Positions 1 to 64,000 of a stretch of 64,000 bases of DNA are shown here, piece by piece. Under the pieces are notes generated by a model. It worked only from the letters and a program-made list of their open reading frames with translations. It had not been told where the DNA came from and did not search any database. The stretch lies in NCBI RefSeq assembly GCF_005517195.1, contig NZ_CP040244.1, positions 2,436,001 through 2,500,000 of the forward strand. Direction: 5' to 3'. Every line of letters starts with the position of its first letter. Position 1 is the stretch's first letter. This DNA comes from Streptomyces vilmorinianum. Lineage in GTDB: Bacteria > Actinomycetota > Actinomycetes > Streptomycetales > Streptomycetaceae. Made by a program: the position numbers and the translations under genes.

Positions 1-92
1 CCCAGAACCTCGTCCCTGGCGCGCCAGACGGTGCCCATCCCGCCCTGGCCCAGGACGTCGAGGAGTCGGTACCGCCCCGCGATCACGGTCAT
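1..92 (-). CDS. Serine/threonine protein kinase, N-terminal fragment
   Basis: Only the first 30 codons lie in the window; the gene continues off the left edge. The ATG at 92 opens a reading frame containing RYRLLDVLGQGGMGTVWRARD, written here as two parts: the lead-in RYRLLDVLG and the glycine-rich loop GQGGMGTVWRA. This is the ATP-binding P-loop that begins the catalytic domain of PknB/Hanks-type bacterial kinases, with only about 5 residues ahead of it, as is usual in actinobacteria. Whether it carries a membrane segment or sensor domains cannot be seen. The family phosphorylates Ser/Thr of target proteins. The assignment is firm at family level from the motif; the substrate is unknown. Confidence 0.85.
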   Translation of the reverse strand, partial: MTVIAGRYRLLDVLGQGGMGTVWRARDEVL

Positions 93-439
93 GGCGTGTC
101 CCCGTCCGTCGTAGGCCCCCGGTGGAGCATTGTGGAACATTTCTGCCCCCACCCCGGGCACTTCGAACACCGTGCCGCGCGTCGCGGGTGATCTTGGTGG
201 TGGAGATCACACACCGTCAGACGACTGCGGCTGACGCCCTTGTGTGCAGGATGGTTCGTGACGGTTCGGCAGGTGTTCGAGACCTGTCCAACTCACCCTG
301 GAATCAGATGGATTCGGACAGTAGTCGTCAACCCCCGTACGAGTGCGGTGAATCCTGCCGTCGGGATACACGGGTGTCACAGCGGGGCGATAGGGTTAAC
401 CTGCCCGGGCCGGGTGCCCTCGTTAGGGTGGGGAGTGAC
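93..439. other. Intergenic region without a recognised gene
   Basis: This stretch separates the leftward kinase gene from the rightward small basic protein, so it should hold divergent promoters. A TAGGGT hexamer at 391-396 and another at 424-429 resemble actinobacterial -10 boxes, but neither has a convincing -35 partner. An open frame extends upstream from 440 through this region, but it lacks a ribosome-binding site at its upstream ATG and its composition is not protein-like. No RNA gene or strong hairpin was seen. Confidence 0.5.
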
Positions 440-703
440 ATGGAACAGATAGCAATGCGCAGCAGGCCGCGAGTGCCTGCCATCACATGCGGGAGCAGTG
501 CGACCAGTTCGCGGCTGGACCGCCATCTCGCGGTGCTCGGCGGCCCCGTCGTGCCCCAGCGCGAGGCGGCCGAAGCGACGCTTCTGATGCGCGAACTGAC
601 GACGCGTGACGTCACGCACAGCCGTGGCAGCAAGAGCGCGCGCGTCTCGCTCTTCGCTCCCCTGCGCCGCCTGCGCCGCTCCCTCTTCGGCAGCCGCGGC
701 TAG
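440..703 (+). CDS. Small basic protein of unknown function (87 aa)
   Basis: The ATG at 440 is preceded by GGGGAG at 430-435. A second in-frame ATG at 455 is possible. The protein is rich in Arg and Ser, has one Cys (ITCGSS), and ends in a very basic tail (FAPLRRLRRSLFGSRG). No signal peptide, membrane segment or catalytic motif is visible. Small proteins of this sort between a kinase and a CoA-transferase recur in Streptomyces as far as I recall, but none has a function I know. The frame stays open upstream to 122; I reject that extension for lack of a start signal. Coding status is likely rather than certain. Confidence 0.55.
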   Translation: MEQIAMRSRPRVPAITCGSSATSSRLDRHLAVLGGPVVPQREAAEATLLMRELTTRDVTHSRGSKSARVSLFAPLRRLRRSLFGSRG

Positions 704-713
704 CCGGCCTTCC

Positions 714-792
714 TTCGGGGTAGTGGGCATCCGTTCTTCCCCCAGACTCCGTCCGGGGGTGCCCCCAGGCGGAACGGATGGGCCACCCCGAA
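714..792. repeat. Large compound inverted repeat / terminator-like element
   Basis: Nested arms occur here: TTCGGGGT (714-721) with ACCCCGAA (785-792), CATCCGTTC (728-736) with GAACGGATG (772-780), and an inner CCCCC (739-743) with GGGGG (755-759). The element lies between two convergent genes, so it could terminate both. The inner segment resembles GC-rich intergenic repeats that I recall from other Streptomyces genomes; that resemblance is from memory only. Confidence 0.6.
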
Positions 793-828
793 CGACGGCG
801 CGTGCCCACCCCGCCCGCCCCGAGGCTG

Positions 829-2025
829 TCACGCCACGACACCGTCCACCCGTAGCGCCTCCAGCTCCGCCGGCCGCACCCCGAGCTCGCCCAGTACCGC
901 ATCCGTGTCCTCCCCCAACGCCGGGATGCGGCCCATCCGGGGTTCGGGTCCGTCCGGGAACGTGACCGGAGGCAGCAGGCTCCGCAGCGACCCCACCGGC
1001 GACCCCACCTCCCGCCACCGGTCGCGCGCCGTCAGCTGCGGATGCTCCGCCAGGTCCGCGACCGTGTTCAGACGGGCGCACGCGACCCCCGCCGCGTCCA
1101 GCCGCGCCAGCGCCTCCGTCGCCGTCAGCGGGGCCAGCGCCTCGGCGACCACCGCGTCCGTCTTCGCGCGTCCGGCCACCCGGGCCGTGTTCGTGGCAAA
1201 GGCCGGATCGTCCGTCAGATCCGTTCGCTCCAGGACCAGTTCGGCGAGCCGGCGCCACTCGCGGTCGTTCTGGACGGACAGCAGCACCAGGCTCCCGTCG
1301 GCCGTCGGATAGGCGTCGTACGGCGCGATGACGGCGTGGGCCAGGCCCGTGCGCGCCGGGGCCGTGCCCCCATGCATCACGTGGTGCAGCGGATGCCCCA
1401 TCCATTCGGCGAGCGAGTCGAGCAGGGACACCTCCACCGGCCCGCCCCGCCCGGTCGTCCCGCGCCGCACCAGCGCGGCGAGGACGCCCGAGTACGCGTA
1501 CATCCCCGCCGCGATGTCGGCCGCCGGAATCCCCGACTTGACCGGCTGCTCCTCGGTCCCGGTCACCGACACCAGACCCGCCTCGCACTGCACGAGCATG
1601 TCGTAGGCCCGCTTGTGCGCGTACGGCCCGCCCGGCCCGTATCCCGAGATGTCGACCGCGATCAGCCGCGGATGCGCGGCGCAGAGCGTGGCCGCGTCCA
1701 GGCCGAGCCGGGCCGCCGCGCCCTGCGCCAGGTTCTGTACGAAGACGTCGGCGCCGGCCACGAGCCGGCGGACCAGGTCGAGCCCCCGTACGTCCTTCAG
1801 GTCGACGGCCACCGACTCCTTGCCGCGGTTGCACCACACGAAGTGCGAGGCCAGGCCCCGCGCCGCCGTGTCGTAGCCCCGGGCGAAGTCCCCGCCGTCC
1901 GGCCGCTCGATCTTGACGACGCGGGCGCCCAGATCGGCGAGCTGGCGCGTGGCGAAGGGGGCGGCGACGGCCTGTTCGACCGCGACGACCGTGATCCCCT
2001 CCAGGGGGAGTGGCTGAGTGCTCAT
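829..2025 (-). CDS. CaiB/BaiF (class III) CoA-transferase family protein
   Basis: This 398-aa protein has the family length and layout: an N-terminal Rossmann-like segment (VVAVEQAVAAPFATRQLADLGARVVKIE), then an AYDMLVQCEAG segment near residue 142 that holds the Asp forming the acyl-aspartyl intermediate in formyl-CoA transferase relatives. The family moves CoA between organic acids (oxalate, carnitine, bile acids, succinate/citramalate). The substrate cannot be read from sequence. It is encoded alone, convergent with the small basic protein and followed upstream by the DrrB-like gene about 50 bp away. The start ATG at 2025 gives the standard MS..LPLEGI.VV N-terminus. The family is certain; the role is open. 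Confidence 0.9.
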   Translation of the reverse strand: MSTQPLPLEGITVVAVEQAVAAPFATRQLADLGARVVKIERPDGGDFARGYDTAARGLASHFVWCNRGKESVAVDLKDVRGLDLVRRLVAGADVFVQNLAQGAAARLGLDAATLCAAHPRLIAVDISGYGPGGPYAHKRAYDMLVQCEAGLVSVTGTEEQPVKSGIPAADIAAGMYAYSGVLAALVRRGTTGRGGPVEVSLLDSLAEWMGHPLHHVMHGGTAPARTGLAHAVIAPYDAYPTADGSLVLLSVQNDREWRRLAELVLERTDLTDDPAFATNTARVAGRAKTDAVVAEALAPLTATEALARLDAAGVACARLNTVADLAEHPQLTARDRWREVGSPVGSLRSLLPPVTFPDGPEPRMGRIPALGEDTDAVLGELGVRPAELEALRVDGVVA

Positions 2026-2073
2026 GACGCCCTCCCTACCCCGTGGGCAGGGCCCTTGTCACCGTCGCCCTCG

Positions 2074-2850
2074 TCACCCGCGGGCGTAGCGCCGCACCGC
2101 GAGCGGCGCGCAGAGAGCGATCAGCGCCAGCGACCAGAGCAGCGCGCCGGCCACCGGATGCGCCACCGGCCAGGCCGCGTCCGCCGGGACGGCCGCGTTG
2201 CCGAAGAGCTCCCGTACCGCTGTCGTGACCGCCGAGATCGGGTTCCACTCGGCGACCGTCCGCAGCCAGGGAGCCATGTTCTCGGTCGGGATGTACGCGT
2301 TGGAGAGCAGCGGCAGCATGAACGTGGCGCTGCCCAGCTGGCCGGCCGCCTCCTCGCTCTGCGAGGCGAGACCCAGCAGGATGCCCACCCAGGTCGTCGC
2401 GAAGCGGAAGAGCAGCAGCAGCCCGAACGCGCCGAGCGCTTCCAGCCATGTGCCCTCGATCCGCCAGCCCATGGCGAGCCCGACCAGGATCATCGGGATC
2501 AGGCCGACCGCGCTGGTCACCAGGTCCGCGAGCGCCTGCCCCAGCGGCACGGCCGCCCTGCTCACCGGCATGGTCCGGAAGCGGTCCATCACGCCCCGGT
2601 GCGAGTCCTGGGCCGCCTGGAACATCCCCGTCATCAGCCCGCCCGCCGCCGTCGCCACCAGCAGACCTGGCACCAGATAGGCCCGGTACGCGGCGCCGGG
2701 CATGGCGAGCGCGCTGCCGAAGACGTATCCGAAGAAGAGCAGGAAGACGATCGGCATCGTCTGCGTCATCACGACGATCGCCGGGGCGTGCCGAATCCGC
2801 TGGAGGTGCCGCCCGAGCACAGCGGTCCCGTCGTGCACGAGCGCGCTCAT
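2074..2850 (-). CDS. ABC-2 type transporter permease, DrrB-like
   Basis: This 258-aa integral membrane protein has about six hydrophobic segments and a conserved ABC-2 region (LPLLSNAYIPTENMAPWLRTVAEWNPIS) close to the DrrB signature of daunorubicin-type exporters. The ATG at 2850 overlaps the stop of the upstream ATPase by 4 bp (2847-2850), so the two are translationally coupled. The permease forms the channel of a heterodimeric or tetrameric exporter of hydrophobic compounds. No antibiotic biosynthesis genes are nearby, so the substrate may be an exogenous toxin or a cell-envelope compound. Control is likely by the divergent TetR. Confidence 0.9.
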   Translation of the reverse strand: MSALVHDGTAVLGRHLQRIRHAPAIVVMTQTMPIVFLLFFGYVFGSALAMPGAAYRAYLVPGLLVATAAGGLMTGMFQAAQDSHRGVMDRFRTMPVSRAAVPLGQALADLVTSAVGLIPMILVGLAMGWRIEGTWLEALGAFGLLLLFRFATTWVGILLGLASQSEEAAGQLGSATFMLPLLSNAYIPTENMAPWLRTVAEWNPISAVTTAVRELFGNAAVPADAAWPVAHPVAGALLWSLALIALCAPLAVRRYARG

Positions 2851-3785
2851 GCCGCGAGCTCCTTCCGGTCCGTGAGGCGCAGGAACACCTCGTCGAGGGT
2901 GGGCGGACGCAGGGACGCGTCGACGATGTGGACCCCGGCCGCGTCGATCTCGCGGACGATCCGGGGGAGGGTGAGCGTGGTGTCCGTGGTCACCGCGCCG
3001 ACCGTGCGCCGCTCGGCGTCCAGCGTGGGCGCGGAGCCGGTGAGCTGGTCGAGCACGGCCGCGGCGGCGTCGAGCAGCGAAGGGTCGGCGACGACCACCT
3101 CCGCCCGACTGCCGATCAGCGCCTTGAGCTCGGCCGGAGTGCCGCGGTGTGCGGCCCGACCCTCGTCGATCAGCACGATGTCGTCGGCGAGCTGGTCGGC
3201 CTCCTCCAGATACTGCGTGGTCAGCAGCACGGTCGTGCCCTGGGACGCCAACCCCCGTACGGCGTCCCAGATTTCGTTCCGGCTGTGCGGGTCGAGCCCG
3301 GTCGTCGGCTCGTCGAGGAAGAGGACCCGCGGCGGCACGAGCAGGCTCGCGGCCAGATCGAGCCGGCGGCGCATGCCGCCCGAATAGGTCCGCGCGGGCC
3401 GCCCGGCCGCCTCCGTGAGGCCGAACTGCTCCAGGAGCTCGTCGGCGCGGGCACGCGGGGCGCGCAGCAGCCTGGCGAAGAGCCGCAGATTCTCGGCGCC
3501 GGTGAGATCCCCGTCCACCGAGGCGTACTGCCCGGTGACCGCGATCCGCCTCCGTACCCCCGCCGGGTCGCGTACGACGTCGTGACCGGCGATCGTCGCG
3601 CTGCCCGCGTCCGGGGCGACCAGCGTGGTGAGGACCCGGACGGCGGTGGTCTTGCCCGCGCCGTTGGGCCCCAGAACGCCGCACACGGTGCCCTCGGGGA
3701 CGGCCAGATCGAGCCCGCGCAGGGCGTGGACCTCCCCGTACCGCTTCTGCAGACCTTCACTAAGTACAGCGTACGTAGTAGTCAT
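2847..3785 (-). CDS. ABC transporter ATP-binding protein, DrrA-like
   Basis: This 312-aa protein contains Walker A (GPNGAGKTT), the ABC signature (YSGGMRRRLDLA), Walker B (VLFLDEPTTGLD) and the C-terminal domain of the DrrA family. I chose the ATG at 3785 (MTTTYAVLSEGLQKRYG) over the upstream in-frame start at 3803 because the latter lies inside the spacer between two operators. Unusually, one 17-bp operator (3761-3777) is inside the first eight codons. The gene is co-transcribed with the permease and divergent from tetR. It energises export of hydrophobic substrates. Confidence 0.92.
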   Translation of the reverse strand: MTTTYAVLSEGLQKRYGEVHALRGLDLAVPEGTVCGVLGPNGAGKTTAVRVLTTLVAPDAGSATIAGHDVVRDPAGVRRRIAVTGQYASVDGDLTGAENLRLFARLLRAPRARADELLEQFGLTEAAGRPARTYSGGMRRRLDLAASLLVPPRVLFLDEPTTGLDPHSRNEIWDAVRGLASQGTTVLLTTQYLEEADQLADDIVLIDEGRAAHRGTPAELKALIGSRAEVVVADPSLLDAAAAVLDQLTGSAPTLDAERRTVGAVTTDTTLTLPRIVREIDAAGVHIVDASLRPPTLDEVFLRLTDRKELAA

Positions 3786-3820
3786 GGCCCGACCATACCC
3801 CACTACGTACGCTGTACGTA
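3761..3820. promoter_or_regulatory. Paired TetR operators between drrA-like and tetR genes
   Basis: Two near-identical 17-bp palindromes lie 43 bp apart. Site 2 (3804-3820) is TACGTACGCTGTACGTA, a perfect 7-3-7 dyad. Site 1 (3761-3777) is TAAGTACAGCGTACGTA, its reverse complement with one change. Together they form a 16-bp perfect inverted repeat (3764-3779 with 3802-3817). Site 2 ends two bases before a TAGGAT -10-like box (3823-3828) for tetR; site 1 is within the start of the ATPase gene. This arrangement fits autoregulation plus repression of the exporter by the TetR encoded at 3848. Confidence 0.85.
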
Positions 3821-3847
3821 ACTAGGATGGTGGGGAGGTGATGATCA

Positions 3848-4576
3848 ATGACGGGCCGAGCGGCCGAACCGGAAGTGATCTGGGCGCGCCCCGAGCGCGC
3901 GGGCCGTGGCCCGAAACCGGCGTACAGCAGGGCGGACATCGTGGCCGCCGCGGTGCGCATCGCCGACGCCGACGGCCTCGACGCGGTCTCCATGCGCCGG
4001 ATCGCCGCCGACATCGGCTGCGGCACGATGTCGCTCTACAACTACGTGCCGCGCAAGGAGGACCTGTACGAGCTGATGGTCGACGCCATCAGCGGCGAGT
4101 ACGAGCTCCCCGAGCCTCCGAGCGGCGACTGGCGCGCGGACATGCTCACCGTGGCCCGCCAGGCCCGGGGCATCTTGCACCGCCACCCCTGGGTGATCAG
4201 GCTGATGACGACCGGGTACGCCTTCGGACCCAACGCCCTGCGCTTCCTGGAAGGGTGTCTGGCCTGCCTCGACGGCCTCGACCTGCCGGGCGGCACCAAG
4301 ATGGAGCTGATCGCGACGGTCAACGGCACCGTGATGACGATCGTCGCCAACGAACTCGCCCTCGCCGAGCGCGCCCGCGGACTGCCCTGGTCCGAGGAGC
4401 AGGAGCAGGCCGTGCGCGCGGCCTATCTGATGGGGCGACTCGCGGGCGGCGACTACCCCAGGCTCGCCGCGGTGTTCGGTGCGGCCGGAGTCGAACACCT
4501 CGCCCCCGAAGAGATCTTCGACCGGACGTTGGGGAGGGTGCTCGACTCCTTCGCCCCGGGGCGGGGGCCGTCCTAG
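3848..4576 (+). CDS. TetR family regulator of the DrrAB-type exporter
   Basis: This 242-aa protein has an N-terminal helix-turn-helix (residues about 25-70: SRADIVAAAVRIADADGL, then IAADIGCGTMSLYNYVPRKEDLYELM) and a TetR_C_1-like ligand domain. GGGAGGTGATG sits just upstream of the ATG at 3848. It is divergent from the ABC pair across the 17-bp operators, the textbook layout for an efflux repressor released by the pump substrate. The effector is not identifiable. The family is certain, and the regulatory target is a strong inference from the operator layout. Confidence 0.93.
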   Translation: MTGRAAEPEVIWARPERAGRGPKPAYSRADIVAAAVRIADADGLDAVSMRRIAADIGCGTMSLYNYVPRKEDLYELMVDAISGEYELPEPPSGDWRADMLTVARQARGILHRHPWVIRLMTTGYAFGPNALRFLEGCLACLDGLDLPGGTKMELIATVNGTVMTIVANELALAERARGLPWSEEQEQAVRAAYLMGRLAGGDYPRLAAVFGAAGVEHLAPEEIFDRTLGRVLDSFAPGRGPS

Positions 4577-5811
4577 AGCAGCGCGAACTGGCCCTCCGGG
4601 CCCTCCTCCTGATGGTCCAGTACGGAGGCGGGGCGGCGGGCCGCGTCCGGTACGGGCAGCACCCCGGCCTCGCGCAGCGCCCCCGGCGTCAGCAGCGGGC
4701 CCGCCGCGAGCGCCGCGCGCCGCGGCGCGAGCCGGCCGAGGAGAGCCAGGACCGTGATCAGCTCCAGGAGTTCGGAGGTCCACTCCTGCGGCCAGACCGC
4801 GGGCCCGATCGCCTCCAGACTGCCGGGCTCGGCTGGCGCGGTCCGGTGCGCGAACCACTGCTCGAGCATCCGTACGCCCCCGACGTGGAACTCCCACGCC
4901 TCCGCGGGTACGGGGGAGATCCTGCCCTCGCCGAGGCTCAGGGTCTCCTCCCCGGGCTCGTACGAGAGCGACGCGGGGCGGGCCGGGATCGCCGCGCGGA
5001 CATAGGGGCGCCGGCCACCGGGCAACCGCGGCCGCTCGCCACCGCGGGCGCCCCGCAGCTGGATCTCCGTCAGCCGCCGGCCCAGCTCCACCCCCGCGGC
5101 CCAGACGGCGGGGTCCGCGGGGAGCGGGACGCGGCAGCCGGCGGGGGAGGGGCGGCCGGCCGCCAGGGCCCAGGCCAGTACGTCCTCCGGGGCGACCCGG
5201 CCTCCGTACCGTTCGCCCAGCAGCGGCAGCAGGCCGGGAGCGAGGTTCGGCTCCTCGCCGCCGGGGCGGCGGAAGAGCGGACGGATCCGGCCGGGGCGGC
5301 CCGCGGGGGAGCGGCCGTCGGGCAGCGCGGCGGTCACCAGGAGCGCCGGACCGGTGGGACCTGTGGGATCGGCGGCACCCGGCACGTACCCCTGCTCGAC
5401 GGCGAAGAGCTGTCGCTCGTCGGCGACGCGCCACAGCTCCGGGCGGGCGATGTCGATGAGCCGGTGGTCGGGCAGCAGCCACTGCTCGTCGAACGGGCCG
5501 TGCGCGAGCCTGACCGGCTCCGGGCACGGCCCTGTCTCACGGGCGAGGCGGACGGTGCCGGTGCGCTGCCCGGGCAGCGCGGCCACGGAACTCGACGGCG
5601 TCCGTGCCCGGCTCGGCCGGAACAGCGCCTCGCGCTCGGCCGCGTCCGCCGCGACCAGCCGGTTCCAGCGCTCGCGCAGCGTGCGGACGTCGGGCGCCAC
5701 GATCCAGGACCGGCCGAGCCGCATCGGCGCGACGGACCACGGCATCAGCTCGTCGAGGAGGGGCGCCTCGTCCGTCTGTACGTCTTCGGTCACGCCCCGC
5801 ATGCTAGACAC
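4573..5811 (-). CDS. Stand-alone type ISP restriction-modification specificity-domain protein
   Basis: This 412-aa protein resembles the C-terminal specificity region of type ISP (single-polypeptide translocating) restriction enzymes such as LlaBIII. Segments recognised from memory include LLDELMPWSVAP, the run FDEQWLLPDHRLID, and GRPGRIRPLFRRPGG. No nuclease, helicase or methyltransferase motif (no DPPY/NPPF, no Walker A) is present here or in neighbours. Such orphan proteins are widespread in Streptomyces and commonly carry the ISP name, but I know of no demonstrated activity. The gene overlaps the 3' end of tetR by 4 bp in convergent orientation. The name rests on similarity of one domain; the function is unknown. 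Confidence 0.7.
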   Translation of the reverse strand: MSSMRGVTEDVQTDEAPLLDELMPWSVAPMRLGRSWIVAPDVRTLRERWNRLVAADAAEREALFRPSRARTPSSSVAALPGQRTGTVRLARETGPCPEPVRLAHGPFDEQWLLPDHRLIDIARPELWRVADERQLFAVEQGYVPGAADPTGPTGPALLVTAALPDGRSPAGRPGRIRPLFRRPGGEEPNLAPGLLPLLGERYGGRVAPEDVLAWALAAGRPSPAGCRVPLPADPAVWAAGVELGRRLTEIQLRGARGGERPRLPGGRRPYVRAAIPARPASLSYEPGEETLSLGEGRISPVPAEAWEFHVGGVRMLEQWFAHRTAPAEPGSLEAIGPAVWPQEWTSELLELITVLALLGRLAPRRAALAAGPLLTPGALREAGVLPVPDAARRPASVLDHQEEGPEGQFALL

Positions 5812-5816
5812 GCCAC

Positions 5817-6566
5817 TCAGTGCGCCTCCACCGTCACCGTGAAGGAGAAACGGTCGCCCCGGTAGCGGATCCGGGCCACGTCCACCACACGCCCGTCCTC
5901 GTCGTAGGTGACGCCCGTGTAGTGCAGGATCGGCGAGAGCAGCGGGACCTGGAGCAGCGCCGCCGTCTCGGGGTCCGCGAGCCGGGCCTCGACGGTGTCC
6001 GTGATGCGGCTGATCCGGACCCCCATCACGTCCCGCAGCACCTTCGTCATCGGCCAGCGCTCCAGGTCGGCCGGGTCGAGACCGGCCGCGATCTCCGGAC
6101 GTACCGCGTTCTGCGCCCAGTTCGTGGGCTCGCCGCTCTCCCCGTCGCGCCGCAGCCGCCTGTACGCGACGACCTCCGTCACATCGGGGAAGAACTCGGC
6201 GAGCTCGCCCGGCACCGGCTCGACGCCGTGGCCGAGCACGGTGGTCCGCTCGCCGGACTGCTGGGCCACGATCGCGTCGATCGAGCCGAGCAGCCGGCGC
6301 GGGGTGGAGCGCCGGGCGCCCGGCTCGATGAACGTGCCGCGCCGCCGGTGCCTGCTGATCAGGCCCTCCTCCTCCAGCTCCTTGAGGGCCTGGCGCATGG
6401 TCAGCACGCTCACGCCGTAGTGCGCGGCGAGCTGCTCCTCGGTGGGCAGCCGCAGCGAGGCGTCGGGCGTGCGGCCCAGTATGGAGGCGCGCAACGACTG
6501 CGAGACCTGATACCAGAGCGGAAGCTTGCGGTTCAGGATCAGCGAGTCGGGAGCGAAGGCGGTCAC
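5817..6566 (-). CDS. GntR/HutC-family transcriptional regulator (UTRA domain)
   Basis: This 249-aa protein has a winged helix at about residues 15-80 (LPTEEQLAAHYGVSVLTMRQ, then LEEEGLISRHRRRGTF), followed by a UTRA effector domain of HutC type ending in RYRGDRFSFTV. It starts with GTG at 6566 and lies 44 bp downstream of hmgA on the same strand, probably co-transcribed. HutC-type regulators often sense a small carboxylated metabolite of the pathway they control. A homogentisate or tyrosine-pathway ligand and the inverted repeat ahead of hmgA are the natural guesses. An independent target is also possible. Confidence 0.88.
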   Translation of the reverse strand: MTAFAPDSLILNRKLPLWYQVSQSLRASILGRTPDASLRLPTEEQLAAHYGVSVLTMRQALKELEEEGLISRHRRRGTFIEPGARRSTPRRLLGSIDAIVAQQSGERTTVLGHGVEPVPGELAEFFPDVTEVVAYRRLRRDGESGEPTNWAQNAVRPEIAAGLDPADLERWPMTKVLRDVMGVRISRITDTVEARLADPETAALLQVPLLSPILHYTGVTYDEDGRVVDVARIRYRGDRFSFTVTVEAH

Positions 6567-6610
6567 GGCGTTCTCCGTACGACGACTACGAGATCTACGA
6601 CCGGACGCGT

Positions 6611-7945
6611 TTACGGCCGGAAGTGGCGCTCAAGACCCTGCCATACGTCGTCGTAGCCACTCTGCAGATGGTCGGCGTTCGCGGCCTGGCCGGTGGCCGT
6701 GACCGGCCAGCGGGTCTCGAACATGAAGGCGAGACCGTCGTCGATCTTCTGCGGCCTGAGCTCGGCGGCGCTGGCCTTGTCGAACGTCTCGCGGTCCGGG
6801 CCGTGCGCGGACATCATGTTGTGCAGCGAGCCGCCGCCCGGGACGAAGCCCCCTTCTCCAGCGGTCTTCGCGTCGTACGCGCCCTCGATGAGGCCCATGT
6901 ACTCGCTCATCACGTTGCGGTGGAAGTACGGCGGCCGGAACGTGTCCTCGCCGACCAGCCAGCGCGGGGCGAAGACCACGAAGTCGACGCTCGCGAGACC
7001 GGGGGTGTCGGTCGGCGAGGTGAGCACCGTGAAGATCGACGGGTCCGGGTGGTCGTACGAGATCGTCCCGATGACATTGAAACGGTGCAGGTCGTAGACG
7101 TACGGGGTGTGGTTGCCGTGCCAGGCGACCACGTCGAGCGGGGAGTGGCCGTAGGTCGCGGACCAGAGGTTGCCGCAGTACTTGTTGACGACCTCGACCG
7201 GGCCCTCGACGTCCTCGTAGGCGGCGACGGGCGCGCGGAAGTCACGGGCGTTGGCCAGTCCGTTGGCGCCGATCGGGCCGAGGTCGGGGAGCTGGAAGGG
7301 CGCCCCGTAGTTCTCGCAGACGTACCCGCGGGCGCTCTCGTCGAGCAGTTCGACGCGGAAGCGGACCCCGCGGGGGATCAGCGCGACCTCGCCGGGGCGG
7401 GCGGCGAGCAGGCCCAGCTCGGTACGGAGCAGCAGGCCGCCGCGCTCGGGGACGATCAGCAGCTCGCCGTCGGCGTCGCTGAAGACCCGGTCCATGGAGG
7501 CGTTGGCGTGGTAGAGGTGCACGGCCATGCCGGTGCGCTGGGCGGTGTCACCGTTGCCGCCGAGCGTCCACATGCCGGCGAGCCAGTCCGTGCCCGGAGC
7601 CGGGTCGGGCAGCGGGTTCCAGCGCAGCCGGTTCGGGTCGGGAACCGTCTCGGTGAACGGTGCGGACCGCATGGCGCCGTTGTCGATCCGGGTGAACGGC
7701 GGGTGGGCCGCCGAGGGGCGGATCCGGTACAGCCACGAGCGGCGGTTGTGGGCGCGCGGCTCGGTGAACGCGCTGCCGCTCAGCTGCTCGGCGTACAGGC
7801 CGAGCGGGGCGCGCTGCGGCGAGTTGCGACCGTGCGGCAGCGCGCCGGGGACCGCCTCCGAGCTGTGCTCATTGCCGAATCCGGTGCTGTACGTCAGCGC
7901 CTCGGCTGTCTTCCGCGCCAGTTCCGTGGCCTGTTCCGTGGTCAT
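6611..7945 (-). CDS. hmgA: Homogentisate 1,2-dioxygenase
   Basis: This 444-aa protein has the expected length and family landmarks: [13 protein letters not shown] near the N-terminus, [31 protein letters not shown], and the iron-site region [20 protein letters not shown] with [12 protein letters not shown]. The enzyme opens the ring of homogentisate to maleylacetoacetate in tyrosine/phenylalanine breakdown in the cytoplasm. No other tyrosine-catabolic gene is adjacent except the downstream GntR. The stop is TAA. A TTGACG (complement of 8012-8017) and TACGGT (complement of 7988-7993) pair, 18 bp apart, could be its promoter; it overlaps the 7973-8000 inverted repeat. Confidence 0.97.
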
Positions 7946-7972
7946 CGCCCGCTCCTGTCCTGAGCCCGCAAG

Positions 7973-8000
7973 GGAATCCTATGGATGACCGTAGGATTCC
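7973..8000. promoter_or_regulatory. Inverted repeat over the putative hmgA promoter
   Basis: GGAATCCTA (7973-7981) and TAGGATTCC (7992-8000) are perfect 9-bp arms around a 10-bp centre. They cover the proposed hmgA -10 box and transcription start. The symmetry and position suggest a repressor operator. The GntR encoded downstream of hmgA is the first candidate, though this is inference. Confidence 0.6.
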
Positions 8001-8087
8001 GCGACCGCTCGCGTCAACGGGTCTCGATTCGACGAGATGCGTGCACGGGGGGTTCCAAAAGATGAACATTGCTCTACTCTCACGCGC

Positions 8088-10151
8088 ATGTCGTGGACCC
8101 GCAGGCTCCTTGTCGCGCTCTCGGTCGTTCTCGCGGCGCTCGCCGCCGCCCTTGTCACCGCCCCCGGGGCCCAGGCCCACGAGGAACGGCCCGTCACCTT
8201 CCCCGACGGCTCCGGCAGCGTGCCGGCGCTGCGCACCGGGAAGCCCGATCTCCTGGTCTGCAAGACCGACCGGGCCGATTTCACCCGCCGAGTCGCCGGC
8301 TTCCCGGCCGAGGTGAAGGCCCGGAACCTGGCGCTCTTCGAGCGCTGCGCGCGCTCGGGATTCCGCCATCTCCAACAGGCCGTCGACGCCGTCGACCGGC
8401 CGGGGATGACCATCGCCGTGCTGCCCGGCCTGTACGAGGAGGAGCCCTCGCTGCCCGCGCCGACCGGCGCCTGCGCGTCCCTGAAGGCGCCGATGTCGGG
8501 GCTCGGCTACCAGATCCTGTCGTACGAGCAGCAGAAGCAGTGCCCGCACAACCAGAACATGGTCGCGATCCTCGGCAAGAAGAACCTCCAGATCGAGGGC
8601 ACCGGCGCCTCACGCCTCGACGTCGTCTTCGACGCCAAGTACACCAAGCTCAACGCGATCCGGGCCGACGGGTCCGACGGGATCTACTTCCGCAACTTCA
8701 CCGCCCAGCGCACCACCTTCAACTCGCTGTACGTCCTCGCGGCCGACGGCTTCGTCATCGACAACGTGCTGACCCGGTGGAACGACGAGTACGGCTTCCT
8801 CACCTTCGCCTCCGACCACGGCCTCTACAAGAACTGCGAGTCGTACGGCAACGGGGACTCCGGCATCTACCCCGGCTCGGCCTCCGACATCAACGACGGT
8901 CGCGGCTACGACGTCCCGCGCTACTCCATCGAGATCACCGGCTGCCGCAGCCACCACAACATGGTCGGCTACTCCGGCACGGCCGGGGACTCGGTGTGGG
9001 TCCACGACAACGAGTTCGACCACAACATGGGCGGCGCCTCCATGGACTCCGCCTTCCCCGGCCACCCCGGACTCCCGCAGAACCACGCCCGCCTCGAGCG
9101 GAACCTCATCCACGACAACAACGAGAACTACTACCGGTACGTCGCCGACGGCACCTGCGCCAAGCCGCCCGTCGAGCGGGGCTACGAGCAGGGCGTCGTC
9201 TGCCCGCAGATCTCCATGCCGCCCGGCACCGGCATCATCACCGCGGGCGGCAACTGGAACCTCTACGAGGACAACTGGGTGTACGGACACCAGCGCGCGG
9301 CCTTCTTCCTCAGCGCCGTCCCCGCCTTCATCCGGGGCGAGTCGGCCTGGGGCAAGCAGACCGACACCTCCCACCACAACCGCTACGCCGGCAACCACCT
9401 GGGCGTCGACAAGGCGGGCGCTTCCCGACCCAACCGTACGGACGTGTGGTGGGACGGCCAGGGCGGCGGCAACTGCTGGCAGGCCGACGCCGGGCCCTCG
9501 ACCCCGGGCGCCCTGCCCACGTGCGGGACCCGCCGGGGCGAGGTCTCCGGGGACACCGACCGGCTCGTCGGCGAGCCGGCCAAGCTCGCCCATCTGCTGG
9601 TCTGCGCCGACTACAGCGTCCAGGCGCGGCGGCTGCCGGCCGGGTGCGACTGGTACGGGGCGCGGGGGATCCAGCGCGTCGAGACCCAGCTCGCGCTGGC
9701 GTTCGCGGTCGTCCTCGCCCTCGTGGGCGGCGCCCTGTGGTGGCGCAGGCTCCGCGGCAGCCGGCTCGCGGGCGCCGCGACCCTCGTGGGCCTCGCCGGC
9801 CTGGCCCTGGACGTGGCCGGCTCCACCCTGGGCCTGGCCTCCGGCCCCGTTCCCGCCCTGGCGCTGCTCCTGATCGGTGCCTGGTGGACGGCCCTGGGCC
9901 TGGCCCTCCGCCCCACCCGCCCCGCCTTCGCCTGGACCACCCTCGCCCTCGGCGCCCTCACCCTCCTCGACGCCTTCGACAAGGCGGTCCTGATGATCCC
10001 CTGGATCCCCCTGAGCCCCGCCTGGCTGCGCGGTCTCCTCGCGGTGGTGTGGGTCCTGTGGGCGGTGGTCGCGGCGGGCCGCCGCGCTCCCGGACACCCG
10101 ACCGCCGAGGCCACGCCCGCGCGCGAGGCGAACGACATGGCGGCGTCGTGA
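8088..10151 (+). CDS. Secreted right-handed parallel beta-helix protein with C-terminal membrane domain
   Basis: This is a 687-aa protein. Residues 1-30 are a signal peptide ending AQA. Residues about 55-400 carry irregular beta-helix repeats of the PbH1/NosD type (YFRNFTAQRTTFNSLYV, FVIDNVLTRWNDEYGFLTF, LYKNCESYGNGDSGIYPGS). Residues about 545-680 contain four hydrophobic helices. The helix domain is thus exported and tethered to the membrane. There is no clear Shine-Dalgarno at the ATG, so a leaderless or weak start is possible. The last codon overlaps the next gene by a GTGA. NosD relatives act in copper-site assembly and other beta-helices act on polysaccharides; neither role is demonstrable here. 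Confidence 0.8.
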   Translation: MSWTRRLLVALSVVLAALAAALVTAPGAQAHEERPVTFPDGSGSVPALRTGKPDLLVCKTDRADFTRRVAGFPAEVKARNLALFERCARSGFRHLQQAVDAVDRPGMTIAVLPGLYEEEPSLPAPTGACASLKAPMSGLGYQILSYEQQKQCPHNQNMVAILGKKNLQIEGTGASRLDVVFDAKYTKLNAIRADGSDGIYFRNFTAQRTTFNSLYVLAADGFVIDNVLTRWNDEYGFLTFASDHGLYKNCESYGNGDSGIYPGSASDINDGRGYDVPRYSIEITGCRSHHNMVGYSGTAGDSVWVHDNEFDHNMGGASMDSAFPGHPGLPQNHARLERNLIHDNNENYYRYVADGTCAKPPVERGYEQGVVCPQISMPPGTGIITAGGNWNLYEDNWVYGHQRAAFFLSAVPAFIRGESAWGKQTDTSHHNRYAGNHLGVDKAGASRPNRTDVWWDGQGGGNCWQADAGPSTPGALPTCGTRRGEVSGDTDRLVGEPAKLAHLLVCADYSVQARRLPAGCDWYGARGIQRVETQLALAFAVVLALVGGALWWRRLRGSRLAGAATLVGLAGLALDVAGSTLGLASGPVPALALLLIGAWWTALGLALRPTRPAFAWTTLALGALTLLDAFDKAVLMIPWIPLSPAWLRGLLAVVWVLWAVVAAGRRAPGHPTAEATPAREANDMAAS

Positions 10152-10963
10152 GGGTGCGACTCACCAGGGCGGCGGCCCTCGCCGGGGTCGTCCTCGCCGT
10201 CGCCCTGAGCGCCGCCGGCTGCGGCGGGCGGCCCACCACCCATCACAAGCCGGGCACCAGCCACCAGGAGGCCACCGGCGCCAGTGGCACCCTGCTCGCG
10301 GCGAAGGACGAGGCCGGGCACCGGCTGCGGGAGGTGCCGGCCGAGGGCGCGCCCGCCGTACGGGTCGAGGCGCGGCCCGACACCGAAGGCGGCTGGAACA
10401 TCCACCTCGCCGTGGAGAGGTTCCGCTTCACCCCGGAGAGCGTCGGCGGCGCGGCGATCCCGGGCCGGGGGTACGCCCGGCTCCTCGTCGACGGCAAGGA
10501 GACCGCGCGGGCCTACGGCCCCTGGCACCACGTCCCGCCCGGCGCCCGCACCGTGACCGTCCGCCTCCACGCGGACGACCACACCGCCTGGGCGGTCGCG
10601 GGCCGGCCGGTCGAGGCGACCGCCGCCCTGACGCCCACCACCCCCGCCGCCCCCGGCACGCCCACGACAGCCTCCACCCCGGCCGCGCCCAGCCCCGAGC
10701 CCGGCCGGACCGTCGAGATCACCGTCACCGGAACCTCCGTACAACCACCCCCCTCCCGCGTCGAGGTGAAGAAGGGCGAGCGCCTCACCCTCCGGGTCAC
10801 CAGCGACCGCGCCGACACCCTCCACGTCCACGGCTACGACCGCGAACTCCCCCTCCTCCCCGGCAGACCCGCCTCCCTCACCCTCACCGCCGACCGCACC
10901 GGACTCTTCGAGGTCGAGACCCACGAGTCCGGACTCGTGCTGACCCAACTCGTCGTCCGGTGA
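10148..10963 (+). CDS. Lipoprotein with C-terminal cupredoxin-like domain
   Basis: The GTG start at 10148 overlaps the preceding stop. This 271-aa protein has a lipobox LSAAGC with Cys at residue 25, a His-containing beta domain (about 55-155), a Pro/Thr/Ala linker (160-185), then a domain of about 85 residues beginning TVEITVTG. The last resembles a cupredoxin fold: HVHGYD at 226-231 and FEVETHESG with His258, followed by a final strand LVLTQLVV. The usual Cys and Met copper ligands are absent, so a type 1 blue-copper site is unlikely. A His-only site or a structural domain remains possible. It lies in a coupled operon with the beta-helix and membrane proteins. Confidence 0.75.
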   Translation: MRVRLTRAAALAGVVLAVALSAAGCGGRPTTHHKPGTSHQEATGASGTLLAAKDEAGHRLREVPAEGAPAVRVEARPDTEGGWNIHLAVERFRFTPESVGGAAIPGRGYARLLVDGKETARAYGPWHHVPPGARTVTVRLHADDHTAWAVAGRPVEATAALTPTTPAAPGTPTTASTPAAPSPEPGRTVEITVTGTSVQPPPSRVEVKKGERLTLRVTSDRADTLHVHGYDRELPLLPGRPASLTLTADRTGLFEVETHESGLVLTQLVVR

Positions 10964-12237
10964 CCGCTCCCGCGCACCTCCTCGCCCACGGCGTCGGCTC
11001 CCAGCACGACCTCCCGCTCTCGCCCTTCTACGCCTACGCGGGCGCGTTCGCCGCGCTCTTCGTCTCCTTCCTCGCCCTGGGCCTCCTCTGGTCCTCCTCC
11101 CGCTTCCGCGGCGACCGGGCCGGCCGCCCCCTGCCCGCGGCCGTCCAGCGCCTCGCCGACGCCCCGGCCACCCGCACCGCCCTGCGGCTGACCGGCGCCG
11201 CCGCCGCCGTCACCGTCCTGCTCCACCTCCTCCTCGGGCCCGACGACCCCGACCGCAACCCCGCGCCCGGAGCCGTCTACGTCCTGCTCTGGGTCGGGAT
11301 CGTCCCCGCCTCCCTCCTCCTCGGCCCCGTCTGGCGCCTCCTCAACCCCCTGCGCACCCTCCACGCCCTCCTTCCCGCTCCCCGCGACCCCCGGCCGCTG
11401 CCCGCAGGCCTCGGCATCCGGCCCGCGGCCGCGGGGCTCCTCCTCTTCGCCTGGCTCGAACTCGCCGCCCCCGACCCCGCGTCCACCACCACCCTCCTGT
11501 CGTTCCTCGCCGTCCACACGGCCGTCCAACTCCTGGGCGCCGCCCGCCACGGCGACCGCTGGTTCGCCCACGCCGACCCCTTCGAGGTCTACTCCTCCCT
11601 CCTCGCCCGGCTCTCCCCGCTCGGCCGCCGCGCCGACGGCCGCCTCGTCCTGCGCTCGCCCTTCAACGGCCTCGACTCCACCCCGCAGACCCCCGGTCTC
11701 CTCGCCACCGTCTGCGTCCTGCTCGGCTCCACCGCGTACGACGGCGTCTCCGACAACCCGCGCTGGATCACCACCCTCCAGACCTCCCCTCTCGGCCCGA
11801 CCCTCACCGCGACCCTCGGACTGCTCGCCGCCGTCGCCCTCGTCGCCGCCCTCTACGGCCTGTGCGCAGGCACCCTGCGCCTCATGTCCCGCGCCCTCAC
11901 CCACCCCCTCACGTCCTTCGCGCACTCCCTCCTTCCGATCGCCCTCGGCTACGCCGTCGCCCACTACTTCACACTCTTCGTCACCGAAGGACCACGTACC
12001 GTCATGATGGCAGCGGGCACTGACAACGCCCTCGCGCCCGCCCCGCCCCTGGCCCCCGGCGGCCTCGCCACCCTCCAGGTCGCCGCGATCGTCACCGGCC
12101 ACGTCCTCGGCGTCGTCGCCGCGCACGACCGCTCCGTGCGCCTCTTCCCGCCGGCTCGGGCCGTGGCCGGCCAACTCCCGCTGTTCGCGCTGATGATCGC
12201 GTACACCCTCGGCGGCATCGGCCTGCTCATCGCCTGA
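10960..12237 (+). CDS. Polytopic membrane protein of unknown function
   Basis: The GTG start at 10960 overlaps the lipoprotein stop by 4 bp. The 425-aa product has roughly 9-10 hydrophobic segments and no recognised transporter signature. Notable polar stretches include WRLLNPLRTLH, HGDRWFAHADPFEVYSSLLARLSPLGRR and AVAHYFTLFVTEG, with several His residues near predicted membrane edges. The tight coupling to a secreted beta-helix protein and a cupredoxin-like lipoprotein suggests a single extracytoplasmic function, perhaps in metal or cofactor handling. I do not recognise the family. Confidence 0.75.
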   Translation: MTAPAHLLAHGVGSQHDLPLSPFYAYAGAFAALFVSFLALGLLWSSSRFRGDRAGRPLPAAVQRLADAPATRTALRLTGAAAAVTVLLHLLLGPDDPDRNPAPGAVYVLLWVGIVPASLLLGPVWRLLNPLRTLHALLPAPRDPRPLPAGLGIRPAAAGLLLFAWLELAAPDPASTTTLLSFLAVHTAVQLLGAARHGDRWFAHADPFEVYSSLLARLSPLGRRADGRLVLRSPFNGLDSTPQTPGLLATVCVLLGSTAYDGVSDNPRWITTLQTSPLGPTLTATLGLLAAVALVAALYGLCAGTLRLMSRALTHPLTSFAHSLLPIALGYAVAHYFTLFVTEGPRTVMMAAGTDNALAPAPPLAPGGLATLQVAAIVTGHVLGVVAAHDRSVRLFPPARAVAGQLPLFALMIAYTLGGIGLLIA

Positions 12238-12262
12238 CCCGGACCAGGAACGGAGCGGCATC

Positions 12263-12970
12263 ATGGACCCCGTGCCCCAGCCTCCCTCGCCCCGCCGTCC
12301 CCTCCGCCGCACCCCCGTCCAGCAGCGCAGCGCCGAGCGCCTCGCCCGGATCCTCGACGCCTGCGCCGAACTCCTCGAGGAAGCCGGCTACGAGCAGCTG
12401 AGCACCCGCGCCGTCGCCGTCCGCGCGGGCGTGCCCATCGGCTCCGTCTACCGCTTCTTCGGCAACAAGCGCGCCATGGCCGACGCCCTCGCCCACCGCA
12501 ACCTCGACCGCTACGCCGAGCGGATCGCCGCCCGCCTCGCCGCGGCCGGGCAGGTCGACGCGTACGGCACGATCGACAGCGTCCTGGACGAGTACATCGC
12601 CATGAAGCGCACCGTCCCCGGCTTCGCGCTCGTCGACTTCGGCGTCCCCGCGCCCGCCACGGGCGAGTCGTCCGGCGCGAAGTCCGGCGCGAAGTCCCGC
12701 ACAGGGTTCGGCGAAGAGTCCGGTGGCGGATCCGGTGACGGCTCCGGTGTCTACGCCAACCACCTCGTCGCCGACCGCCTCTGCGAGCTCCTCGCCACCC
12801 ATCTCGGCCGCGTCGCCGACGACGCCCTGCGCCGCAAGGTGCTGGTCGGCGTCGAAACCGCCGACGCGCTGCTCCGGCTCGCCTTCCGCACGGATCCGTC
12901 CGGGGACCCCGCGCTCATCGCGGAGACCCGCGAGATCCTCTACGCCTACCTGGCACCCTCGCTGACATGA
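12263..12970 (+). CDS. TetR family transcriptional regulator
   Basis: This 235-aa protein has a clear TetR N-terminus (RSAERLARILDACAELLEEAGY, written across residues about 20-42, then VRAGVPIGSVYRFFGNKRAMADAL). The ligand domain contains an odd low-complexity insertion at about residues 132-166 made of repeated SGAKSGAKS and GGGSGDGSG units, not expected in the fold and probably a disordered loop. It lies 26 bp downstream of the membrane protein and 76 bp upstream of the molybdopterin oxidoreductase on the same strand, so it may control either. No clear operator was found. Confidence 0.88.
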   Translation: MDPVPQPPSPRRPLRRTPVQQRSAERLARILDACAELLEEAGYEQLSTRAVAVRAGVPIGSVYRFFGNKRAMADALAHRNLDRYAERIAARLAAAGQVDAYGTIDSVLDEYIAMKRTVPGFALVDFGVPAPATGESSGAKSGAKSRTGFGEESGGGSGDGSGVYANHLVADRLCELLATHLGRVADDALRRKVLVGVETADALLRLAFRTDPSGDPALIAETREILYAYLAPSLT

Positions 12971-13046
12971 CCCTCCCCAGCGTGCCTACCGGTCGGTATG
13001 CTCGCTGTTGCCCGCGTGCCACCGTCGCCGCCCCAGGGAGTCCGCC

Positions 13047-15242
13047 ATGTCCACCGCCCTGCGCATCTGCCCGCTCTGCGAAGCCACCTGCGGGCTCACC
13101 CTGACCATCGAGGGCACCCGGGTCACCGGAGCCCGCGGGGACCGCGACGATGTCTTCAGCCAGGGCTTCATCTGCCCCAAGGGGGCCTCCTTCGGCGAGG
13201 TCGACGCCGACCCCGACCGGCTCACCGGACCTCTGGTCCGCAAGGACGGAGCCCTCCAGGAGGCCACCTGGGAGGAGGCGTTCGACACCATCGCCGCCCG
13301 GATCCGGCCACTGGTCGAGGAGTACGGGCCGAACGCGGTGGGTATCGTCCTCGGCAACCCCAACGTCCACACCATGGCCGGCGCCCTCTACCCGCCCCTG
13401 CTGATCGGTGCCCTGGGCACGCGGAACCTGTTCACCGCCTCCACGCTCGACCAGATGCCCAAGCACGTCTCCAGCGGGCTGCTCTTCGGTGACCCCTTCG
13501 CCATCCCCGTGCCCGACCTGGACCGCACCGCGCATCTGCTGATCCTCGGCGCCAACCCCCTGGACTCCAACGGAAGTCTCTGCACCGCCCCCGACTTCCC
13601 CGGCAAGCTCAAGGCGCTCCGCAAGCGGGGCGGCACCCTCACCGTCATCGACCCGCGCCGCACCCGTACGGCCAGGCTCGCCGACCGCCATGTCGCCATC
13701 CGCCCCGGCACCGACGCCCTCCTCCTCGCCGCGCTCGTCCACACCCTCTTCGAGGAGGACCTCACCGACCTCGGCACCCTCGCCGAGCACGTCGAGGGCG
13801 TGGAGGAAGTACGGGAAGCCGTACGGGAGTTCACGCCCGAGGCCGTCGCCGCCTCCTGTGACCTGAACGCCGCCACCATCCGTACCGTCGCCCGCGAACT
13901 CGCCGCCGCCCCCTCCGCCGCCGTCTACGGCCGGATGGGCAGCTCCACCGTCGCGTACGGCACCCTCGCCAACTGGCTCGTCGACGTCCTCAACGTCCTC
14001 ACCGGCAACCTCGACCGCCCCGGCGGCGCGCTCTTCCCGCTCTCCGCCACCGCCCCCGCGCCCCGCCCGGCCGGACCCGGGAAGGGCTTCGCGCTCGGCC
14101 GCTGGAGCAGCCGCGTCTCCGGCCACCCCGAGGCCAAGGGCGAGTTCCCGATGGCCGCCCTCGCCGAGGAGATCGAGACCGAGGGCGAGGGCCGCATCCG
14201 TTCCGTGATCACCGTCGCCGCCAACCCCGTCCTGTCCGCGCCCGACGGGAGGCGCCTCGACGCCGCCCTGGACGCACTGGACTTCATGGTCGCCGTCGAC
14301 CCGTACCTCAACGAGACCACCCGCCACGCCGACGTCGTCCTGCCCCCGCCGCCGCCCTCCCAGAGCGCCCACTTCGACTTCGCCTTCAACGGCTTCGCCG
14401 TCCGCAACCAGGCCCGCTTCAGCCCGGCCGCCGTCCCTCTGGAAGAGGGACGCATGGACGAGTGCGAGATCCACGCCCGGCTGATCCTCGCCGTCTCCGG
14501 GATGCACGGCGCCCCGCCCTCGGCCGTGGACGACCTCGCCATCAGCACCACGCTCGCCAAGGCCGTCACCCAGGAGCACTCGCCCCTCTTCGGGGGCGAT
14601 CCGAAGGAGCAGGCCCGCCTCCTCGCCGGCCGCACAGGAGCCGAGCGGCGCCTCGACATGATGCTGCGCCTCGGCCCGTACGACCTCATCCTCGAAGACC
14701 TCCGCCAGGCACCCCACGGCATCGACCTCGGCCCGCTGAAGCCCCGCATCCCCCAGCTCCTCAAGACCCGCAGCGGCCGCGTCGAACTGCTGCCCGCGCC
14801 GATCGCCGCCGATCTGCCCCGGCTGCGCGCCGCGCTGTCCGCGGACCCGGCCGCACTTGTGCTCGTCGGCCGCCGCCACCTGCGGTCCAACAACAGCTGG
14901 CTGCACAACGCGCCGTCCCTCAACAGCGGTTCGAACCGATGCACGCTCCAGGTCCACCCGGACGACGCCGACCGTCTCGGCCTCGCCGACGGCAAGCCCG
15001 CCCGGATCGCGGCGGAGGGCGGCGAGCTGGAGGTCGAGGTGGAGATCACCGACGCCGTACGGAACGGGGTGGTGAGCCTGCCGCACGGCTGGGGCCACGA
15101 CCGTCCCGGCACCCGCCTCGCGGTCGCCGCGGCCCGCCCCGGCGTCAACGTCAACCAGCTCCTCGACGGCACGCGGCTGGACCCGCTGTCCGGCACCGCC
15201 GTGCTCAACGGCTTCCCCGTGGACGTGGCACCCCTGCCGTGA
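13047..15242 (+). CDS. Molybdopterin-dependent oxidoreductase (formate dehydrogenase/nitrate reductase superfamily)
   Basis: GGGAG at 13036-13040 supports the ATG at 13047; a longer frame from 13008 lacks one. The 731-aa protein begins with the [4Fe-4S] motif ICPLCEATCG with the later FICPKGAS. Next come the molybdopterin domains (LILGANPLDSNGS, VIDPRRTRTARLAD, VAANPVLSAPDGRRLDAAL) and the C-terminal molydopterin-binding domain (VGRRHLRSNNSWLHN, SLPHGWGH). No membrane anchor, Tat signal or partner subunit is encoded, so it is a cytoplasmic single-subunit enzyme. The residue after PNVHTM.. does not give a clear Cys or SeCys Mo ligand. The substrate is unknown. Confidence 0.88.
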   Translation: MSTALRICPLCEATCGLTLTIEGTRVTGARGDRDDVFSQGFICPKGASFGEVDADPDRLTGPLVRKDGALQEATWEEAFDTIAARIRPLVEEYGPNAVGIVLGNPNVHTMAGALYPPLLIGALGTRNLFTASTLDQMPKHVSSGLLFGDPFAIPVPDLDRTAHLLILGANPLDSNGSLCTAPDFPGKLKALRKRGGTLTVIDPRRTRTARLADRHVAIRPGTDALLLAALVHTLFEEDLTDLGTLAEHVEGVEEVREAVREFTPEAVAASCDLNAATIRTVARELAAAPSAAVYGRMGSSTVAYGTLANWLVDVLNVLTGNLDRPGGALFPLSATAPAPRPAGPGKGFALGRWSSRVSGHPEAKGEFPMAALAEEIETEGEGRIRSVITVAANPVLSAPDGRRLDAALDALDFMVAVDPYLNETTRHADVVLPPPPPSQSAHFDFAFNGFAVRNQARFSPAAVPLEEGRMDECEIHARLILAVSGMHGAPPSAVDDLAISTTLAKAVTQEHSPLFGGDPKEQARLLAGRTGAERRLDMMLRLGPYDLILEDLRQAPHGIDLGPLKPRIPQLLKTRSGRVELLPAPIAADLPRLRAALSADPAALVLVGRRHLRSNNSWLHNAPSLNSGSNRCTLQVHPDDADRLGLADGKPARIAAEGGELEVEVEITDAVRNGVVSLPHGWGHDRPGTRLAVAAARPGVNVNQLLDGTRLDPLSGTAVLNGFPVDVAPLP

Positions 15243-15375
15243 CCCCTGCTCTGACCTGGGTCTTTTGCTCGTATTGCTCACGCGTCAACATCTTGTTAAC
15301 GGCTGAACAGGGCGCTTAACGTCATCGCCACCGCCGCTCCGGCGGCAGTTCAAGGGTGAACGTGAGGTGTCCTCC

Positions 15376-16761
15376 ATGCTGACCGTCCTCGGCTTCGTCA
15401 TGATCGCGACCTTCCTGGTCCTGATCATGATGAGGAAGATGTCGCCGATCGCGGCGCTCGTGCTGATTCCGGCGCTGTTCTGCGTGTTCGTCGGACAGGG
15501 CGCCCAGCTGGGCGACTACGTCCTCGAAGGGGTGGGCAAGCTCGCGCCCACCGCGGCGATGCTGATGTTCGCGATCGTCTACTTCGGCGTGATGATCGAC
15601 GTCGGCCTCTTCGACCCGATCGTCCGGGGCATCCTGCGCTTCTGCAAGGCCGACCCTCTGCGGGTGGTCGTCGGTACGGCGGTGCTCGCCGCGATCGTCT
15701 CGCTCGACGGCGACGGCTCCACCACCTTCATGATCACCGTCTCGGCGATGTACCCGCTCTACAAGCGGCTCGGGATGAGCCTGGTCGTCATGACCGGTGT
15801 CGCCGCCACCGCCAACGGTGTCATGAACACCCTGCCCTGGGGCGGCCCCACCGCCCGCGCCGCGACCGCGCTCAAGCTGGACGCGGCCGACATCTTCGTC
15901 CCGATGATCCCGGCGCTCGGCGTGGGCCTGCTCTTCGTCTTCGTCCTCGCGTACGTCCTGGGCCTCCGCGAGCGCAAGCGCGTCGGCTACCTCTCCCTGG
16001 ACGAGATCCTGGAGCCGGAGACCGAGACCGTCCTGGTGAAGGCCGGTGGCGGTTCGGACACCCCGAAGGCGTCCGGCGGCTCCGGCGACGCGCCCGGGCA
16101 GCCCGCGGAGGGCGAGGGCTTCCAGGGTCTCGACCCGAACCGTCCGACCCTGCGCCCCCGCCTCTACTGGTTCAACGCCGGTCTCACCGTCGCCCTGCTC
16201 GCCGCGATGATCCTCGAACTGCTGCCGATCCCGGTGCTCTTCCTGCTGGGCGCCGCGCTCGCGCTCACCGTCAACTACCCGAAGATGGCCGACCAGAAGG
16301 CCCGGATCGCCGCCCACGCGGACAACGTCCTGAACGTCGCCGGCATGGTCTTCGCCGCCGCCGTCTTCACCGGTGTCCTCACCGGCACCGGCATGGTCAA
16401 GCACATGGCCGACTGGCTCGTGGGAGCGATCCCCGAGGGCATGGGCCCGCACATGGCGCTGGTCACCGGTCTGCTCAGCCTCCCGCTCACGTACTTCATG
16501 TCGAACGACGGCTTCTACTTCGGCGTCCTGCCGGTCCTGGCGGAGGCGGGCGCGGCCCATGGCGTGTCCCCTCTGGAGATCGCCCGCGCCTCGCTCGTCG
16601 GCCAGGCCCTGCACATGTCGAGCCCGCTGGTCCCGGCCGTGTACGTCCTCGTCGGCATGGCGAAGGTCGAGTTCGGCGACCACACCAGGTTCACGGTCAA
16701 GTGGGCGGCGCTGACGTCGCTGGTGGTTCTCGCGGCCGGAATGCTCTTCGGGATCATCTGA
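15376..16761 (+). CDS. Citrate-metal:H+ symporter, CitMHS family
   Basis: This 461-aa membrane protein has family stretches such as MLTVLGFVMIATFLVLIMM, SLDGDGSTTFMITVSAMYPL, TANGVMNTLPWGGPTARA and the C-terminal SNDGFYFGVLPVLAEAG. I chose the ATG at 15376 because GAGGTG (15364-15369) is well spaced; a GTG at 15367 is an alternative. The family imports citrate complexed with Mg2+ or Ca2+/Fe3+ by proton symport. A hydrophilic loop rich in Gly and Pro occurs at about residues 215-250. A perfect hairpin terminator follows. No two-component system is next to it. A TTGTTA box (15293-15298) upstream could belong to its promoter. Confidence 0.93.
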   Translation: MLTVLGFVMIATFLVLIMMRKMSPIAALVLIPALFCVFVGQGAQLGDYVLEGVGKLAPTAAMLMFAIVYFGVMIDVGLFDPIVRGILRFCKADPLRVVVGTAVLAAIVSLDGDGSTTFMITVSAMYPLYKRLGMSLVVMTGVAATANGVMNTLPWGGPTARAATALKLDAADIFVPMIPALGVGLLFVFVLAYVLGLRERKRVGYLSLDEILEPETETVLVKAGGGSDTPKASGGSGDAPGQPAEGEGFQGLDPNRPTLRPRLYWFNAGLTVALLAAMILELLPIPVLFLLGAALALTVNYPKMADQKARIAAHADNVLNVAGMVFAAAVFTGVLTGTGMVKHMADWLVGAIPEGMGPHMALVTGLLSLPLTYFMSNDGFYFGVLPVLAEAGAAHGVSPLEIARASLVGQALHMSSPLVPAVYVLVGMAKVEFGDHTRFTVKWAALTSLVVLAAGMLFGII

Positions 16762-16793
16762 CGCGGACCCTGACGCGGACCCTGACGCGGACT
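16759..16793 (+). repeat. Three tandem copies of a 12-bp unit after the symporter gene
   Basis: TGACGCGGACCC is repeated three times, the last copy shortened by one base. It starts exactly at the TGA stop of the symporter gene, so each unit offers another TGA in the same frame. Confidence 0.8.
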
Positions 16794-16806
16794 CCCCACG
16801 CGAACT

Positions 16807-16845
16807 CCCCAAGCCCCGGTCACGCCGCGTGACCGGGGCTTGGGG
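16807..16845 (+). terminator. Strong intrinsic terminator hairpin after the CitMHS gene
   Basis: CCCCAAGCCCCGGTCACG pairs perfectly with CGTGACCGGGGCTTGGGG across a 3-nt loop (18-bp stem). There is no U-tract, which is normal for Streptomyces terminators. Confidence 0.85.
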
Positions 16846-16965
16846 CCGTCCGGGGGACATCGGGATTCCGTGCGGCGTTGCGACACCCTCGGTGGTGATG
16901 CGGTGACGGAAAGTCAGATTATCGGTTTATCCGTCCGACGTCTTCACGACTGGAGGAACCCCCGC

Positions 16966-17598
16966 ATGACCGCTCTGGCTGTCCGTCCCCTGCTGTCCAC
17001 CGCCGTCGCGACCCTCGCCCTGAGTGGCGTGGCCCTGGCCGGCGCCCCCGCAGCGTTCGCGGCTCCCGGCGACAACGGCGACATCAAGATCCACAGGAAG
17101 GGCACTGTCGAGCCCGATCAGAGCAACCACCCCAAGGTCTGCGAGTTCCACATCGCGGCCTTCAACTTCGACGGTCTCCAGCAGGTCCACTGGGAGATCT
17201 TCAACCAGCCGGGGAGCGGCCCCTTCGTGCGGGAGGGCGACATCACCCTCGACCCCTCGGGTGACGGCTACACCACGGACATGACGCTCCCCGACGGCAT
17301 GTACAAGGTCGAGTGGACCTTCATGGGCCAGCAGGGCGCCAAGAAGAGCAAGGTCTTCAAGGTCGAGTGCGAGAACGGCAACGGCGGAAACGGCTCCACG
17401 AAGCCCCCGCACCACAAGCCTCCGCACCACAAGCCCCCGCACGGTCCGGTCGGCGCGGGTGGTGGCGGCAGTGCCGACACCACGGGCACCGACTCCTCCG
17501 CCTTCGGCGTCGGATCGGCCCTCGCCGCCGGCCTCGCGGGCACGGCCGGCCTGATCCTCATCCGTCGGTCGCGCCGCCGCACCGATGGCGCCGCGTAG
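16966..17598 (+). CDS. Secreted, C-terminally anchored protein preceding a class F sortase
   Basis: This 210-aa protein starts at the ATG at 16966 after GGAGGA. Residues 1-31 are a signal peptide (SGVALAGAPAAFAA). The mature domain (CEFHIAAFNFDGLQQVHWEI, with two Cys) looks like a small beta-sandwich. A His/Pro/Lys linker follows (three KPPHH-like units), then a Gly-rich stretch, a hydrophobic helix (GVGSALAAGLAGTAGLILI) and a basic tail RRSRRR. This is the layout of a sortase substrate, yet no LPXTG or LAXTG is present before the helix; the only similar run is DTTGTD. The downstream sortase gene overlaps it by 14 bp. The function of the domain is unknown. Confidence 0.82.
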   Translation: MTALAVRPLLSTAVATLALSGVALAGAPAAFAAPGDNGDIKIHRKGTVEPDQSNHPKVCEFHIAAFNFDGLQQVHWEIFNQPGSGPFVREGDITLDPSGDGYTTDMTLPDGMYKVEWTFMGQQGAKKSKVFKVECENGNGGNGSTKPPHHKPPHHKPPHGPVGAGGGGSADTTGTDSSAFGVGSALAAGLAGTAGLILIRRSRRRTDGAA

Positions 17599-18346
17599 GT
17601 CCCGTTTCACGCGCAGGCAGCGGCGCCTCCTCCGGCTCACCCGGACGGTGGTGGTGACCCTGTCGCTGGTCGTCGGCGGCATCTGGTGGGCCCAGGACGG
17701 GGAACCGTCGGGTCCACCGGTCGCCGCCGGCCCGGCCACGGCCTCGGGTGCCGCCGCCCCTGCCGTACCCGGGCAGCACCCCGACCAGAAGCCGAAGACG
17801 CAGCCCAGGCCCGAGGCTCCGGCGAAGGCGAAGGCGAAGCCCACGCCCCCGCCCAAGCCGAAGCCGCCGCCCGAGCCTCTGGCCCGCTCGCGCGCCACCA
17901 GGATCGCAGTCCCGGCGATCACCATCGAGGCCCCGGTGATGGACCTGAGGCTCGACGGGTCCGGACAGCTCGGCACACCGCCGGTCGACAACCCCCGGAT
18001 CGTCGGCTGGTACGAGGGCGGCCCCGCCCCAGGCGAACGCGGAACGGCCATCGTCGTCGGCCACCGCGACACCCGTACCGGGCCCGCCATCTTCCTCAAC
18101 CTCAACTCGCTCGCCCCTGGCAACACCGTCCGGGTCGCCCGCGCCGACGGCCGGGTCGCCGTCTTCACGGTCGACAAGGTCCGCACCTACACGAAGGCGG
18201 AGTTCCCCGACGGTGAGGTGTACGGCTCCACGGGACGCCCGGAGCTGAGACTGCTCACCTGCGGCGGATCGTTCGACCCCAAGAAGGGGTACGCGTCGAA
18301 CGTCGTCGTCTTCGCCCACCTCACGGACGTCGACCGCGAGATCTGA
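17585..18346 (+). CDS. Class F sortase
   Basis: This is a 253-aa protein. An N-terminal membrane helix (about 18-36) is followed by a long Pro/Lys/Ala linker (residues 40-100) and the sortase barrel. The active-site His160 is in VVGHRDT and Cys226 in LLTCGGSFD, both class F hallmarks. The segment between the Cys and NVVVFAH (DPKKGYAS) has no Arg, although an Arg is the usual third catalytic residue of sortases, so the Arg may be elsewhere or replaced by Lys. The overlap with the anchored protein argues that this protein is its substrate. The cell wall is the site of action. Confidence 0.9.
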   Translation: MAPRRSRFTRRQRRLLRLTRTVVVTLSLVVGGIWWAQDGEPSGPPVAAGPATASGAAAPAVPGQHPDQKPKTQPRPEAPAKAKAKPTPPPKPKPPPEPLARSRATRIAVPAITIEAPVMDLRLDGSGQLGTPPVDNPRIVGWYEGGPAPGERGTAIVVGHRDTRTGPAIFLNLNSLAPGNTVRVARADGRVAVFTVDKVRTYTKAEFPDGEVYGSTGRPELRLLTCGGSFDPKKGYASNVVVFAHLTDVDREI

Positions 18347-18366
18347 CGCGCCCGCCGCCCTGTCGA

Positions 18367-18401
18367 ACCCCTCGGCCGCCTCCCCGACGCGGCCGAGGGG
18401 T
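18367..18401 (+). terminator. Hairpin terminator after the sortase gene
   Basis: ACCCCTCGGCCGC and GCGGCCGAGGGGT form a perfect 13-bp stem with a 9-nt loop just after the sortase stop. Confidence 0.8.
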
Positions 18402-18512
18402 CGTCGGCGTGTCGGTACGTCGGCATACGCGGCGCGAGCGCTGTCCGGAACGCCCGTCGACAGGGGTGCGCGCCGGGCTGCAGGATCGGGAGGCGGCGGC
18501 TCTGGCGCCCAA

Positions 18513-18531
18513 AAACTAACAGCGCTAGTTT
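18513..18531. promoter_or_regulatory. 19-bp palindromic operator upstream of the aldehyde dehydrogenase gene
   Basis: AAACTAACAGCGCTAGTTT is a near-perfect palindrome 58 bp before the dehydrogenase ATG. It matches in 16 of 19 positions the site at 23610-23628 in front of the acyl-CoA dehydrogenase and its divergent TetR. The TetR encoded at 22914-23582 is therefore the likely ligand. Confidence 0.75.
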
Positions 18532-18589
18532 GGGTCCCGGACGACGAACCGGCCGGTGACGAGAGACCGAAGGACCGAAGGAGCAGCGG

Positions 18590-19981
18590 ATGAAGAGCCA
18601 CGACGCGATGTACATCGGCGGGGAGTGGCGCCCCGCCGCCTCCTCCGACACCATCCCGGTCATCAACCCGGCCGACGAGCAGGTCATCGGCCAGGTCCCG
18701 GCCGGCACCGCCGAGGACGTCGACGCCGCCGTGCGCGCCGCCCGCGCCGCGTTCCCCGCATGGGCCGCCACCCCGCCCGCCGAGCGGGCCGCCCGGATCG
18801 CCGCGCTGCGCGACGCGCTCGCGGCCCGCGCCGAGGAGATCGCCGCCACGGTCACCGCCGAGCTCGGCGCCCCGCCCCAGTTCGCCGCCGCCGTCCACAC
18901 CGGCCTGCCGATCGCCGTCGCCGGATCGTACGCGGAGCTCGCCGCCACCCACTCCTTCGAGGAGAAGGTCGGCAACTCCACCGTCTGCGCCGAGCCCGTC
19001 GGCGTCGTCGGCGCGATCACCCCGTGGAACTACCCGCTCCACCAGATCGTCGCCAAGGTCGCCCCCGCGCTCGCCGCCGGCTGCACCGTCGTCCTCAAGC
19101 CCGCCGAGGACACCCCGCTGACCGCCCAGCTCTTCGCCGAGGCCGTGCACGCGGCGGACCTCCCCGCCGGGGTCTTCAACCTCGTCACCGGCCTCGGCCC
19201 GGTCGTCGGCCAGGCGCTCGCCGAGCACGCGGACGTGGACCTGGTCTCCTTCACCGGCTCCACCGCCGTCGGCAAGCGGATCGGCGCCCTCGCCGGAGGC
19301 GCCGTCAAGCGGGTCGCCCTGGAGCTGGGCGGCAAGTCCGCCAACGTCATCCTGCCGAGCGCCGACCTCGGCAAGGCCGTCGCCGTCGGCATCGCCAACG
19401 TCATGTCCAACTCCGGCCAGACGTGCAGCGCCTGGACCCGGATGCTCGTCCACACCGACCAGTACGACGAGGCGGTGGCCCTCGCCGTCGAGGCCGTCGC
19501 CAAGTACGTTCCCGGCGAGCGCGTCGGCCCCCTCGTCAACGCCAAGCAGCAGCAGCGCGTGCGCGGCTACATCGAGAAGGGCGTGGCCGAGGGCGCCCGT
19601 ATCGTCGCGGGCGGCCCCGAAGCCCCGTGGAAGACCGGCTACTACGTCTCGCCGACCGTCTTCGCCGACGTCACCCCGCAGATGACCATCGCCCAGGAGG
19701 AGATCTTCGGCCCGGTCGTCTCGATCATCCGGTACGAGGACGAGGCCGACGCCCTCGCCATCGCCAACGGGACCGTGTACGGGCTCGCCGGCGCCGTCTG
19801 GGGCGAACCGGAGGCGGCCGTCGCCTTCGCCCGCCGTATGGACACCGGCCAGGTCGACATCAACGGCGGCCGTTTCAACCCGCTGGCCCCGTTCGGCGGT
19901 TACAAGCAGTCGGGTGTGGGCCGCGAACTCGGCGCGCACGGCCTCGCCGAGTACCTCCAGACCAAGTCCCTCCAGTTCTGA
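18590..19981 (+). CDS. NAD(P)+-dependent aldehyde dehydrogenase
   Basis: This 463-aa protein has the ALDH catalytic set: Asn147 in TPWNYPL, Glu245 in LELGGKS, and nucleophile Cys279 in [12 protein letters not shown]. It oxidises an aldehyde to the acid in the cytoplasm; the sequence does not define which one. It is followed by a zinc alcohol dehydrogenase 41 bp downstream, so the pair may convert an alcohol to its acid. The upstream palindrome shared with the acyl-CoA dehydrogenase suggests the acid enters beta-oxidation. The start is supported by the GGAGCAG-type site ahead of 18590. Confidence 0.93.
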
Positions 19982-19996
19982 CCGGCCGAGGCGTAC

Positions 19997-20023
19997 GAGG
20001 AGCAAGAGGAGCAAGAGGAGCAA
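19997..20023 (+). repeat. Three tandem 9-bp units carrying ribosome-binding motifs
   Basis: GAGGAGCAA is repeated three times without interruption, and the final A is the first base of the next gene's ATG. Each copy contains a GAGGAG ribosome-binding core, so the alcohol dehydrogenase start has three phased candidates. Confidence 0.85.
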
Positions 20024-21111
20024 TGAGCGTGGTCCGCGCCGCAGTTCTGCCCGCCGTCGGCTCTCCCCTGGAGATCACCGGCATCGTCCTCCCCGAGCCG
20101 GGACCCGGACAGGTCCGGGTCCGCCTCGCCGCCGCCGGGGTCTGCCACTCCGACCTGTCCCTCTCCAACGGGACCATGCGGGTGCCCGTCCCGGCCGTCC
20201 TCGGCCACGAGGGCGCCGGCACGGTCGTCTCCGTCGGCGAGGGCGTCACACACGTCGCGCCTGGCGACGGCGTCGTCCTCAACTGGGCGCCGTCCTGCGG
20301 CTCCTGCCATCCCTGCTCGCTCGGCGAGGTCTGGCTCTGCGCCGACGCGCTGACCGGGGCCGCGAACATACACGCCACCACCGAGGGCGGCACGGAACTC
20401 CACCCCGGCCTCAACGTGGCCGCCTTCGCCGAGGAGACCGTCGTCGCCGCGGGCTGCGTCCTGCCCGTCCCGGACGGGGTCCCGCTCACGGACGCCGCCC
20501 TGCTCGGCTGCGCGGTGCTCACCGGCTGGGGCGCGATCCACCACTCGGCCCGGGTACGGCAGGGCGAGTCCGTCGCCGTCTTCGGCGTCGGGGGCGTGGG
20601 TCTGGCCACGCTCCAGGCCGCCCGCATCGCGGGCGCCGGGCCGATCGTCGCGGTCGACGTCTCGCCCGAGAAGGAGGCCCTGGCACGGGCCGCCGGGGCG
20701 ACCGAGTACGTCGTCGCCTCCGACACCACCGCCAAGGAGATCCGGAGGCTGACCGGCGGCCAGGGCGCCGACGTGTCCGTCGAGTGCGTCGGCCGCGCCG
20801 CCACCATCCGTACCGCCTGGGACTCCACCCGGCGCGGCGGCCGCACCACGGTCGTCGGCATCGGCGGCAAGGACCAGCAGGTCACCTTCAACGCCCTGGA
20901 GCTCTTCCACTGGGGCCGCACGCTGTCCGGCTGCGTCTACGGCAACTCCGACCCGGCCCAGGACCTGCCCGTCCTCGCCGAGCACATCCGGGCCGGCCGC
21001 CTCGACCTGGGCGCACTGGTCACCGAACGGATCACCCTGGACGGCATCCCGGGCGCCTTCGACAACATGCTCGCCGGCAAGGGCGGCCGCGCTCTCGTCG
21101 TCTTCCCGTAG
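20023..21111 (+). CDS. Zinc-dependent alcohol dehydrogenase (class III-like MDR)
   Basis: This 362-aa medium-chain dehydrogenase has catalytic zinc ligands Cys41 (GVCHSD) and His62 (LGHEGAG), a structural zinc cluster CGSCHPCSLGEVWLC, and a Rossmann motif FGVGGVGLAT. Overall it resembles the long-chain or mycothiol/aryl-alcohol branch of the family. It oxidises an alcohol with NAD(P)+. Its position after the aldehyde dehydrogenase gives a plausible two-step oxidation. Translation starts within a triple repeat of GAGGAGCAA. A strong hairpin follows. Confidence 0.92.
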   Translation: MSVVRAAVLPAVGSPLEITGIVLPEPGPGQVRVRLAAAGVCHSDLSLSNGTMRVPVPAVLGHEGAGTVVSVGEGVTHVAPGDGVVLNWAPSCGSCHPCSLGEVWLCADALTGAANIHATTEGGTELHPGLNVAAFAEETVVAAGCVLPVPDGVPLTDAALLGCAVLTGWGAIHHSARVRQGESVAVFGVGGVGLATLQAARIAGAGPIVAVDVSPEKEALARAAGATEYVVASDTTAKEIRRLTGGQGADVSVECVGRAATIRTAWDSTRRGGRTTVVGIGGKDQQVTFNALELFHWGRTLSGCVYGNSDPAQDLPVLAEHIRAGRLDLGALVTERITLDGIPGAFDNMLAGKGGRALVVFP

Positions 21112-21132
21112 CGGCTCGTGGCCGACGGCGGT

Positions 21133-21163
21133 GCCGGGCGGGAGCGCATCGCTCCCGCCCGGC
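21133..21163. terminator. Bidirectional hairpin between convergent genes
   Basis: GCCGGGCGGGAGCG and CGCTCCCGCCCGGC form a perfect 14-bp stem with a 3-nt loop between the alcohol dehydrogenase and the convergent transporter gene. Confidence 0.85.
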
Positions 21164-21196
21164 GCCTCGCCGCCGAGGGCAGGCCGTCGGTGACGG

Positions 21197-22108
21197 TCAG
21201 ACGGTCTCCACCGCTTCGGGGGTCGGCCGCGTCCGCGGGCGGGAGCGCGAGACCGTCACGCCCGCCAGGCAGAGCGCCCCGCCCGCGAGGGTCAGCGGCC
21301 CCGGCAGCTCACCGAGGAGCATCCACGCCATGACGACCACGATCGCCGGCACGGCGTACGTCGTCGCGCCCATCCGGCCCGCGGTCGTACGGGCCAGGGC
21401 GTAGGCCCAGGTCGTGAAGGCGAGGGCGGTCGGGAACACCCCGAGGTAGACCATGTTCAGGGTCGCGGAGAGTGGCGCCCGGCTCGCCTCGTCGACCAGC
21501 TGCCCGGCGAAGGGCAGACACGCGACCGTACCGACCAGACACCCGAAGGTCGTCACCTGAAGGGCGCTGCCGTGGGCAAGGGCGGGCTTCTGCGCGACGA
21601 CACCACCGGCGTACGCGACCGCCGCCAGCAGGCAGAGCACGACGCCCAGGACCGAGGCGTGGCCCTCGCCGGACATCGACAGCCCGACGGCGACGGCACC
21701 GGCGAAGGACACCGCCATGCCCGCGAGCAGCCGGGGCGGCAGCTTCTCGCCCAGGAAGCGGGCACCGAGCAGCGCGATCAGGATGGGCCCGATGTTCACG
21801 ACCATCGCGGCCGTGCCCGCGTCGACCTCCTGCTCGCCCCAGTTGAGCACCACCATGTACGCGCCGAACCACAGCAGCCCGGAGACCGCGATCCCCGGCC
21901 ACGCCGCCCGGTGCGGCAGCCCCTCGCGCCGTATCAGCAGGACGGCCCCGAGGACGAGAGACCCGGCGAGCAGCCGCCCGAGGGCGAGCGCCCCGGGGGA
22001 GTAGGCGGCCCCGGCGCTGCGGATCGAGACGAAGGCGGAGGCCCACAGGACGACGGTGACACCGGCGGCGGCGAGCGCCAGGCGTGAGGTGGCGCGAGAG
22101 GTGGTCAT
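21197..22108 (-). CDS. EamA/DMT-family transporter
   Basis: This 303-aa protein has ten predicted membrane helices in two EamA halves (ASAFVSIRSAGAAYSPGALALGR in the first; GVVAQKPALAHGSALQVTTFGC at the start of the second). Drug/metabolite transporters of this type export amino acids, nucleosides or small drugs; the substrate is unknown. I take the ATG at 22108 rather than the longer frame, which is not protein-like upstream. The ArsR-like gene lies 32 bp upstream on the same strand, so the two likely form an operon. Confidence 0.9.
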   Translation of the reverse strand: MTTSRATSRLALAAAGVTVVLWASAFVSIRSAGAAYSPGALALGRLLAGSLVLGAVLLIRREGLPHRAAWPGIAVSGLLWFGAYMVVLNWGEQEVDAGTAAMVVNIGPILIALLGARFLGEKLPPRLLAGMAVSFAGAVAVGLSMSGEGHASVLGVVLCLLAAVAYAGGVVAQKPALAHGSALQVTTFGCLVGTVACLPFAGQLVDEASRAPLSATLNMVYLGVFPTALAFTTWAYALARTTAGRMGATTYAVPAIVVVMAWMLLGELPGPLTLAGGALCLAGVTVSRSRPRTRPTPEAVETV

Positions 22109-22140
22109 GGGGCGACCGTAGGTCCTTGACCGTTCGGCGC

Positions 22141-22836
22141 TCACCGCAATATCGCCGGCTCGATGCCCAGCGCCTCTTGCAGCGCCCGCTCCCCGTCGGG
22201 GGTCACCTTCACGGCGCGTTCGGACCCGATCCGTACGCACCAGCCGCTGTCCAGAGCGTGGCGGCACAGCGCAGCGCCCGCGATCCCCGCGAGATGCGGC
22301 TTGCGCTCGGTCCAGTCGAGACAGCCCCGGGCGACGGGCCGCCGCCCCCTGGCCTCCAGGGCGATGCCCCGCTCCCCGAACCACTCGACACCCCGGTCGG
22401 TCAGCGCGAACCCCGTGTCCTGCCGGAGCAGTCCGCGGACGGTCATCGCCTCGGTGATCGCGATCCCGAGCCGTCCGGCGAGATGGTCGTAGCAGGTACG
22501 GCCCCGTGCCATCGCCTGCCCCGAGCTCGCGGCCCGCAGCGTCCGCGGCGGCTCCTTGACGGCGGGCTCGGCGCGGGCCGCCAGGTCCTCGACCAGATGC
22601 GCGATCCCCGGATCGGCGAGGCGCACGTAACGGTGCCTGCCCTGTCGCTCCTCCGCGAGCACCCCTCCGGCGACGAGCTTCCCGAGGTGCTCACTGGCGG
22701 TGGACGGCGCCACGCGCGCGTGCCGGGCGAGCTCCCCGGCGGTCCACGCCCGCCCGTCGAGCAGGGCGAGCAGGAAGGCGGCGCGGGTCTCGTCGGCGAA
22801 CAGGGCGGCGAGGGCGGCGAGGTCTCTGGGTGCCAT
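22141..22836 (-). CDS. ArsR-type winged-helix regulator
   Basis: This 231-aa protein has an N-terminal winged helix (ALFADETRAAFLLALLDGR, ELARHARVAPSTASEHLGKL, then a beta wing RQGRHRYVRLAD). The second half contains several Cys and His residues (CYDHL, CLDWTERKPHLAG, CRHALDSGWC), which could bind metal or sense redox. It is about twice as long as classic ArsR metal sensors, like other long ArsR relatives in actinobacteria. It probably controls the transporter encoded just downstream. Confidence 0.88.
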   Translation of the reverse strand: MAPRDLAALAALFADETRAAFLLALLDGRAWTAGELARHARVAPSTASEHLGKLVAGGVLAEERQGRHRYVRLADPGIAHLVEDLAARAEPAVKEPPRTLRAASSGQAMARGRTCYDHLAGRLGIAITEAMTVRGLLRQDTGFALTDRGVEWFGERGIALEARGRRPVARGCLDWTERKPHLAGIAGAALCRHALDSGWCVRIGSERAVKVTPDGERALQEALGIEPAILR

Positions 22837-22913
22837 GGGACCAGGGTGCCGCAGTCACCGTTCGGCGGCGGCCGAAACGTCCTGCTGCCGCTCGCGGTGC
22901 CGCGACGGCCCGG

Positions 22914-23582
22914 TCACGAGGAACTCCGCGCCGCCCACTGCCCCCGTACCCCTGCCTCGTACTGCAGCGCCAAGCCGTCGAGCAGCGCCCGCAGCCCCGT
23001 GTCGAACGCGCCCTCGTCGACCTTCTTCCGGTGCTCGGCCAGGAGGTGCGCCTGGCCGAGGTGGGGGTAGTCGGCCGGGTCGTAGGCCGTCTCGTCGTCG
23101 ACGAAGCCGCGCGCGAACGAACCCAGCGCCGAGCCCGTGACGAAGTACCGCATCAGCGCGCCGATGTACGTCGCCTGGGCCGGGGGCCAGCCGGCGCGGA
23201 CCATCGCGCCGAAGACCGCGTCGGCCACGCGCAGACCGGCCGGGCGGCGGCCGGGGCCCTGGGCGAGGACCGGGACGATGTTCGGGTGGTCGGCGAGGGC
23301 GGCGCGATAGGAGGCTGCCCAGTCGTGCAGGGCCGTGCGCCAGTCGCGCTCGTCGTCCTCCGCGAACATCGACAGATCGATCTTCGCGCTGACCGCGTCC
23401 GCGACGGCGTCGAGGATCTCGTCCTTCGTGCGGAAGTGGTTGTAGAGGGACGGGCCGCTCACCCCGAGCTCGGCCGCGAGCCGCCGCGTCGAGACCGCGG
23501 CGAGGCCCTCCGCGTCCACGAGCGCGCTCGCCGTCTCGACGATCCGGTCTCTGCTGAGGAGGGGCTTGCGCGGTCGGGCCAT
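22914..23582 (-). CDS. TetR family regulator of acyl-CoA/aldehyde metabolism
   Basis: This 222-aa protein has a TetR helix-turn-helix (LSRDRIVETASALVDAEG, LAAELGVSGPSLYNHFRTKD) and a TetR_C-type ligand domain. Starts at 23582 (MARPRKP), 23591 or 23606 are possible and none has a good ribosome-binding site. It is divergent from an acyl-CoA dehydrogenase with a 19-bp palindrome (23610-23628) between them. The same palindrome precedes the aldehyde dehydrogenase at 18590, which makes this a small local regulon repressor, probably released by an acyl-CoA. Confidence 0.9.
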   Translation of the reverse strand: MARPRKPLLSRDRIVETASALVDAEGLAAVSTRRLAAELGVSGPSLYNHFRTKDEILDAVADAVSAKIDLSMFAEDDERDWRTALHDWAASYRAALADHPNIVPVLAQGPGRRPAGLRVADAVFGAMVRAGWPPAQATYIGALMRYFVTGSALGSFARGFVDDETAYDPADYPHLGQAHLLAEHRKKVDEGAFDTGLRALLDGLALQYEAGVRGQWAARSSS

Positions 23583-23609
23583 GGCGCACATAGTAGGCCT
23601 GCGCACTGG

Positions 23610-23628
23610 AAACTAGCAGTGCTAATTT
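23610..23628. promoter_or_regulatory. 19-bp palindromic operator between tetR and acyl-CoA dehydrogenase genes
   Basis: AAACTAGCAGTGCTAATTT lies 28 bp upstream of the tetR start and 40 bp upstream of the acyl-CoA dehydrogenase GTG. It is nearly identical to the site at 18513-18531; the shared consensus is AAACTARCAGYGCTARTTT. Confidence 0.8.
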
Positions 23629-23667
23629 AAAGCCTCCGAAGGTCGTCGTCCGAAGGTCGGTGTCGCA

Positions 23668-24819
23668 GTGAACCTGGAGCTCAGCGAGGAACAGGAAGCC
23701 GTACGGCAGCTCGCCGAGGACTTCGTCGCGCGCGAGGTCACCCCGTACGCCGTCGAGTGGGACCGCGGCGAGAGCGTCGACCGGTCGATCGTGAAGAAGC
23801 TCGGCTCCGTCGGCTTCCTCGGCCTCACGATCCCGGAGGAGTACGGCGGCTCGGGCGGCGACCACCTCGCCTACTGTCTGGTGACCGAGGAGCTCGGGCG
23901 CGGCGACTCCTCCGTGCGCGGCATCGTCTCCGTCTCGCTCGGCCTCGTCGCCAAGACCGTCGCGTCCTGGGGGAGCGAGGAGCACAAGCGCGCCTGGCTG
24001 CCCCGGCTCGCCGCGGGCGAGGCCATCGGCTGCTTCGGGCTGACGGAGCCCGGCACCGGTTCGGACGCCGGCAACCTCGCCACCAGGGCCGTCCGCGACG
24101 GGGACACGTACGTCGTCAACGGCTCGAAGATGTTCATCACCAACGGCACCTGGGCCGATGTCGTGCTGCTCTTCGCCCGCACCAACGACACCCCCGGCCA
24201 CAGGGGCGTCTCCGCGTTCCTCGTCCCCACCGACACCCCCGGCCTCACCCGCCGCACCATCCACGGCAAGCTCGGCCTGCGCGGCCAGGCGACGGCCGAA
24301 CTGGTCCTGCAGGACGTCCGCGTCCCCGCCTCGGCGATGCTGGGCCCCGAGGGCAAGGGCTTCTCCATCGCCATGTCCGCCCTGGCCAAGGGCCGGATGT
24401 CGGTCGCCGCCGGCTGCGTCGGGATCGCGCAGGCGGCCCTCGACGCGGCCGTGCGCTACGCGGGGGAGCGCGAGCAGTTCGGCAAGCCCATCGCCTCGTA
24501 CCAGCTGGTGCAGGAGCTCATCAGCGACATCGCCGTCGACGTGGACGCGGCCCGGCTGCTGACCTGGCGGGTCGCCGATCTGATCGACCGGGGCCAGGAA
24601 TTCGCCACCGCCGCGTCGAAGGCCAAGCTGTACGCCTCCGAGGCCGCGGTGCGCGCCGCGAACAACGCCCTGCAGGTCTACGGCGGCTACGGCTACATCG
24701 ACGAGTACCCGGTCGGCAAGCTGCTGCGCGACGCCCGCGTGATGACGCTGTACGAGGGCACCAGTCAGATCCAGAAGCTGATCATCGGGCGGGCGCTGAC
24801 CGGCGTATCGGCGTTCTGA
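23668..24819 (+). CDS. Acyl-CoA dehydrogenase
   Basis: The GTG at 23668 gives MNLELSEEQEAVRQL, a canonical start for this family. The 383-aa protein includes the FAD-binding GCFGLTEPGTGSDAG, VNGSKMFITNGTWAD, and the catalytic Glu in LYEGTSQIQKL near the C-terminus. It introduces the alpha,beta double bond into an acyl-CoA, passing electrons to ETF. Chain preference is not predictable; short or branched substrates are common for this group. The divergent TetR and shared operator indicate substrate-induced expression. Confidence 0.95.
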   Translation: MNLELSEEQEAVRQLAEDFVAREVTPYAVEWDRGESVDRSIVKKLGSVGFLGLTIPEEYGGSGGDHLAYCLVTEELGRGDSSVRGIVSVSLGLVAKTVASWGSEEHKRAWLPRLAAGEAIGCFGLTEPGTGSDAGNLATRAVRDGDTYVVNGSKMFITNGTWADVVLLFARTNDTPGHRGVSAFLVPTDTPGLTRRTIHGKLGLRGQATAELVLQDVRVPASAMLGPEGKGFSIAMSALAKGRMSVAAGCVGIAQAALDAAVRYAGEREQFGKPIASYQLVQELISDIAVDVDAARLLTWRVADLIDRGQEFATAASKAKLYASEAAVRAANNALQVYGGYGYIDEYPVGKLLRDARVMTLYEGTSQIQKLIIGRALTGVSAF

Positions 24820-24854
24820 GCCCCGAGGCCCGAGGCCCCCGGACGCCCGCATCT

Positions 24855-24870
24855 CTAAGCGCTTGCTCAG
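24855..24870. promoter_or_regulatory. Operator upstream of the TetR gene at 24918
   Basis: CTAAGCGCTTGCTCAG is a 6-4-6 imperfect dyad located 47 bp before the tetR ATG. An identical 16-bp sequence occurs at 26033-26048 upstream of the MaoC gene, so both are presumably bound by the same TetR. Confidence 0.8.
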
Positions 24871-24917
24871 CTTCGTTGTATGGTGTTGGTCCTGACGGCT
24901 GGAGTGAGGGGCGAACG

Positions 24918-25547
24918 ATGAGCGTGGCGGAGGAGACGCCCGGCGGCGAGGACATGCCGTGGGGCGAGGTCACGCCCGAGGCGGCGCGGCGGCTGCTGGT
25001 CGCCGCCGTCGAGGCGTTCGCCGAGCGCGGGTACCACGCCACCACGACCCGGGACATCGCGGGCCGGGCGGGGATGAGCCCGGCCGCGCTCTACATCCAC
25101 TACAAGACCAAGGAAGAGCTGCTCCACCGGATCAGCCGCATCGGTCACGACAAGGCCCTGGAGATCCTCCGGGCCGCCGCCGACGGCGAGGGTACGGCGG
25201 GTGAGCGGCTCGCCGACGCCGTCCGCTCCTTCGTGCGCTGGCACGCCGAGCGGCACACCACCGCGCGCGTCGTCCAGTACGAGCTCGACGCCCTCGGCCC
25301 CGAGCACCGCACCGAGATCGTGGCGCTGCGCCGCGAGAGCGACGCCGCCGTGCGCCGGATCATCAACGAGGGCGTGGCGGCCGGGGAGTTCGACGTACCG
25401 GACGTCCCGGGCACCACGGTGGCCGTGCTCTCCCTCTGCATCGACGTCTCGCGCTGGTTCAACACGCAGGGCCGCCGGACCCCGGACGAGGTCGGCGCGC
25501 TCTACGCCGACCTCGTGCTGCGGATGGTCGGCGCTCAGAAGAAGTAG
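24918..25547 (+). CDS. TetR family regulator (acyl-CoA type)
   Basis: This 209-aa protein has a helix-turn-helix at about residues 20-65 ([42 protein letters not shown]) and a C-terminal half of the kind found in regulators of beta-oxidation genes ([24 protein letters not shown]). Its 3' end overlaps the convergent MaoC gene by 13 bp. The same 16-bp operator stands before this gene and before MaoC, so it likely represses both and responds to an acyl-CoA. Confidence 0.92.
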
Positions 25548-25996
25548 CGGGAGACCGACTCGGCGACGCAGACAGGCTTGTCGCCGCCCTCGCGCTCCAC
25601 CGTCACGGTCGCCGTCACCTGCACACCGCCGCCGGCCTCCGTCACCTCGGTCAGGACGGCGCTCGCGCGCAGCCGCGAGCCGACCGGCACGGGCGCCGGG
25701 AAACGCACCTTGTTGGTGCCGTAGTTGAGGCCCATCCTCATGCCCTCGACGCGCATGATCTGCGGGACCAGCGTCGGCAGCAGCGACAGCGTCAGATAGC
25801 CGTGCGCGATGGTCTTCCCGAACGGCCCGGTCGCCGCCCGCTCCGGGTCCACATGGATCCACTGGTGGTCACCGGTCGCCTCGGCGAACAGGTCGATCCG
25901 CTTCTGCTCGATCTCCAGCCAGTCGCTGTGACCCAGCTGCTCACCGACTCCGGCGCGCAGCTCCTCGGCGGAGGTGAAGATCCTCGGCTCGGCCAT
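25535..25996 (-). CDS. MaoC-like enoyl-CoA hydratase
   Basis: This 153-aa single hot-dog protein has the hydratase-2 motif: [15 protein letters not shown], with catalytic Asp and His, followed by [16 protein letters not shown]. It hydrates trans-2-enoyl-CoA to 3-hydroxyacyl-CoA, the step after acyl-CoA dehydrogenase, whose gene is 1.2 kb away. The CTAAGCGCTTGCTCAG operator lies 37 bp upstream of the ATG. It is convergent with and overlaps the TetR gene, so the TetR and its target end in each other. Confidence 0.93.
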
Positions 25997-26032
25997 GTTT
26001 CCTCGTCCCTTCTCGTACCTGTGAGCACCTGT

Positions 26033-26048
26033 CTAAGCGCTTGCTCAG
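26033..26048. promoter_or_regulatory. Operator upstream of the MaoC gene
   Basis: CTAAGCGCTTGCTCAG is identical to the site at 24855-24870 and lies between the divergent MaoC and soxR genes. Confidence 0.8.
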
Positions 26049-26082
26049 CATGTGGGGTGGGGAGCCCGCTGTCAACGGACAG

Positions 26083-26088
26083 TAGGGT
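26083..26088 (+). promoter_or_regulatory. Putative -10 box for leaderless soxR
   Basis: TAGGGT ends 7 bases before the soxR GTG at 26096. There is no Shine-Dalgarno at the right distance, so transcription starting at or next to the GTG would give a leaderless mRNA. No clear -35 is seen. Confidence 0.4.
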
Positions 26089-26095
26089 TCGAGGA

Positions 26096-26560
26096 GTGCC
26101 GCAGATTCCAGAGAAGATCCATGAACTCACCGTCGGCCAACTGTCCGCGCGAAGCGGCGCCGCGGTGTCCGCCCTGCACTTCTACGAGTCCAAGGGCCTG
26201 ATCAGCAGCCGCCGCACCAGCGGCAACCAGCGCCGATACGGCAGGGACATCCTGCGCCGCGTCGCCTTCATCCGGGCCGCGCAGCGCGTCGGCATCCCGC
26301 TGGCGACCATCCGTACCGCCCTCGCCGAACTTCCCGAGGAGCGCACCCCCACCAACGAGGACTGGGCGCGGCTCTCGGCGGCGTGGCGCACGGAGCTGGA
26401 CGAGCGGATCAAGCAGCTCGGACGGCTGCGGGACCATCTGACCGACTGCATCGGCTGCGGATGTCTGTCGCTGCAGAACTGCGTGCTGTCCAACCCCGAC
26501 GACGTCGTCGGCGAGCGGATGGCGGGCTCGCGGCTGCTGCCGGAGAGCAAGAAGGCGTAG
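26096..26560 (+). CDS. soxR: Redox-sensing MerR-type regulator SoxR
   Basis: This 154-aa protein has a MerR helix-turn-helix ([21 protein letters not shown]), a dimerisation coiled coil, and the [2Fe-2S] motif CX2CXCX5C with Cys118, 121, 123 and 129 ([12 protein letters not shown]). In Streptomyces, SoxR senses redox-active pigments such as actinorhodin and activates oxidoreductase and efflux genes located elsewhere. It is divergent from MaoC. The GTG start has a -10-like box immediately upstream. A hairpin separates it from the convergent RNA ligase gene. Confidence 0.96.
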
Positions 26561-26582
26561 GTCCGTAGAGGCCGCAACGGAG

Positions 26583-26613
26583 AGGGGCCCGCCACCCCCG
26601 TGGACGGGCCCCT
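26583..26613. terminator. Bidirectional terminator between soxR and the RNA ligase gene
   Basis: AGGGGCCCG and CGGGCCCCT form a 9-bp stem with an inner CAC/GTG pairing, located between convergent genes. Confidence 0.75.
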
Positions 26614-26630
26614 CGGTCTGTGTGCGGCGG

Positions 26631-27701
26631 TCACTCGTACTCGGTGCCGCCCTTGCGGGTCAGATAGGCCGGGCTGACCGCCTTGGCGATCGCACGTCCG
26701 CCGACGACCGGGCTGTACCGCTCCTTCACCGGCCGGATCACGACCCCCTCCCGCAGGTGCAGCTCGCGCCCGGACACGGTCTCCCGTCCGCTCGCCAGCT
26801 CCAGCACCTTCCCCAGGTCGTACGGCCCCGAGTACAGCCGCGGTACGAGCGGCAGCTCGCCGGCCTCCAGGACCTCGGCCGGGTCCAGCCACCGCACCTG
26901 GCCGTCGATCTCGGCCGACACGTCGAAGACCGCGTAACCGACGCCCTCGCTCCGGGCGTTCGCGCCGTAGCCGAGGTCCTGCACACCGGCCCCGTACACC
27001 TCGCCGAACAGCCCGACCCGACGCGCGCCGAGCCGCTCGGCGAGCCGCGCCGCGACCGCCGGGACGTCATGGCCGCGCACGGCCCGCCAGTACAGATTGC
27101 GCGGGTCCTCCTGGAGAGCCAGACCCTTCGCGCCGAACCCCTTGGAGGAGACCTGGACCCGACCGTCCTGAGCGAAATACGTCGTCAGACAGGCCGAACC
27201 GTGCAGCTTCTCCGTCAGGACCACCGGCTCACCGGGCTCGAAGACGTCCGGATACCGCTGCAGGTTCTCGATGTCGACCCACGGCAGCAGATCGGGCGCG
27301 GACTCCACGTCCCCGCTCATCGTCGGCGGGATCGGCGGCACCCACTTGCCGATCCCCAGGAACTCGGCGAAGTCGGTCCCCTCGGTGGCCGCCGCGGCCA
27401 GATCGACATCCGCCAGCGCCTTCGGCCGGCACACGATCCCCTGCGACAACTCACCCCGCAGGCGCACCGCCTTGACCCGGTCCGAGGACTTCCCGGCGAG
27501 CCGCCCGGTCAGCCCCAGCTCGTCGACGAGCGCGAGGGGGAGCACGGCCTGCTCCGGGATGTAGATCGCGGCATCACCACTGCGGTACGCGCCCTTGGCG
27601 ACGACGGCACGGTAGAGGCCCACCTGGGCCAGTTCGAGCGCGTCGGCGTTGGGATGGGCGTGGACGGTGAGCAGTTCGGCGGTGACGCGCAGCGTCGACA
27701 T
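26631..27701 (-). CDS. ATP-dependent RNA ligase, DRB0094/Rnl5-like
   Basis: This 356-aa protein has an N-terminal OB-like domain (about 1-125) and a nucleotidyltransferase domain. Motif I is TEKLHGS with the adenylated Lys165, motif III VGLFGEVYG, motif IV REGVVIRP and motif V AKAVSPAYL. This is the architecture of Deinococcus DraRnl, which seals nicked RNA with 3'-OH/5'-PO4 ends. No Pnkp, Hen1, RtcB or toxin gene is next to it, so its RNA target is unknown. A 9-bp tandem repeat lies just upstream of the start. Confidence 0.88.
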   Translation of the reverse strand: MSTLRVTAELLTVHAHPNADALELAQVGLYRAVVAKGAYRSGDAAIYIPEQAVLPLALVDELGLTGRLAGKSSDRVKAVRLRGELSQGIVCRPKALADVDLAAAATEGTDFAEFLGIGKWVPPIPPTMSGDVESAPDLLPWVDIENLQRYPDVFEPGEPVVLTEKLHGSACLTTYFAQDGRVQVSSKGFGAKGLALQEDPRNLYWRAVRGHDVPAVAARLAERLGARRVGLFGEVYGAGVQDLGYGANARSEGVGYAVFDVSAEIDGQVRWLDPAEVLEAGELPLVPRLYSGPYDLGKVLELASGRETVSGRELHLREGVVIRPVKERYSPVVGGRAIAKAVSPAYLTRKGGTEYE

Positions 27702-27712
27702 GTCAGTTCTCC

Positions 27713-27748
27713 GGTGACTCGGGTGACTCGGGTGACTCGGGTGACTCG
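27713..27748 (-). repeat. Four tandem 9-bp units upstream of the RNA ligase gene
   Basis: GGTGACTCG is repeated four times exactly (plus strand). It starts 12 bp upstream of the RNA ligase ATG and overlaps the place where its ribosome-binding or promoter region should be. Confidence 0.85.
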
Positions 27749-27874
27749 GCTGTCGTTCTCATCGCCGGACACTGTGCCGGAACCGAATTCGGGTGGGCCA
27801 GCGGATTAGGGCCTGGTAGCGTCGCGCTCTTCGCCGGACGCCGATCCGTGCGGAGTCCCGTCAGGACAAGTCCC

Positions 27875-28615
27875 GTGATCTCACCCGACCTTGCCGAGGC
27901 GCTGCGCCGCGTGGAGACCGTCTTCGGAGGCATGACGGCGAAACCCGGTGACGGTTGCCTGTACTGCTACGGCGACGAAGAACTCGCGCTCCTCGCCGTC
28001 CCCCGCGCACCGCTCTCCGACGCATTCGTGCGGATCGCGTTCCACGAGGTCCCGTCCCACTTCGTGGACCACCCGGCGGTGCTGCGACGGCTCCTGCCGC
28101 CGTTCCTCGCGTACGTGGCCGACGGCCGCTTCGACGGGATGGGGTACCTGCCGACCGGGCTCGGCCGGACGGCCTGGCAGGAGTGGCCGCGCGAACAGGC
28201 CGACGCCGTACGGGGATTCCTCGACGTCTGGTGGCGGGAGACGCTGCGCGTGCCCGATCCGCCGTACGGTGTGCAGGCCGTCTTCGAGCTCTGTTCCGAC
28301 ATGTACGGATCGGTGACACCGCTCCTCGACCACTGGGCGAGCCGGCGCCCGGGCGGGGTCGAGGACCGGCACCTCGCCGCGCGGGCCGAGTCGTGGATCG
28401 ACGACCTGCTGTCGGACGACGCCTCGCTGATCGCCCCCTGGGCCGCGGCCCCCGACGCGCGCGGACCCGTCGCCGAACTCCAGGCCTGGCTCGTCGAGCA
28501 GGCCCCGTCCCGCCTCGCCGGGCACCCGCTCCTCGCCCGCAAGGTCGCGCTCCTCGCCCTGCCGCCCGAGGAGCGGTGGATCGCCTACTCCGAGATGGTC
28601 GCCGAGACCAGCTGA
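27875..28615 (+). CDS. Conserved protein of unknown function
   Basis: The GTG at 27875 follows AGGAC at 27863-27867; an upstream in-frame start at 27848 has no site. The 246-aa product is soluble, acidic and helix-rich. Visible elements are CLYCYGDEELALL (a CXXC), FHEVPSHFVDHPAVLRRLLP and a Trp-rich segment FLDVWWRETLRVPDPPYG. No signal peptide or catalytic signature is recognised. It overlaps the convergent BKACE gene by 31 bp, which supports long-standing coexistence. Confidence 0.75.
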   Translation: MISPDLAEALRRVETVFGGMTAKPGDGCLYCYGDEELALLAVPRAPLSDAFVRIAFHEVPSHFVDHPAVLRRLLPPFLAYVADGRFDGMGYLPTGLGRTAWQEWPREQADAVRGFLDVWWRETLRVPDPPYGVQAVFELCSDMYGSVTPLLDHWASRRPGGVEDRHLAARAESWIDDLLSDDASLIAPWAAAPDARGPVAELQAWLVEQAPSRLAGHPLLARKVALLALPPEERWIAYSEMVAETS

Positions 28616-29295
28616 GCGGTGTCCCGGGCCGGGCTGCCGTCCGGCAGGAGCAGCGTGTCCTCCAGGCCGATCCGGGTCGCCAGGCCCAGGCGGCGGGCCA
28701 GCCGCAGGACCGGCCAGGTGCCGCCTTCCTCGCCGTGGAGGAGGACGGGGAGGCCGTGGGCCGAGCCGAGGGCGGCGAGCAGGGCCTGTGCGGTCTCCTC
28801 GGCGGTCGCCGGGTCCGGGTCCGTCACCTCCGCCAGGACCCGCAGCCCCCGGGGCGCGAGCGGCGAGCGGAGAAACCGGTCCGGGCCGTCCGTGCCCGAC
28901 CAGAGGCCCGCCTCCACGCCCACGCCCCGGTCCAGGAGCGCCGCGGCCAGCTCCTCGGCGCCCGGCTCGTGCCAGTTCACGGAGGCGTGGTCGGGGAGCA
29001 CCGTCCAGGAGCGGACACGCTCCACCCTGCGTACCGGATCGGGCTCGGCCCAGGCGCCGGTCGTCACGCCCACCGGGACGTCGACGACCGTCCGGATCGC
29101 CGCCAGGGTCTCGGCGAGCACCCGGGGCGAGAGCGTGTCGTCCCCGCACGGCGTCTTGGGGTGCACGTGCACCTCCGACGCCCCGGCCGCGACCGCTCGC
29201 GCCGCCGCCTCGGCCATGGCGCCCGGCGACATGGGCACGGCCGCGGAGTCTCCGGGCCCGCGGGACCCGTTCAGGCAGGCCTGGATCAACGCCAT
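28585..29295 (-). CDS. Beta-keto acid cleavage enzyme (BKACE, DUF849)
   Basis: This 236-aa TIM-barrel protein begins MALIQACLNGSR and has the zinc-binding HVHPK motif (EVHVHPKTP). A conserved WTVLPDHASVNWHEPG segment and C-terminal RIGLEDTLLLPDG follow. The family cleaves beta-keto acids with acetyl-CoA, as the 3-keto-5-aminohexanoate cleavage enzyme does. It is shorter than most (about 270-300 aa). I prefer 29295 over the upstream GTG/ATG at 29316, which would add MTRVTRG from a repeat-rich sequence. The substrate is unknown. Confidence 0.88.
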   Translation of the reverse strand: MALIQACLNGSRGPGDSAAVPMSPGAMAEAAARAVAAGASEVHVHPKTPCGDDTLSPRVLAETLAAIRTVVDVPVGVTTGAWAEPDPVRRVERVRSWTVLPDHASVNWHEPGAEELAAALLDRGVGVEAGLWSGTDGPDRFLRSPLAPRGLRVLAEVTDPDPATAEETAQALLAALGSAHGLPVLLHGEEGGTWPVLRLARRLGLATRIGLEDTLLLPDGSPARDTAQLVSATISE

Positions 29296-29334
29296 CCCCC
29301 GTGTCACGCGTGTCACCCGTGTCTCACGTGTGTC

Positions 29335-29946
29335 TCAGGCCACCGAGGCCAGCCGCGGAAGGGCCTCTCCCCGCGCCCGTGCCAGCGCCCCCGCCGTCAG
29401 TACCGCCCGGGGGACGACCACCCCGCAGTCCCCGCACACGGGACCGAACCACGGCTCGTCGTCCAGGTCGGGCCGCCACTCGATCCGGCTCCCCGCGCAC
29501 ACCGGGCAGTGCTCCCCGGGCCCCGACTCCAGCGCGGCGATCAGCCGGCGCAGCACCTCGGCCAGCGGCTCCGACGGATGCACCGCCGGATCGTCGCACC
29601 GCGCCACCCCGTTGCCGCCCCAGGTCCGCCGATGCCAGTCGTCCAGCGCGCCGGGCCGCCGCAGCCCGTCGTGCTTCTCGCGCCGCCGCCGCGCCGCGAA
29701 CTCCTTCTCGTACGCGAGCCACACCGCCCGCGCCTCCTCCAGCTCCTCCAGCGCGGCCACCAGCCGCAGAGGATCGAGCTCCCGGTCCTCGGGCCCGAAC
29801 CTGTGCCTGCGGCACAGGTGATCCCAGGTCGCACGGTGCCCGTAGGGGGCGAACCGCTCCAGGCACTTACGCAGCGAATACCTCCGCAGCGCCGTGTCGC
29901 ACCCCGGATCACGCACCTGTCTCGCAAGACTCCGGAAACCCGCCAT
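29335..29946 (-). CDS. Conserved protein with C-terminal zinc ribbon
   Basis: This 203-aa protein starts at 29946 behind GGAGGTG. The N-terminal two-thirds is basic and helical (ALRRYSLRKCLERFAPYGHR, WDHLCRRHRF, coiled ARAVWLAYEKEFAARRRREK). The C-terminus has a Cys4 zinc ribbon with HCPVCAG and PVCGDCG. This composition suggests nucleic-acid binding, but no family is recognised. An 18-bp AT-centred palindrome (30022-30039) lies upstream. Confidence 0.72.
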   Translation of the reverse strand: MAGFRSLARQVRDPGCDTALRRYSLRKCLERFAPYGHRATWDHLCRRHRFGPEDRELDPLRLVAALEELEEARAVWLAYEKEFAARRRREKHDGLRRPGALDDWHRRTWGGNGVARCDDPAVHPSEPLAEVLRRLIAALESGPGEHCPVCAGSRIEWRPDLDDEPWFGPVCGDCGVVVPRAVLTAGALARARGEALPRLASVA

Positions 29947-30021
29947 CGCTCCGCACCTCCGTCGCTGGTACTTCGGCGTCAAGGACGTTATGGAATGGAC
30001 GAACGACCGGCCCGTCGTGTT

Positions 30022-30039
30022 CCATCGAAAATTCGATGG
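30022..30039. promoter_or_regulatory. Perfect 8-2-8 palindrome upstream of the zinc-ribbon gene
   Basis: CCATCGAAAATTCGATGG is a perfect dyad with an AT-rich centre, 76 bp upstream of the start at 29946. It looks like a repressor or activator site; no adjacent regulator is encoded, so the protein may autoregulate or the factor is remote. Confidence 0.55.
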
Positions 30040-30177
30040 CGTCCATCAGAGGCGCGCGAGGGACAGCTGTCGCACGACGTACGACGGGGACTCGCGGACG
30101 ATCCGGCACCCCCGCCGGCACTGCCGCCGGCACGGTTCGACCAGATCGCGGCGGTCCCCGGCACGGCCACCCTTGAT

Positions 30178-31386
30178 CTACCGGCGCCCGATCCGCCCCG
30201 CCGAGGTCACCACCCGGGCCAGTTCCTCGTGGCAGATGTCACTGTGCTCCCCGACCACCGCCGCCGCGTCGATGCTCACGCACCCCGATGCCGGGGTCCC
30301 GTTCCGCAAGGACGCCGCCAGGGTCAGAGTGGTCGTGCCCGGGACCGCCTGGATGCCGTCGTGGCCGATCGCCATCCAGCGCTTGTCGCTGCCGAGCAGC
30401 GAGTCGGCGTCGCGGGCCAGGCGGGAGGCCAGGGGGTAGATCACGCCGAGTGCCGTGTCGTGGCGCGAGTAGCAGGCGACCACGGGGCCGTCGACCCGCT
30501 GCTGCATGTCGCGCAGCGCGCCGCCCCTGCCCGGTTCGTGCGGCAGGCTGGCCGCGAACGAATAGTGCGAGAACGCCCCTTGGAGGAGCGTCAGCGAGGC
30601 CACGTTCCGGGCGCCGGTGGGCAGGCCGCGCAGGGCGTGGGCGACGAGGCGGGCGCCCATGCTGTGGCCGACGAGATGGATCCGCAGCGCGGGGGCGGAG
30701 CGGGCGAGTTCCCCGAGCAGCGGGCCGAGACCGCGCTCGCCGACCGTGCCGGACCGGCGTTTCATCGTGTAGTACGTGGCCTGGCGCAGGGCCTCTTTCG
30801 CGCCCTTCCAGTACCGCTTCAGCCGGCCCCCGAACGCCTCCCGCGGCGTGGGCACGCCTCCCGGACCCGCCGCCTCCTCCAGCGCGTCGGCGAACATCGC
30901 GCAGACCGCCACCGGGTCGCCGAGCAGGAAGTCCGGCACCTCCGGCGCGTCCGGCCCCGCCGCGAAGGCCCGGGAGCCGTTCGTGTCCGTCAACTCACGT
31001 AGCAGCTCGCCGAATTCGGCGAAGGCGTCCTCGTCCTCCGGCTGCTCCTTGAGCAGCACGGCCAGCCGTCCCACCACCGCCTCCTTGCCCGGGTGCACGG
31101 CCGCCACGGACTCGAAGTCGGGGATCGGCTCGTCCGAGAACATCATCGAGGGCCAGACCACCCCTACGTACCCCACCCGCACATCCGGCCGCACGAGCCC
31201 CGGGAACGGGGCGAAGAACCTGTCGTACAGACGGGTGGCCACGGACCGGGAGTTGTTCCACCCATGGGCGAACATCACCAGATCCGTGACCCCGTCGGCG
31301 GCCAGCCCCGCGAGCCTCTCGCCCTGACCGGCGGCCCCGTCCCCGTCCTTGTCGAAGGTGATCTCCCGGTACGGCTCCACACTCAT
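30178..31386 (-). CDS. Alpha/beta-hydrolase fold protein (serine esterase/lipase-like)
   Basis: This 402-aa protein has an early LVMFAHGWNNS (oxyanion region) and the nucleophile elbow LVGHSMGARLVAHAL, both features of alpha/beta hydrolases. His is plausible in AIGHDGIQAV. There is no signal peptide, so it is cytoplasmic. Compared with lipases it has a long central insertion (about 100-200) rich in acidic residues. Members of this type are found widely in actinobacteria without a known substrate. The start at 31386 (MSVEPYREITFDKDG) is preferred over 31395. Confidence 0.82.
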   Translation of the reverse strand: MSVEPYREITFDKDGDGAAGQGERLAGLAADGVTDLVMFAHGWNNSRSVATRLYDRFFAPFPGLVRPDVRVGYVGVVWPSMMFSDEPIPDFESVAAVHPGKEAVVGRLAVLLKEQPEDEDAFAEFGELLRELTDTNGSRAFAAGPDAPEVPDFLLGDPVAVCAMFADALEEAAGPGGVPTPREAFGGRLKRYWKGAKEALRQATYYTMKRRSGTVGERGLGPLLGELARSAPALRIHLVGHSMGARLVAHALRGLPTGARNVASLTLLQGAFSHYSFAASLPHEPGRGGALRDMQQRVDGPVVACYSRHDTALGVIYPLASRLARDADSLLGSDKRWMAIGHDGIQAVPGTTTLTLAASLRNGTPASGCVSIDAAAVVGEHSDICHEELARVVTSAGRIGRR

Positions 31387-31471
31387 CCCGGCCATGGTCT
31401 GCCCGTCCCTCCGCGTCGGGGAAGCTCTTCCCGCGACAGCATCCTGCGCGCACGGAGGGACGGCCAGGTTT

Positions 31472-32818
31472 TCAGCGCAGACGCGCCGCGGAGATCTCGG
31501 GGAAGTGGACGAGGAGGTCGTACGACGTGGCGAGCCGGACCGGCGCCTGGTTGCCCTCCCACGGGTACGCGGTACCGATCAGCCAGGCCGGCCGGTGCAC
31601 GTCCAGCCAGGTCCGGGCGGCCGGTGTCGTACGGCGCAGGTCCAGGTAGAAGGGGCGCGGCGACACCCGGTCGAGCGTTTCGGCGCTGCTGTCCGCGGCC
31701 GGGTAGCCGACCGTGAAGTTCCGGATCGGCTCGCCCTGTGTCCCGGCGTCGTGGGCGTTGAACGAGCCCCGCCCGAAGGACGCCCCCATGCTCACGTAGT
31801 CCCGGCCGAGCGCGTCGCGCAGGAAGGCACCCTGGAGGCGCGGGTACTTGTCCGGCATCGTCGTCTCGTAGCCGACGTGGCCGTTGTGCGCGGCCAGCAC
31901 CATCCGGTCGCCGGTCTGCCGCTGCCACCACACGGTGTTCTCGGCCATGATCCGGTCACGGTAGAGCATCGCGTCGTCGATCCCCTCACCCGTCATGTCG
32001 TACGCGAACTCCGTGCCGACCTGGGCGATGGCCCGGGCGTGCTGGAGCATCCAGGCATGCTCCTCGCGGTCCCGGGCCGGCTTCTGCCGCTCCAGGAGCG
32101 CGAGGGCCCGGTTCACGTCCGACGCCATCCGCAGGCGTTCCTCGCGCGGCTTGAGCAGGTACGCGTTCATCCAGGCGTCGACCTCGCCGACCGGCCGCGA
32201 GTCCCGGTACAGCTCCTGGAGGCGCGGCAGCAGCCGCGGGTAGGTGCGGGCCACATGGCCCGTGACCGTGTCGAAGAGGTTCGGCCCGGCGTAGCCCAGG
32301 TCGTTGCCCATGAACCGCACCTGGTGGCCGGGGTGGCGCAGGTTGTGCTCCCGCATCCAGGTGATCAGGTCGAGGTACTCCTCGGTGTTCCAGAAGCGGT
32401 ACGCGTTCTGGAACTCGTCCCGCAGGATCTCCCGCGGGTCGCCCTTGCCGAACCGTACGTAGTCGTCGATCAGCAGCCCGGTGGACCAGTTGGCCTCCAG
32501 GGCGAAGGAGGTGAAGCCCTTCTTCTCCACCAGATACTCGAAGATCCGGTGCTTGCTCTCGAAGAACTCGGCCGAGCTGTGGGTCGCCTCCCCGATCCCG
32601 ACGACCTTGGCCGAGCCGATCATCCGGCCCAGGGGCCGCAGATCGTCCAAGGGATGGGCGGTGCGGGCGAGTTCACGGGCGGGGTCCGCCGGTGGTGCCT
32701 CCGCGTGTGCGGCGGGGGCGGGAGCGACGTGGGCGAGAGCGGTGGGGGCGAGGGCGCCGAGGCAGAGCGCGATGACGGCCCCCACCAGCGGTAACCGATG
32801 ACGTATCGACGTGTTCAT
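31472..32818 (-). CDS. Secreted erythromycin-esterase family protein (TTA-containing)
   Basis: This 448-aa protein has a signal peptide (1-29, APTALA). The EreA/EreB fold is shown by VVGIGEATHSSAEFF, ALEANWSTG, WNTEEYLDLITWMREHN, and VLAAHNGHVGYET with catalytic-type His. EreA/B hydrolyse the macrolide lactone, but many homologues do not, and this one is exported. Codon 9 (32794-32792 on the minus strand) is TTA, read by the bldA tRNA, so translation should be tied to development. Substrate unconfirmed. Confidence 0.9.
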   Translation of the reverse strand: MNTSIRHRLPLVGAVIALCLGALAPTALAHVAPAPAAHAEAPPADPARELARTAHPLDDLRPLGRMIGSAKVVGIGEATHSSAEFFESKHRIFEYLVEKKGFTSFALEANWSTGLLIDDYVRFGKGDPREILRDEFQNAYRFWNTEEYLDLITWMREHNLRHPGHQVRFMGNDLGYAGPNLFDTVTGHVARTYPRLLPRLQELYRDSRPVGEVDAWMNAYLLKPREERLRMASDVNRALALLERQKPARDREEHAWMLQHARAIAQVGTEFAYDMTGEGIDDAMLYRDRIMAENTVWWQRQTGDRMVLAAHNGHVGYETTMPDKYPRLQGAFLRDALGRDYVSMGASFGRGSFNAHDAGTQGEPIRNFTVGYPAADSSAETLDRVSPRPFYLDLRRTTPAARTWLDVHRPAWLIGTAYPWEGNQAPVRLATSYDLLVHFPEISAARLR

Positions 32819-32896
32819 GGATCAAGGGTGTCGACGCACCGCCCCCTGCGACCAGCCTGCCAACACCCTTCCCCATCGGGGGGACAACCCCCGGGT

Positions 32897-33571
32897 CTAC
32901 GTCGCCGAATCCACGTGACCCGAACGCGACTTGAGGATCAGCAGCACACTGGTGAGCAGGATCCACAGTGCGAATGCCACGGGCGTCACCCAGGCCGTGA
33001 ACGGCCCGCCCAGGGTGGCCACCGCCACGACGAACCCCACCCAGCCCAGCCACGCCGGCAGCTCACCGGTCGTCAGCGCCACCCGCCACAGCGCGAAGAG
33101 CAGCACCGCGGCGCCCAGCATGGCCCCGAGCAGCGCCCCGTAGGCCACATCGAGCAGCAGGATCGAGATCATCGCCGTCTGAGGGATCACCAGGAAGGCG
33201 TCCGAACGGCTCGCCGTGATGGCGTACATGTTCGCGGCCAGGGCCGAGACCATGATGAAGACGGCGAACACCGTGCCGCCGACCAGGATCAGATGAGAGC
33301 GGTTCCCGGCCAGGCGCGCGAGCGCCACCAGGAACCACAGGAAGAGCATTCCGCCCACCAGCGTCACCCACGCCGAAGCCTCGGCCAGATCCTGATTGCT
33401 CTGCTGGGCGTAGTGCGTGACGGCCTTCAGTACACCGTCCTTGCCCGAGACGTCGGGGACCTGGAACTCCAGCATCAGTCCCGTGACGAGGAACGCCGCC
33501 GATCCGATTCCGGCGATCCCGGGCCAGAGGGCACCCCGAGGGGTATCCCCAGCACTCTGCGTCGCCACCAT
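32897..33571 (-). CDS. Integral membrane protein of unknown function
   Basis: This 224-aa protein has six hydrophobic segments and a short loop between the first two (EFQVPDVSGKDGVLKAVTHYAQQSNQDLAE) that is predicted outside. There is no recognised family signature; the layout resembles DUF4386-like small membrane proteins. It is a single gene between the esterase homologue and the NamZ gene, all on the minus strand. No regulatory element was seen. Confidence 0.75.
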   Translation of the reverse strand: MVATQSAGDTPRGALWPGIAGIGSAAFLVTGLMLEFQVPDVSGKDGVLKAVTHYAQQSNQDLAEASAWVTLVGGMLFLWFLVALARLAGNRSHLILVGGTVFAVFIMVSALAANMYAITASRSDAFLVIPQTAMISILLLDVAYGALLGAMLGAAVLLFALWRVALTTGELPAWLGWVGFVVAVATLGGPFTAWVTPVAFALWILLTSVLLILKSRSGHVDSAT

Positions 33572-33630
33572 GATGGCCTCCCGCGGGAGCGGTCCCCCGG
33601 GGAGGGGGACTTTCGCCCCATTTTCCCACC

Positions 33631-34881
33631 TCAGTGGTAAAGCAGATACTCCTGGCGTACGGCACGGAAAGCGGCCAGGTCATCGCCCCAGGCGCCCACC
33701 ACCTCGTCCGTGTCCGCGCCCGCGTCGACGAGGGTCCGCACGCGCGTCGAGCCCGTCAGCTTGTCGATCCAGTGGTCCGGTCGCCAGGCGAAGCCGCTCC
33801 ACGACCGCTTGGCGCTGATCAGCAGCCCGACACCGGCGCGTACGGGATCGAAGGCCGCCCGGTCGTGGACCTGCACCTGCACCCCGCCGACCGTCTTCCC
33901 CTGGAACTTGGAGAAGGTCGGGGCGAAGTATGCCTCCCGGAACCGCACCCCGGGCAGCTCCAGGGCATTCGCGGCCTCCGCCCACCGCCGGTCGACACCT
34001 TCAGCGCCGAGCAACTCGAAGGGGCGGGTGGTGCCGCGTCCCTCGGAGAGGTTGGTGCCCTCGAAGAGACAGGTGCCGGAGTAGACGAGCGCGGTGTCGG
34101 GCGTGGGCATGTTGGGGCTCGGCGGGACCCAGGGCAGCCCGGTCGCGTCGAAGAACTCCGCACGCTTCCAGCCCGACATCGTCACCGTCTCGAGCTCCAC
34201 CGGCCGCGCCAGGAACTCCCCGTTGAACAGCCGGGCCAGCTCCGCCACCGTCAGGCCGTGCGCCTGCGCGATCGGTTCGCGGCCCACGAAGGTGGCGAAG
34301 GCCCGGTCGAGGACGGGGCCGAGCGCCGCCCGCCCGGTCACCGGGTTCGGCCGGTCCAGGACCACGAACCGCTTCCCGGCGAGCGAGGCCGCCGCCATGC
34401 AGTCGTAGAGCGTCCAGATGTACGTGTAGAAGCGCGCGCCCACGTCCTGGATGTCGAAGACGACCGTGTCCACCCCCGACGCGGTGAAGACGTCCGCGAG
34501 CGGCTGTCCGCTCTTGAGGTACGTGTCGTAGACGGGGAGTCCGGTCGCGGGGTCGTCGTAGCGCCCCTCGGAGCCGCCCGCCTGCGCCGTCCCCCGGAAG
34601 CCGTGCTCGGGGCCGAAGACGGCCGTCAGATCCACCCGTTCGTCGGCGTGCATGACGTCGACGACGTGGCGGACGTCGGAGGTGATCCCGGTCGGGTTGG
34701 TGACGATGCCGACCCGCTCCCCGGCGAGCGCCGCGTAGCCGTCGGCGCAGAGCCGCTCGAAGCCGGTACGGACGCGGCGGCCGCCGTCGTGCGCGACGGC
34801 CAGGGGAGCCGCCGCGGCCCCCAGGCCCATCGCGCCGCCGGCGGCGAGCAGGCCGCGCCTGGACAGTCCGGACAGGCTCAT
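33631..34881 (-). CDS. namZ: Exo-beta-N-acetylmuramidase NamZ family protein (DUF1343), Tat-exported
   Basis: This 416-aa protein starts at 34881 behind GGGAGG. The N-terminus carries a Tat signal (SRRGLLAAGGAMGLGAAAA). Catalytic-domain hallmarks are GIVTNPTG, FGPEHGFRG, VFDIQDVGARFYTYI, VLDRPNPV and WVPPSPNMP. NamZ (Bacillus) removes terminal MurNAc from peptidoglycan fragments, so this enzyme probably recycles wall material outside the cell. Upstream in-frame starts to 35016 are rejected because they run through the next promoter region. Confidence 0.9.
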   Translation of the reverse strand: MSLSGLSRRGLLAAGGAMGLGAAAAPLAVAHDGGRRVRTGFERLCADGYAALAGERVGIVTNPTGITSDVRHVVDVMHADERVDLTAVFGPEHGFRGTAQAGGSEGRYDDPATGLPVYDTYLKSGQPLADVFTASGVDTVVFDIQDVGARFYTYIWTLYDCMAAASLAGKRFVVLDRPNPVTGRAALGPVLDRAFATFVGREPIAQAHGLTVAELARLFNGEFLARPVELETVTMSGWKRAEFFDATGLPWVPPSPNMPTPDTALVYSGTCLFEGTNLSEGRGTTRPFELLGAEGVDRRWAEAANALELPGVRFREAYFAPTFSKFQGKTVGGVQVQVHDRAAFDPVRAGVGLLISAKRSWSGFAWRPDHWIDKLTGSTRVRTLVDAGADTDEVVGAWGDDLAAFRAVRQEYLLYH

Positions 34882-34984
34882 GCGGAAACCTCCCTGATCG
34901 CCTTCCCTGACATGGGCACGCACGCTAGCGCTCCTGACGGTCCCAGGGAACGAGGCGTGCGCCAGAGGTCTTCCCCTGTCACAT

Positions 34985-34998
34985 ACCGACTGGTTAGT
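34985..34998. promoter_or_regulatory. TetR operator site A upstream of the SDR gene
   Basis: ACCGACTGGTTAGT (6-2-6, imperfect) lies 36 bp before the SDR ATG, within ACATACCGACTGGTTAGTC. The reverse complement of 40441-40461 begins ACATACCGACTGGT as well, a 14-base identity, marking a shared operator. Confidence 0.75.
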
Positions 34999-35033
34999 CT
35001 GCCGGTACGGTCGCAACGGAGAGGCGGGTCTCG

Positions 35034-35798
35034 ATGAGTACGGTGCAAGGCGCTGGAGTGGTCGTCACGGGAGCGGGCGGCGGGATCGGAGCCGCACTGG
35101 CCCGCCGGTTCGCCGCCGAGGGCGCCCGGGTCGTCGTCAACGACCTCGACCCGGGCCGCACCAAGGCCGTCGCCGACGAGATCGGCGCCACCGCCGTCGT
35201 CGGCGACGCCTCCGCGATCGTCGAGGGGGCCCGCGAGGCCCTCGGCGGCACCGTGGACGTGTGGTGCGCCAACGCCGGACTCGCCTCGCCCGGCGACGCC
35301 TTCGCCGACGAGGCCGTCTGGGCGGCCGCCTGGGACGTCAACGTCATGGCCCATGTCCGCGCGGCCCGCGCGCTGCTCCCCGACTGGCTGGAGCGCGGCA
35401 GCGGCCGCTTCGTCTCCACCGTCTCCGCCGCAGGCCTGCTCACCATGGTCGGCGCCGCGCCGTACAGCGTCTCCAAGCACGGCGCGTACGCCTTCGCCGA
35501 ATGGCTCTCCCTCACCTACCGCCACCGAGGGGTCAAGGTCCACGCCATCTGCCCGCAGGGCGTCCGTACGGACATGCTGACCGCCGCCGGATCGGCCGGC
35601 GAACTCGTCCTCACCCCCACGGCCATCGAGCCCGAGGACGTCGCCGACTCCCTCTTCGAGGCCATCGAGGCCGACCGCTTCCTGGTCCTGCCGCACCCCG
35701 AGGTCGCCGACTACTACCGGGCCCGGGCGACCGATCCCGAGCGGTGGATCGGCAACATGAACCACATCCAGCGGAAGTGGGAGGGGGAGGGCCGATGA
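35034..35798 (+). CDS. Short-chain dehydrogenase/reductase of the 4-hydroxyacyl-CoA module
   Basis: This 254-aa SDR has a nucleotide motif VVTGAGGGIGAAL and the catalytic Ser131, Tyr144 and Lys148 (APYSVSKHG). It is the first gene of a three-gene run; its TGA overlaps the acyl-CoA synthetase ATG (ATGA). In the Pseudomonas levulinate pathway an SDR (LvaD) reduces the 4-keto group of levulinyl-CoA; by context this protein is a candidate for that or a similar reduction. The exact substrate is inferred only from neighbours. Confidence 0.9.
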   Translation: MSTVQGAGVVVTGAGGGIGAALARRFAAEGARVVVNDLDPGRTKAVADEIGATAVVGDASAIVEGAREALGGTVDVWCANAGLASPGDAFADEAVWAAAWDVNVMAHVRAARALLPDWLERGSGRFVSTVSAAGLLTMVGAAPYSVSKHGAYAFAEWLSLTYRHRGVKVHAICPQGVRTDMLTAAGSAGELVLTPTAIEPEDVADSLFEAIEADRFLVLPHPEVADYYRARATDPERWIGNMNHIQRKWEGEGR

Positions 35799-37525
35799 CG
35801 TCGACCGACTCGACCGACGCGACCGACTCGACCGACGCGACCGACGCGACCGACTCGACGGACCCGACCCGCGCGACGGAGTCGGTCTACGCGGCCAAGC
35901 CGTGGCTCGCCCAGCTCACCGACACCCAGCGGACGCCCATAGCCCCGCCGCCCACCGCGCTGCACGCCTTCCGCGCGGCCGCGGGCCGCGGACCCGAGCG
36001 CCCGGCCCTCGTCTACTTCGACGGCCGCCTGACCTACCGCGAGACCGACGCGCTCTCCGACTCGGTCGCCGGGCACCTCGCCGCCCGTGGCCTCGCGCGG
36101 GGCGACCGCGTCGCGATCATGCTCCAGAACAGCCCGCACTTCGTGCTCGCCCTGCTCGGCGCCTGGAAGGCGGGCGCGACCGTCGTCCCGCTCAACCCCA
36201 TGTACAAGGCGGGCGAGGTCGGACACGCCCTGCGCGACTCCGGCGCCACCGCCCTGATCTGCTCCGACCGGGCCTGGGCAGCGTATCTGGGGGAGAGCGC
36301 CGCCGACTCCTCCGTACGGATCGCGCTCACCGCCTGCGAACGCGACCTCCAGACCCGCGACGACCCGCGCGTCCTCGGCTTCGAGCGCGTGCCCACCGAC
36401 GCCGACGACCTGCTGACCGTCGCCCGCGCCGCACACCCCGCCCCCACGGACCGCGAGCTCACGGGCGACGACGTGGCCCTGATCAGCTACACCTCCGGCA
36501 CCAGCGGCACCCCCAAGGGCGCCCTCAACCTCCACCGGGGCATCACCTACAACGCCGAACGCCAGCGCACCGGGCACCCCGTCCCCGAGGGAGTCGGCTA
36601 CTTCGTGCTCGCCCCGCTCTTCCACATCACCGGCCTGGTCTGCGAGCTCGCCGCCTGCTTCGCCAACGCCGGCACCCTCGTCCTCGCCTACCGCTTCGAC
36701 GCCGGAGTGGTCCTCGACGCCTTCCTGGAGCACCGCCCCGCCTACACGGTCGGCCCCTCCACCGCCTTCATGGCGCTCGCCGCGCACCCGGACGCCACCC
36801 CCGACCACTTCTCCTCGTTCCGGATCATCTCCTCGGGCGGCGCCCCGGTCCCGCCCGCACTGGTGGAGAAGTTCCGCGCCGGCTTCGGTCCGTACATCCG
36901 CAACGGCTACGGCCTCACCGAGTGCACGGCCCCCTGCGCAGCGGTACCGCCCGAGAAGGAGGCCCCGGTGGACCCCGCCTCCGGCACCCTCTCGGTCGGC
37001 GTGCCCGGGCCCGACACCGTCGTCCGCATCCTCGACGAGACCGGCACCGAGGTGCCCTTCGGCGAGCAGGGCGAGATCGCGGTACGCGGACCCCAGGTCG
37101 TCCCCGGATACTGGCGGCTCCCCGAGGCCACCGAGCAGACCTTCCCCGACGGGGAGCTGCGGACCGGTGACATCGGCTTCATGGACGCGGACGGCTGGCT
37201 CTACGTCGTCGACCGCAAGAAGGACATGATCAACGCCTCCGGCTTCAAGGTCTGGCCGCGCGAGGTCGAGGACGTCCTCTACACCCACCCCGCCGTGCGC
37301 GAGGCGGCCGTCGTCGGGATCCCCGACGCCTACCGGGGCGAGACGGTGAAGGCCTATGTGAGCCTGCGCCCGGGCGCCGCCGTGGAGCCCGCCGACCTCT
37401 CCGCGTACTGCGAGCAGCGGCTCGCCGCGTACAAGTACCCGCGCGAGGTCGAGATCCTGGCGGAGCTGCCCAAGACGACAAGTGGGAAGATCCTGAGGCG
37501 GGAACTGCGTTCCCCCAAGCGATGA
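35795..37525 (+). CDS. Acyl-CoA synthetase with repetitive N-terminal extension
   Basis: This 576-aa AMP-forming ligase contains ISYTSGTSGTPKGALN, NGYGLTECTAP, the hinge VDRKKDMINASGFKVWP and the C-terminal Lys in PKTTSGKILRRE. It activates a carboxylic acid to its CoA ester. Codons 3-24 encode a run of Ser/Ala-Thr-Asp triplets built from 9-bp DNA repeats, likely a disordered tail. The start is fixed by GGGAGGGGGAGG and coupling to the SDR. In the LvaE role it would activate a keto or hydroxy acid. Confidence 0.93.
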   Translation: MTSTDSTDATDSTDATDATDSTDPTRATESVYAAKPWLAQLTDTQRTPIAPPPTALHAFRAAAGRGPERPALVYFDGRLTYRETDALSDSVAGHLAARGLARGDRVAIMLQNSPHFVLALLGAWKAGATVVPLNPMYKAGEVGHALRDSGATALICSDRAWAAYLGESAADSSVRIALTACERDLQTRDDPRVLGFERVPTDADDLLTVARAAHPAPTDRELTGDDVALISYTSGTSGTPKGALNLHRGITYNAERQRTGHPVPEGVGYFVLAPLFHITGLVCELAACFANAGTLVLAYRFDAGVVLDAFLEHRPAYTVGPSTAFMALAAHPDATPDHFSSFRIISSGGAPVPPALVEKFRAGFGPYIRNGYGLTECTAPCAAVPPEKEAPVDPASGTLSVGVPGPDTVVRILDETGTEVPFGEQGEIAVRGPQVVPGYWRLPEATEQTFPDGELRTGDIGFMDADGWLYVVDRKKDMINASGFKVWPREVEDVLYTHPAVREAAVVGIPDAYRGETVKAYVSLRPGAAVEPADLSAYCEQRLAAYKYPREVEILAELPKTTSGKILRRELRSPKR

Positions 37526-37561
37526 CGATCACGGACGATCACGAGTGAAAGGCGGCGGCGC

Positions 37562-38155
37562 ATGGCCAGGACGACGGACGGGAGCGGTACCCCCGTCCCC
37601 CAGAGGCTGCTGGCCGCTGCCACCCGGCTCTTCGCGGAGCGGGGCTACGACCGCACCTCCGTCCAGGAGATCGTGGAGGCGGCGGGTGTCACCAAGGGCG
37701 CGCTCTACCACTACTTCGGCTCCAAGGAGGACCTCCTCCAGGAGGTCTACTCCCGGGTGCTGCGGCTCCAGCAGGAGCGGCTCGACGCCTTCGCGGACGC
37801 CGACGCCCCGGTGGAGCAGAGGCTGCGCGACGCCGCCGCCGACGTCGTCGTGACGACGATCGAGAACCTCGACGACGCCTCGATCTTCTTCCGCTCCATG
37901 CACCACCTCAGCCCGGAGAAGAACAAGCAGGTACGGGCCGAGCGGCGGCGCTACCACGAGCGGTTCCGGGCCCTGATCGAGGAGGGCCAGGAGGCCGGGG
38001 TCTTCTCCACGGCGACCCCGGCCGACCTGGTCGTGGACTACCACTTCGGGTCGGTCCACCACCTGTCCACGTGGTACCGCCCGGACGGGCCCCTCACCCC
38101 GCAGCAGGTCGCCGACCAGCTCGCCGACCTGCTGCTGCGGGCCCTGCGTCCTTAG
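37562..38155 (+). CDS. TetR family regulator of the 4-hydroxyacyl-CoA module
   Basis: This 197-aa protein has a TetR DNA-binding domain (QRLLAAATRLFAERGYDRT, IVEAAGVTKGALYHYFGSKEDLL) and a C-terminal half typical of acyl-CoA-responsive repressors (RSMHHLSPEKNKQVRAERRRYHE). It is 36 bp after the synthetase gene on the same strand and convergent with the dehydrogenase/kinase pair. Sites A (34985) and B (40444) flank the whole module and are the predicted targets. Confidence 0.93.
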   Translation: MARTTDGSGTPVPQRLLAAATRLFAERGYDRTSVQEIVEAAGVTKGALYHYFGSKEDLLQEVYSRVLRLQQERLDAFADADAPVEQRLRDAAADVVVTTIENLDDASIFFRSMHHLSPEKNKQVRAERRRYHERFRALIEEGQEAGVFSTATPADLVVDYHFGSVHHLSTWYRPDGPLTPQQVADQLADLLLRALRP

Positions 38156-38158
38156 CGC

Positions 38159-39373
38159 CTACAGGTACTTCTTCAGCTCCCGCCGCGCCAGCGAGCGCTG
38201 GTGCACCTCGTCCGGGCCGTCCGCCAGCTTCAGCGTCCGCGCCGCGGCCCAGAGCTCGGCCAGCGGGAAGTCCTGCGAGACCCCGCCCGCGCCGTGCACC
38301 TGGACCGCCTTGTCGAGGATGTCGACCACCGCGCGCGGGGTGGCGATCTTGATGGCCTGGATCTCCGTGTGCGCGCCCCGGTTGCCGGCGGTGTCCATCA
38401 GCCAGGCGGTCTTGAGGACGAGCAGCCGCAGCTGTTCGACGGTCACCCGGGCGTCCGCGATCCAGTTCTGGACCACGCCCTGCTGGGCGATCGGCTTGCC
38501 GAAGGCGGTACGGGACACGGCCCGGCGGCACATCAGCTCGATGGCCCGCTCGGCCATGCCGATCAGCCGCATGCAGTGGTGGATCCGGCCGGGGCCGAGC
38601 CGGGCCTGGGCGATGGCGAAGCCGCCGCCCTCCTCGCCGATCAGGTTCGAGGCCGGAACGCGGGCGTCGTGGAAGACGACCTCGGCGTGACCGCCGTGGT
38701 CGTGGTCCTCGTAGCCGTACACCTGCATCGCGCGCCGCACCTCGACACCGGGGGTGTCGCGCGGGACGAGGATCATCGACTGCTGGCGGCGGATGTCCGC
38801 GCCGTGCGGGTCGGTCTTGCCCATGACGATGAAGATCTTGCAGTCGGGGCTCATCGCCCCGGAGATGTACCACTTGCGGCCGCTGACGACGTACTCGTCG
38901 CCGTCGCGCGCGATCCGCGTCTCGATGTTCGTCGCGTCCGAGGAGGCCACCTCGGGCTCGGTCATCGCGAACGCCGAGCGGATCTCCCCGGCGAGCAGCG
39001 GCTCCAGCCACTGCTTCTTCTGCGCCTCGTCGCCGAACTGGGCGAGCACCTCCATGTTCCCGGTGTCGGGGGCCGCGCAGTTGAGGGCCGTGGGCGCCAG
39101 CTGGGGGCTGCGGCCGGTGATCTCGGCGAGCGGCGCGTACTGCAGGTTGGTGAGCCCCGCCCCGTACTCCTCGTCCGGCAGGAAGAGGTTCCACAGCCCC
39201 TGGCGCCTGGCCTCGGCCTTCAGGTCCTCGACGATCCGCGGCGTGTCCCACGGCGAGGCGAGCAGCGCCCGCTGCTCGTGGGCGATCTGCTCGGCGGGGT
39301 ACACGTGCTCGTCCATGAAGGCGAGGAGTTTCGCCCGCAGCTCCTCGGTGCGCGCGTCGAATGCGAAGTCCAT
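38159..39373 (-). CDS. ACAD10/11-type acyl-CoA dehydrogenase (LvaC-like)
   Basis: This 404-aa protein belongs to the ACAD10/ACAD11 branch: SAFAMTEPEVASSDATNIET, LGPGRIHHCMRLIGMAERA, and the C-terminal QVHGAGGVSQDFPL, with KLADGPDEVH replacing the usual catalytic Glu segment. In animals and in Pseudomonas LvaC, these enzymes act on 4-phosphorylated acyl-CoA, eliminating phosphate to give the enoyl- or 3-hydroxyacyl-CoA. It begins 6 bp after the kinase-like gene and is cotranscribed with it. The branch assignment is from recognised sequence blocks. Confidence 0.93.
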   Translation of the reverse strand: MDFAFDARTEELRAKLLAFMDEHVYPAEQIAHEQRALLASPWDTPRIVEDLKAEARRQGLWNLFLPDEEYGAGLTNLQYAPLAEITGRSPQLAPTALNCAAPDTGNMEVLAQFGDEAQKKQWLEPLLAGEIRSAFAMTEPEVASSDATNIETRIARDGDEYVVSGRKWYISGAMSPDCKIFIVMGKTDPHGADIRRQQSMILVPRDTPGVEVRRAMQVYGYEDHDHGGHAEVVFHDARVPASNLIGEEGGGFAIAQARLGPGRIHHCMRLIGMAERAIELMCRRAVSRTAFGKPIAQQGVVQNWIADARVTVEQLRLLVLKTAWLMDTAGNRGAHTEIQAIKIATPRAVVDILDKAVQVHGAGGVSQDFPLAELWAAARTLKLADGPDEVHQRSLARRELKKYL

Positions 39374-39379
39374 GGCGGT

Positions 39380-40402
39380 TCAGCCTTCCTGGAGGGTGGT
39401 GAGGCCGTGCTCGATGAAGACGGGGACGAGTTCGCCGATGCGGTCGAAGCCGGCGCCGACGGTCTGGCCGAGGGTGTAGCGGTAGTGGATGCCCTCCAGG
39501 ATCACGGCGAGCTTGAACCAGGCGAAGGCCGTGTACCAGGAGATCGCGGAGGTGTCGCGGCCCGAGCGGGCGGCGTAGCGCTCGATCAGCTCGGCGGGCG
39601 TGGGGTGCCCGGCGGCCGTGGCGGTCGTGCTGACGGGGGAGTGCGGGACGTCGAGCCGCGCGCTGTACATCGCGAGCAGGCCGAGGTCGGTCAGCGGGTC
39701 GCCGAGGGTGGACATCTCCCAGTCGAGGACGGCCTTGATGCGGTCGTCCTCGCCGATCAGGACGTTGTCCAGGCGGTAGTCGCCGTGCACGACCGTGGGG
39801 GCGGGGGAGGCCGGGAGCGCGCGGCCGAGGGCGGCGTGCAGCTCGTCGATGCCCGCGAGATCGCGGCCCCGGGAGGCTGCGAGCTGCTTGCCCCAGCGGC
39901 GCAGCTGGCGGTCGAGGAAGCCCTCGGGGCGCCCGAAGTCGCCCAGACCCACCGCGGCGGGGTCCACGGCGTGCAGGTCGACGAGGGTGTCGACCAGGCC
40001 GAGGACGGCCTCGCGGGTGCGCTCGGGGCCGAGCGGGGCGAGCTGTTCGGCCGAGCGGTACGGGGTTCCGGCGACGAACTCCATGACGTAGAACGGCGCG
40101 CCGAGCACGGTGTCGTCCTCGCACAGCAGGACGGGCTCCGGGACGGGCACGGCGGTCCCGTGCAGGGCGCTGATCACGCGGTGCTCGCGCTTCATGTCGT
40201 GTGCCGTGGCCAGGACGTGGCCGAGCGGCGGCCTGCGGACCACCCACTGGACGGTGCCGTCCGTGACGACGTACGTGAGGTTGGACCGGCCGCCCTCGAT
40301 CAGCCGGGCGGTGAGCGGGCCGCGCAGGAGTCCCGGCCGTTCCCGGTCGAGGAATCCGCGCAACTGCCCGGGGTCGAGACCGGGCGGCGGTGCTGAACTC
40401 AT
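39380..40402 (-). CDS. APH-fold kinase, ACAD10/11 N-terminal-type (LvaA-like)
   Basis: This 340-aa phosphotransferase contains IEGGRSNLTYVVTDG, VVRRPPLGHVLATAHDMKRE, the catalytic loop VVHGDYRLDNVLIGED and metal-binding DWEMSTLGDPLTDLGLL. These blocks correspond to the kinase half that in human ACAD10/11 is fused to the dehydrogenase; here the two halves are separate adjacent genes. By analogy it phosphorylates the 4-hydroxyl of a hydroxyacyl-CoA. Operator site B is 42 bp upstream. Confidence 0.92.
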   Translation of the reverse strand: MSSAPPPGLDPGQLRGFLDRERPGLLRGPLTARLIEGGRSNLTYVVTDGTVQWVVRRPPLGHVLATAHDMKREHRVISALHGTAVPVPEPVLLCEDDTVLGAPFYVMEFVAGTPYRSAEQLAPLGPERTREAVLGLVDTLVDLHAVDPAAVGLGDFGRPEGFLDRQLRRWGKQLAASRGRDLAGIDELHAALGRALPASPAPTVVHGDYRLDNVLIGEDDRIKAVLDWEMSTLGDPLTDLGLLAMYSARLDVPHSPVSTTATAAGHPTPAELIERYAARSGRDTSAISWYTAFAWFKLAVILEGIHYRYTLGQTVGAGFDRIGELVPVFIEHGLTTLQEG

Positions 40403-40443
40403 CGTGCGTACCTCCAGAGGGTGGCTGGTCGGCGTTCATGATG

Positions 40444-40457
40444 ACCGACCAGTCGGT
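40444..40457. promoter_or_regulatory. TetR operator site B upstream of the kinase/dehydrogenase operon
   Basis: ACCGACCAGTCGGT is a perfect 6-2-6 palindrome, extended as TGACCGACCAGTCGGTATGT. It lies between the divergent kinase and glucarate-dehydratase-like genes and matches site A at 34985. Confidence 0.8.
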
Positions 40458-40515
40458 ATGTCGTCCAGGGTTCGGGAGGGAAAGCCGTGCCGTCGGTCTG
40501 GTCGTGGATTGTCTG

Positions 40516-40532
40516 TGTGAATATGGTTCACA
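40516..40532. promoter_or_regulatory. Palindrome abutting the start of the glucarate-dehydratase-like gene
   Basis: TGTGAATATGGTTCACA is a perfect 6-5-6 dyad ending one base before the ATG at 40534. Its position would block initiation, and its sequence is of GntR/LacI type. There is no Shine-Dalgarno between it and the ATG. Confidence 0.65.
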
Positions 40533-40533
40533 T

Positions 40534-41772
40534 ATGAATCCAGAGCTGCTCGTCGAGGAAGTCCGGCTGACCCCGATCCTGATCTCCGACCCTCCTCTGC
40601 TCAACACTCAGGGCGTGCATCAGCCCCTCACCCCCCGGCTCGTGGTCGAAGTGGTCACGCGAGGCGGGATCGCCGGCCTCGGGGAGACCTACGGCGACGG
40701 AAGGTATCTGGACCTCGCACGCCCGCTGGCCGCGGCGCTGCCCGGGCGCTCGGTCACGGACGTGAACGGCCTGTTCTCGCTCGCCGCGCGGGTGTGCGGC
40801 GACTCACGGGCGGTGGACGAGCGGGTCGACGCCGGCGGACTGCGCGGGGTGCAGACCGCCGACAAGCTCCGCCTCTCCGTCGTCTCGGCCTTCGAGGTCG
40901 CCTGCCTGGACGCGCTCGGCAAGACCCTCGGCCTGCCCGTCCACGCCCTGCTCGGCGGCAAGGTCCGCGACTCCGTCGAGTACAGCGCGTATCTCTTCTA
41001 CAAGTTCGCCGGGACGGACACGTGGGGGGAGGCGCTCGACCCGGCCGGGATCGTCGACCAGGCCCGACGCTTCGACCGGATGTACGGCTTCCGCTCCTTC
41101 AAGCTCAAGGGCGGTGTCTTCCCGCCCGAGCAGGAGATCGCCGCGATCCGCGCCCTGGCCGAGAAGTTCCCCGGACGCCCGCTGCGGCTCGACCCCAACG
41201 GCGCCTGGTCCGTGGAGACCTCCCTGGAGGTGGCGCGGGAGCTGAAGGACGTCCTGGAGTATCTGGAGGACCCGGCGACCGGCACGCATGCGATGGCCGA
41301 GATCGCCGCCCGTACGGACGTGCCCCTCGCGACCAACATGTGCGTGACGACCTTCGAGGAGGTACCGGAGGCCTTCGCCCGGGACGCGGTACGGATCGTG
41401 CTCTGCGACCACCACTACTGGGGCGGCCTGCACCGCACCCGCGAACTGGCCGCGCTCTGCCGCACGTACGGCGTAGGGCTCTCCATGCACTCCAACACCC
41501 ACCTGGGCATCAGCCTCGCCGCCATGACCCAGGTGGCCGCGACGCTGCCCGACCTCGACCACGCCTGCGACACCCACTACCCCTGGCAGACCGAGGACGT
41601 CGTCACCACCCGCCCCGTCTTCGAGGACGGCCGGCTCGCGGTCTCCGACGCCCCGGGTCTCGGCGTCGACCTGGACCCCGAGGCCCTCGCGACCCTCCAC
41701 CGCCGCTGGCTCGACGACGACGGCACGATGCGGGACCGCGACGACGCGGCGGCGATGCGTAGGCGCGGGTAG
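40534..41772 (+). CDS. Enolase-superfamily glucarate dehydratase-like protein
   Basis: This 412-aa protein has the mandelate racemase/glucarate dehydratase residues: Lys190 and Lys192 in SFKLKGG, Asp220 in LDPNGAW, Glu245 in YLEDPATG, Asn268 in TNMC, and His319 in SMHSNTHLG. The last block is characteristic of glucarate dehydratases, which convert D-glucarate to 5-keto-4-deoxyglucarate. No aldolase or transporter for that pathway is near, so the substrate may be another acid sugar. The ATG start at 40534 is preferred over the in-frame ATG at 40390. Confidence 0.9.
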   Translation: MNPELLVEEVRLTPILISDPPLLNTQGVHQPLTPRLVVEVVTRGGIAGLGETYGDGRYLDLARPLAAALPGRSVTDVNGLFSLAARVCGDSRAVDERVDAGGLRGVQTADKLRLSVVSAFEVACLDALGKTLGLPVHALLGGKVRDSVEYSAYLFYKFAGTDTWGEALDPAGIVDQARRFDRMYGFRSFKLKGGVFPPEQEIAAIRALAEKFPGRPLRLDPNGAWSVETSLEVARELKDVLEYLEDPATGTHAMAEIAARTDVPLATNMCVTTFEEVPEAFARDAVRIVLCDHHYWGGLHRTRELAALCRTYGVGLSMHSNTHLGISLAAMTQVAATLPDLDHACDTHYPWQTEDVVTTRPVFEDGRLAVSDAPGLGVDLDPEALATLHRRWLDDDGTMRDRDDAAAMRRRG

Positions 41773-41781
41773 GGGCCGTGC

Positions 41782-41810
41782 GGGCGCCTTCGCCCCTTGG
41801 GCCGGCGCCC
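41782..41810. terminator. Hairpin between convergent genes
   Basis: GGGCGCC and GGCGCCC form a 7-bp stem with a 15-nt loop in the 50-bp gap between the dehydratase and MBL genes. Confidence 0.55.
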
Positions 41811-41825
41811 ACGGAGCTCCGCAGG

Positions 41826-42737
41826 CTACGCGTGGCACGCCACCGGCACGCCCCCGTTCATCGCCGCCATGTCGCCGAACACCGCCGCCGGATCCAGCGG
41901 CGAGCCCTCCGGAAGGCCGTCCAGCTCCGCGTACGCGCGGTGCAGGTTCGCCACCAGGCGCTCGCTCTCCCGCCAGGCCCCGAACTCACCGAGGTCGGCC
42001 CGGCGGGCCGTCTCCAGCGGGGTCGCGCCCTTCGCGCGACCCTCGCGGGCCAGTGCGGCGACCCAGCGCAGATAGCGCTCCGTAGCGTCGTACGCCGACG
42101 GGTCGGTGACGGGGCCGTGGCCGGGCACCACCGTCGGGGCGTCCAGCGAGCGCAGCAGCTCGAGCGCGCGCAGCGAACCCGACAGCGAGCCCATCGGAAG
42201 GAACGGCGTCCCGCCGTGGAAGACCAGGTCCCCGGTGAACACGACGCCCTGCTGCGGGAGATGGACGATCGAGTCGCCGGTGGTGTGCGCGGGCCCCGGG
42301 TGCAGCACGCGCACCTCCAGCTCACCCACGTACAGCGTCAGACTCTCGCTGTACGTGAGCGAGGGCGGCGTCACCTCGATGTCGCCGAAGTCGGTCCGCG
42401 GCCACAGCAGATGGAGCTGGCGCCCGGCCGCGAGCTGCTCGGTACGGCAGTTGGCGTGGCCGACGATCCGCGCGCCGGGCAGGAACACCCCGTTGCCGTA
42501 GGTGTGGTCGCCGTGATGGTGCGTGGAGACGATCGTCCGGGGCAGCGGAAGCCCCTCGGCCAGGACCGCCTCGCGCAGCAGCCGGGCCCGGCGCTCGGTG
42601 GCGGCCGTGTCCACGAGCAGGGTCTCGCGGGCGTCGCCCACGAACCCGGCGTTGTTCAGACACCAGCCGCCGTCGGGCTGGACGAAGGCGTGCGCGCCCG
42701 GTGCGAGCGCGACGACGTACGGATCGGTGACGGACAA
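41826..42737 (-). CDS. Metallo-beta-lactamase-fold hydrolase
   Basis: This protein of about 303 aa has the zinc motif THHHGDHTYGNG, with later GPAHTTGDSIVH, VFTGDLVFHGGTPF and VPGHGPV. The start is uncertain: there is no ATG or GTG near the N-terminus. A TTG at 42737 has GGGGGA ahead of it; a TTG at 42761 abuts a terminator hairpin and is less likely. There is no signal peptide. This branch includes quinoprotein relay-like and thiol-hydrolase proteins; the substrate is unknown. Confidence 0.85.
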   Translation of the reverse strand: MSVTDPYVVALAPGAHAFVQPDGGWCLNNAGFVGDARETLLVDTAATERRARLLREAVLAEGLPLPRTIVSTHHHGDHTYGNGVFLPGARIVGHANCRTEQLAAGRQLHLLWPRTDFGDIEVTPPSLTYSESLTLYVGELEVRVLHPGPAHTTGDSIVHLPQQGVVFTGDLVFHGGTPFLPMGSLSGSLRALELLRSLDAPTVVPGHGPVTDPSAYDATERYLRWVAALAREGRAKGATPLETARRADLGEFGAWRESERLVANLHRAYAELDGLPEGSPLDPAAVFGDMAAMNGGVPVACHA

Positions 42738-42763
42738 GGTTCCCCCGGACGTGAACGACAAGA

Positions 42764-42797
42764 GCCCAACCGGCAGGTGGCAGCCTGCCAGTTGGGC
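42764..42797 (-). terminator. Hairpin terminator after the His-rich gene
   Basis: GCCCAACCGGCAGG and CCTGCCAGTTGGGC pair with one mismatch around a 6-nt loop, immediately 3' of the His-rich gene on the minus strand. Confidence 0.75.
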
Positions 42798-42827
42798 CCG
42801 GTCGGGGGAAACTCGGCGATCGTGGGA

Positions 42828-43127
42828 TCAGTGGTCGTCCCAGTGGTTGCCGTGCGCCGCGTGCCGGTGCCCGTCGTGTACGTAGTCGATGTGGTCGCCG
42901 TGCGTGACGGCGGTGTGGCCGCAGTCCGGCCCGTGCGTGTGGTCGGGGTGGGTGTGCTGGACGTGGGACGTGGGCTCGCACTCGTCCCAGTGTCCGCCGT
43001 GCTGACGGTGCAGGTGACCGTCGTGGGCGTAGTCGACATGGTCCCGGTGGGCGACGGCGGTGTGCCCGCACGACGGGCCGTGGGTGTGCGCGTGGGGGGT
43101 GGGGTGCTCGTGGTGGAGAACGGTCAT
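42828..43127 (-). CDS. Histidine-rich metal-binding protein with two repeats
   Basis: This 99-aa protein starts MTVLHHEHPTPHAHTHG (ATG at 43127). About a third of its residues are His. Two copies of a repeat of about 45 residues are seen, each running HTHGPxCGHTAV, then HxDHxDYxHDGHxH, then HGxHWD. There is no signal peptide or membrane segment, so it is a cytoplasmic chelator or metal store, likely for Zn or Ni. A possible promoter lies in 43135-43190, but no Zur or Nur box could be identified with confidence. Confidence 0.85.
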   Translation of the reverse strand: MTVLHHEHPTPHAHTHGPSCGHTAVAHRDHVDYAHDGHLHRQHGGHWDECEPTSHVQHTHPDHTHGPDCGHTAVTHGDHIDYVHDGHRHAAHGNHWDDH

Positions 43128-43298
43128 GACATCGCCTCTGTGAGGGGGAGTGACCACCTCAGGCTAGTCCGAAATGTCTATCTCGTCCTTGTTTCATCCG
43201 GGCTTCGGCGCGCAGCCCACGCGCGCGGCGCGGCCCCGCGGCACCGCCCGGGGGAATCCGGCTTGCGGGGCGCGGGACCCGCCCTGATCGTTCGGGGT

Positions 43299-44237
43299 AT
43301 GAAGGCGATCAGCTACAGCCGGTACGGCGGACCCGAAGTGCTCGAGTACGGCGAGCGGCCCGACCCCAAGGTCGGCCCCGACGACGTCCTGATCAAGGTA
43401 CGCGCGGCCGCCGTGAACCCCGTCGACCGGAAGGCCCAGGCCGGCTACCTCGACGGGATGATGGACGCCGTCTTCCCGGTCATCCCCGGCTGGGACGTCT
43501 CCGGGGTCGTCGTCCAGCCCGGCATCTCCGTCACCGAGTTCACCGTCGGCGACGAGGTCATGGGCTACGTCCGCGAGGACTTCCTCTCCCGCGGCACCTT
43601 CGCCGAGTACGTCGCCGCCCCGGTCCGTACCCTCGCCCGCAAGCCGCGCACCATGGGCTTCGAGGAGTCCGCGGCCCTTCCGCTGGCCGGTCTCACCGCC
43701 TACCAGGTGCTCCATCAGGCGCTCGCGGTCCGCTCCGGCGAGACGGTCCTGGTGCACGCGGCGGCCGGCGGGGTCGGCTCCATGGCCGTCCAGATCGCCC
43801 GCCACCACGGCTGCCGCGTCATCGGCGCGGCGCGCGAGCCGGGCCAGGACCGGATCAAGGAGCTGGGCGCCGAGCCGGTGGTCTACGACGAGCACACCTT
43901 CGCCGCACAGATCCGCGCCCTGGCCCCGGAGGGCGTGGACGCCGCCTTCGACACCATCGGCGGCCCGTTCCTCAAGATGACCGCGGACGTCCTGGCCCCG
44001 GAGGGCCGCCTGGCCTCGGTCGCCGACGGCGAGGTCATCAGCCTCGGCGGCCGCTACTTCTGGGTCCGCCCCGACTCCCAGGACCTCGCCGCACTCGCCG
44101 GCCTGGCCGAGGACGGGGTCCTGTCGGTACGGGTCGCGCGGACCTTCCCGCTGGAGCAGGCCGCCGACGCCCAGCGCGCCAACGCCGAGGGCGGCCTGAA
44201 CGGCAAGGTCGTCGTCACCGTGGAGTGGCCGGAGTGA
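43299..44237 (+). CDS. NADP-dependent quinone oxidoreductase-like MDR protein
   Basis: This 312-aa zinc-free medium-chain oxidoreductase contains AAAVNPVDRKAQAGYL, FPVIPGWDVSGVV, and the cofactor motif LVHAAAGGVGSMAVQIA. Such enzymes reduce quinones or enones with NADPH and protect against reactive compounds. It ends 3 bp before the convergent DUF202 gene. Start ATG at 43299 (MKAISYSRYGGPEVLEYG) is typical of the family. Confidence 0.92.
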   Translation: MKAISYSRYGGPEVLEYGERPDPKVGPDDVLIKVRAAAVNPVDRKAQAGYLDGMMDAVFPVIPGWDVSGVVVQPGISVTEFTVGDEVMGYVREDFLSRGTFAEYVAAPVRTLARKPRTMGFEESAALPLAGLTAYQVLHQALAVRSGETVLVHAAAGGVGSMAVQIARHHGCRVIGAAREPGQDRIKELGAEPVVYDEHTFAAQIRALAPEGVDAAFDTIGGPFLKMTADVLAPEGRLASVADGEVISLGGRYFWVRPDSQDLAALAGLAEDGVLSVRVARTFPLEQAADAQRANAEGGLNGKVVVTVEWPE

Positions 44238-44240
44238 TCC

Positions 44241-44561
44241 TCAGAGCACCACCGCGACGGCCAGCGCCGCCAGCGCGACCGTGCACGCCGCCGCGAACAG
44301 CGCGCCCCGGCGCGAGAGCGGCCCCGGACGCGCCGCGTCCAGGGCGTGGATCCGGCGGTGGGCGACGGCGAGGAAGCCGACCCAGACCAGCGCCGTCAGC
44401 GCCGCCCCCGCGAGCCCCGCCGCCGTGACCTCGTCCCGGATCGCCGACTTCGCGGCAAGCACCGCCACGATCGTGCACGTCAGCGTCGTACGGCGCCACG
44501 CGAGCCGCGTCCGCTCCGGCTGCAGTCCCGGATCCCGGGCCGGCATCACCGCCTGCGTCAC
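44241..44561 (-). CDS. DUF202 membrane protein (small)
   Basis: This 106-aa protein has the DUF202 start motif GLQPERTRLAWRRTTL and three hydrophobic helices. I take the GTG at 44561, which overlaps the stop of the preceding DUF202 gene (GTGA); an ATG at 44546 is the alternative. Paired small DUF202 genes are common in actinobacteria; their function is unknown. It is coupled to the YidH-like gene upstream. Confidence 0.85.
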   Translation of the reverse strand: MTQAVMPARDPGLQPERTRLAWRRTTLTCTIVAVLAAKSAIRDEVTAAGLAGAALTALVWVGFLAVAHRRIHALDAARPGPLSRRGALFAAACTVALAALAVAVVL

Positions 44562-44953
44562 CGCCCGGTCCAGTCGAAGAGGATGACCAGGACCATCGCC
44601 AGCGCCACCACGGCGACCGCGAGACTCAGCACGGTCGGGAACCGCGACACCGGCAGGTCCTCCCCGCGCCGCATCGCCCGCTCGCACCGCACCCAGTGAT
44701 TCACCGCCCGCAGCGCGCACAGCACGCCCGCGCCGAGCAGCGCGAGCGCGAACCCGACCCGTACCCCCCAGCGCAGATCCGGCAGGAACTGGTCGACCGC
44801 GAAACCGCCGCCGACGAGCGCGAGCGCCGTCCGGATCCAGGCGAGGAAGGTGCGCTCGTTGGCGAGCGAGAACCGGTAGTCCGGAGTCTCACCCTCGTCC
44901 CGGATCCGCTGCGGCGCGAACCACAGCCGCAGACTCTGTACGAAGCTACTCAC
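44558..44953 (-). CDS. DUF202/YidH-family membrane protein
   Basis: This 131-aa protein has the DUF202 motif YRFSLANERTFLAWIRTALAL and three transmembrane helices ending VLVILFDW. It overlaps the smaller DUF202 gene, and the two likely form a complex. Their role is not established in the literature I know. Confidence 0.9.
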   Translation of the reverse strand: MSSFVQSLRLWFAPQRIRDEGETPDYRFSLANERTFLAWIRTALALVGGGFAVDQFLPDLRWGVRVGFALALLGAGVLCALRAVNHWVRCERAMRRGEDLPVSRFPTVLSLAVAVVALAMVLVILFDWTGR

Positions 44954-44977
44954 CCGGGCACCTTAACCGCCGCTCCC

Positions 44978-45502
44978 TCACCCGGCCCGGCGCGCCCGCA
45001 GCCGCTCGTACGCGTCCAGGCCGTCCGGCACCCACGTCCACTCCCCGGGGGCCAGTCGCGCGACCACCTCCGCCTCGGGCAGGAAGGCGTGCCACGCGAC
45101 CTCCTCCGCCTGCGGGTTCACCGGCAGCTCGCAGCGCACCCGGTAGACGGCCGACCACCACTTCCCGGCGACGCCTCCGGAGTCGTACAGGAACGTGAAG
45201 AGCGGCTCGGGGCGCGGCAGACCGGAGACCCCCAGCTCCTCCTCGGCCTCGCGCAGCGCCGCGTCGTCGTACGACTCGCCCGCGCCGACGACCCCGCCCA
45301 CGAACATGTCGTACATCGACGGGTAGACCAGCTTCCCGGGCGTGCGCCGGTGCACGAAGATCCGGTCCTGGGCGTCCCGTACCTGGATGAACGCGCAGCG
45401 ATGGATCAGGCCGCGCGCGTACACCTCGGCGCGCGGGGCCTGTCCGACGACGTTGTCGTCCTCGTCGACGACGTCCAGGATCTCTTCGGCGGGGTTCGTC
45501 AT
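44978..45502 (-). CDS. Nudix hydrolase
   Basis: This 174-aa protein contains the Nudix box (GX5EX7REUXEEXGU), seen as GGVVGAGES followed by REAEEELGV at about residues 69-91. Sequence around it (RGLIHRCAFIQVRDAQDRIFVHRR) is like isopentenyl-diphosphate-isomerase-type Nudix proteins such as YfcD. It hydrolyses a nucleoside-diphosphate-linked compound. It lies 12 bp after the HSD gene, possibly at the end of that operon. Confidence 0.92.
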   Translation of the reverse strand: MTNPAEEILDVVDEDDNVVGQAPRAEVYARGLIHRCAFIQVRDAQDRIFVHRRTPGKLVYPSMYDMFVGGVVGAGESYDDAALREAEEELGVSGLPRPEPLFTFLYDSGGVAGKWWSAVYRVRCELPVNPQAEEVAWHAFLPEAEVVARLAPGEWTWVPDGLDAYERLRARRAG

Positions 45503-45514
45503 TCCGCCATGAAA

Positions 45515-46972
<1,458 letters not shown>

Positions 46973-46973
46973 T

Positions 46974-46988
46974 TAATGCCCGGCATTA
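46974..46988. promoter_or_regulatory. Perfect palindromic operator upstream of tetR/HSD
   Basis: TAATGCCCGGCATTA is a perfect 7-1-7 palindrome 11 bp before the tetR ATG. It is the likely autoregulatory site of this TetR. Confidence 0.8.
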
Positions 46989-47021
46989 GAAAACGGGAGG
47001 GATCTGCTCGGGTCCGGACGG

Positions 47022-47050
47022 TTGACTCGATACATTCGTGTATCCAAGAT
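47022..47050 (+). promoter_or_regulatory. Promoter with operator in its spacer, leaderless flavoprotein gene
   Basis: TTGACT (47022-47027) and CAAGAT (47045-47050) are 17 bp apart. The spacer is filled by the perfect dyad GATACATTCGTGTATC (47029-47044). The ATG at 47058 lies 7 bp after the -10, and no Shine-Dalgarno is present, so a leaderless transcript is expected. Confidence 0.6.
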
Positions 47051-47057
47051 TCGGTCC

Positions 47058-48713
47058 ATGTCGTACGACGCTGATGTGATCGTGATCGGAGCCGGCCTCG
47101 CCGGGCTCGTGGCCACCGCCGAACTCGTGGACGCCGGGCGCAGCGTCATCCTGCTCGACCAGGAACCCGAGCAGTCGATCGGCGGCCAGGCCCACTGGTC
47201 CTTCGGCGGCCTCTTCCTCGTGGACTCGCCCGAGCAGCGCCGCATGCGGATCAAGGACAGCCATGAGCTCGCGCTCCAGGACTGGTTCGGCACCGCCGGC
47301 TTCGACCGGGCCGAGGACCAGTGGCCGCGCCGGTGGGCGGAGGCGTACGTCGACTTCGCGGCGGGCGAGAAGCGGTCCTGGCTGCACGCGCGCGGGGTGC
47401 GCTTCTTCCCGGTGGTGGGCTGGGCCGAGCGCGGCGGTTACGACGCGAACGGGCACGGCAACTCGGTGCCCCGCTTCCACATCACCTGGGGCACCGGCCC
47501 CGGCATCGTCGCGCCCTTCGAGCGCCGGGTCCGCGAGGGCGTCGCCGCCGGCCGGGTCCAGCTCCGCTTCCGCCACCGGGTGACCGGCCTCGGCCGTACC
47601 GCCGGAGCCGTGGACACCGTCAGCGGCGAGATCCTGGAGCCCTCCACCGCCGAGCGCGGCACCGCGAGCAGCCGGGAGGCCACCGGCGCCTTCGAACTCC
47701 GGGCCCAGGCGGTGATCGTCACCTCGGGCGGCATCGGCGGCAACCACGACCTCGTACGCAAGCAGTGGCCGGACCGGCTCGGCACCCCGCCCGCCAAGAT
47801 GCTCTCCGGCGTGCCCGCCCATGTCGACGGGCTGATGCTCGGCATCGCCGAGGAGGCCGGGGCGCACCACATCAACCGCGACCGGATGTGGCACTACACC
47901 GAGGGCATCGAGAACTGGAACCCGATCTGGGCGAAGCACGGCATCCGCATCCTGCCAGGACCGTCCTCGCTCTGGCTGGACGCGCGCGGCCGCCGGCTGC
48001 CCGTCCCGCTCTTCCCCGGCTTCGACACCCTCGGCACGCTCGAACACATCATGCGCACCGGCCACGACCACACCTGGTTCGTGCTCGACCAGCGCATCAT
48101 CGGCAAGGAGTTCGCGCTCTCGGGGTCCGAGCAGAACCCCGATCTCACCGGCAAGTCGATCCGTGACGTCATCAGCCGGGCGCGGGCGGACGTGCCGGGC
48201 CCGGTGAAGGCGTTCATGGACCACGGCGTCGACTTCGTCGTGGAGAAGGACCTCGCCGCCCTCGTCCGCGGCATGAACGCGCTCACCGACGAGCCGCTCA
48301 TCGACGAGGCGGAGCTGCGCCGCGAGATCACCGCGCGCGACCGGGAGATCGCCAACCCCTTCACCAAGGACCTTCAGGTCACGGCGATCCGGGGCGCCCG
48401 CAAGTACCTGGGCGACAAGCTGATCCGTACGGCGTCCCCGCACCGGATCCTGGACCCCAAGGCCGGTCCGCTGATCGCCGTACGCCTGAACATCCTCACC
48501 CGGAAGTCGCTCGGCGGTCTGGAGACGGACCTGTCCTCCCGCGTCCTGACCGAGGGCGGACAGGTCCTGGAGGGGGTGTACGCGGCGGGTGAGGCGGCCG
48601 GGTTCGGCGGCGGAGGCGTCCACGGCTACCGCTCCCTGGAGGGCACCTTCCTCGGCGGCTGCATCTTCTCGGGCCGCGCGGCGGGCCGGGCGGCGGCGAA
48701 GGCGGTGGGGTAG
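47058..48713 (+). CDS. FAD-binding dehydrogenase, KstD-like
   Basis: This 551-aa flavoprotein begins with the dinucleotide motif DVIVIGAGLAGLVATAEL and has SFGGLFLVDSPEQRRM, VIVTSGGIGGNHDLVR, and the C-terminal FAD block GEAAGFGGGGVHGYRSLEG. It belongs to the fumarate reductase/3-ketosteroid-1-dehydrogenase-like group. It is divergent from a TetR and a 3alpha/20beta-HSD, so a steroid or similar polycyclic substrate is plausible; other ketone substrates are possible. The start is set by the leaderless promoter. Confidence 0.9.
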   Translation: MSYDADVIVIGAGLAGLVATAELVDAGRSVILLDQEPEQSIGGQAHWSFGGLFLVDSPEQRRMRIKDSHELALQDWFGTAGFDRAEDQWPRRWAEAYVDFAAGEKRSWLHARGVRFFPVVGWAERGGYDANGHGNSVPRFHITWGTGPGIVAPFERRVREGVAAGRVQLRFRHRVTGLGRTAGAVDTVSGEILEPSTAERGTASSREATGAFELRAQAVIVTSGGIGGNHDLVRKQWPDRLGTPPAKMLSGVPAHVDGLMLGIAEEAGAHHINRDRMWHYTEGIENWNPIWAKHGIRILPGPSSLWLDARGRRLPVPLFPGFDTLGTLEHIMRTGHDHTWFVLDQRIIGKEFALSGSEQNPDLTGKSIRDVISRARADVPGPVKAFMDHGVDFVVEKDLAALVRGMNALTDEPLIDEAELRREITARDREIANPFTKDLQVTAIRGARKYLGDKLIRTASPHRILDPKAGPLIAVRLNILTRKSLGGLETDLSSRVLTEGGQVLEGVYAAGEAAGFGGGGVHGYRSLEGTFLGGCIFSGRAAGRAAAKAVG

Positions 48714-48783
48714 GCGGTGGGGTAGGCCTTCTCTTTCGGACTCTTTCGGGCTCTTTCGGATCACTCGATCACTCGGATCACTC
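48701..48783. repeat. Cluster of short direct repeats between flavoprotein and acetyltransferase genes
   Basis: GGCGGTGGGGTA occurs twice (48701-48724, spanning the flavoprotein stop), CTCTTTCGGN three times with 10-bp period (48731-48760), and GATCACTC three times (48759, 48767, 48776). They fill the region ahead of the acetyltransferase gene. Confidence 0.85.
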
Positions 48784-48810
48784 CCACGGGCGTGCGATAG
48801 GTTGCCCGCC

Positions 48811-49341
48811 ATGCCTGGACTTGGACCCGTCGCCTGGCCACCTGCCCCCATAAGGACCGAACGGCTCGTGCTCCGCGAGTCCGAGGCCCGAGACCGTGCG
48901 GCGTTCGTCGAGCTGTTCGCATCGCCCGAGGTGGGCACCTACATCGGTGGCCCTCGCCCGCGCGACGAGCTCGCCCGCGCGATGCCCGAGGTGCCCGGGC
49001 GGCGCCCTGGCCTTTTCGTGATCGATCTCGACGGAGCGATGATCGGCACGGTCACGCTCGATCGGCGCGAGGCGGGGCGTCCGGGCCACGTCCGTCCGGA
49101 CGCCGCGCAGGCCGAGCTCGGTTACATGTTCCTGCCGGAAGCGTGGGGACGCGGTTACGCCGCCGAGGCGTGCGCAGCGGCACTCGACTGGTTCGCCGAC
49201 GTACTCCCCGACGAGCCGGTGGTGCTCCGCACCCGGACCGCCAACGCCCGCGCGATGCGCCTCGCGGCGAAGTTGGGGTTCACCGAAGTGGAGCGGTTCG
49301 AGGAGTACGGCGCCGAGCAGTGGCTCGGCGTGCGGTCGTAG
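48811..49341 (+). CDS. GNAT-family N-acetyltransferase (RimJ/RimL type)
   Basis: This 176-aa protein has the GNAT acetyl-CoA motif GYMFLPEAWGRGYAAEA and the ending RLAAKLGFTEVERFEEYG. Its N-terminus IRTERLVLRESEARDR is typical of RimJ/L-like enzymes that acetylate N-termini or small molecules. TAGGTT (48798-48803) is 7 bp before the ATG, so a leaderless transcript is possible; there is no clear ribosome-binding site. The long in-frame upstream extension is rejected because it runs through the repeats. Confidence 0.9.
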   Translation: MPGLGPVAWPPAPIRTERLVLRESEARDRAAFVELFASPEVGTYIGGPRPRDELARAMPEVPGRRPGLFVIDLDGAMIGTVTLDRREAGRPGHVRPDAAQAELGYMFLPEAWGRGYAAEACAAALDWFADVLPDEPVVLRTRTANARAMRLAAKLGFTEVERFEEYGAEQWLGVRS

Positions 49342-49366
49342 CGGGTGGCCAGGCCCCGCCCGCACC

Positions 49367-49798
49367 TCAAGGAGCCTGAAGCAGTTCCACCACCCGGAAG
49401 CGCTCCGCCACCACCACCGTCGAGTCGTCGACCGTGAAGTCCGGGTCGCCCAGCGCCTCGCGCATCTCCTCGGAGTGCCAGAAGCGCTCATGAGCGGCCC
49501 GCCACTGCGCCACCGACGTGTACCCCTCGCCCTCGTCGAGCGCGTGCTGGAGGTCGATCCGGCCGAGCGGCAGGACGCGTACCTCCGTCACCTCCACGAC
49601 CGCGACCGCGCGCCCGTCGGAGTCGATCAGCGCGGAGCGCTCGCCCACCTCGGGCAACTCCTCCTTCTCCGCCTCCCATTCGGCGTACAGGCCGGTCGTC
49701 GAGACCTTCTCGCCCGAGAGCACGGCGGCGACGAGCTGGTCCCGCAGGGGTCCGGGGAAGGCGAGCAGAAAGGGCTTGAGCGCGTGAGGGCCGGTCAT
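49367..49798 (-). CDS. ASCH-domain protein
   Basis: The 143-aa product (start ATG 49798; 49819 is possible) has an ASCH/PUA-like fold: EKVSTTGLYAEWEAEKEELPEVGERSALI as two adjoining segments, then AVVEVTEVRVLPLGRIDLQHALDEGEG. ASCH proteins bind RNA or modified nucleosides (for example amidohydrolases acting on N4-acetylcytidine). The start codon lies inside the left arm of a 45-nt hairpin, which may limit translation. Confidence 0.85.
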   Translation of the reverse strand: MTGPHALKPFLLAFPGPLRDQLVAAVLSGEKVSTTGLYAEWEAEKEELPEVGERSALIDSDGRAVAVVEVTEVRVLPLGRIDLQHALDEGEGYTSVAQWRAAHERFWHSEEMREALGDPDFTVDDSTVVVAERFRVVELLQAP

Positions 49799-49830
49799 GG
49801 CCGACAGTCTGTCAGCCATGACCGGCCCTC
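49786..49830 (-). terminator. Long hairpin overlapping the ASCH start and terminating gntP
   Basis: GAGGGCCGGTCATGGC (49786-49801) and GCCATGACCGGCCCTC (49815-49830) are perfect 16-bp arms; GACAG/CTGTC extends the inner pairing with one mismatch. It follows the gntP stop and would terminate that operon, but it also encloses the ASCH ATG (complement of 49796-49798). Confidence 0.8.
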
Positions 49831-49852
49831 GCCGCGGGATTCGGCTGCCCGG

Positions 49853-51250
49853 TCACAACACCAGGGACAGCAGCAGGACGAAGACGATGCCGACGACCGA
49901 GATGATCGTCTCCATCACCGACCAGGTCTTGATCGTCTGGCCGACGCTCATCCCGAAGTACTCCTTGACCATCCAGAAGCCGGCGTCGTTCACATGACTG
50001 AAGAAGAGCGAACCGGCGCCGATCGCAAGCACCAGAAGCGCCGTCTCGCTCGTGCCCATGCCCTCGGCGAGCGGGGCCACCAGGCCGGCAGCCGAGATCG
50101 TCGCCACCGTCGCCGAGCCCGTCGCGAGCCGGATCGCCACCGCGATGAGCCAGCCGAGCAGCAGGGCCGGTATCGACCAGTTCTCGGAGAAGTCCAGGAT
50201 CATCTGGCCGACGCCCACGTCGATCAGGGTCTGCTTGAAGCCGCCGCCCGCACCGACGATCAGCAGCACGCCCGCGATCGGGGCGAGGGACTTCTCGACG
50301 GTCGAGGAGAGCCGCTGCTTGGTGAAGCCGGCCGCGCGGCCGAGCGTGAACAGGCCGACGACGACGGCCGCGAGCAGCGCGATCAGCGGCGAGCCGATGA
50401 CGTCGGTGACCTTCTGGAGGCCGTTCTCCTTGTCGTCCACGACGATGTCGACCAGTGCCTTGACCAGCATCAGGACGACGGGCAGCAGCACGGTGGCCAC
50501 GGTCGCGGCGAAGCCGGGGCGCTTCTCCAGGTCCTCCGACGGACGCGCCGGAATCATGTTCTCCGGGGCCGGGATGTCCACCCAGCGGGCGGCGTACCGG
50601 GAGAAGAGCGGACCGGCGATGATCACGGTCGGGATGGCGACCAGGACGCCGAGCGCGAGCGTGACGCCGAGGTTGGCGCCCAGCGCGTCGATGGCGACCA
50701 GCGGGCCGGGGTGCGGCGGGATCAGACCGTGCATCACCGACAGACCGGCCAGGGCGGGGACGCCGATCCGCATCAGCGAGTAGTTGCCGCGCTTGGCGAC
50801 CAGCAGGACCACCGGGATCAGCAGCACGATGCCGACCTCGAAGAAGAGCGGCAGTCCGATGACGGAGGCGATCAGCACCATCGCCCAGGGCATCGCCCGG
50901 CCGCTCGCCTTGGCGAGGATCGTGTCGACGATCTGGTCCGCGCCGCCGGAGTCGGCGAGCAGCTTGCCCAGGATCGCGCCGAGCGCGATCAGCACGCCCA
51001 CACCGGCGACGGTCTTGCCGAGGCCCACGGTGAAGGAGTCCATGGTCGCCGCGAGCGGGGCCCCGGCGAACGCGCCCAGGGCCAGCGACCCGATCGTCAG
51101 GGCCAGGAAGGCGTGCAGTTTGAACTTGGTGATGAGCAGGACGATGACGGCGATGCCCGCGAGCACGGCGATGCCGAGCTGGACGTTGCCGGCCGAGGTG
51201 ATGGGCTCGACGGCGTCCGCTGCCAGCATCTCGACGCTGAGACTGGTCAC
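49853..51250 (-). CDS. gntP: Gluconate:H+ symporter, GntP family
   Basis: This 465-aa permease has about 12 membrane segments. GntP signatures seen are KLLADSGGADQIVDTIL, GLPLFFEVGIVLLIPVV, HGLIPPHPGPLVAIDALGA and the C-terminal SHVNDAGFWMVKEYFGMSV. It imports D-gluconate, which the adjacent kinase phosphorylates. It lies downstream of gntK across a 115-bp gap filled with direct repeats. Regulation is likely by the divergent GntR. Confidence 0.95.
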   Translation of the reverse strand: MTSLSVEMLAADAVEPITSAGNVQLGIAVLAGIAVIVLLITKFKLHAFLALTIGSLALGAFAGAPLAATMDSFTVGLGKTVAGVGVLIALGAILGKLLADSGGADQIVDTILAKASGRAMPWAMVLIASVIGLPLFFEVGIVLLIPVVLLVAKRGNYSLMRIGVPALAGLSVMHGLIPPHPGPLVAIDALGANLGVTLALGVLVAIPTVIIAGPLFSRYAARWVDIPAPENMIPARPSEDLEKRPGFAATVATVLLPVVLMLVKALVDIVVDDKENGLQKVTDVIGSPLIALLAAVVVGLFTLGRAAGFTKQRLSSTVEKSLAPIAGVLLIVGAGGGFKQTLIDVGVGQMILDFSENWSIPALLLGWLIAVAIRLATGSATVATISAAGLVAPLAEGMGTSETALLVLAIGAGSLFFSHVNDAGFWMVKEYFGMSVGQTIKTWSVMETIISVVGIVFVLLLSLVL

Positions 51251-51301
51251 GGTGGTTCCTCAGGGGACGGGGGTGGGGAGAAAAGGAACGGAGGTACGGA
51301 C

Positions 51302-51340
51302 GTACGGACCTACGGAAGTGACGTACGGACCTACGGAAGT
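51302..51340 (-). repeat. Direct repeat between gntK and gntP
   Basis: GTACGGACCTACGGAAGT occurs at 51302-51319 and 51323-51340 (21-bp period), within a longer tract of TACGGA-like units from about 51293 to 51365. Confidence 0.85.
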
Positions 51341-51365
51341 ACGGAGGGGTACGCAGGTACGGGGG

Positions 51366-51890
51366 TCAGCCGGCGAACCGGCGCAGCGCGGCGACGGCCC
51401 TGGCGGCGATCTCCTCGGGCGAGCCGGAGACGTCGACGGCGACACCGGCCTCGTCCTCCTGCAGCGGCTGCAGGGTGGCGAACTGCGAGTCGAGCAGCGC
51501 CGTCGGCATGAAGTGACCCCTGCGCTCGGTCATCCGCCTCTCGATCAGCTCGCGGTCGCCGGTCAGATGAAGGAAGACCACGCCCGGTGCGGCCGCCCGC
51601 AGCCGGTCCCGGTAGATCCGCTTCAGGGCGGAGCTGCTCACCACACCGCCGAGCCCGGCCCTGTCGTGCGCCCACCGCCCGATCGCGTCGAGCCAGGGGC
51701 CACGGTCCGCGTCGTCCAGCGGGATGCCGGCCGACATCTTGGCGACGTTCGCCGCCGGGTGGAAGTCGTCGCCCTCGGCATAGGGGACGCCGAGCGCGTC
51801 CGCGACCAGCGGACCGATGGTCGTCTTGCCGGTGCCGGCGACGCCCATCACGACGACGACCTGATGGGCCGTCGGGGAGGTGGTGCTCAT
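51366..51890 (-). CDS. gntK: Gluconokinase
   Basis: This 174-aa kinase has a P-loop MGVAGTGKTT, EGDDFHPAANVAKMSAGIPL and the ERRGHFMPTALLDSQFATL motif typical of GntK/IdnK. It makes 6-phosphogluconate, feeding the pentose phosphate pathway. It is the first gene of the gntK-gntP operon, divergent from gntR. Confidence 0.96.
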   Translation of the reverse strand: MSTTSPTAHQVVVVMGVAGTGKTTIGPLVADALGVPYAEGDDFHPAANVAKMSAGIPLDDADRGPWLDAIGRWAHDRAGLGGVVSSSALKRIYRDRLRAAAPGVVFLHLTGDRELIERRMTERRGHFMPTALLDSQFATLQPLQEDEAGVAVDVSGSPEEIAARAVAALRRFAG

Positions 51891-51986
51891 GGGTGGTGCC
51901 TCGCTGTCTTCTTCGACATCGATCTCGCGATTCCGTCGCGCTCATGAAACCCATTGGGTACGACGTATTCAAGACCCTGTGACATT

Positions 51987-51999
51987 AAAGTCATACTTT
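51987..51999. promoter_or_regulatory. Putative GntR operator between gntK and gntR
   Basis: AAAGTCATACTTT is a perfect 5-3-5 dyad, AT-rich against its surroundings, 38 bp upstream of the gntR ATG. It is positioned to control both divergent units. Confidence 0.6.
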
Positions 52000-52036
52000 T
52001 TGTTCCCGATCTTGGTGCGCGCGTAGGCTGACCCCC

Positions 52037-52738
52037 ATGACGACACCGGCCCAGGGGCTTCATCCGCACGTCCTCGCCACCCTGGGTCTCGCGATCACCG
52101 CGGGGGAGTACCCGCCCGGCAGTGTGCTGCGCACCGACGAGCTCGCCCAGCGCTTCGATGTCTCCCGGACGGTTGTCCGCGAGGTCGTCCGCGTCCTGGA
52201 ATCCATGCACCTGGTCGAGTCGCGACGCCGCGTCGGTGTGATCGTCCTGCCGACGGCGCAGTGGAACGTGTACGACCCCCAGGTCATCCGCTGGCGCCTG
52301 GCCGGCGCCGACCGCCCCCGTCAGCTGCGCTCGCTCACCGTGCTGCGCTCCGCGGTCGAACCCGTCGCGGCCGGACTCGCCGCCGTCCACGCCACCCCCG
52401 AGCAGTGCCGCGAGCTGACCGAGCAGGCGCTCGGCATGGTCGCCACCTCCCGCGGACGGCAGCTGGAGGCGTACCTCGTCCACGACATCGCCTTCCACCG
52501 GGTCGTCCTCAACGCCTCCGGCAACGAGATGTTCGCCCGGCTCGGCGACGTGGTCGCCGAGGTGCTCACGGGCCGCACGCACCACCAGGTGATGTTCGAG
52601 GATCCCGACCCGGCCGCCGTCACCCTCCACGTCCAGGTCGCCGAGGCGGTACGGGAGAGGGACGCCGCCCGCGCCGAGGAGCTCACCCGCCAGATCGCGG
52701 TCGGCGCGCTCAAGGAGCTGGACGTCCTCGCCCCGTAG
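52037..52738 (+). CDS. gntR: FadR-subfamily GntR regulator of gluconate genes
   Basis: This 233-aa protein has an N-terminal winged helix (RTDELAQRFDVSRTVVREVVRVLES) and an FCD effector domain with a metal/ligand set (HDIAFHRVVLNASGNEMF, THHQVMFED). FCD-type GntR proteins sense carboxylates such as gluconate or its phosphate. It is divergent from gntK-gntP across the AAAGTCATACTTT dyad. As I recall, this matches the Streptomyces coelicolor gluconate repressor arrangement. Confidence 0.93.
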   Translation: MTTPAQGLHPHVLATLGLAITAGEYPPGSVLRTDELAQRFDVSRTVVREVVRVLESMHLVESRRRVGVIVLPTAQWNVYDPQVIRWRLAGADRPRQLRSLTVLRSAVEPVAAGLAAVHATPEQCRELTEQALGMVATSRGRQLEAYLVHDIAFHRVVLNASGNEMFARLGDVVAEVLTGRTHHQVMFEDPDPAAVTLHVQVAEAVRERDAARAEELTRQIAVGALKELDVLAP

Positions 52739-52788
52739 CGGCGGCGCCTCTCGCTCCGGAACCTCTGAAGTAGCTCAAATCTGGGCGA

Positions 52789-52808
52789 GCAGTGACATTG
52801 GCCACTGC
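52789..52808 (+). promoter_or_regulatory. Inverted repeat in the leader of the amino-acid permease gene
   Basis: GCAGTG and CACTGC flank an 8-nt centre, about 110 bp upstream of the permease ATG. A second short stem, GGAGG with CCTCC near 52850-52868, follows in the same 180-bp leader. Either an operator or an RNA structure is possible; no known riboswitch was recognised. Confidence 0.4.
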
Positions 52809-52918
52809 CCGCAACCTCGTCTTGCGGTGAGGATGTCCGCTGGCCGAGAGCGGGAGGAGACCCCCTCCGCGCGGCCGGGTACCGCACAACCCTCCCCCTC
52901 ACGAAGGCGAACAACTCC

Positions 52919-54385
52919 ATGAGTGACCGCATCGCTGCGGCCGACACGCTGTCCGCCGCGCCGCCGGCCTCCACGGCGACGGCGTCCCCCCACGTCGACG
53001 CCGGTGACGCCGGATACCGCAAGGACCTCAAGTCCCGGCACATCAACATGATCGCCATCGGCGGCGCGATCGGGACCGGCCTCTTCCTCGGCGCCGGTGG
53101 CCGCATGGCCAACGCAGGACCGTCCCTCTTCATCGCGTACGCGGTCTGCGGCGTCTTCGCCTTCTTCGTGGTGCGGGCCCTGGGTGAGCTGGTCCTCTAC
53201 CGCCCCTCCTCCGGCGCGTTCGTCTCCTACGCGCGTGAGTTCATGGGCGAGAAGGGCGCGTACACGGCCGGCTGGCTCTACTTCCTCAACTGGTCGACCA
53301 CCGCCATCGCCGACATCACCGCGGCCGCGACCTACGCCCACTTCTGGGCCATGTTCAGCGACGTCCCGCAGTGGATCCTCGCCCTGATCGCCCTCGCGGT
53401 CGTCCTCGCCGCCAACCTCATCTCGGTGAAGTACTTCGGCGAGATGGAGTTCTGGTTCGCGATCATCAAGGTCGGCGCGCTCGTCGCCTTCATGCTGATC
53501 GGCATCTTCCTGGTCGTGACCTCGCACGACATCGGCGGCCACACCCCGGGCCTGTCCACCATCACCGACAACGGCGGCATCTTCCCCAGCGGTGTCATGC
53601 CGATGCTGCTGCTGATCCAGGGCGTCGTCTTCGCCTACGCCTCCGTCGAGCTGTGCGGCGTCGCCGCCGGCGAGACCGAGAACCCCGAGAAGATCATGCC
53701 GAAGGCGATCAACTCGATCATGTGGCGCGTGGGCCTCTTCTACGTCGGTTCCGTCGTCCTGCTCGCGCTGCTGCTCCCGTACACCGCGTACTCCGGCGAC
53801 CAGAGCCCCTTCGTCACGGTCTTCGACAAGCTGGGCATCCCCGGCGCCGCCGGCGTGATGAACCTGGTCGTCCTCACCGCCGCGCTCTCCAGCCTGAACT
53901 CGGGTCTCTACTCGACCGGCCGGATCCTGCGCTCCATGTCGCTGTCGGGCTCCGCGCCCAAGTTCACCGGCGTCATGAACAAGGGCGGCGTGCCCTACGG
54001 CGGCATCCTGCTCACCGCCGCCTTCGGTGTCCTCGGTGTCGGCCTGAACTACCTGATGCCCGGCGAGGCCTTCGAGCTCGTGCTGAACTTCGCCTCCATC
54101 GGCATCATCGGCACCTGGGCCATGATCATGGTCTGCTCGCTGCTGTTCGTGAACCGCTCCAAGGACGGCCGGGTCACCCGCCCCGGCTACCGGCTGCCCT
54201 GGGCCCCGTACACCCAGATCGTCACGCTGGTCTTCCTCGGCTCGGTCCTGGTCCTGATGTGGATGGACGGCGGCATCAGCCGCACCACCGTGAACTGCCT
54301 CCCGCTCATCGCGGCCCTCCTGGTCGGCGGCTGGTTCCTGGTCCGGGGCCGGGTCCGCGCGACCGCGGCCGCGCACAAGGGCTGA
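52919..54385 (+). CDS. Amino-acid permease (AnsP/GabP-like, APC superfamily)
   Basis: This 488-aa transporter has twelve membrane segments. It starts with a 35-residue hydrophilic tail and then KDLKSRHINMIAIGGAIGTGLFLGAG, the conserved first helix of the amino-acid transporter family. Further motifs include YRPSSGAFVSYAREFMG and FAYASVELCGVAAGETENPEK. It resembles L-asparagine or GABA permeases; the substrate cannot be fixed. It has a 180-bp leader and a very strong terminator. Confidence 0.92.
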   Translation: MSDRIAAADTLSAAPPASTATASPHVDAGDAGYRKDLKSRHINMIAIGGAIGTGLFLGAGGRMANAGPSLFIAYAVCGVFAFFVVRALGELVLYRPSSGAFVSYAREFMGEKGAYTAGWLYFLNWSTTAIADITAAATYAHFWAMFSDVPQWILALIALAVVLAANLISVKYFGEMEFWFAIIKVGALVAFMLIGIFLVVTSHDIGGHTPGLSTITDNGGIFPSGVMPMLLLIQGVVFAYASVELCGVAAGETENPEKIMPKAINSIMWRVGLFYVGSVVLLALLLPYTAYSGDQSPFVTVFDKLGIPGAAGVMNLVVLTAALSSLNSGLYSTGRILRSMSLSGSAPKFTGVMNKGGVPYGGILLTAAFGVLGVGLNYLMPGEAFELVLNFASIGIIGTWAMIMVCSLLFVNRSKDGRVTRPGYRLPWAPYTQIVTLVFLGSVLVLMWMDGGISRTTVNCLPLIAALLVGGWFLVRGRVRATAAAHKG

Positions 54386-54409
54386 CACCCCCTCCGTACC
54401 GTCGGACGA

Positions 54410-54444
54410 CGAGACCCCCGCAGGCGCGACCTGCGGGGGTCTCG
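54410..54444 (+). terminator. Terminator hairpin after the permease gene
   Basis: CGAGACCCCCGCAGG and CCTGCGGGGGTCTCG form a perfect 15-bp stem with a 5-nt loop. Confidence 0.88.
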
Positions 54445-54499
54445 CCCGTTGTCAGGAGATAGTGGTACCCAAGAGCCTTACAAAGAAGGGGTGTCTGCC

Positions 54500-55588
54500 A
54501 TGCCGCAACACGTCCAGGGGGTCATCGCCCCCGGAAGGAACGAGCCCGTACGGGTCGAGACGATCGTCGTCCCCGATCCCGGACCCGGCGAAGCGGTCGT
54601 GAAGATCCAGGCGTGCGGGGTCTGCCACACCGACCTCCACTACAAGCAGGGCGGCATCAACGACGACTTCCCCTTCCTCCTCGGCCACGAGGCGGCCGGC
54701 GTCGTCGAGTCGGTCGGCGCGGGCGTCACCGACGTGACCCCCGGCGACTTCGTGATCCTCAACTGGCGTGCGGTGTGCGGCACCTGCCGGGCCTGCCTGC
54801 GCGGCCGCCCCTGGTACTGCTTCGACACCCACAACGCGCGGCAGAAGATGACGCTGGCCTCCACCGGCCAGGAACTCTCCCCGGCCCTCGGCATCGGCGC
54901 CTTCGCCGAGAAGACCCTCGTCGCCGCCGGCCAGTGCACCAAGGTCGACCCGTCCGTCGCCCCCGAGGTCGCCGGACTCCTCGGCTGCGGCGTCATGGCC
55001 GGCATCGGCGCCGCGATCAACACCGGCGACGTCGGCCGCGGCGACACCGTCGCCGTCATCGGCTGCGGCGGCGTCGGCGACGCGGCCGTCGTCGGCTCCC
55101 GCCTCGCCGGCGCGGCACGGATCATCGCCGTCGACATCGACGACCGCAAGCTGGAGACCGCCCGCTCCATGGGCGCCACCCACACCGTCAACTCCCGCTC
55201 CACCGACCCCGTCGAGGCGATCCGCGAGCTCACCGGAGGCTTCGGCGCCGACGTCGTCATCGAGGCCGTCGGCCGCCCCGAGACGTACGAGCAGGCGTTC
55301 TACGCGCGCGACCTGGCCGGCACCGTCGTCCTCGTCGGCGTCCCCACCCCCGAGATGAAGCTCGAACTCCCGCTCCTCGACGTCTTCGGCCGCGGTGGCG
55401 CGCTCAAGTCCTCCTGGTACGGTGACTGTCTGCCCTCCCGTGACTTCCCGATGCTCATTGACCTGCACCAGCGGGGCCGCATCGACCTCGGCGCGTTCGT
55501 CACCGAGACCATCGGACTCGGCGACGTCGAGAAGGCCTTCGCCCGCATGCACGAGGGCGACGTCCTGCGCTCGGTGGTGGTCCTCTGA
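54500..55588 (+). CDS. mscR: S-(hydroxymethyl)mycothiol dehydrogenase
   Basis: This 362-aa zinc dehydrogenase contains [20 protein letters not shown] with Cys42, LGHEAAG with His63, the structural cluster [15 protein letters not shown], and [19 protein letters not shown]. These match actinobacterial mycothiol-dependent formaldehyde (and nitrosomycothiol) dehydrogenases. It oxidises the formaldehyde-mycothiol adduct with NAD+. The following MBL gene starts within its stop (TGATG), a pairing conserved in this group of bacteria. GAAGGGG precedes the ATG at 54500. Confidence 0.93.
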
Positions 55589-56217
55589 TGACCGCCCGCA
55601 TCGACCACCTCGTCACCTCCGGCACCTTCACCCTCGACGGCGGCACCTGGGACGTCGACAACAACGTGTGGATCGTCGGCGACGACACGGAGGCGATCGT
55701 CATCGACGCCGCCCACGACGCCACCGCCATCCTCGCCGCGCTCGACGGCCGTACGCTGCGCGCGATCGTCTGCACCCACGCGCACAACGACCACGTCGAC
55801 GCGGCCCCGGCCCTCGCCGCCGCCACCGGCGCCCGGATCCTGCTCCACCCCGACGACCAGCCCCTGTGGAAGCTGACGCACCCCGACCACAGCCCCGACG
55901 GCGAACTCGCCGACGGCCAGACCCTGACCATCGCGGGGACGGACCTCAAGGTCCTGCACACCCCCGGTCACGCACCCGGCGCGGTCTGCCTGTACGCCCC
56001 CGACCTCGGCACCGTCTTCACCGGCGACACCCTCTTCCAGGGCGGCCCCGGCGCGACGGGCCGCTCCTTCTCCGACTTCCCCACCATCGTCGGCTCGATC
56101 CGCGACCGACTGCTCACCCTCCCGCCCGAGACGGTCGTCCGCACCGGCCACGGCGACACCACCACCATCGGCGCCGAGGCCCCGCACCTGGAGGAGTGGC
56201 TCAGCCGAGGCCACTGA
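55588..56217 (+). CDS. MBL-fold hydrolase partner of mycothiol dehydrogenase
   Basis: This 209-aa protein has a zinc motif CTHAHNDHVDAAP (His64, His66, Asp68, His69), then LHTPGHAPGAVCLY, FTGDTLFQGGPGATGRS and RTGHGDTTTIGAE, a glyoxalase-II-like set. It is encoded in an overlapping operon with the mycothiol dehydrogenase, so it probably hydrolyses the S-formylmycothiol product to formate and mycothiol. That role is inferred from the conserved pairing. It overlaps the convergent pseudouridine synthase gene by 17 bp. Confidence 0.9.
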   Translation: MTARIDHLVTSGTFTLDGGTWDVDNNVWIVGDDTEAIVIDAAHDATAILAALDGRTLRAIVCTHAHNDHVDAAPALAAATGARILLHPDDQPLWKLTHPDHSPDGELADGQTLTIAGTDLKVLHTPGHAPGAVCLYAPDLGTVFTGDTLFQGGPGATGRSFSDFPTIVGSIRDRLLTLPPETVVRTGHGDTTTIGAEAPHLEEWLSRGH

Positions 56218-57127
56218 GCCGCAGCCGGCTCTCGAAACGCAGCTCCGAGCCCGAGACCGGGTCGGTGAACTCCAGCGTCCGCGCGAGCAGTTGCAGCGGA
56301 CGCGCGAAGTCCTCCGGCCCGTCCTCGCGCACCACGGGATAGACCGGATCGTGCAGGATCGGCAGCCCGAGGGCGTTCATGTGCACGCGCAGCTGATGGG
56401 TCCGCCCGGTCGCCGGAAGCAGCCGGTACCGCCCGAGCCCGCCGCGCCGCTCGACCAGCTCGATCCGGCTCTCACTGTTCGGCTCGCCCGGCTCCTCCCG
56501 GGCGGCCATCACCCCGCGCTCCTTCACGATCCGGCTGCGCACCGTCACCGGCAGCGCGACCGCCGGGTCGTACGCCGCCACCGCCTCGTACTCCTTGCCG
56601 ACCAGCCGGTCCCGGAACAGCGTCTGGTACGCGCCCCGGTCCCCGGCCCGCACGACGAACAGCACAAGCCCGGCCGTCAGCCGGTCGAGCCGGTGCGCGG
56701 GCTGCAGCTCCGCCAGCCCCAGCTCCCGGCGCAGCCGGGCCAGCGCCGTCTCGGTCACATGCCGCCCGCGCGGCATCGTGGCGAGGAAGTGCGGCTTGTC
56801 GACGACCACGATCCGCTCGTCCCGGTACACGATCCCGATCTCGAAGGGCACCCGCTCCTCCGGCGGAAAGTCCCGGTGGAACCACAGATGCATCCCGGCC
56901 CGGTACGGCTCGTCCTCACCGACGGCCCCGTCCACCCCCACGAACCGGCCGTCCCGCACCATCTCCTCGACCCGCCCATCCCCGATCGCGCCCCCGAACC
57001 GCGCCACAAGATGCTCCCGCACGGTCCCCCAGACCCCCGCGGGATCCTCCGGCAACCGCACCCGCACCGGATCGATCCCCTCCCGCTGCGGCAGGGGCGC
57101 ACCAGGCGTCTTCGTTCTCCGTCTCAC
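56201..57127 (-). CDS. RluA-family pseudouridine synthase
   Basis: This 308-aa protein has the RluA motifs DERIVVVDKPHFLATMP, the catalytic Asp in PAHRLDRLTAGLVL, and LLPATGRTHQLRVHMNALG. It isomerises uridine in rRNA or tRNA. The N-terminal region has an S4-like segment. It starts with GTG at 57127, overlapping the stop of the upstream kinase gene (GTGA), so it is coupled to the STAND/kinase operon, perhaps only as a downstream gene. Confidence 0.93.
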   Translation of the reverse strand: MRRRTKTPGAPLPQREGIDPVRVRLPEDPAGVWGTVREHLVARFGGAIGDGRVEEMVRDGRFVGVDGAVGEDEPYRAGMHLWFHRDFPPEERVPFEIGIVYRDERIVVVDKPHFLATMPRGRHVTETALARLRRELGLAELQPAHRLDRLTAGLVLFVVRAGDRGAYQTLFRDRLVGKEYEAVAAYDPAVALPVTVRSRIVKERGVMAAREEPGEPNSESRIELVERRGGLGRYRLLPATGRTHQLRVHMNALGLPILHDPVYPVVREDGPEDFARPLQLLARTLEFTDPVSGSELRFESRLRLSGLG

Positions 57128-58131
57128 CGCTCCACGGTAACGAGCGCCGCGGCCTCCTCGATCTCCGGTACGGCGGGCGGCGGGCCACCGTCCCAGTGCG
57201 GGCTCGCCACGACCAGCTTCGCCCGGAGCTCCTCCGCCAGAGCCCGGCGCTCACGGGCCGTCGGCGCCAGGGCGATCCGGCGGCCCCAGCGGACCGTGTC
57301 CACCACCGCGGACTTCATCGCCTCATAGGCGAGATAGAACTCGAGATCCGCCCGCCAGCCCGTACGGCACACGGCGGGAGCCGCCCGCTCCCAGCCCGCC
57401 AGGACCCGGTGCCGGTCCGCCACCGTGTACGCCGTCTTGTGCAGATGATCGGCCAGGTCGTACACCGGGTCGCCCCAGAGGGCGAGCTCCCAGTCCAGGA
57501 AGGCCACCCCGGCCCGGTCGGTGAGGATCATGTTCTTGCGGTGGATGTCGGCGTGCAGCAGGCGAAACGGCCGCTCGGACAGATCCCGCACCGCCCGCTC
57601 GGCCAGGAGACCACACGGGTCCGCCGGGACGCCCAGCGCCTCGTACAGCGAGTCCAGCTCCGCGTCCGCCCGCCCGCGTACCTCCCCGACGAAGGCCAGG
57701 AGCCGCAGGGCGAATCCCTTCGTGTCGCCGTCACCGGGCCAGTCCGCCGGCACCGCCGGGAGGGCGGAGAACGGGACGCCGAGCATCTCGCCGAAGAGCC
57801 GCTCGACACCGTCGATGACCGCGTCCGGCAGCGGCTTGCCGTCCGGCGCGAGCTCGTCGACCCTGCGGCCCTCGACGAACTCGTGGATCTGGAAACCGGG
57901 GTCCGTGCCGGCGTGGATCAGCCGCGGCGCCTGGGAGACGTACGGGCGGATCGCCTCGAGCACGGCGGACTCCGGCCAGAGCGTGAGATCCATGGGCTCC
58001 TCGGTACCGGGCCCGGGGGTCCGCACCAGTACCGGCCCCGAGTCCGCCTCCACCCGGACGTTGCGGTTGTAGAACCCGGCCAGCGCGCTCGTGCTCGCGC
58101 GTGCCTCTTCGTAGAGAGCTAGGGCGTCCAT
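57124..58131 (-). CDS. APH-fold kinase B of the STAND/kinase operon
   Basis: This 335-aa phosphotransferase has a catalytic loop HADIHRKNMIL (residues 193-203) and metal-binding DWELALWGDP (213-222). The N-terminus FYNRNVRVEADSGPVLVRTPG resembles its neighbour. It is the same length as the upstream paralogue (335 aa), so the pair arose by tandem duplication. It overlaps that gene by 13 bp. The phosphate acceptor is unknown; the fold includes aminoglycoside, choline and macrolide kinases. Start ATG 58131. Confidence 0.9.
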   Translation of the reverse strand: MDALALYEEARASTSALAGFYNRNVRVEADSGPVLVRTPGPGTEEPMDLTLWPESAVLEAIRPYVSQAPRLIHAGTDPGFQIHEFVEGRRVDELAPDGKPLPDAVIDGVERLFGEMLGVPFSALPAVPADWPGDGDTKGFALRLLAFVGEVRGRADAELDSLYEALGVPADPCGLLAERAVRDLSERPFRLLHADIHRKNMILTDRAGVAFLDWELALWGDPVYDLADHLHKTAYTVADRHRVLAGWERAAPAVCRTGWRADLEFYLAYEAMKSAVVDTVRWGRRIALAPTARERRALAEELRAKLVVASPHWDGGPPPAVPEIEEAAALVTVER

Positions 58132-59126
58132 GGCTGTCTCTCTACCCACGGCGCCAGCGTCCGATCGACCCGTTCCCGCGTCATCTCCGGGGGAGCGCCC
58201 CACACGGCCCGGGCGACATTGAGCTTGCGCGCGAGGCGGCCCGTGAGGAAGTCGCGCAGTGCCCGGTCGGCGCCGACGAGCTGCTTCGAGTAGCGGACCG
58301 TGTCGACGATCGCGGACTTGATGCGCTCATGCGCGAGATACAGGTCGAGGTCCGCCGCCGGCCCCGCCGTGGACGACGCCGGCAGACGGGCCCGCCACTG
58401 CCGGAGGACCTCGTCCCGCTGCCCGTCCGGATAGTCCATCTTGTGGAAGTGGATGCCGATCTCGTACAGCGGATCGCCCCACAGCGCCAGCTCCCAGTCG
58501 AGGAACCAGGTCAGCCCGCCGGAGACGATCATGTTCTTGCGGTGGAGGTCGGAGTGCAGGACCGCGAAAGGCCGCGAGGTGAGCCCGTCCCACCACGGCT
58601 CGACGACGGCGAGCGGCTCCGCCGGGATGCCGAAGTCCTCGAAGACGGCGGCGTACTCGTCCCGGTGGGTGTCGTACACCTGCTGCGTCAACGCGGCCAG
58701 CCGTCGGCCGAAGCCGCCGCAGTCGCCGGAGGCCGGCCAGTCGGCGGGCAGCGCCGGAGCCTTCTCGAGGGGGATGCGGACCAGCTGGTCCATCACGCCC
58801 ACCACATCCCCGATCACGTGCGCGGGGACAGCGCTGCCCCGGGGCGAGAAACTGTCGAGCACCCGCCCCTCGATGAAGTGGTGGACCTGGAAGCGGGGAT
58901 CCGGAGAGACGTACCGCAGCTCCGGGGCCTGTCCGACGTACGGCCGGATGCAGGCCAGCACCTCCTCCTCACGCCATACGCGTACGTCCATGGTGTCCGC
59001 GGCCGCGAGAGGAATGCGGACGTTGACCTTCCCCTCGGCGGTCCACACCCCCACATTGCGGTTGTAGTAGCCGGCCGCGGACTCGTCCGACTCCCGTGCC
59101 CGTTCGTAGAGTTCCAGCCAGTTCAC
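58119..59126 (-). CDS. APH-fold kinase A of the STAND/kinase operon
   Basis: This 335-aa paralogue of the downstream gene has YYNRNVGVWTAEGKVNVRIPL at the N-terminus, catalytic loop HSDLHRKNMIV (191-201) and DWELALWGDP (210-219). Conserved HKxxY, DxYLAxE and KSAxVDTVR elements are shared by both. The GTG start at 59126 overlaps the ATPase gene's TGA (GTGA). An N-terminal extension in the same frame is rejected as it lies wholly within the ATPase gene. The acceptor is unknown. Confidence 0.9.
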   Translation of the reverse strand: MNWLELYERARESDESAAGYYNRNVGVWTAEGKVNVRIPLAAADTMDVRVWREEEVLACIRPYVGQAPELRYVSPDPRFQVHHFIEGRVLDSFSPRGSAVPAHVIGDVVGVMDQLVRIPLEKAPALPADWPASGDCGGFGRRLAALTQQVYDTHRDEYAAVFEDFGIPAEPLAVVEPWWDGLTSRPFAVLHSDLHRKNMIVSGGLTWFLDWELALWGDPLYEIGIHFHKMDYPDGQRDEVLRQWRARLPASSTAGPAADLDLYLAHERIKSAIVDTVRYSKQLVGADRALRDFLTGRLARKLNVARAVWGAPPEMTRERVDRTLAPWVERQPWTP

Positions 59127-61651
59127 GCGGTCACCTCGAGGAACCTCGACAGGACGGAGTCCGTACGCCGCCGCAGCTCGTCCAGCGAGCCGAGCGGCCG
59201 TACGGCGGGGCGCGCCCGCTCCGCCACGGCCGTCAGCTCCGGGTCGCCCAGGTCGAGCCGCTCGGCGACACGGTGAATCGCCAGGATCAGCGAGGGGTAG
59301 ACCTCGCACGCCTCGAACTCCCGGGCGGCGTGCAGGAGCAGCTCGCCCGCCGCCCTCCGGTCTCCCTCCCGCAGCAGCAGAAACGCCCGGAACATGTCCG
59401 CCCGCGCCCGGCCCGAGCGGTAGCCCGCCCGGTCGAGGGCGGTGTTGGCGTTGAGGAACGAGGACGCGGCCCTCTCGTACTGGCCCAGCCGGGTCTGGGC
59501 CATCGCCATGGCCGTGTACGCCTTGCCGATCTCGTGCTGGGCGCCGAGGTCACGCTGGACCTCCAGGGCGGCCGAGGCCGCGTCGACGGCGGCCGCCGGA
59601 TCCGTGAAGGCGTACAGCTCGGCCCAGTTGGTCCGGACGTTGGCGAGGCCGACGATCGCGTTCGCCGCCCGGTACTCGGACTCCGCCTCGGCCAGCAGCC
59701 GCGCCGAGCTGTCGAAGTCCATCAGGAACCGGTGCCCGAGGTGCATCAGCCGCTTCAGGTCGCCCCGGATCACCCTGTCCCCGGGCGAACAGATCCCGTG
59801 CACCTCCTCGGCCAGCGCGAACGCGCCCCGGAAATCTCCCTGCCACATGCGGATGTCGGCGACGCAGTACCCGGCCGCCGGCCGGGCCGCGCCCTCGTGC
59901 TCCGCCCAGACGCGCTCGAAGATCGACGCCGCCAGGCCGCTCTCCCCGGCGATGCGCCGGGCGTTCGCACCGGCCAGGGCGAGCCGCGCGGAGACGAGGG
60001 CGCGCACGGGGCGGTCCAGGCGGGGGACGAGGCCGATCGCACCGGCCGTGTCGCCGAGCTCCAGCTTCGATTCCGCGTCGAGGCAGTCCGCCGCGTCGCG
60101 CAGGCCGGCGAGAGCCTCCCCGCGCCCGTCCCCGTCCGGGCCCCCGTCCGGGCTCCCGGCCGAGCCCGCGAGGTGATCACGCAGGTCCTTCACGATGCCG
60201 TCGACGGCCTGTCTGCCGTTCAGCGCGACGGCCCGGTCGGCGTGCCGCTGGATCTGCTCCGGCGTGATGTCCGCGGCGTGCAGCCCGTGGTAGACCGCCT
60301 CGCGCAGGGGCGAGAGACGGGCCATGCCGGAGGTGCGTCGCGTCCCGTTCTCCATCCGGTCGGCCAGGCTCTCCCAGTGGTCCCGCAGCGTGCCGTGGAC
60401 ATGCCGCTGAACCGTGGGCGAGAGGTGGCGCTGCAGCGCCCTGATCATGAGCTGGTGCAGCCGGTACCAGCCCTCGGGCAGCGGATAGGCGAACGAGTAG
60501 GCCGTGAGCGACTCCCAGACCAGGACGTTGGCGGGCAGGTCGAAGGCCCGCCCGATGGCCTGGAGCACACCGAAGTCGAAGGTCCGGGCCACACTGAGCA
60601 GCTCGAGGATCCGCACCTCGTCAGGGGAGACGTGCTGGAGGAAGCGCTGGACGATCTCCTCCGAGGTCGCCGCGTGCTCCGGCCGGGCCGGGTTCTGCAG
60701 ATGGGTGTCGACCGCGAGGTGCAGATAGAAGGGGAGACCCTCACTGGCCTCGGCGATCGACCGCTGCCGTGGAATCTCCGTGATCCCGGCCTGCGCCAGC
60801 AGGTCCAGCCGGGCCGCCATGGGCAGCCCGTCGACGTCCGCCCGGCGGATCACCGACTCCCATTCCGGGTCGTACGCCGCCCAGCGCAGCGCCTCGCGGC
60901 TGGCGAGCACCGTGAGGCCACCGTGGAGCTGACCCAGCAGGTCGCGCAGCCAGGCGTCGGAACCGTAGCTGCGGCCACCGGGCAGCGGCGTGGGCACCAG
61001 CGCCTCGTAGGCGTCGACGTACACGACGTACGGCCGCTCCGTCGCCGAGGCCCGCAGTTCCTCGGTGAAGAGATACGTGACGGCGTGCCCCAGCTCGGCG
61101 TTGCTCAGGCTGTCGAGCTCCAGGAGCGTGGGATCGGACTCGATCCGCTGGCGGCGCTGCCGGTTCTTGATCGCGCGCCCGGTCAGCCGTACGAGCCCTG
61201 CCGCCGTACCGAAGACGGGCAGGCCCATCGCGTCGTCGAGGATCTTGGAGAGGATGTCGCTCTCCTCGGCGAAGGGGGTGTTCTTCGGGTTCAGCTGCAG
61301 CTGTGGGTGCACCCGCTGCCACAGCACCGCGTAGGCGATGTCGAACCGGTCGAACTGCACACCCTGAGCCCCGAGTTCCATGCGGAGCACGGCGAGCGCG
61401 TCCTCCTGCTGGCGCATGGTCGGCAGCTGCAGATCGAGGTGGGCGGTCCGGCAGCTGTCGGGCGTACGGTTGCGTAACTCCTGGAGCAGCCTCGACTTGC
61501 CGATACCACCGACGCCGACCACGTTCAGGATCCGGGGACCGCCCTCGCCGACGGCGCGCAGCTCCTCGTCATAGGCCGAGAGCAGGCCCTCCCGGTTGAA
61601 GAACTTCCGCTGCAGGGCCGACACCCGTCGGTACTGCGGTCTGATGGGCAT
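59123..61651 (-). CDS. STAND-type ATPase with C-terminal TPR-like repeats
   Basis: This is an 842-aa protein. Walker A is GVGGIGKS (46-53), Walker B is VVYVDAYE (209-216), a sensor-like VLASREALRW follows near 250, then a winged-helix-like region and helical repeats (about 540-820, with KAYTAMAMAQTRLGQYERAA). This is the architecture of signal-transduction ATPases with tetratricopeptide sensors, as in SARP-like and defence proteins, but no N-terminal effector or DNA-binding domain is evident. Codon 59 is TTA (61477-61475), so bldA should control it. It heads an operon with two kinases. Confidence 0.85.
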   Translation of the reverse strand: MPIRPQYRRVSALQRKFFNREGLLSAYDEELRAVGEGGPRILNVVGVGGIGKSRLLQELRNRTPDSCRTAHLDLQLPTMRQQEDALAVLRMELGAQGVQFDRFDIAYAVLWQRVHPQLQLNPKNTPFAEESDILSKILDDAMGLPVFGTAAGLVRLTGRAIKNRQRRQRIESDPTLLELDSLSNAELGHAVTYLFTEELRASATERPYVVYVDAYEALVPTPLPGGRSYGSDAWLRDLLGQLHGGLTVLASREALRWAAYDPEWESVIRRADVDGLPMAARLDLLAQAGITEIPRQRSIAEASEGLPFYLHLAVDTHLQNPARPEHAATSEEIVQRFLQHVSPDEVRILELLSVARTFDFGVLQAIGRAFDLPANVLVWESLTAYSFAYPLPEGWYRLHQLMIRALQRHLSPTVQRHVHGTLRDHWESLADRMENGTRRTSGMARLSPLREAVYHGLHAADITPEQIQRHADRAVALNGRQAVDGIVKDLRDHLAGSAGSPDGGPDGDGRGEALAGLRDAADCLDAESKLELGDTAGAIGLVPRLDRPVRALVSARLALAGANARRIAGESGLAASIFERVWAEHEGAARPAAGYCVADIRMWQGDFRGAFALAEEVHGICSPGDRVIRGDLKRLMHLGHRFLMDFDSSARLLAEAESEYRAANAIVGLANVRTNWAELYAFTDPAAAVDAASAALEVQRDLGAQHEIGKAYTAMAMAQTRLGQYERAASSFLNANTALDRAGYRSGRARADMFRAFLLLREGDRRAAGELLLHAAREFEACEVYPSLILAIHRVAERLDLGDPELTAVAERARPAVRPLGSLDELRRRTDSVLSRFLEVTA

Positions 61652-61758
61652 GGTGGCATTCCCCCTGTGTCGCCGTGCGCATGCGAGGGCAGGCTAGCGG
61701 GATCCGAGGGGTGCTGAAAGGGAGATCCGGGGGAGACCGGGGGCGCCCGGGAGCGCAG

Positions 61759-61786
61759 AAAGACCCCACATCGCTGTGGGGCCTTT
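61759..61786 (-). terminator. Terminator of tRNA-Leu
   Basis: On the minus strand AAAGGCCCCACA pairs with TGTGGGGTCTTT (12 bp, one G-U) around GCGA, 4 bp after the tRNA 3' CCA. Confidence 0.85.
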
Positions 61787-61792
61787 CGCTGG

Positions 61793-61877
61793 TGTCCGAG
61801 GGGGGACTTGAACCCCCACGCCCGATAAAGGGCACTAGCACCTCAAGCTAGCGCGTCTGCCATTCCGCCACCCGGAC
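61793..61877 (-). tRNA. tRNA-Leu (anticodon GAG)
   Basis: The 85-nt gene folds as a class II tRNA. The acceptor is GTCCGGG with CTCGGAC. The anticodon stem CTAGC/GCTAG holds loop TTGAGGT, giving anticodon GAG for CUC/CUU leucine codons. A long variable arm (TGCCC/GGGCG) and T arm GGGGG-TTCAAGT-CCCCC follow. The 3' CCA is encoded at 61790-61792. A TATGGT hexamer (complement of 61922-61927) may be its -10 box. No integrase or attachment-site duplication was seen next to it. Confidence 0.97.
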
Positions 61878-61937
61878 AAGGTGTCTGTCTTTCCGGCCGC
61901 TGGGCCGTTCCGACGTGGAAAACCATAGCAAACATTC

Positions 61938-61958
61938 GGGGTGGTCGATCACCACCCC
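61938..61958. promoter_or_regulatory. Inverted repeat between tRNA-Leu and the M20 peptidase gene
   Basis: GGGGTGGT and ACCACCCC form perfect 8-bp arms around CGATC, upstream of both divergent units. Its role is unknown. Confidence 0.45.
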
Positions 61959-62085
61959 CGGTCCGGGCGGAACCGTGTGACAGCCGCATGTCGGCCGGTG
62001 GCCGCCCTTGGGTCCCGGGGGCGGGCGCGGGAGGATGGGGGCGACCACCAGCAAGCACGTGGGGCACGTAGTGGGAGGAAGCAGC

Positions 62086-63420
62086 GTGAGCGAGTCGAAC
62101 ACGGCCCGGGGTGTCAACGGCGAGAATGCCGAGAATGAGGTCGTCGACCTCTGTCGCGACCTCATCCGCATCGACACCAGCAACTACGGAGACCACTCCG
62201 GCCCGGGCGAGCGAGCGGCGGCGGAGTACGTCGCCGAGAAGCTCGCGGAGGTCGGGCTCGAGCCGAAGATCATCGAGTCGCACAAGGGGCGGGCCTCCAC
62301 CGTCGCCCGTATCGAGGGCGAGGACCCCTCCCGGCCGGCCCTGCTCATCCACGGCCACACCGACGTCGTGCCGGCCAATGCCGAGGACTGGACCCACCAC
62401 CCCTTCTCCGGCGAGGTCGCCGACGGCTGTGTCTGGGGCCGGGGCGCGGTCGACATGAAGGACATGGACGCGATGACCCTCGCGGTCGTACGGGACCGGA
62501 TGCGCAGCGGCCGCAAGCCCCCGCGCGACATCGTCCTCGCGTTCCTCGCCGACGAGGAGGCGGGCGGCACCTACGGGGCCCGGCACCTGGTCGACAAGCA
62601 CCGGGGTCTCTTCGACGGGGTCACGGAGGCGATCGGCGAGGTCGGCGGCTTCTCCTTCACCGTCAACGAGAACCTGCGGCTCTACCTCGTCGAGACGGCC
62701 CAGAAGGGCATGCACTGGATGCGGCTGACCGTCGAGGGCACGGCCGGCCACGGCTCGATGACCAACAACGACAACGCCATCACCGAGCTCTGCGAGGCCG
62801 TGGGGCGCCTGGGCCGCCACACGTGGCCCGTGCGGATGACCAAGACCGTACGGTCCTTCCTGGACGAGCTCTCGGACGCGCTGGGCACCCCCCTCGACCC
62901 GGAGGACATGGAGGCCACGCTCGCCAAGCTCGGCGGCATCGCCAAGATGATCGGCGCCACGCTGCGCAACTCCGCCGCCCCGACCATGCTCGGCGCCGGG
63001 TACAAGGTCAACGTCATCCCGGGGCAGGCCACGGCCCATGTCGACGGACGGTTCCTGCCCGGTTACGAGGAGGAGTTCCTGGCCGACCTCGACCGGATCC
63101 TCGGTCCGCGGGTCAGGCGCGAGGACGTGCACGGGGACAAGGCCCTGGAGACCAGCTTCGACGGCGACCTCGTCGACGCGATGCAGCTGGCCCTCAGGGC
63201 GGAGGACCCGATCGCCCGGGCCGTGCCGTACATGCTCTCGGGCGGCACCGACGCCAAGTCCTTCGACGACCTCGGCATCCGCTGCTTCGGCTTCGCGCCG
63301 CTCCAGCTGCCGCCGGAGCTGGACTTCGCCGGGATGTTCCACGGCGTGGACGAGCGGGTGCCGGTGGACGGCCTGAAGTTCGGCGTCCGCGTCCTCGACC
63401 GGTTCATCGACGCTTCCTGA
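62086..63420 (+). CDS. M20/M25/M40-family metallopeptidase
   Basis: This 444-aa protein starts at GTG 62086 behind GGGAGGA. It has the dinuclear zinc motifs IHGHTDVVPA, WGRGAVDMKDMDAM and LADEEAGG, then a dimerisation domain. The last metal ligand His lies in GMFHGVDERVPVDGL. Enzymes of this group (ArgE/DapE/carboxypeptidase G2-like) hydrolyse dipeptides or acylated amino acids. Members beside chaplin genes in Streptomyces have no known morphogenetic role. No signal peptide. Confidence 0.93.
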   Translation: MSESNTARGVNGENAENEVVDLCRDLIRIDTSNYGDHSGPGERAAAEYVAEKLAEVGLEPKIIESHKGRASTVARIEGEDPSRPALLIHGHTDVVPANAEDWTHHPFSGEVADGCVWGRGAVDMKDMDAMTLAVVRDRMRSGRKPPRDIVLAFLADEEAGGTYGARHLVDKHRGLFDGVTEAIGEVGGFSFTVNENLRLYLVETAQKGMHWMRLTVEGTAGHGSMTNNDNAITELCEAVGRLGRHTWPVRMTKTVRSFLDELSDALGTPLDPEDMEATLAKLGGIAKMIGATLRNSAAPTMLGAGYKVNVIPGQATAHVDGRFLPGYEEEFLADLDRILGPRVRREDVHGDKALETSFDGDLVDAMQLALRAEDPIARAVPYMLSGGTDAKSFDDLGIRCFGFAPLQLPPELDFAGMFHGVDERVPVDGLKFGVRVLDRFIDAS

Positions 63421-63478
63421 GTCCGCCTGAGTCCGCCCGTTCCGGTAATCGCCCGCACGTACGCATGTGACCGGAAAG

Positions 63479-63493
63479 AGTGAATGCGCTCAT
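63479..63493. promoter_or_regulatory. Possible BldD-like half-palindrome upstream of chpH
   Basis: AGTGA-ATGCGC-TCAT partly matches the BldD box AGTGA-Nn-TCACC, 82 bp upstream of the chaplin ATG. The match is imperfect and the call is tentative. Confidence 0.3.
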
Positions 63494-63574
63494 AGGCTCG
63501 TAGCCCCATTACCTCCCCCTCGTTACAGGTCATGCGGTCCGCGGCTGGGGCCGCATTGCCAACAAGGAGGAATA

Positions 63575-63808
63575 ATGATCAAGAAGGTCGTCGCTGCTGC
63601 GGCTGCCACCGGCGGTCTCGTTCTCGCGGGTGCGGGCATGGCCGTTGCCGACGCGGGTGCCCAGGGTGCCGCTCTGCACTCCCCGGGTGTGCTCTCGGGC
63701 AACGTCGTTCAGGTGCCGGTTCACGTCCCCGTGAACGTGTGCGGCAACACGGTCTCCGTGATCGGGCTGCTGAACCCCACCTTCGGCAACACCTGCGTCA
63801 ACGCCTGA
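63575..63808 (+). CDS. chpH: Short chaplin ChpH
   Basis: This 77-aa protein has an excellent ribosome-binding site AAGGAGG (63564-63570). A signal peptide (residues 1-25) is followed by a single chaplin domain with conserved Cys56 and Cys74 (VPVNVCGNT and GNTCVNA). Chaplins self-assemble into amyloid-like fibres that lower surface tension and coat aerial hyphae. The absence of a sorting signal identifies it as a short chaplin; the sequence fits ChpH best. Expression in Streptomyces is developmental (Bld cascade). Confidence 0.95.
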   Translation: MIKKVVAAAAATGGLVLAGAGMAVADAGAQGAALHSPGVLSGNVVQVPVHVPVNVCGNTVSVIGLLNPTFGNTCVNA

Positions 63809-63841
63809 CGTTGTGCCTCGACCCGTGAGGGTCTGAGCCGG

Positions 63842-63880
63842 GCCGGCCTCGGAGTGCGTGCCATGCACTCCGGGGCCGGC
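63842..63880 (+). terminator. Terminator hairpin after chpH
   Basis: GCCGGCCTCGGAGTGC pairs with GCACTCCGGGGCCGGC (16 bp, one T-G wobble) with a 7-nt loop. Confidence 0.88.
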
Positions 63881-63964
63881 GGGCATTTCCGCCCCGGGCA
63901 AGGCGCCCGGTGGCCCTCTTCTTGAAGCCTAGAAGGCAGAAGCCGAGAAGGCAGGAAACGAGCT

Positions 63965-64000
63965 ATGCGACAGGTCACGCGCAAGGGCCTCATCACCGTC
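63965..64000 (+). CDS. Long chaplin, N-terminal fragment (ChpC-like)
   Basis: Only twelve codons are in the window: MRQVTRKGLITV, the opening of the signal peptide of long chaplins (ChpA-C), which carry two chaplin domains and a sortase signal. Its position directly after chpH matches the chpH-chpC pairing that I recall from S. coelicolor. The rest lies beyond the right edge. Confidence 0.75.
   Translation, partial: MRQVTRKGLITV

Follow-up and report, generated by a model that had tools for sequence, protein, structure and literature searches.

A TetR-associated gene cluster of Streptomyces as a candidate route for 4-hydroxy acids into beta-oxidation

Introduction

Which pathway is served by a cluster of five genes in Streptomyces vilmorinianum in which an SDR oxidoreductase, an acyl-CoA ligase and a TetR regulator face a kinase and an ACAD-type dehydrogenase, and how is it controlled? 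A preliminary description proposed a complete levulinate-type module containing exactly the set of enzymes of the Pseudomonas lva pathway. Here we analyze the cluster within a 64,000-nucleotide stretch of the chromosome (the window) and compare it with its relatives. Judging from sequence, we consider it probable that the five genes provide a regulated route by which 4-hydroxy carboxylic acids, and perhaps their 4-oxo counterparts, enter beta-oxidation.

Results and Discussion

Organization of the cluster

All five genes lie where they had been placed previously, with the SDR, ligase and TetR genes on the forward strand facing the kinase and ACAD genes on the reverse strand. The features are as follows.

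34982-35001, + strand: predicted operator of the SDR-ligase-TetR unit, CATACCGACTGGTTAGTCTG; conserved in Streptomyces promoters
35034-35798, + strand: SDR oxidoreductase; Pfam adh_short, 3e-36; YxxxK at residue 144
35795-37525, + strand: AMP-binding acyl-CoA ligase; Pfam AMP-binding, 1e-88; ATGA overlap with the SDR stop
37562-38155, + strand: TetR regulator of the PfmR type (TetR_C_24); 36 bp 3' of the ligase
38159-39373, - strand: ACAD10/11-LvaC type dehydrogenase; PDB match to ACAD11 and marker residues
39380-40402, - strand: APH-fold kinase of the LvaA / ACAD11 kinase-domain type; Pfam APH, 6e-56; 6 bp from the ACAD gene
40437-40460, - strand: predicted operator of the kinase-ACAD unit, CATACCGACTGGTCGGTCATCATG; conserved in Streptomyces loci

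Genes for a NamZ-type muramidase and an enolase-superfamily enzyme flank the cluster.

In the pathway that we propose, the CoA thioester would be formed by the cluster ligase or by another cellular ligase, and the SDR would interconvert the 4-oxo and 4-hydroxy forms. The APH-type kinase is predicted from its family and residues to phosphorylate the 4-hydroxyl, and the ACAD11-type dehydrogenase, on like grounds, to eliminate the phosphate through FAD and its HCMR helix, giving a 2-enoyl-CoA. As with ACAD10/11, no LvaB would be needed for the kinase to act. The TetR protein would repress each unit from its own upstream operator, as operator conservation and published PfmR binding suggest, and would be released by an acyl-CoA or other metabolite of the pathway.

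The dehydrogenase and the kinase

The best PDB matches of the dehydrogenase are ACAD11 (8v3u, 464.6 bits), 4hr3 (453.2 bits) and again ACAD11 (2wbi, 451.3 bits), whereas the next ACAD of another type in the ranking scores 148.4 bits. All seven marker residues of ACAD11 are kept (R626, R631, H634, C635, M636, R637 and the catalytic D753); the roles of R626, R631, the HCMR helix and D753 have been described (PMC12440821). The full set is found in 37 of 43 aligned non-paralog rows, including the window ACAD, mouse ACAD11 and Thermus TTHB015, with 14 of the aligned rows drawn from a scan that required GPGRIHHC or APDTGNM. It is found in none of the 11 paralogs scored from the 22 in the host genome, where the nearest paralog stands at 34%. 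In some members of the family HCMR is replaced by HAMR, HVMR or HCLK. In the ACAD tree, the root of which is arbitrary, a starred branch sets seven ordinary ACADs, TTHB015 and three others apart from the window ACAD and mouse ACAD11, so that TTHB015 groups with the ordinary ACADs; five long-branch paralogs join the window's side, and the HCMR label takes five changes. The residues and the PDB ranking bear out the assignment made in the preliminary description, and the tree agrees, its long branches being unsure: by sequence the dehydrogenase belongs with ACAD10/11 and LvaC, and it is predicted to convert a 4-phosphoacyl-CoA to a 2-enoyl-CoA.

The kinase matches 9o56, 3dxp and ACAD11 (8v3v) in the PDB, and scores 167.2 bits against the ACAD11 kinase domain. 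It keeps the HGD..N motif of the APH fold, with equivalents of the catalytic Asp D220 and the following Asn N225, and also the equivalent of R176, one of the two CoA-binding Arg residues named for ACAD11. As for the other, R86, the alignment shows an Arg retained next to the alpha-C Glu, but position 86 as published does not fall on an Arg in the numbering used here. The kinase-domain match and the catalytic residues uphold its earlier description as an ACAD11-like APH kinase; it resembles the ACAD11 kinase domain and is a candidate 4-hydroxyacyl-CoA kinase.

It had also been observed that no LvaB-like small protein is encoded here and suggested that the kinase may work without one, and both points stand. 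The 6 bp gap between the kinase and ACAD genes holds no small LvaB-type gene, and searching the whole genome with the Pfam DUF6285 profile gave nothing at E<=0.001, a search that assumes LvaB to be a DUF6285 protein and leaves room for an unlike LvaB elsewhere. In Thermus a small DUF6285 protein is encoded next to the kinase, and we weighed it as the LvaB equivalent for that position. Precedent comes from the kinase domains of ACAD10/11, reported active along with a purified bacterial relative in an account whose text does not mention LvaB (PMC11342911), and from P. citronellolis, which has no lvaB in the region analyzed (PMC6692424).

The SDR and the ligase

The SDR is a candidate 4-oxoacyl-CoA / 4-hydroxyacyl-CoA reductase with an LvaD-like role. 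A relative with 59% identity lies directly 5' of the kinase-ACAD pair in Winogradskya (L223), and one with 53% precedes the pair in L069. The ligase is a candidate for the CoA-activation step and is not a constant part of the cluster: in 22 related clusters it is full in 15 (including L053, where three match pieces cover it), partial in one and absent from six. It may therefore serve another substrate, and the earlier term 'complete' is too strong. Both proteins fall below the cut-off for every one of the 25 NCBIfam models listed for each.

Operators of the two units

Palindromes had been reported upstream of both units, and the two sites are near-identical and well conserved. The window holds two exact copies of the 10-mer ACCGACTGGT, one at 34985-34994 (+), the other at 40448-40457 (-). 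Loose matching of this 10-mer with two mismatches gave 89 matches against 73.5 expected and was dropped as evidence, so the significance of the operators must rest elsewhere. ATACCGACYNGT occurs five times in the 7.65-Mb genome, compared with twice for its reversed control, and three of the five copies are inside the window. Conservation was assessed in 27 related Streptomyces loci that we selected from the 143 genomes with an ACAD match. CATACCGACYGGTTAGTCTG is found upstream of the SDR gene in all 20 loci whose SDR promoter falls inside the fetched stretch (L053 and L086, in which the SDR extends past that stretch, are left out), and ACCGACYNGTCGGT, with at most one mismatch, is upstream of the kinase gene in 26 of the 27; the exception is L046, where the kinase is matched only in part. 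The shuffles used for these comparisons, and below for the cross-phylum search and the third site, preserve base composition only. The SDR-side operator overlaps a possible -10 sequence, TAGTCT, read by eye.

Genome-wide there are three exact copies of ACCGACYRGTCGGT, one of them the kinase site. The copy at 7549245 falls between reading frames as called by a crude ORF caller, and that at 4718517, about 36 bp 5' of a frame which by eye resembles DJ-1/PfpI, may mark a further regulon target. An enoyl-CoA hydratase-like frame lies about 1.7 kb from the 4718517 site. Sites at 3407759, 4008054 and 3106471 were also inspected.

A PfmR-type regulator

The TetR protein carries TetR_N and TetR_C_24 domains, has 3vpr as its top PDB chain, and is identical at 65 of 188 residues (34.6%) to Thermus TTHB023 (PfmR); the recognition helices of the two proteins are very similar. 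ACCGACCGGTCGGT is present in the promoter of pfmR itself, 5 bp upstream of the gene, and PfmR binds such sites with nM affinity (PMC7022988). Scored by eye against the published PfmR consensus TACCGACCGNTNGGTN (PMC7022988), the kinase site fits 15 of 16 letters and the SDR site 14 of 16. The PfmR operon encodes a ligase, SDRs, ACADs and a phosphotransferase, and the operon genes with an adjusted p <0.05 in a pfmR mutant are TTHB015, for an ACAD, and TTHB014, for the phosphotransferase (PMC7022988). Identity to the Thermus relatives is low, at 39.5% for the ACAD, 27.7% for the kinase and 28.7 and 33.8% for the SDRs, and the Thermus ligase is annotated as 314 aa only. PaaR, the TetR regulator of Burkholderia phenylacetate genes, has the same 14-mer, ACCGACCGGTCGGT, as its operator (PMC2770484), so the motif alone is no proof of PfmR orthology. 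The Streptomyces TetR resembles PfmR in sequence, and is a predicted repressor of both units. The PfmR link, the recurrence of the operators in other phyla and a third site in the window all go beyond the preliminary description.

Distribution in Streptomyces and other bacteria

An ACAD ortholog (E<=1e-90) is present in 143 of 150 Streptomyces genomes, the host included, and the kinase gene adjoins it in all 27 loci read. The TetR-ligase-SDR unit lies about 5 kb from the kinase-ACAD pair in L086 and is not within the fetched stretch in L046 and L048, although the genome containing L046 (G237) has an SDR-ligase stretch with its own operator about 7 kb away (L152). Three genomes (G231, G247 and G286) have the TetR without an ACAD match. 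In one locus on a Streptomyces plasmid (L003), the neighbors of an ACAD11-type pair are AfsA-like and ketosynthase genes, so that the setting there is biosynthetic.

Outside Streptomyces, matching operators accompany ACAD11-type genes in Bacillaceae and in further actinomycetes. They amount to 20 sites, spread over 12 of 88 loci, with none in shuffled sequence; the pattern was devised after sites in L241, L043, L203 and L225 had been viewed, and the Thermus locus misses its 2-mismatch limit. In four Bacillaceae loci (L203, L210, L232 and L235) each of the five gene types is matched, all of them on the same strand, with beta-oxidation-like reading frames adjoining the cluster in L203 and L232, and an operator is upstream of the ACAD gene in six of eight Bacillaceae loci. 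The relatives scan met Burkholderia sequence first and retained the best 80 of at least 593 confirmed relatives; at 43 of these 80 named ACAD11-type loci the kinase is unmatched in the fetched stretch. The Pseudomonas loci among the 80 have ACAD11-type genes without an adjoining kinase match, and no lva operon was seen in those inspected, a set of seven included. The sequences thus suggest a single regulated 4-hydroxyacyl-CoA module that is present in three phyla.

A third site beside a molybdopterin oxidoreductase gene

Two further features lie elsewhere in the window.

12984-13001, + strand: related palindrome GCCTACCGGTCGGTATGC, a possible third target; ends 45 bp before the molybdopterin oxidoreductase start
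13047-15242, + strand: molybdopterin oxidoreductase, a possible regulon member; Pfam PF00384, PF01568, PF04879

The best PDB chain for the molybdoenzyme is labelled thiosulfate reductase, followed by formate dehydrogenases. All 30 loci scored have the third site with at most two mismatches to GCATACCGRYCGGTAYGC, these loci having the highest scores among 47 matches from 45 of the 61 genomes, and 3 of 600 shuffled stretches match within three mismatches; the pattern was composed after the earlier sites had been viewed. Another set of loci, selected because a site lay 20-30 kb away from the cluster, is biased, and the set of 30 is the fairer one. Against control by the PfmR-type TetR, the palindrome of the third site has a 2 bp center compared with 6 bp in the SDR and kinase sites, and another TetR gene (12263-12970) adjoins it. 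In its favor, the PfmR consensus core ACYGRYCRGT is present in the third site and missing from the SDR site, and the third site persists in one genome (G199, locus L162) without a match to this second TetR in the fetched stretch. In 12 genomes, mostly selected for a missing ACAD, the molybdoenzyme is present in three, all with the PfmR-type TetR, and five others have that TetR without the molybdoenzyme. The third site may be an operator of the PfmR-type TetR or of the adjoining second TetR.

A broader scenario, which we put forward tentatively as somewhat less than an even prospect, is that a PfmR-type TetR with the operator ATACYRACYRGTYRGTAT constitutes an ancient switch dedicated to 4-hydroxyacyl-CoA catabolism and retained in Deinococcota, Bacillota and Actinomycetota alike. 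The Thermus 'fatty acid' regulon would then be a 4-hydroxy acid regulon, and the Streptomyces molybdopterin oxidoreductase, about 22 kb away, would be governed too, supplying or processing hydroxylated substrate.

Alternative functions

The kinase-ACAD pair could act on 4-hydroxyacyl-CoAs while the SDR-ligase unit belongs to another acyl pathway, such as ordinary or branched acid beta-oxidation, and is merely co-regulated. The two transcription units, the variable ligase (missing from 6 of 22 clusters), the displaced units in L086, L046 and L048 and the NCBIfam scores below cut-off are all consistent with this. We nonetheless regard it as unlikely, since SDR relatives precede the kinase-ACAD pair in L223 and L069, the ACAD, SDR, ligase, TetR and kinase matches stand together in four Bacillaceae loci, and the operators of both units agree. 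A diverged ACAD11-type pair could also use the same phosphorylation-elimination chemistry on a different hydroxyacyl-CoA, with the hydroxyl at another position or a cyclic or isoprenoid acid, as the biosynthetic setting of the L003 plasmid pair might suggest; every substrate-phosphate residue named for ACAD11 is kept, however, and this seems quite improbable.

A strict levulinate pathway, with levulinate as the physiological substrate as in Pseudomonas, is very unlikely in our estimation even though the enzyme classes are those of LvaA, C, D and E (PMC6692424). The flanking genes are those of the muramidase and the enolase-superfamily enzyme instead of lva-type transporters, and neither the kinase-ACAD gap nor the DUF6285 search revealed an LvaB-like gene. 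ACAD10/11 act on both C5 and C6 4-hydroxyacyl-CoAs, so the family is not C5-bound (PMC12440821, PMC11342911), and an ortholog in 143 of 150 Streptomyces genomes is easier to reconcile with a general role than with a specialized one. The preliminary observations are confirmed and their interpretation only in part: the label 'levulinate-type' finds no support, either in chain length or in a keto as opposed to a hydroxy substrate. Entry of 4-hydroxy acids more generally is the reading that we prefer.

Relationship to known systems

Mammalian ACAD10 and ACAD11 (PMC12440821, PMC11342911) would share the same two activities, as judged from family and from catalytic and phosphate-binding residues, and likewise lack LvaB. 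In Streptomyces the two activities reside in separate proteins without fusion, in a TetR-associated cluster with an SDR and a ligase. The kinase, ACAD, SDR and ligase classes are also common to the lva genes of Pseudomonas putida (Rand et al. 2017, via PMC6692424 and PMC11342911), but the claim of exactly the lva set is too strong: TetR replaces LvaR, the P. citronellolis homolog of which is annotated as PrpR-like (PMC6692424), and no LvaB-like gene was found. With two facing units and no directly adjoining transporter gene, the cluster, by its sequence, is not an lva operon.

The Burkholderia PaaR regulon (PMC2770484) has a TetR repressor and the operator ACCGACCGGTCGGT and controls phenylacetate degradation. 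The PfmR operon of Thermus thermophilus (TTHB023-TTHB014; PMC7022988) shares the TetR type and operator, a ligase and SDRs, together with an HCMR-type ACAD (TTHB015) and an APH kinase (TTHB014) of the Streptomyces types, although the enzymes are only 28-40% identical. In addition to these, Thermus has MaoC, a PaaI thioesterase and another ACAD, and its kinase gene is adjoined by genes for DUF6285 and a histidine phosphatase. Among the open-access papers listed in a literature search, which leaves most subscription journals outside, we found none that links either PfmR or a Streptomyces cluster with 4-hydroxy acid catabolism. The comparison would tie an unnamed cluster of most sampled Streptomyces genomes to a pathway biochemically defined only recently in mammals, and presents it as a split, LvaB-less model of ACAD10/11. 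It also points to a likely function of PfmR in Thermus, where the pathway had been given no closer definition than fatty acid metabolism (PMC7022988).

Gene organization

Two converging transcription units lie between 35 and 40.4 kb of the window, within a 7.65-Mb single-contig genome.

34982-35001 (+), SDR-side operator
35034-35798 (+), SDR
35795-37525 (+), acyl-CoA ligase
37562-38155 (+), TetR
38159-39373 (-), acyl-CoA dehydrogenase (ACAD)
39380-40402 (-), APH-fold kinase
40437-40460 (-), kinase-side operator

In the plus-strand unit the ligase start overlaps the SDR stop codon (ATGA) and the TetR gene follows 36 bp beyond the ligase; in the minus-strand unit the kinase comes first, with the ACAD 6 bp behind. 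Among the best 25 NCBIfam models for each of the five proteins, none reaches its cut-off. The ligase N-terminus (35802-35880) is coded by repeated ACCGACTCG/ACCGACGCG units giving Thr-Asp-Ser/Ala runs, which look strain-specific or may lie upstream of the true start. Divergent from the kinase is a glucarate dehydratase-like gene of the enolase superfamily, and an imperfect palindrome, GTGAATATGGTTCAC (40517-40531), stands directly ahead of its probable start (40534).

Dehydrogenase and kinase

The top PDB matches of the ACAD are ACAD11 8v3u (464.6 bits), 4hr3 (453.2) and ACAD11 2wbi (451.3), the last of which we take to be the human protein, whereas the match ranked next scores just 148.4 bits. 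Mouse ACAD11 is represented by 8v3u, and R626, H634 and R637 (HCMR helix) and D753 are reported to act in 4-phosphate binding and catalysis, with R631 common to ACADs (PMC12440821). Residues were compared after a shift, the PDB chain numbering being that of the paper minus one, and the window ACAD carries the complete set of seven (R, R, H, C, M, R, D), as do mouse ACAD11 and the Thermus ACAD TTHB015; Thermus TTHB022 aligns as an ordinary ACAD. The full set is found in 37 of 54 aligned rows, although part of this agreement is by construction because 14 rows came from a scan with the patterns GPGRIHHC or APDTGNM, and five rows deviate (HAMR in two, HVMR in two, HCLK in one). It is absent from all 11 same-genome paralogs scored, out of 22. 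At 1e-10 the genome holds 23 ACAD matches, the closest other one 34% identical to the window ACAD, and the closest named relative is a plasmid copy in Streptomyces cathayae (89%). A starred branch of the maximum-likelihood tree separates 11 rows (seven ordinary ACADs, TTHB015 and the fetched relatives L101, L103 and L104) from the side with the window ACAD and mouse ACAD11; five long-branch paralogs join that side with unsure placement, and the HCMR label requires five changes on the tree.

The kinase matches PDB chains 9o56 (227 bits), 3dxp (180) and the ACAD11 kinase half (167) best, and in alignment keeps the catalytic Asp, the Asn after it and an Arg equivalent to R176. Like ACAD11, it also has an Arg next to the alpha-C Glu, though the published number for this residue disagrees with the numbering used here. 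At 1e-5 the kinase has two matches in the genome, of which the second shares 32% identity. The preliminary description had named an ACAD10/11-type dehydrogenase and its APH kinase half, and the PDB matches and kept residues support both assignments. Its statement that no LvaB-like protein is encoded at the cluster agrees with the absence of any small gene from the gap between the kinase and ACAD genes; DUF6285, a small protein encoded next to the Thermus kinase, has no match in the genome. Action without LvaB has reported precedent (PMC11342911, PMC6692424). In the Thermus locus (L004, 3045-4045) genes for DUF6285 and a histidine phosphatase immediately follow the kinase, and in P. citronellolis a histidine phosphatase is likewise reported to adjoin the lvaA homolog (PMC6692424).

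Conservation within Streptomyces

A search at E<=1e-90 finds an ACAD ortholog in 143 of the 150 genomes from the genus, source genome included, and in 116 of 296 genomes of a phylum sample. Sixty stretches were fetched, 27 of which (from hand-chosen genomes) hold the Streptomyces pair with ACAD identity of at least 79%, and the kinase is beside the ACAD in all 27, with a partial kinase match in L046. Both SDR and TetR are present in 22 loci, where the ligase is full-length in 15 (counting L053, whose match falls in three pieces), partial in one (L091) and absent from six. The ligase is therefore a loose part of the cluster, which fits the reported growth of a P. putida lvaE mutant on levulinate (PMC6692424).

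The S. cathayae plasmid copy (L001, 5972-9709) has no ligase match and a TetR match split over two frames, lies near IS3-family transposase genes and looks decayed. Three Streptomyces genomes without the ACAD at cut-off have TetR orthologs (82-85%; L167, L168, L169), and the operator was not found within these fetched stretches. On another Streptomyces plasmid (L003, 5853-15203) the neighbours of a kinase-ACAD pair are HAD, ketosynthase III and AfsA-like hotdog genes, which recalls the surroundings of butyrolactone or other biosynthesis genes.

Operators and regulator

All 20 SDR promoters inside the fetched Streptomyces stretches carry CATACCGAC(C/T)GGTTAGTCTG, and 26 of 27 kinase promoters carry ACCGACYNGTCGGT at <=1 mismatch, so that the palindromes described earlier ahead of both units are conserved. 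A count over 61 genomes from the genus gave 223 copies of CATACCGACYNGT and 64 of the pattern in reverse; ATACCGACYNGT occurs five times in the source genome, three of them inside the window. An exact ACCGACCAGTCGGT at genome position 4718517 (L108, ~2518-2531) lies ~36 bp upstream of a DJ-1/PfpI-like frame, with an enoyl-CoA hydratase-like frame close by.

The best PDB chain for the window TetR is 3vpr, presumably Thermus PfmR. The two proteins, with TTHB023 taken from pTT27 and recognised by gene order and the published site at 13,899, are identical at 65 of 188 positions, share the TetR_C_24 Pfam C-terminal domain and have very similar recognition helices. The TTHB023 promoter has ACCGACCGGTCGGT 5 bp upstream of the gene, and CATACCGACCGGTCGGC is the reading of several Streptomyces kinase operators. 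PfmR is reported to bind its genomic sites with affinity in the nM range, and the TTHB023-TTHB014 operon to encode a ligase, SDRs, MaoC, two ACADs and a phosphotransferase; in the pfmR mutant the adjusted p is 0.0199 for TTHB015 (ACAD), 0.0209 for TTHB014 (phosphotransferase) and 0.07-0.17 for the remaining operon genes (PMC7022988). In Burkholderia, the TetR of the phenylacetate genes, PaaR, is likewise reported to use ACCGACCGGTCGGT, as a dual repeat whose copies overlap, located between -35 and -10 (PMC2770484). A site of this kind thus points to a group of catabolic TetRs, and it is the protein, the operator and the gene content taken jointly that support the PfmR assignment.

A further site lies elsewhere in the window.

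12263-12970, second TetR gene, adjoining the third site
12984-13001 (+), palindrome GCCTACCGGTCGGTATGC, related to the operators, ending 45 bp ahead of the molybdopterin oxidoreductase gene
13047-15242, molybdopterin oxidoreductase gene
15367-16761, CitMHS-family transporter gene, downstream of the oxidoreductase

The third site recurs at <=2 mismatches in 30 of 30 loci scored, source genome included, beginning 52-157 bp upstream of the oxidoreductase match, and is a possible further target of the cluster TetR. Its centre is unlike that of the SDR and kinase operators, and with another TetR gene next door, either TetR may be its regulator.

Relatives in other taxa

We searched 88 loci (80 named relatives and eight plasmid loci, 1.35 Mb), the named loci being the top-ranked relatives of one sequence from Burkholderia rather than a random sample. 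At <=2 mismatches the palindrome ATACYRACYRGTYRGTAT gave 20 sites in 12 of the 88 loci, against zero in block-shuffled sequence. The pattern was drafted after viewing the sites in L241, L043, L203 and L225, and the remaining eight loci are independent of it. The other 76 loci, the Thermus locus among them, have no site within this limit, and 43 of the 80 named loci have no kinase match in the fetched stretch.

Eight of the 12 site-bearing loci (L187, L198, L203, L210, L225, L232, L235, L041) are all the Bacillaceae recognised among the 88. The site begins 33-48 bp upstream of the ACAD match in six, is ahead of the SDR in L041 and follows the TetR in L210. ACAD, SDR, ligase, TetR and kinase matches are all on the same strand in L203, L210, L232 and L235 (kinase matches of L210 and L232 truncated by the stretch end), and frames resembling, by eye, 3-hydroxyacyl-CoA dehydrogenase and enoyl-CoA hydratase occur in L203 and L232. 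Microbispora (L241) has one site upstream of kinase-ACAD and another upstream of the TetR (69%), Nonomuraea (L043) has sites upstream of the ACAD (no kinase match) and of the TetR (67%), Nocardiopsis (L194) has one 36 bp upstream of the ACAD, and a gammaproteobacterial MAG (L175) has a weaker one ~40 bp upstream of the kinase match.

ACAD11-type genes of Pseudomonas (L193, L200, L214, L239, L245) have a divergent neighbouring frame that is LysR-like by eye and no kinase match within 8 kb either side. A Tsukamurella plasmid (L002, 4134-13045) carries a kinase-ACAD pair with two further ACADs, MaoC, HAD phosphatase and ligase genes, and a phosphotriesterase-family gene, possibly a lactonase.

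Proposed function and comparison with known systems

Gene content, residues, operator conservation and the recurrence of the association are directly observed. In the scheme that we infer, the cluster ligase or another enzyme would make the CoA thioester, the SDR would set the 4-hydroxy state, the kinase would then add phosphate and the ACAD would eliminate it to give the 2-enoyl-CoA, with the TetR repressing both units until an acyl-CoA-like ligand shows up. The acid that enters the scheme may come from levulinate, gamma-lactones or other hydroxy acids. The preliminary description likened the cluster to the lva pathway; as a strict lva operon this does not hold, but the cluster probably works like lva at the last two steps. 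The enzymes are of known kind in a new arrangement, with no LvaB-like partner found, a two-protein ACAD10/11 in which, unlike ACAD10/11 themselves, kinase and ACAD are separately encoded, and probable PfmR-type control, the Thermus PfmR operon likewise including an ACAD, TTHB015, that carries the HCMR set.
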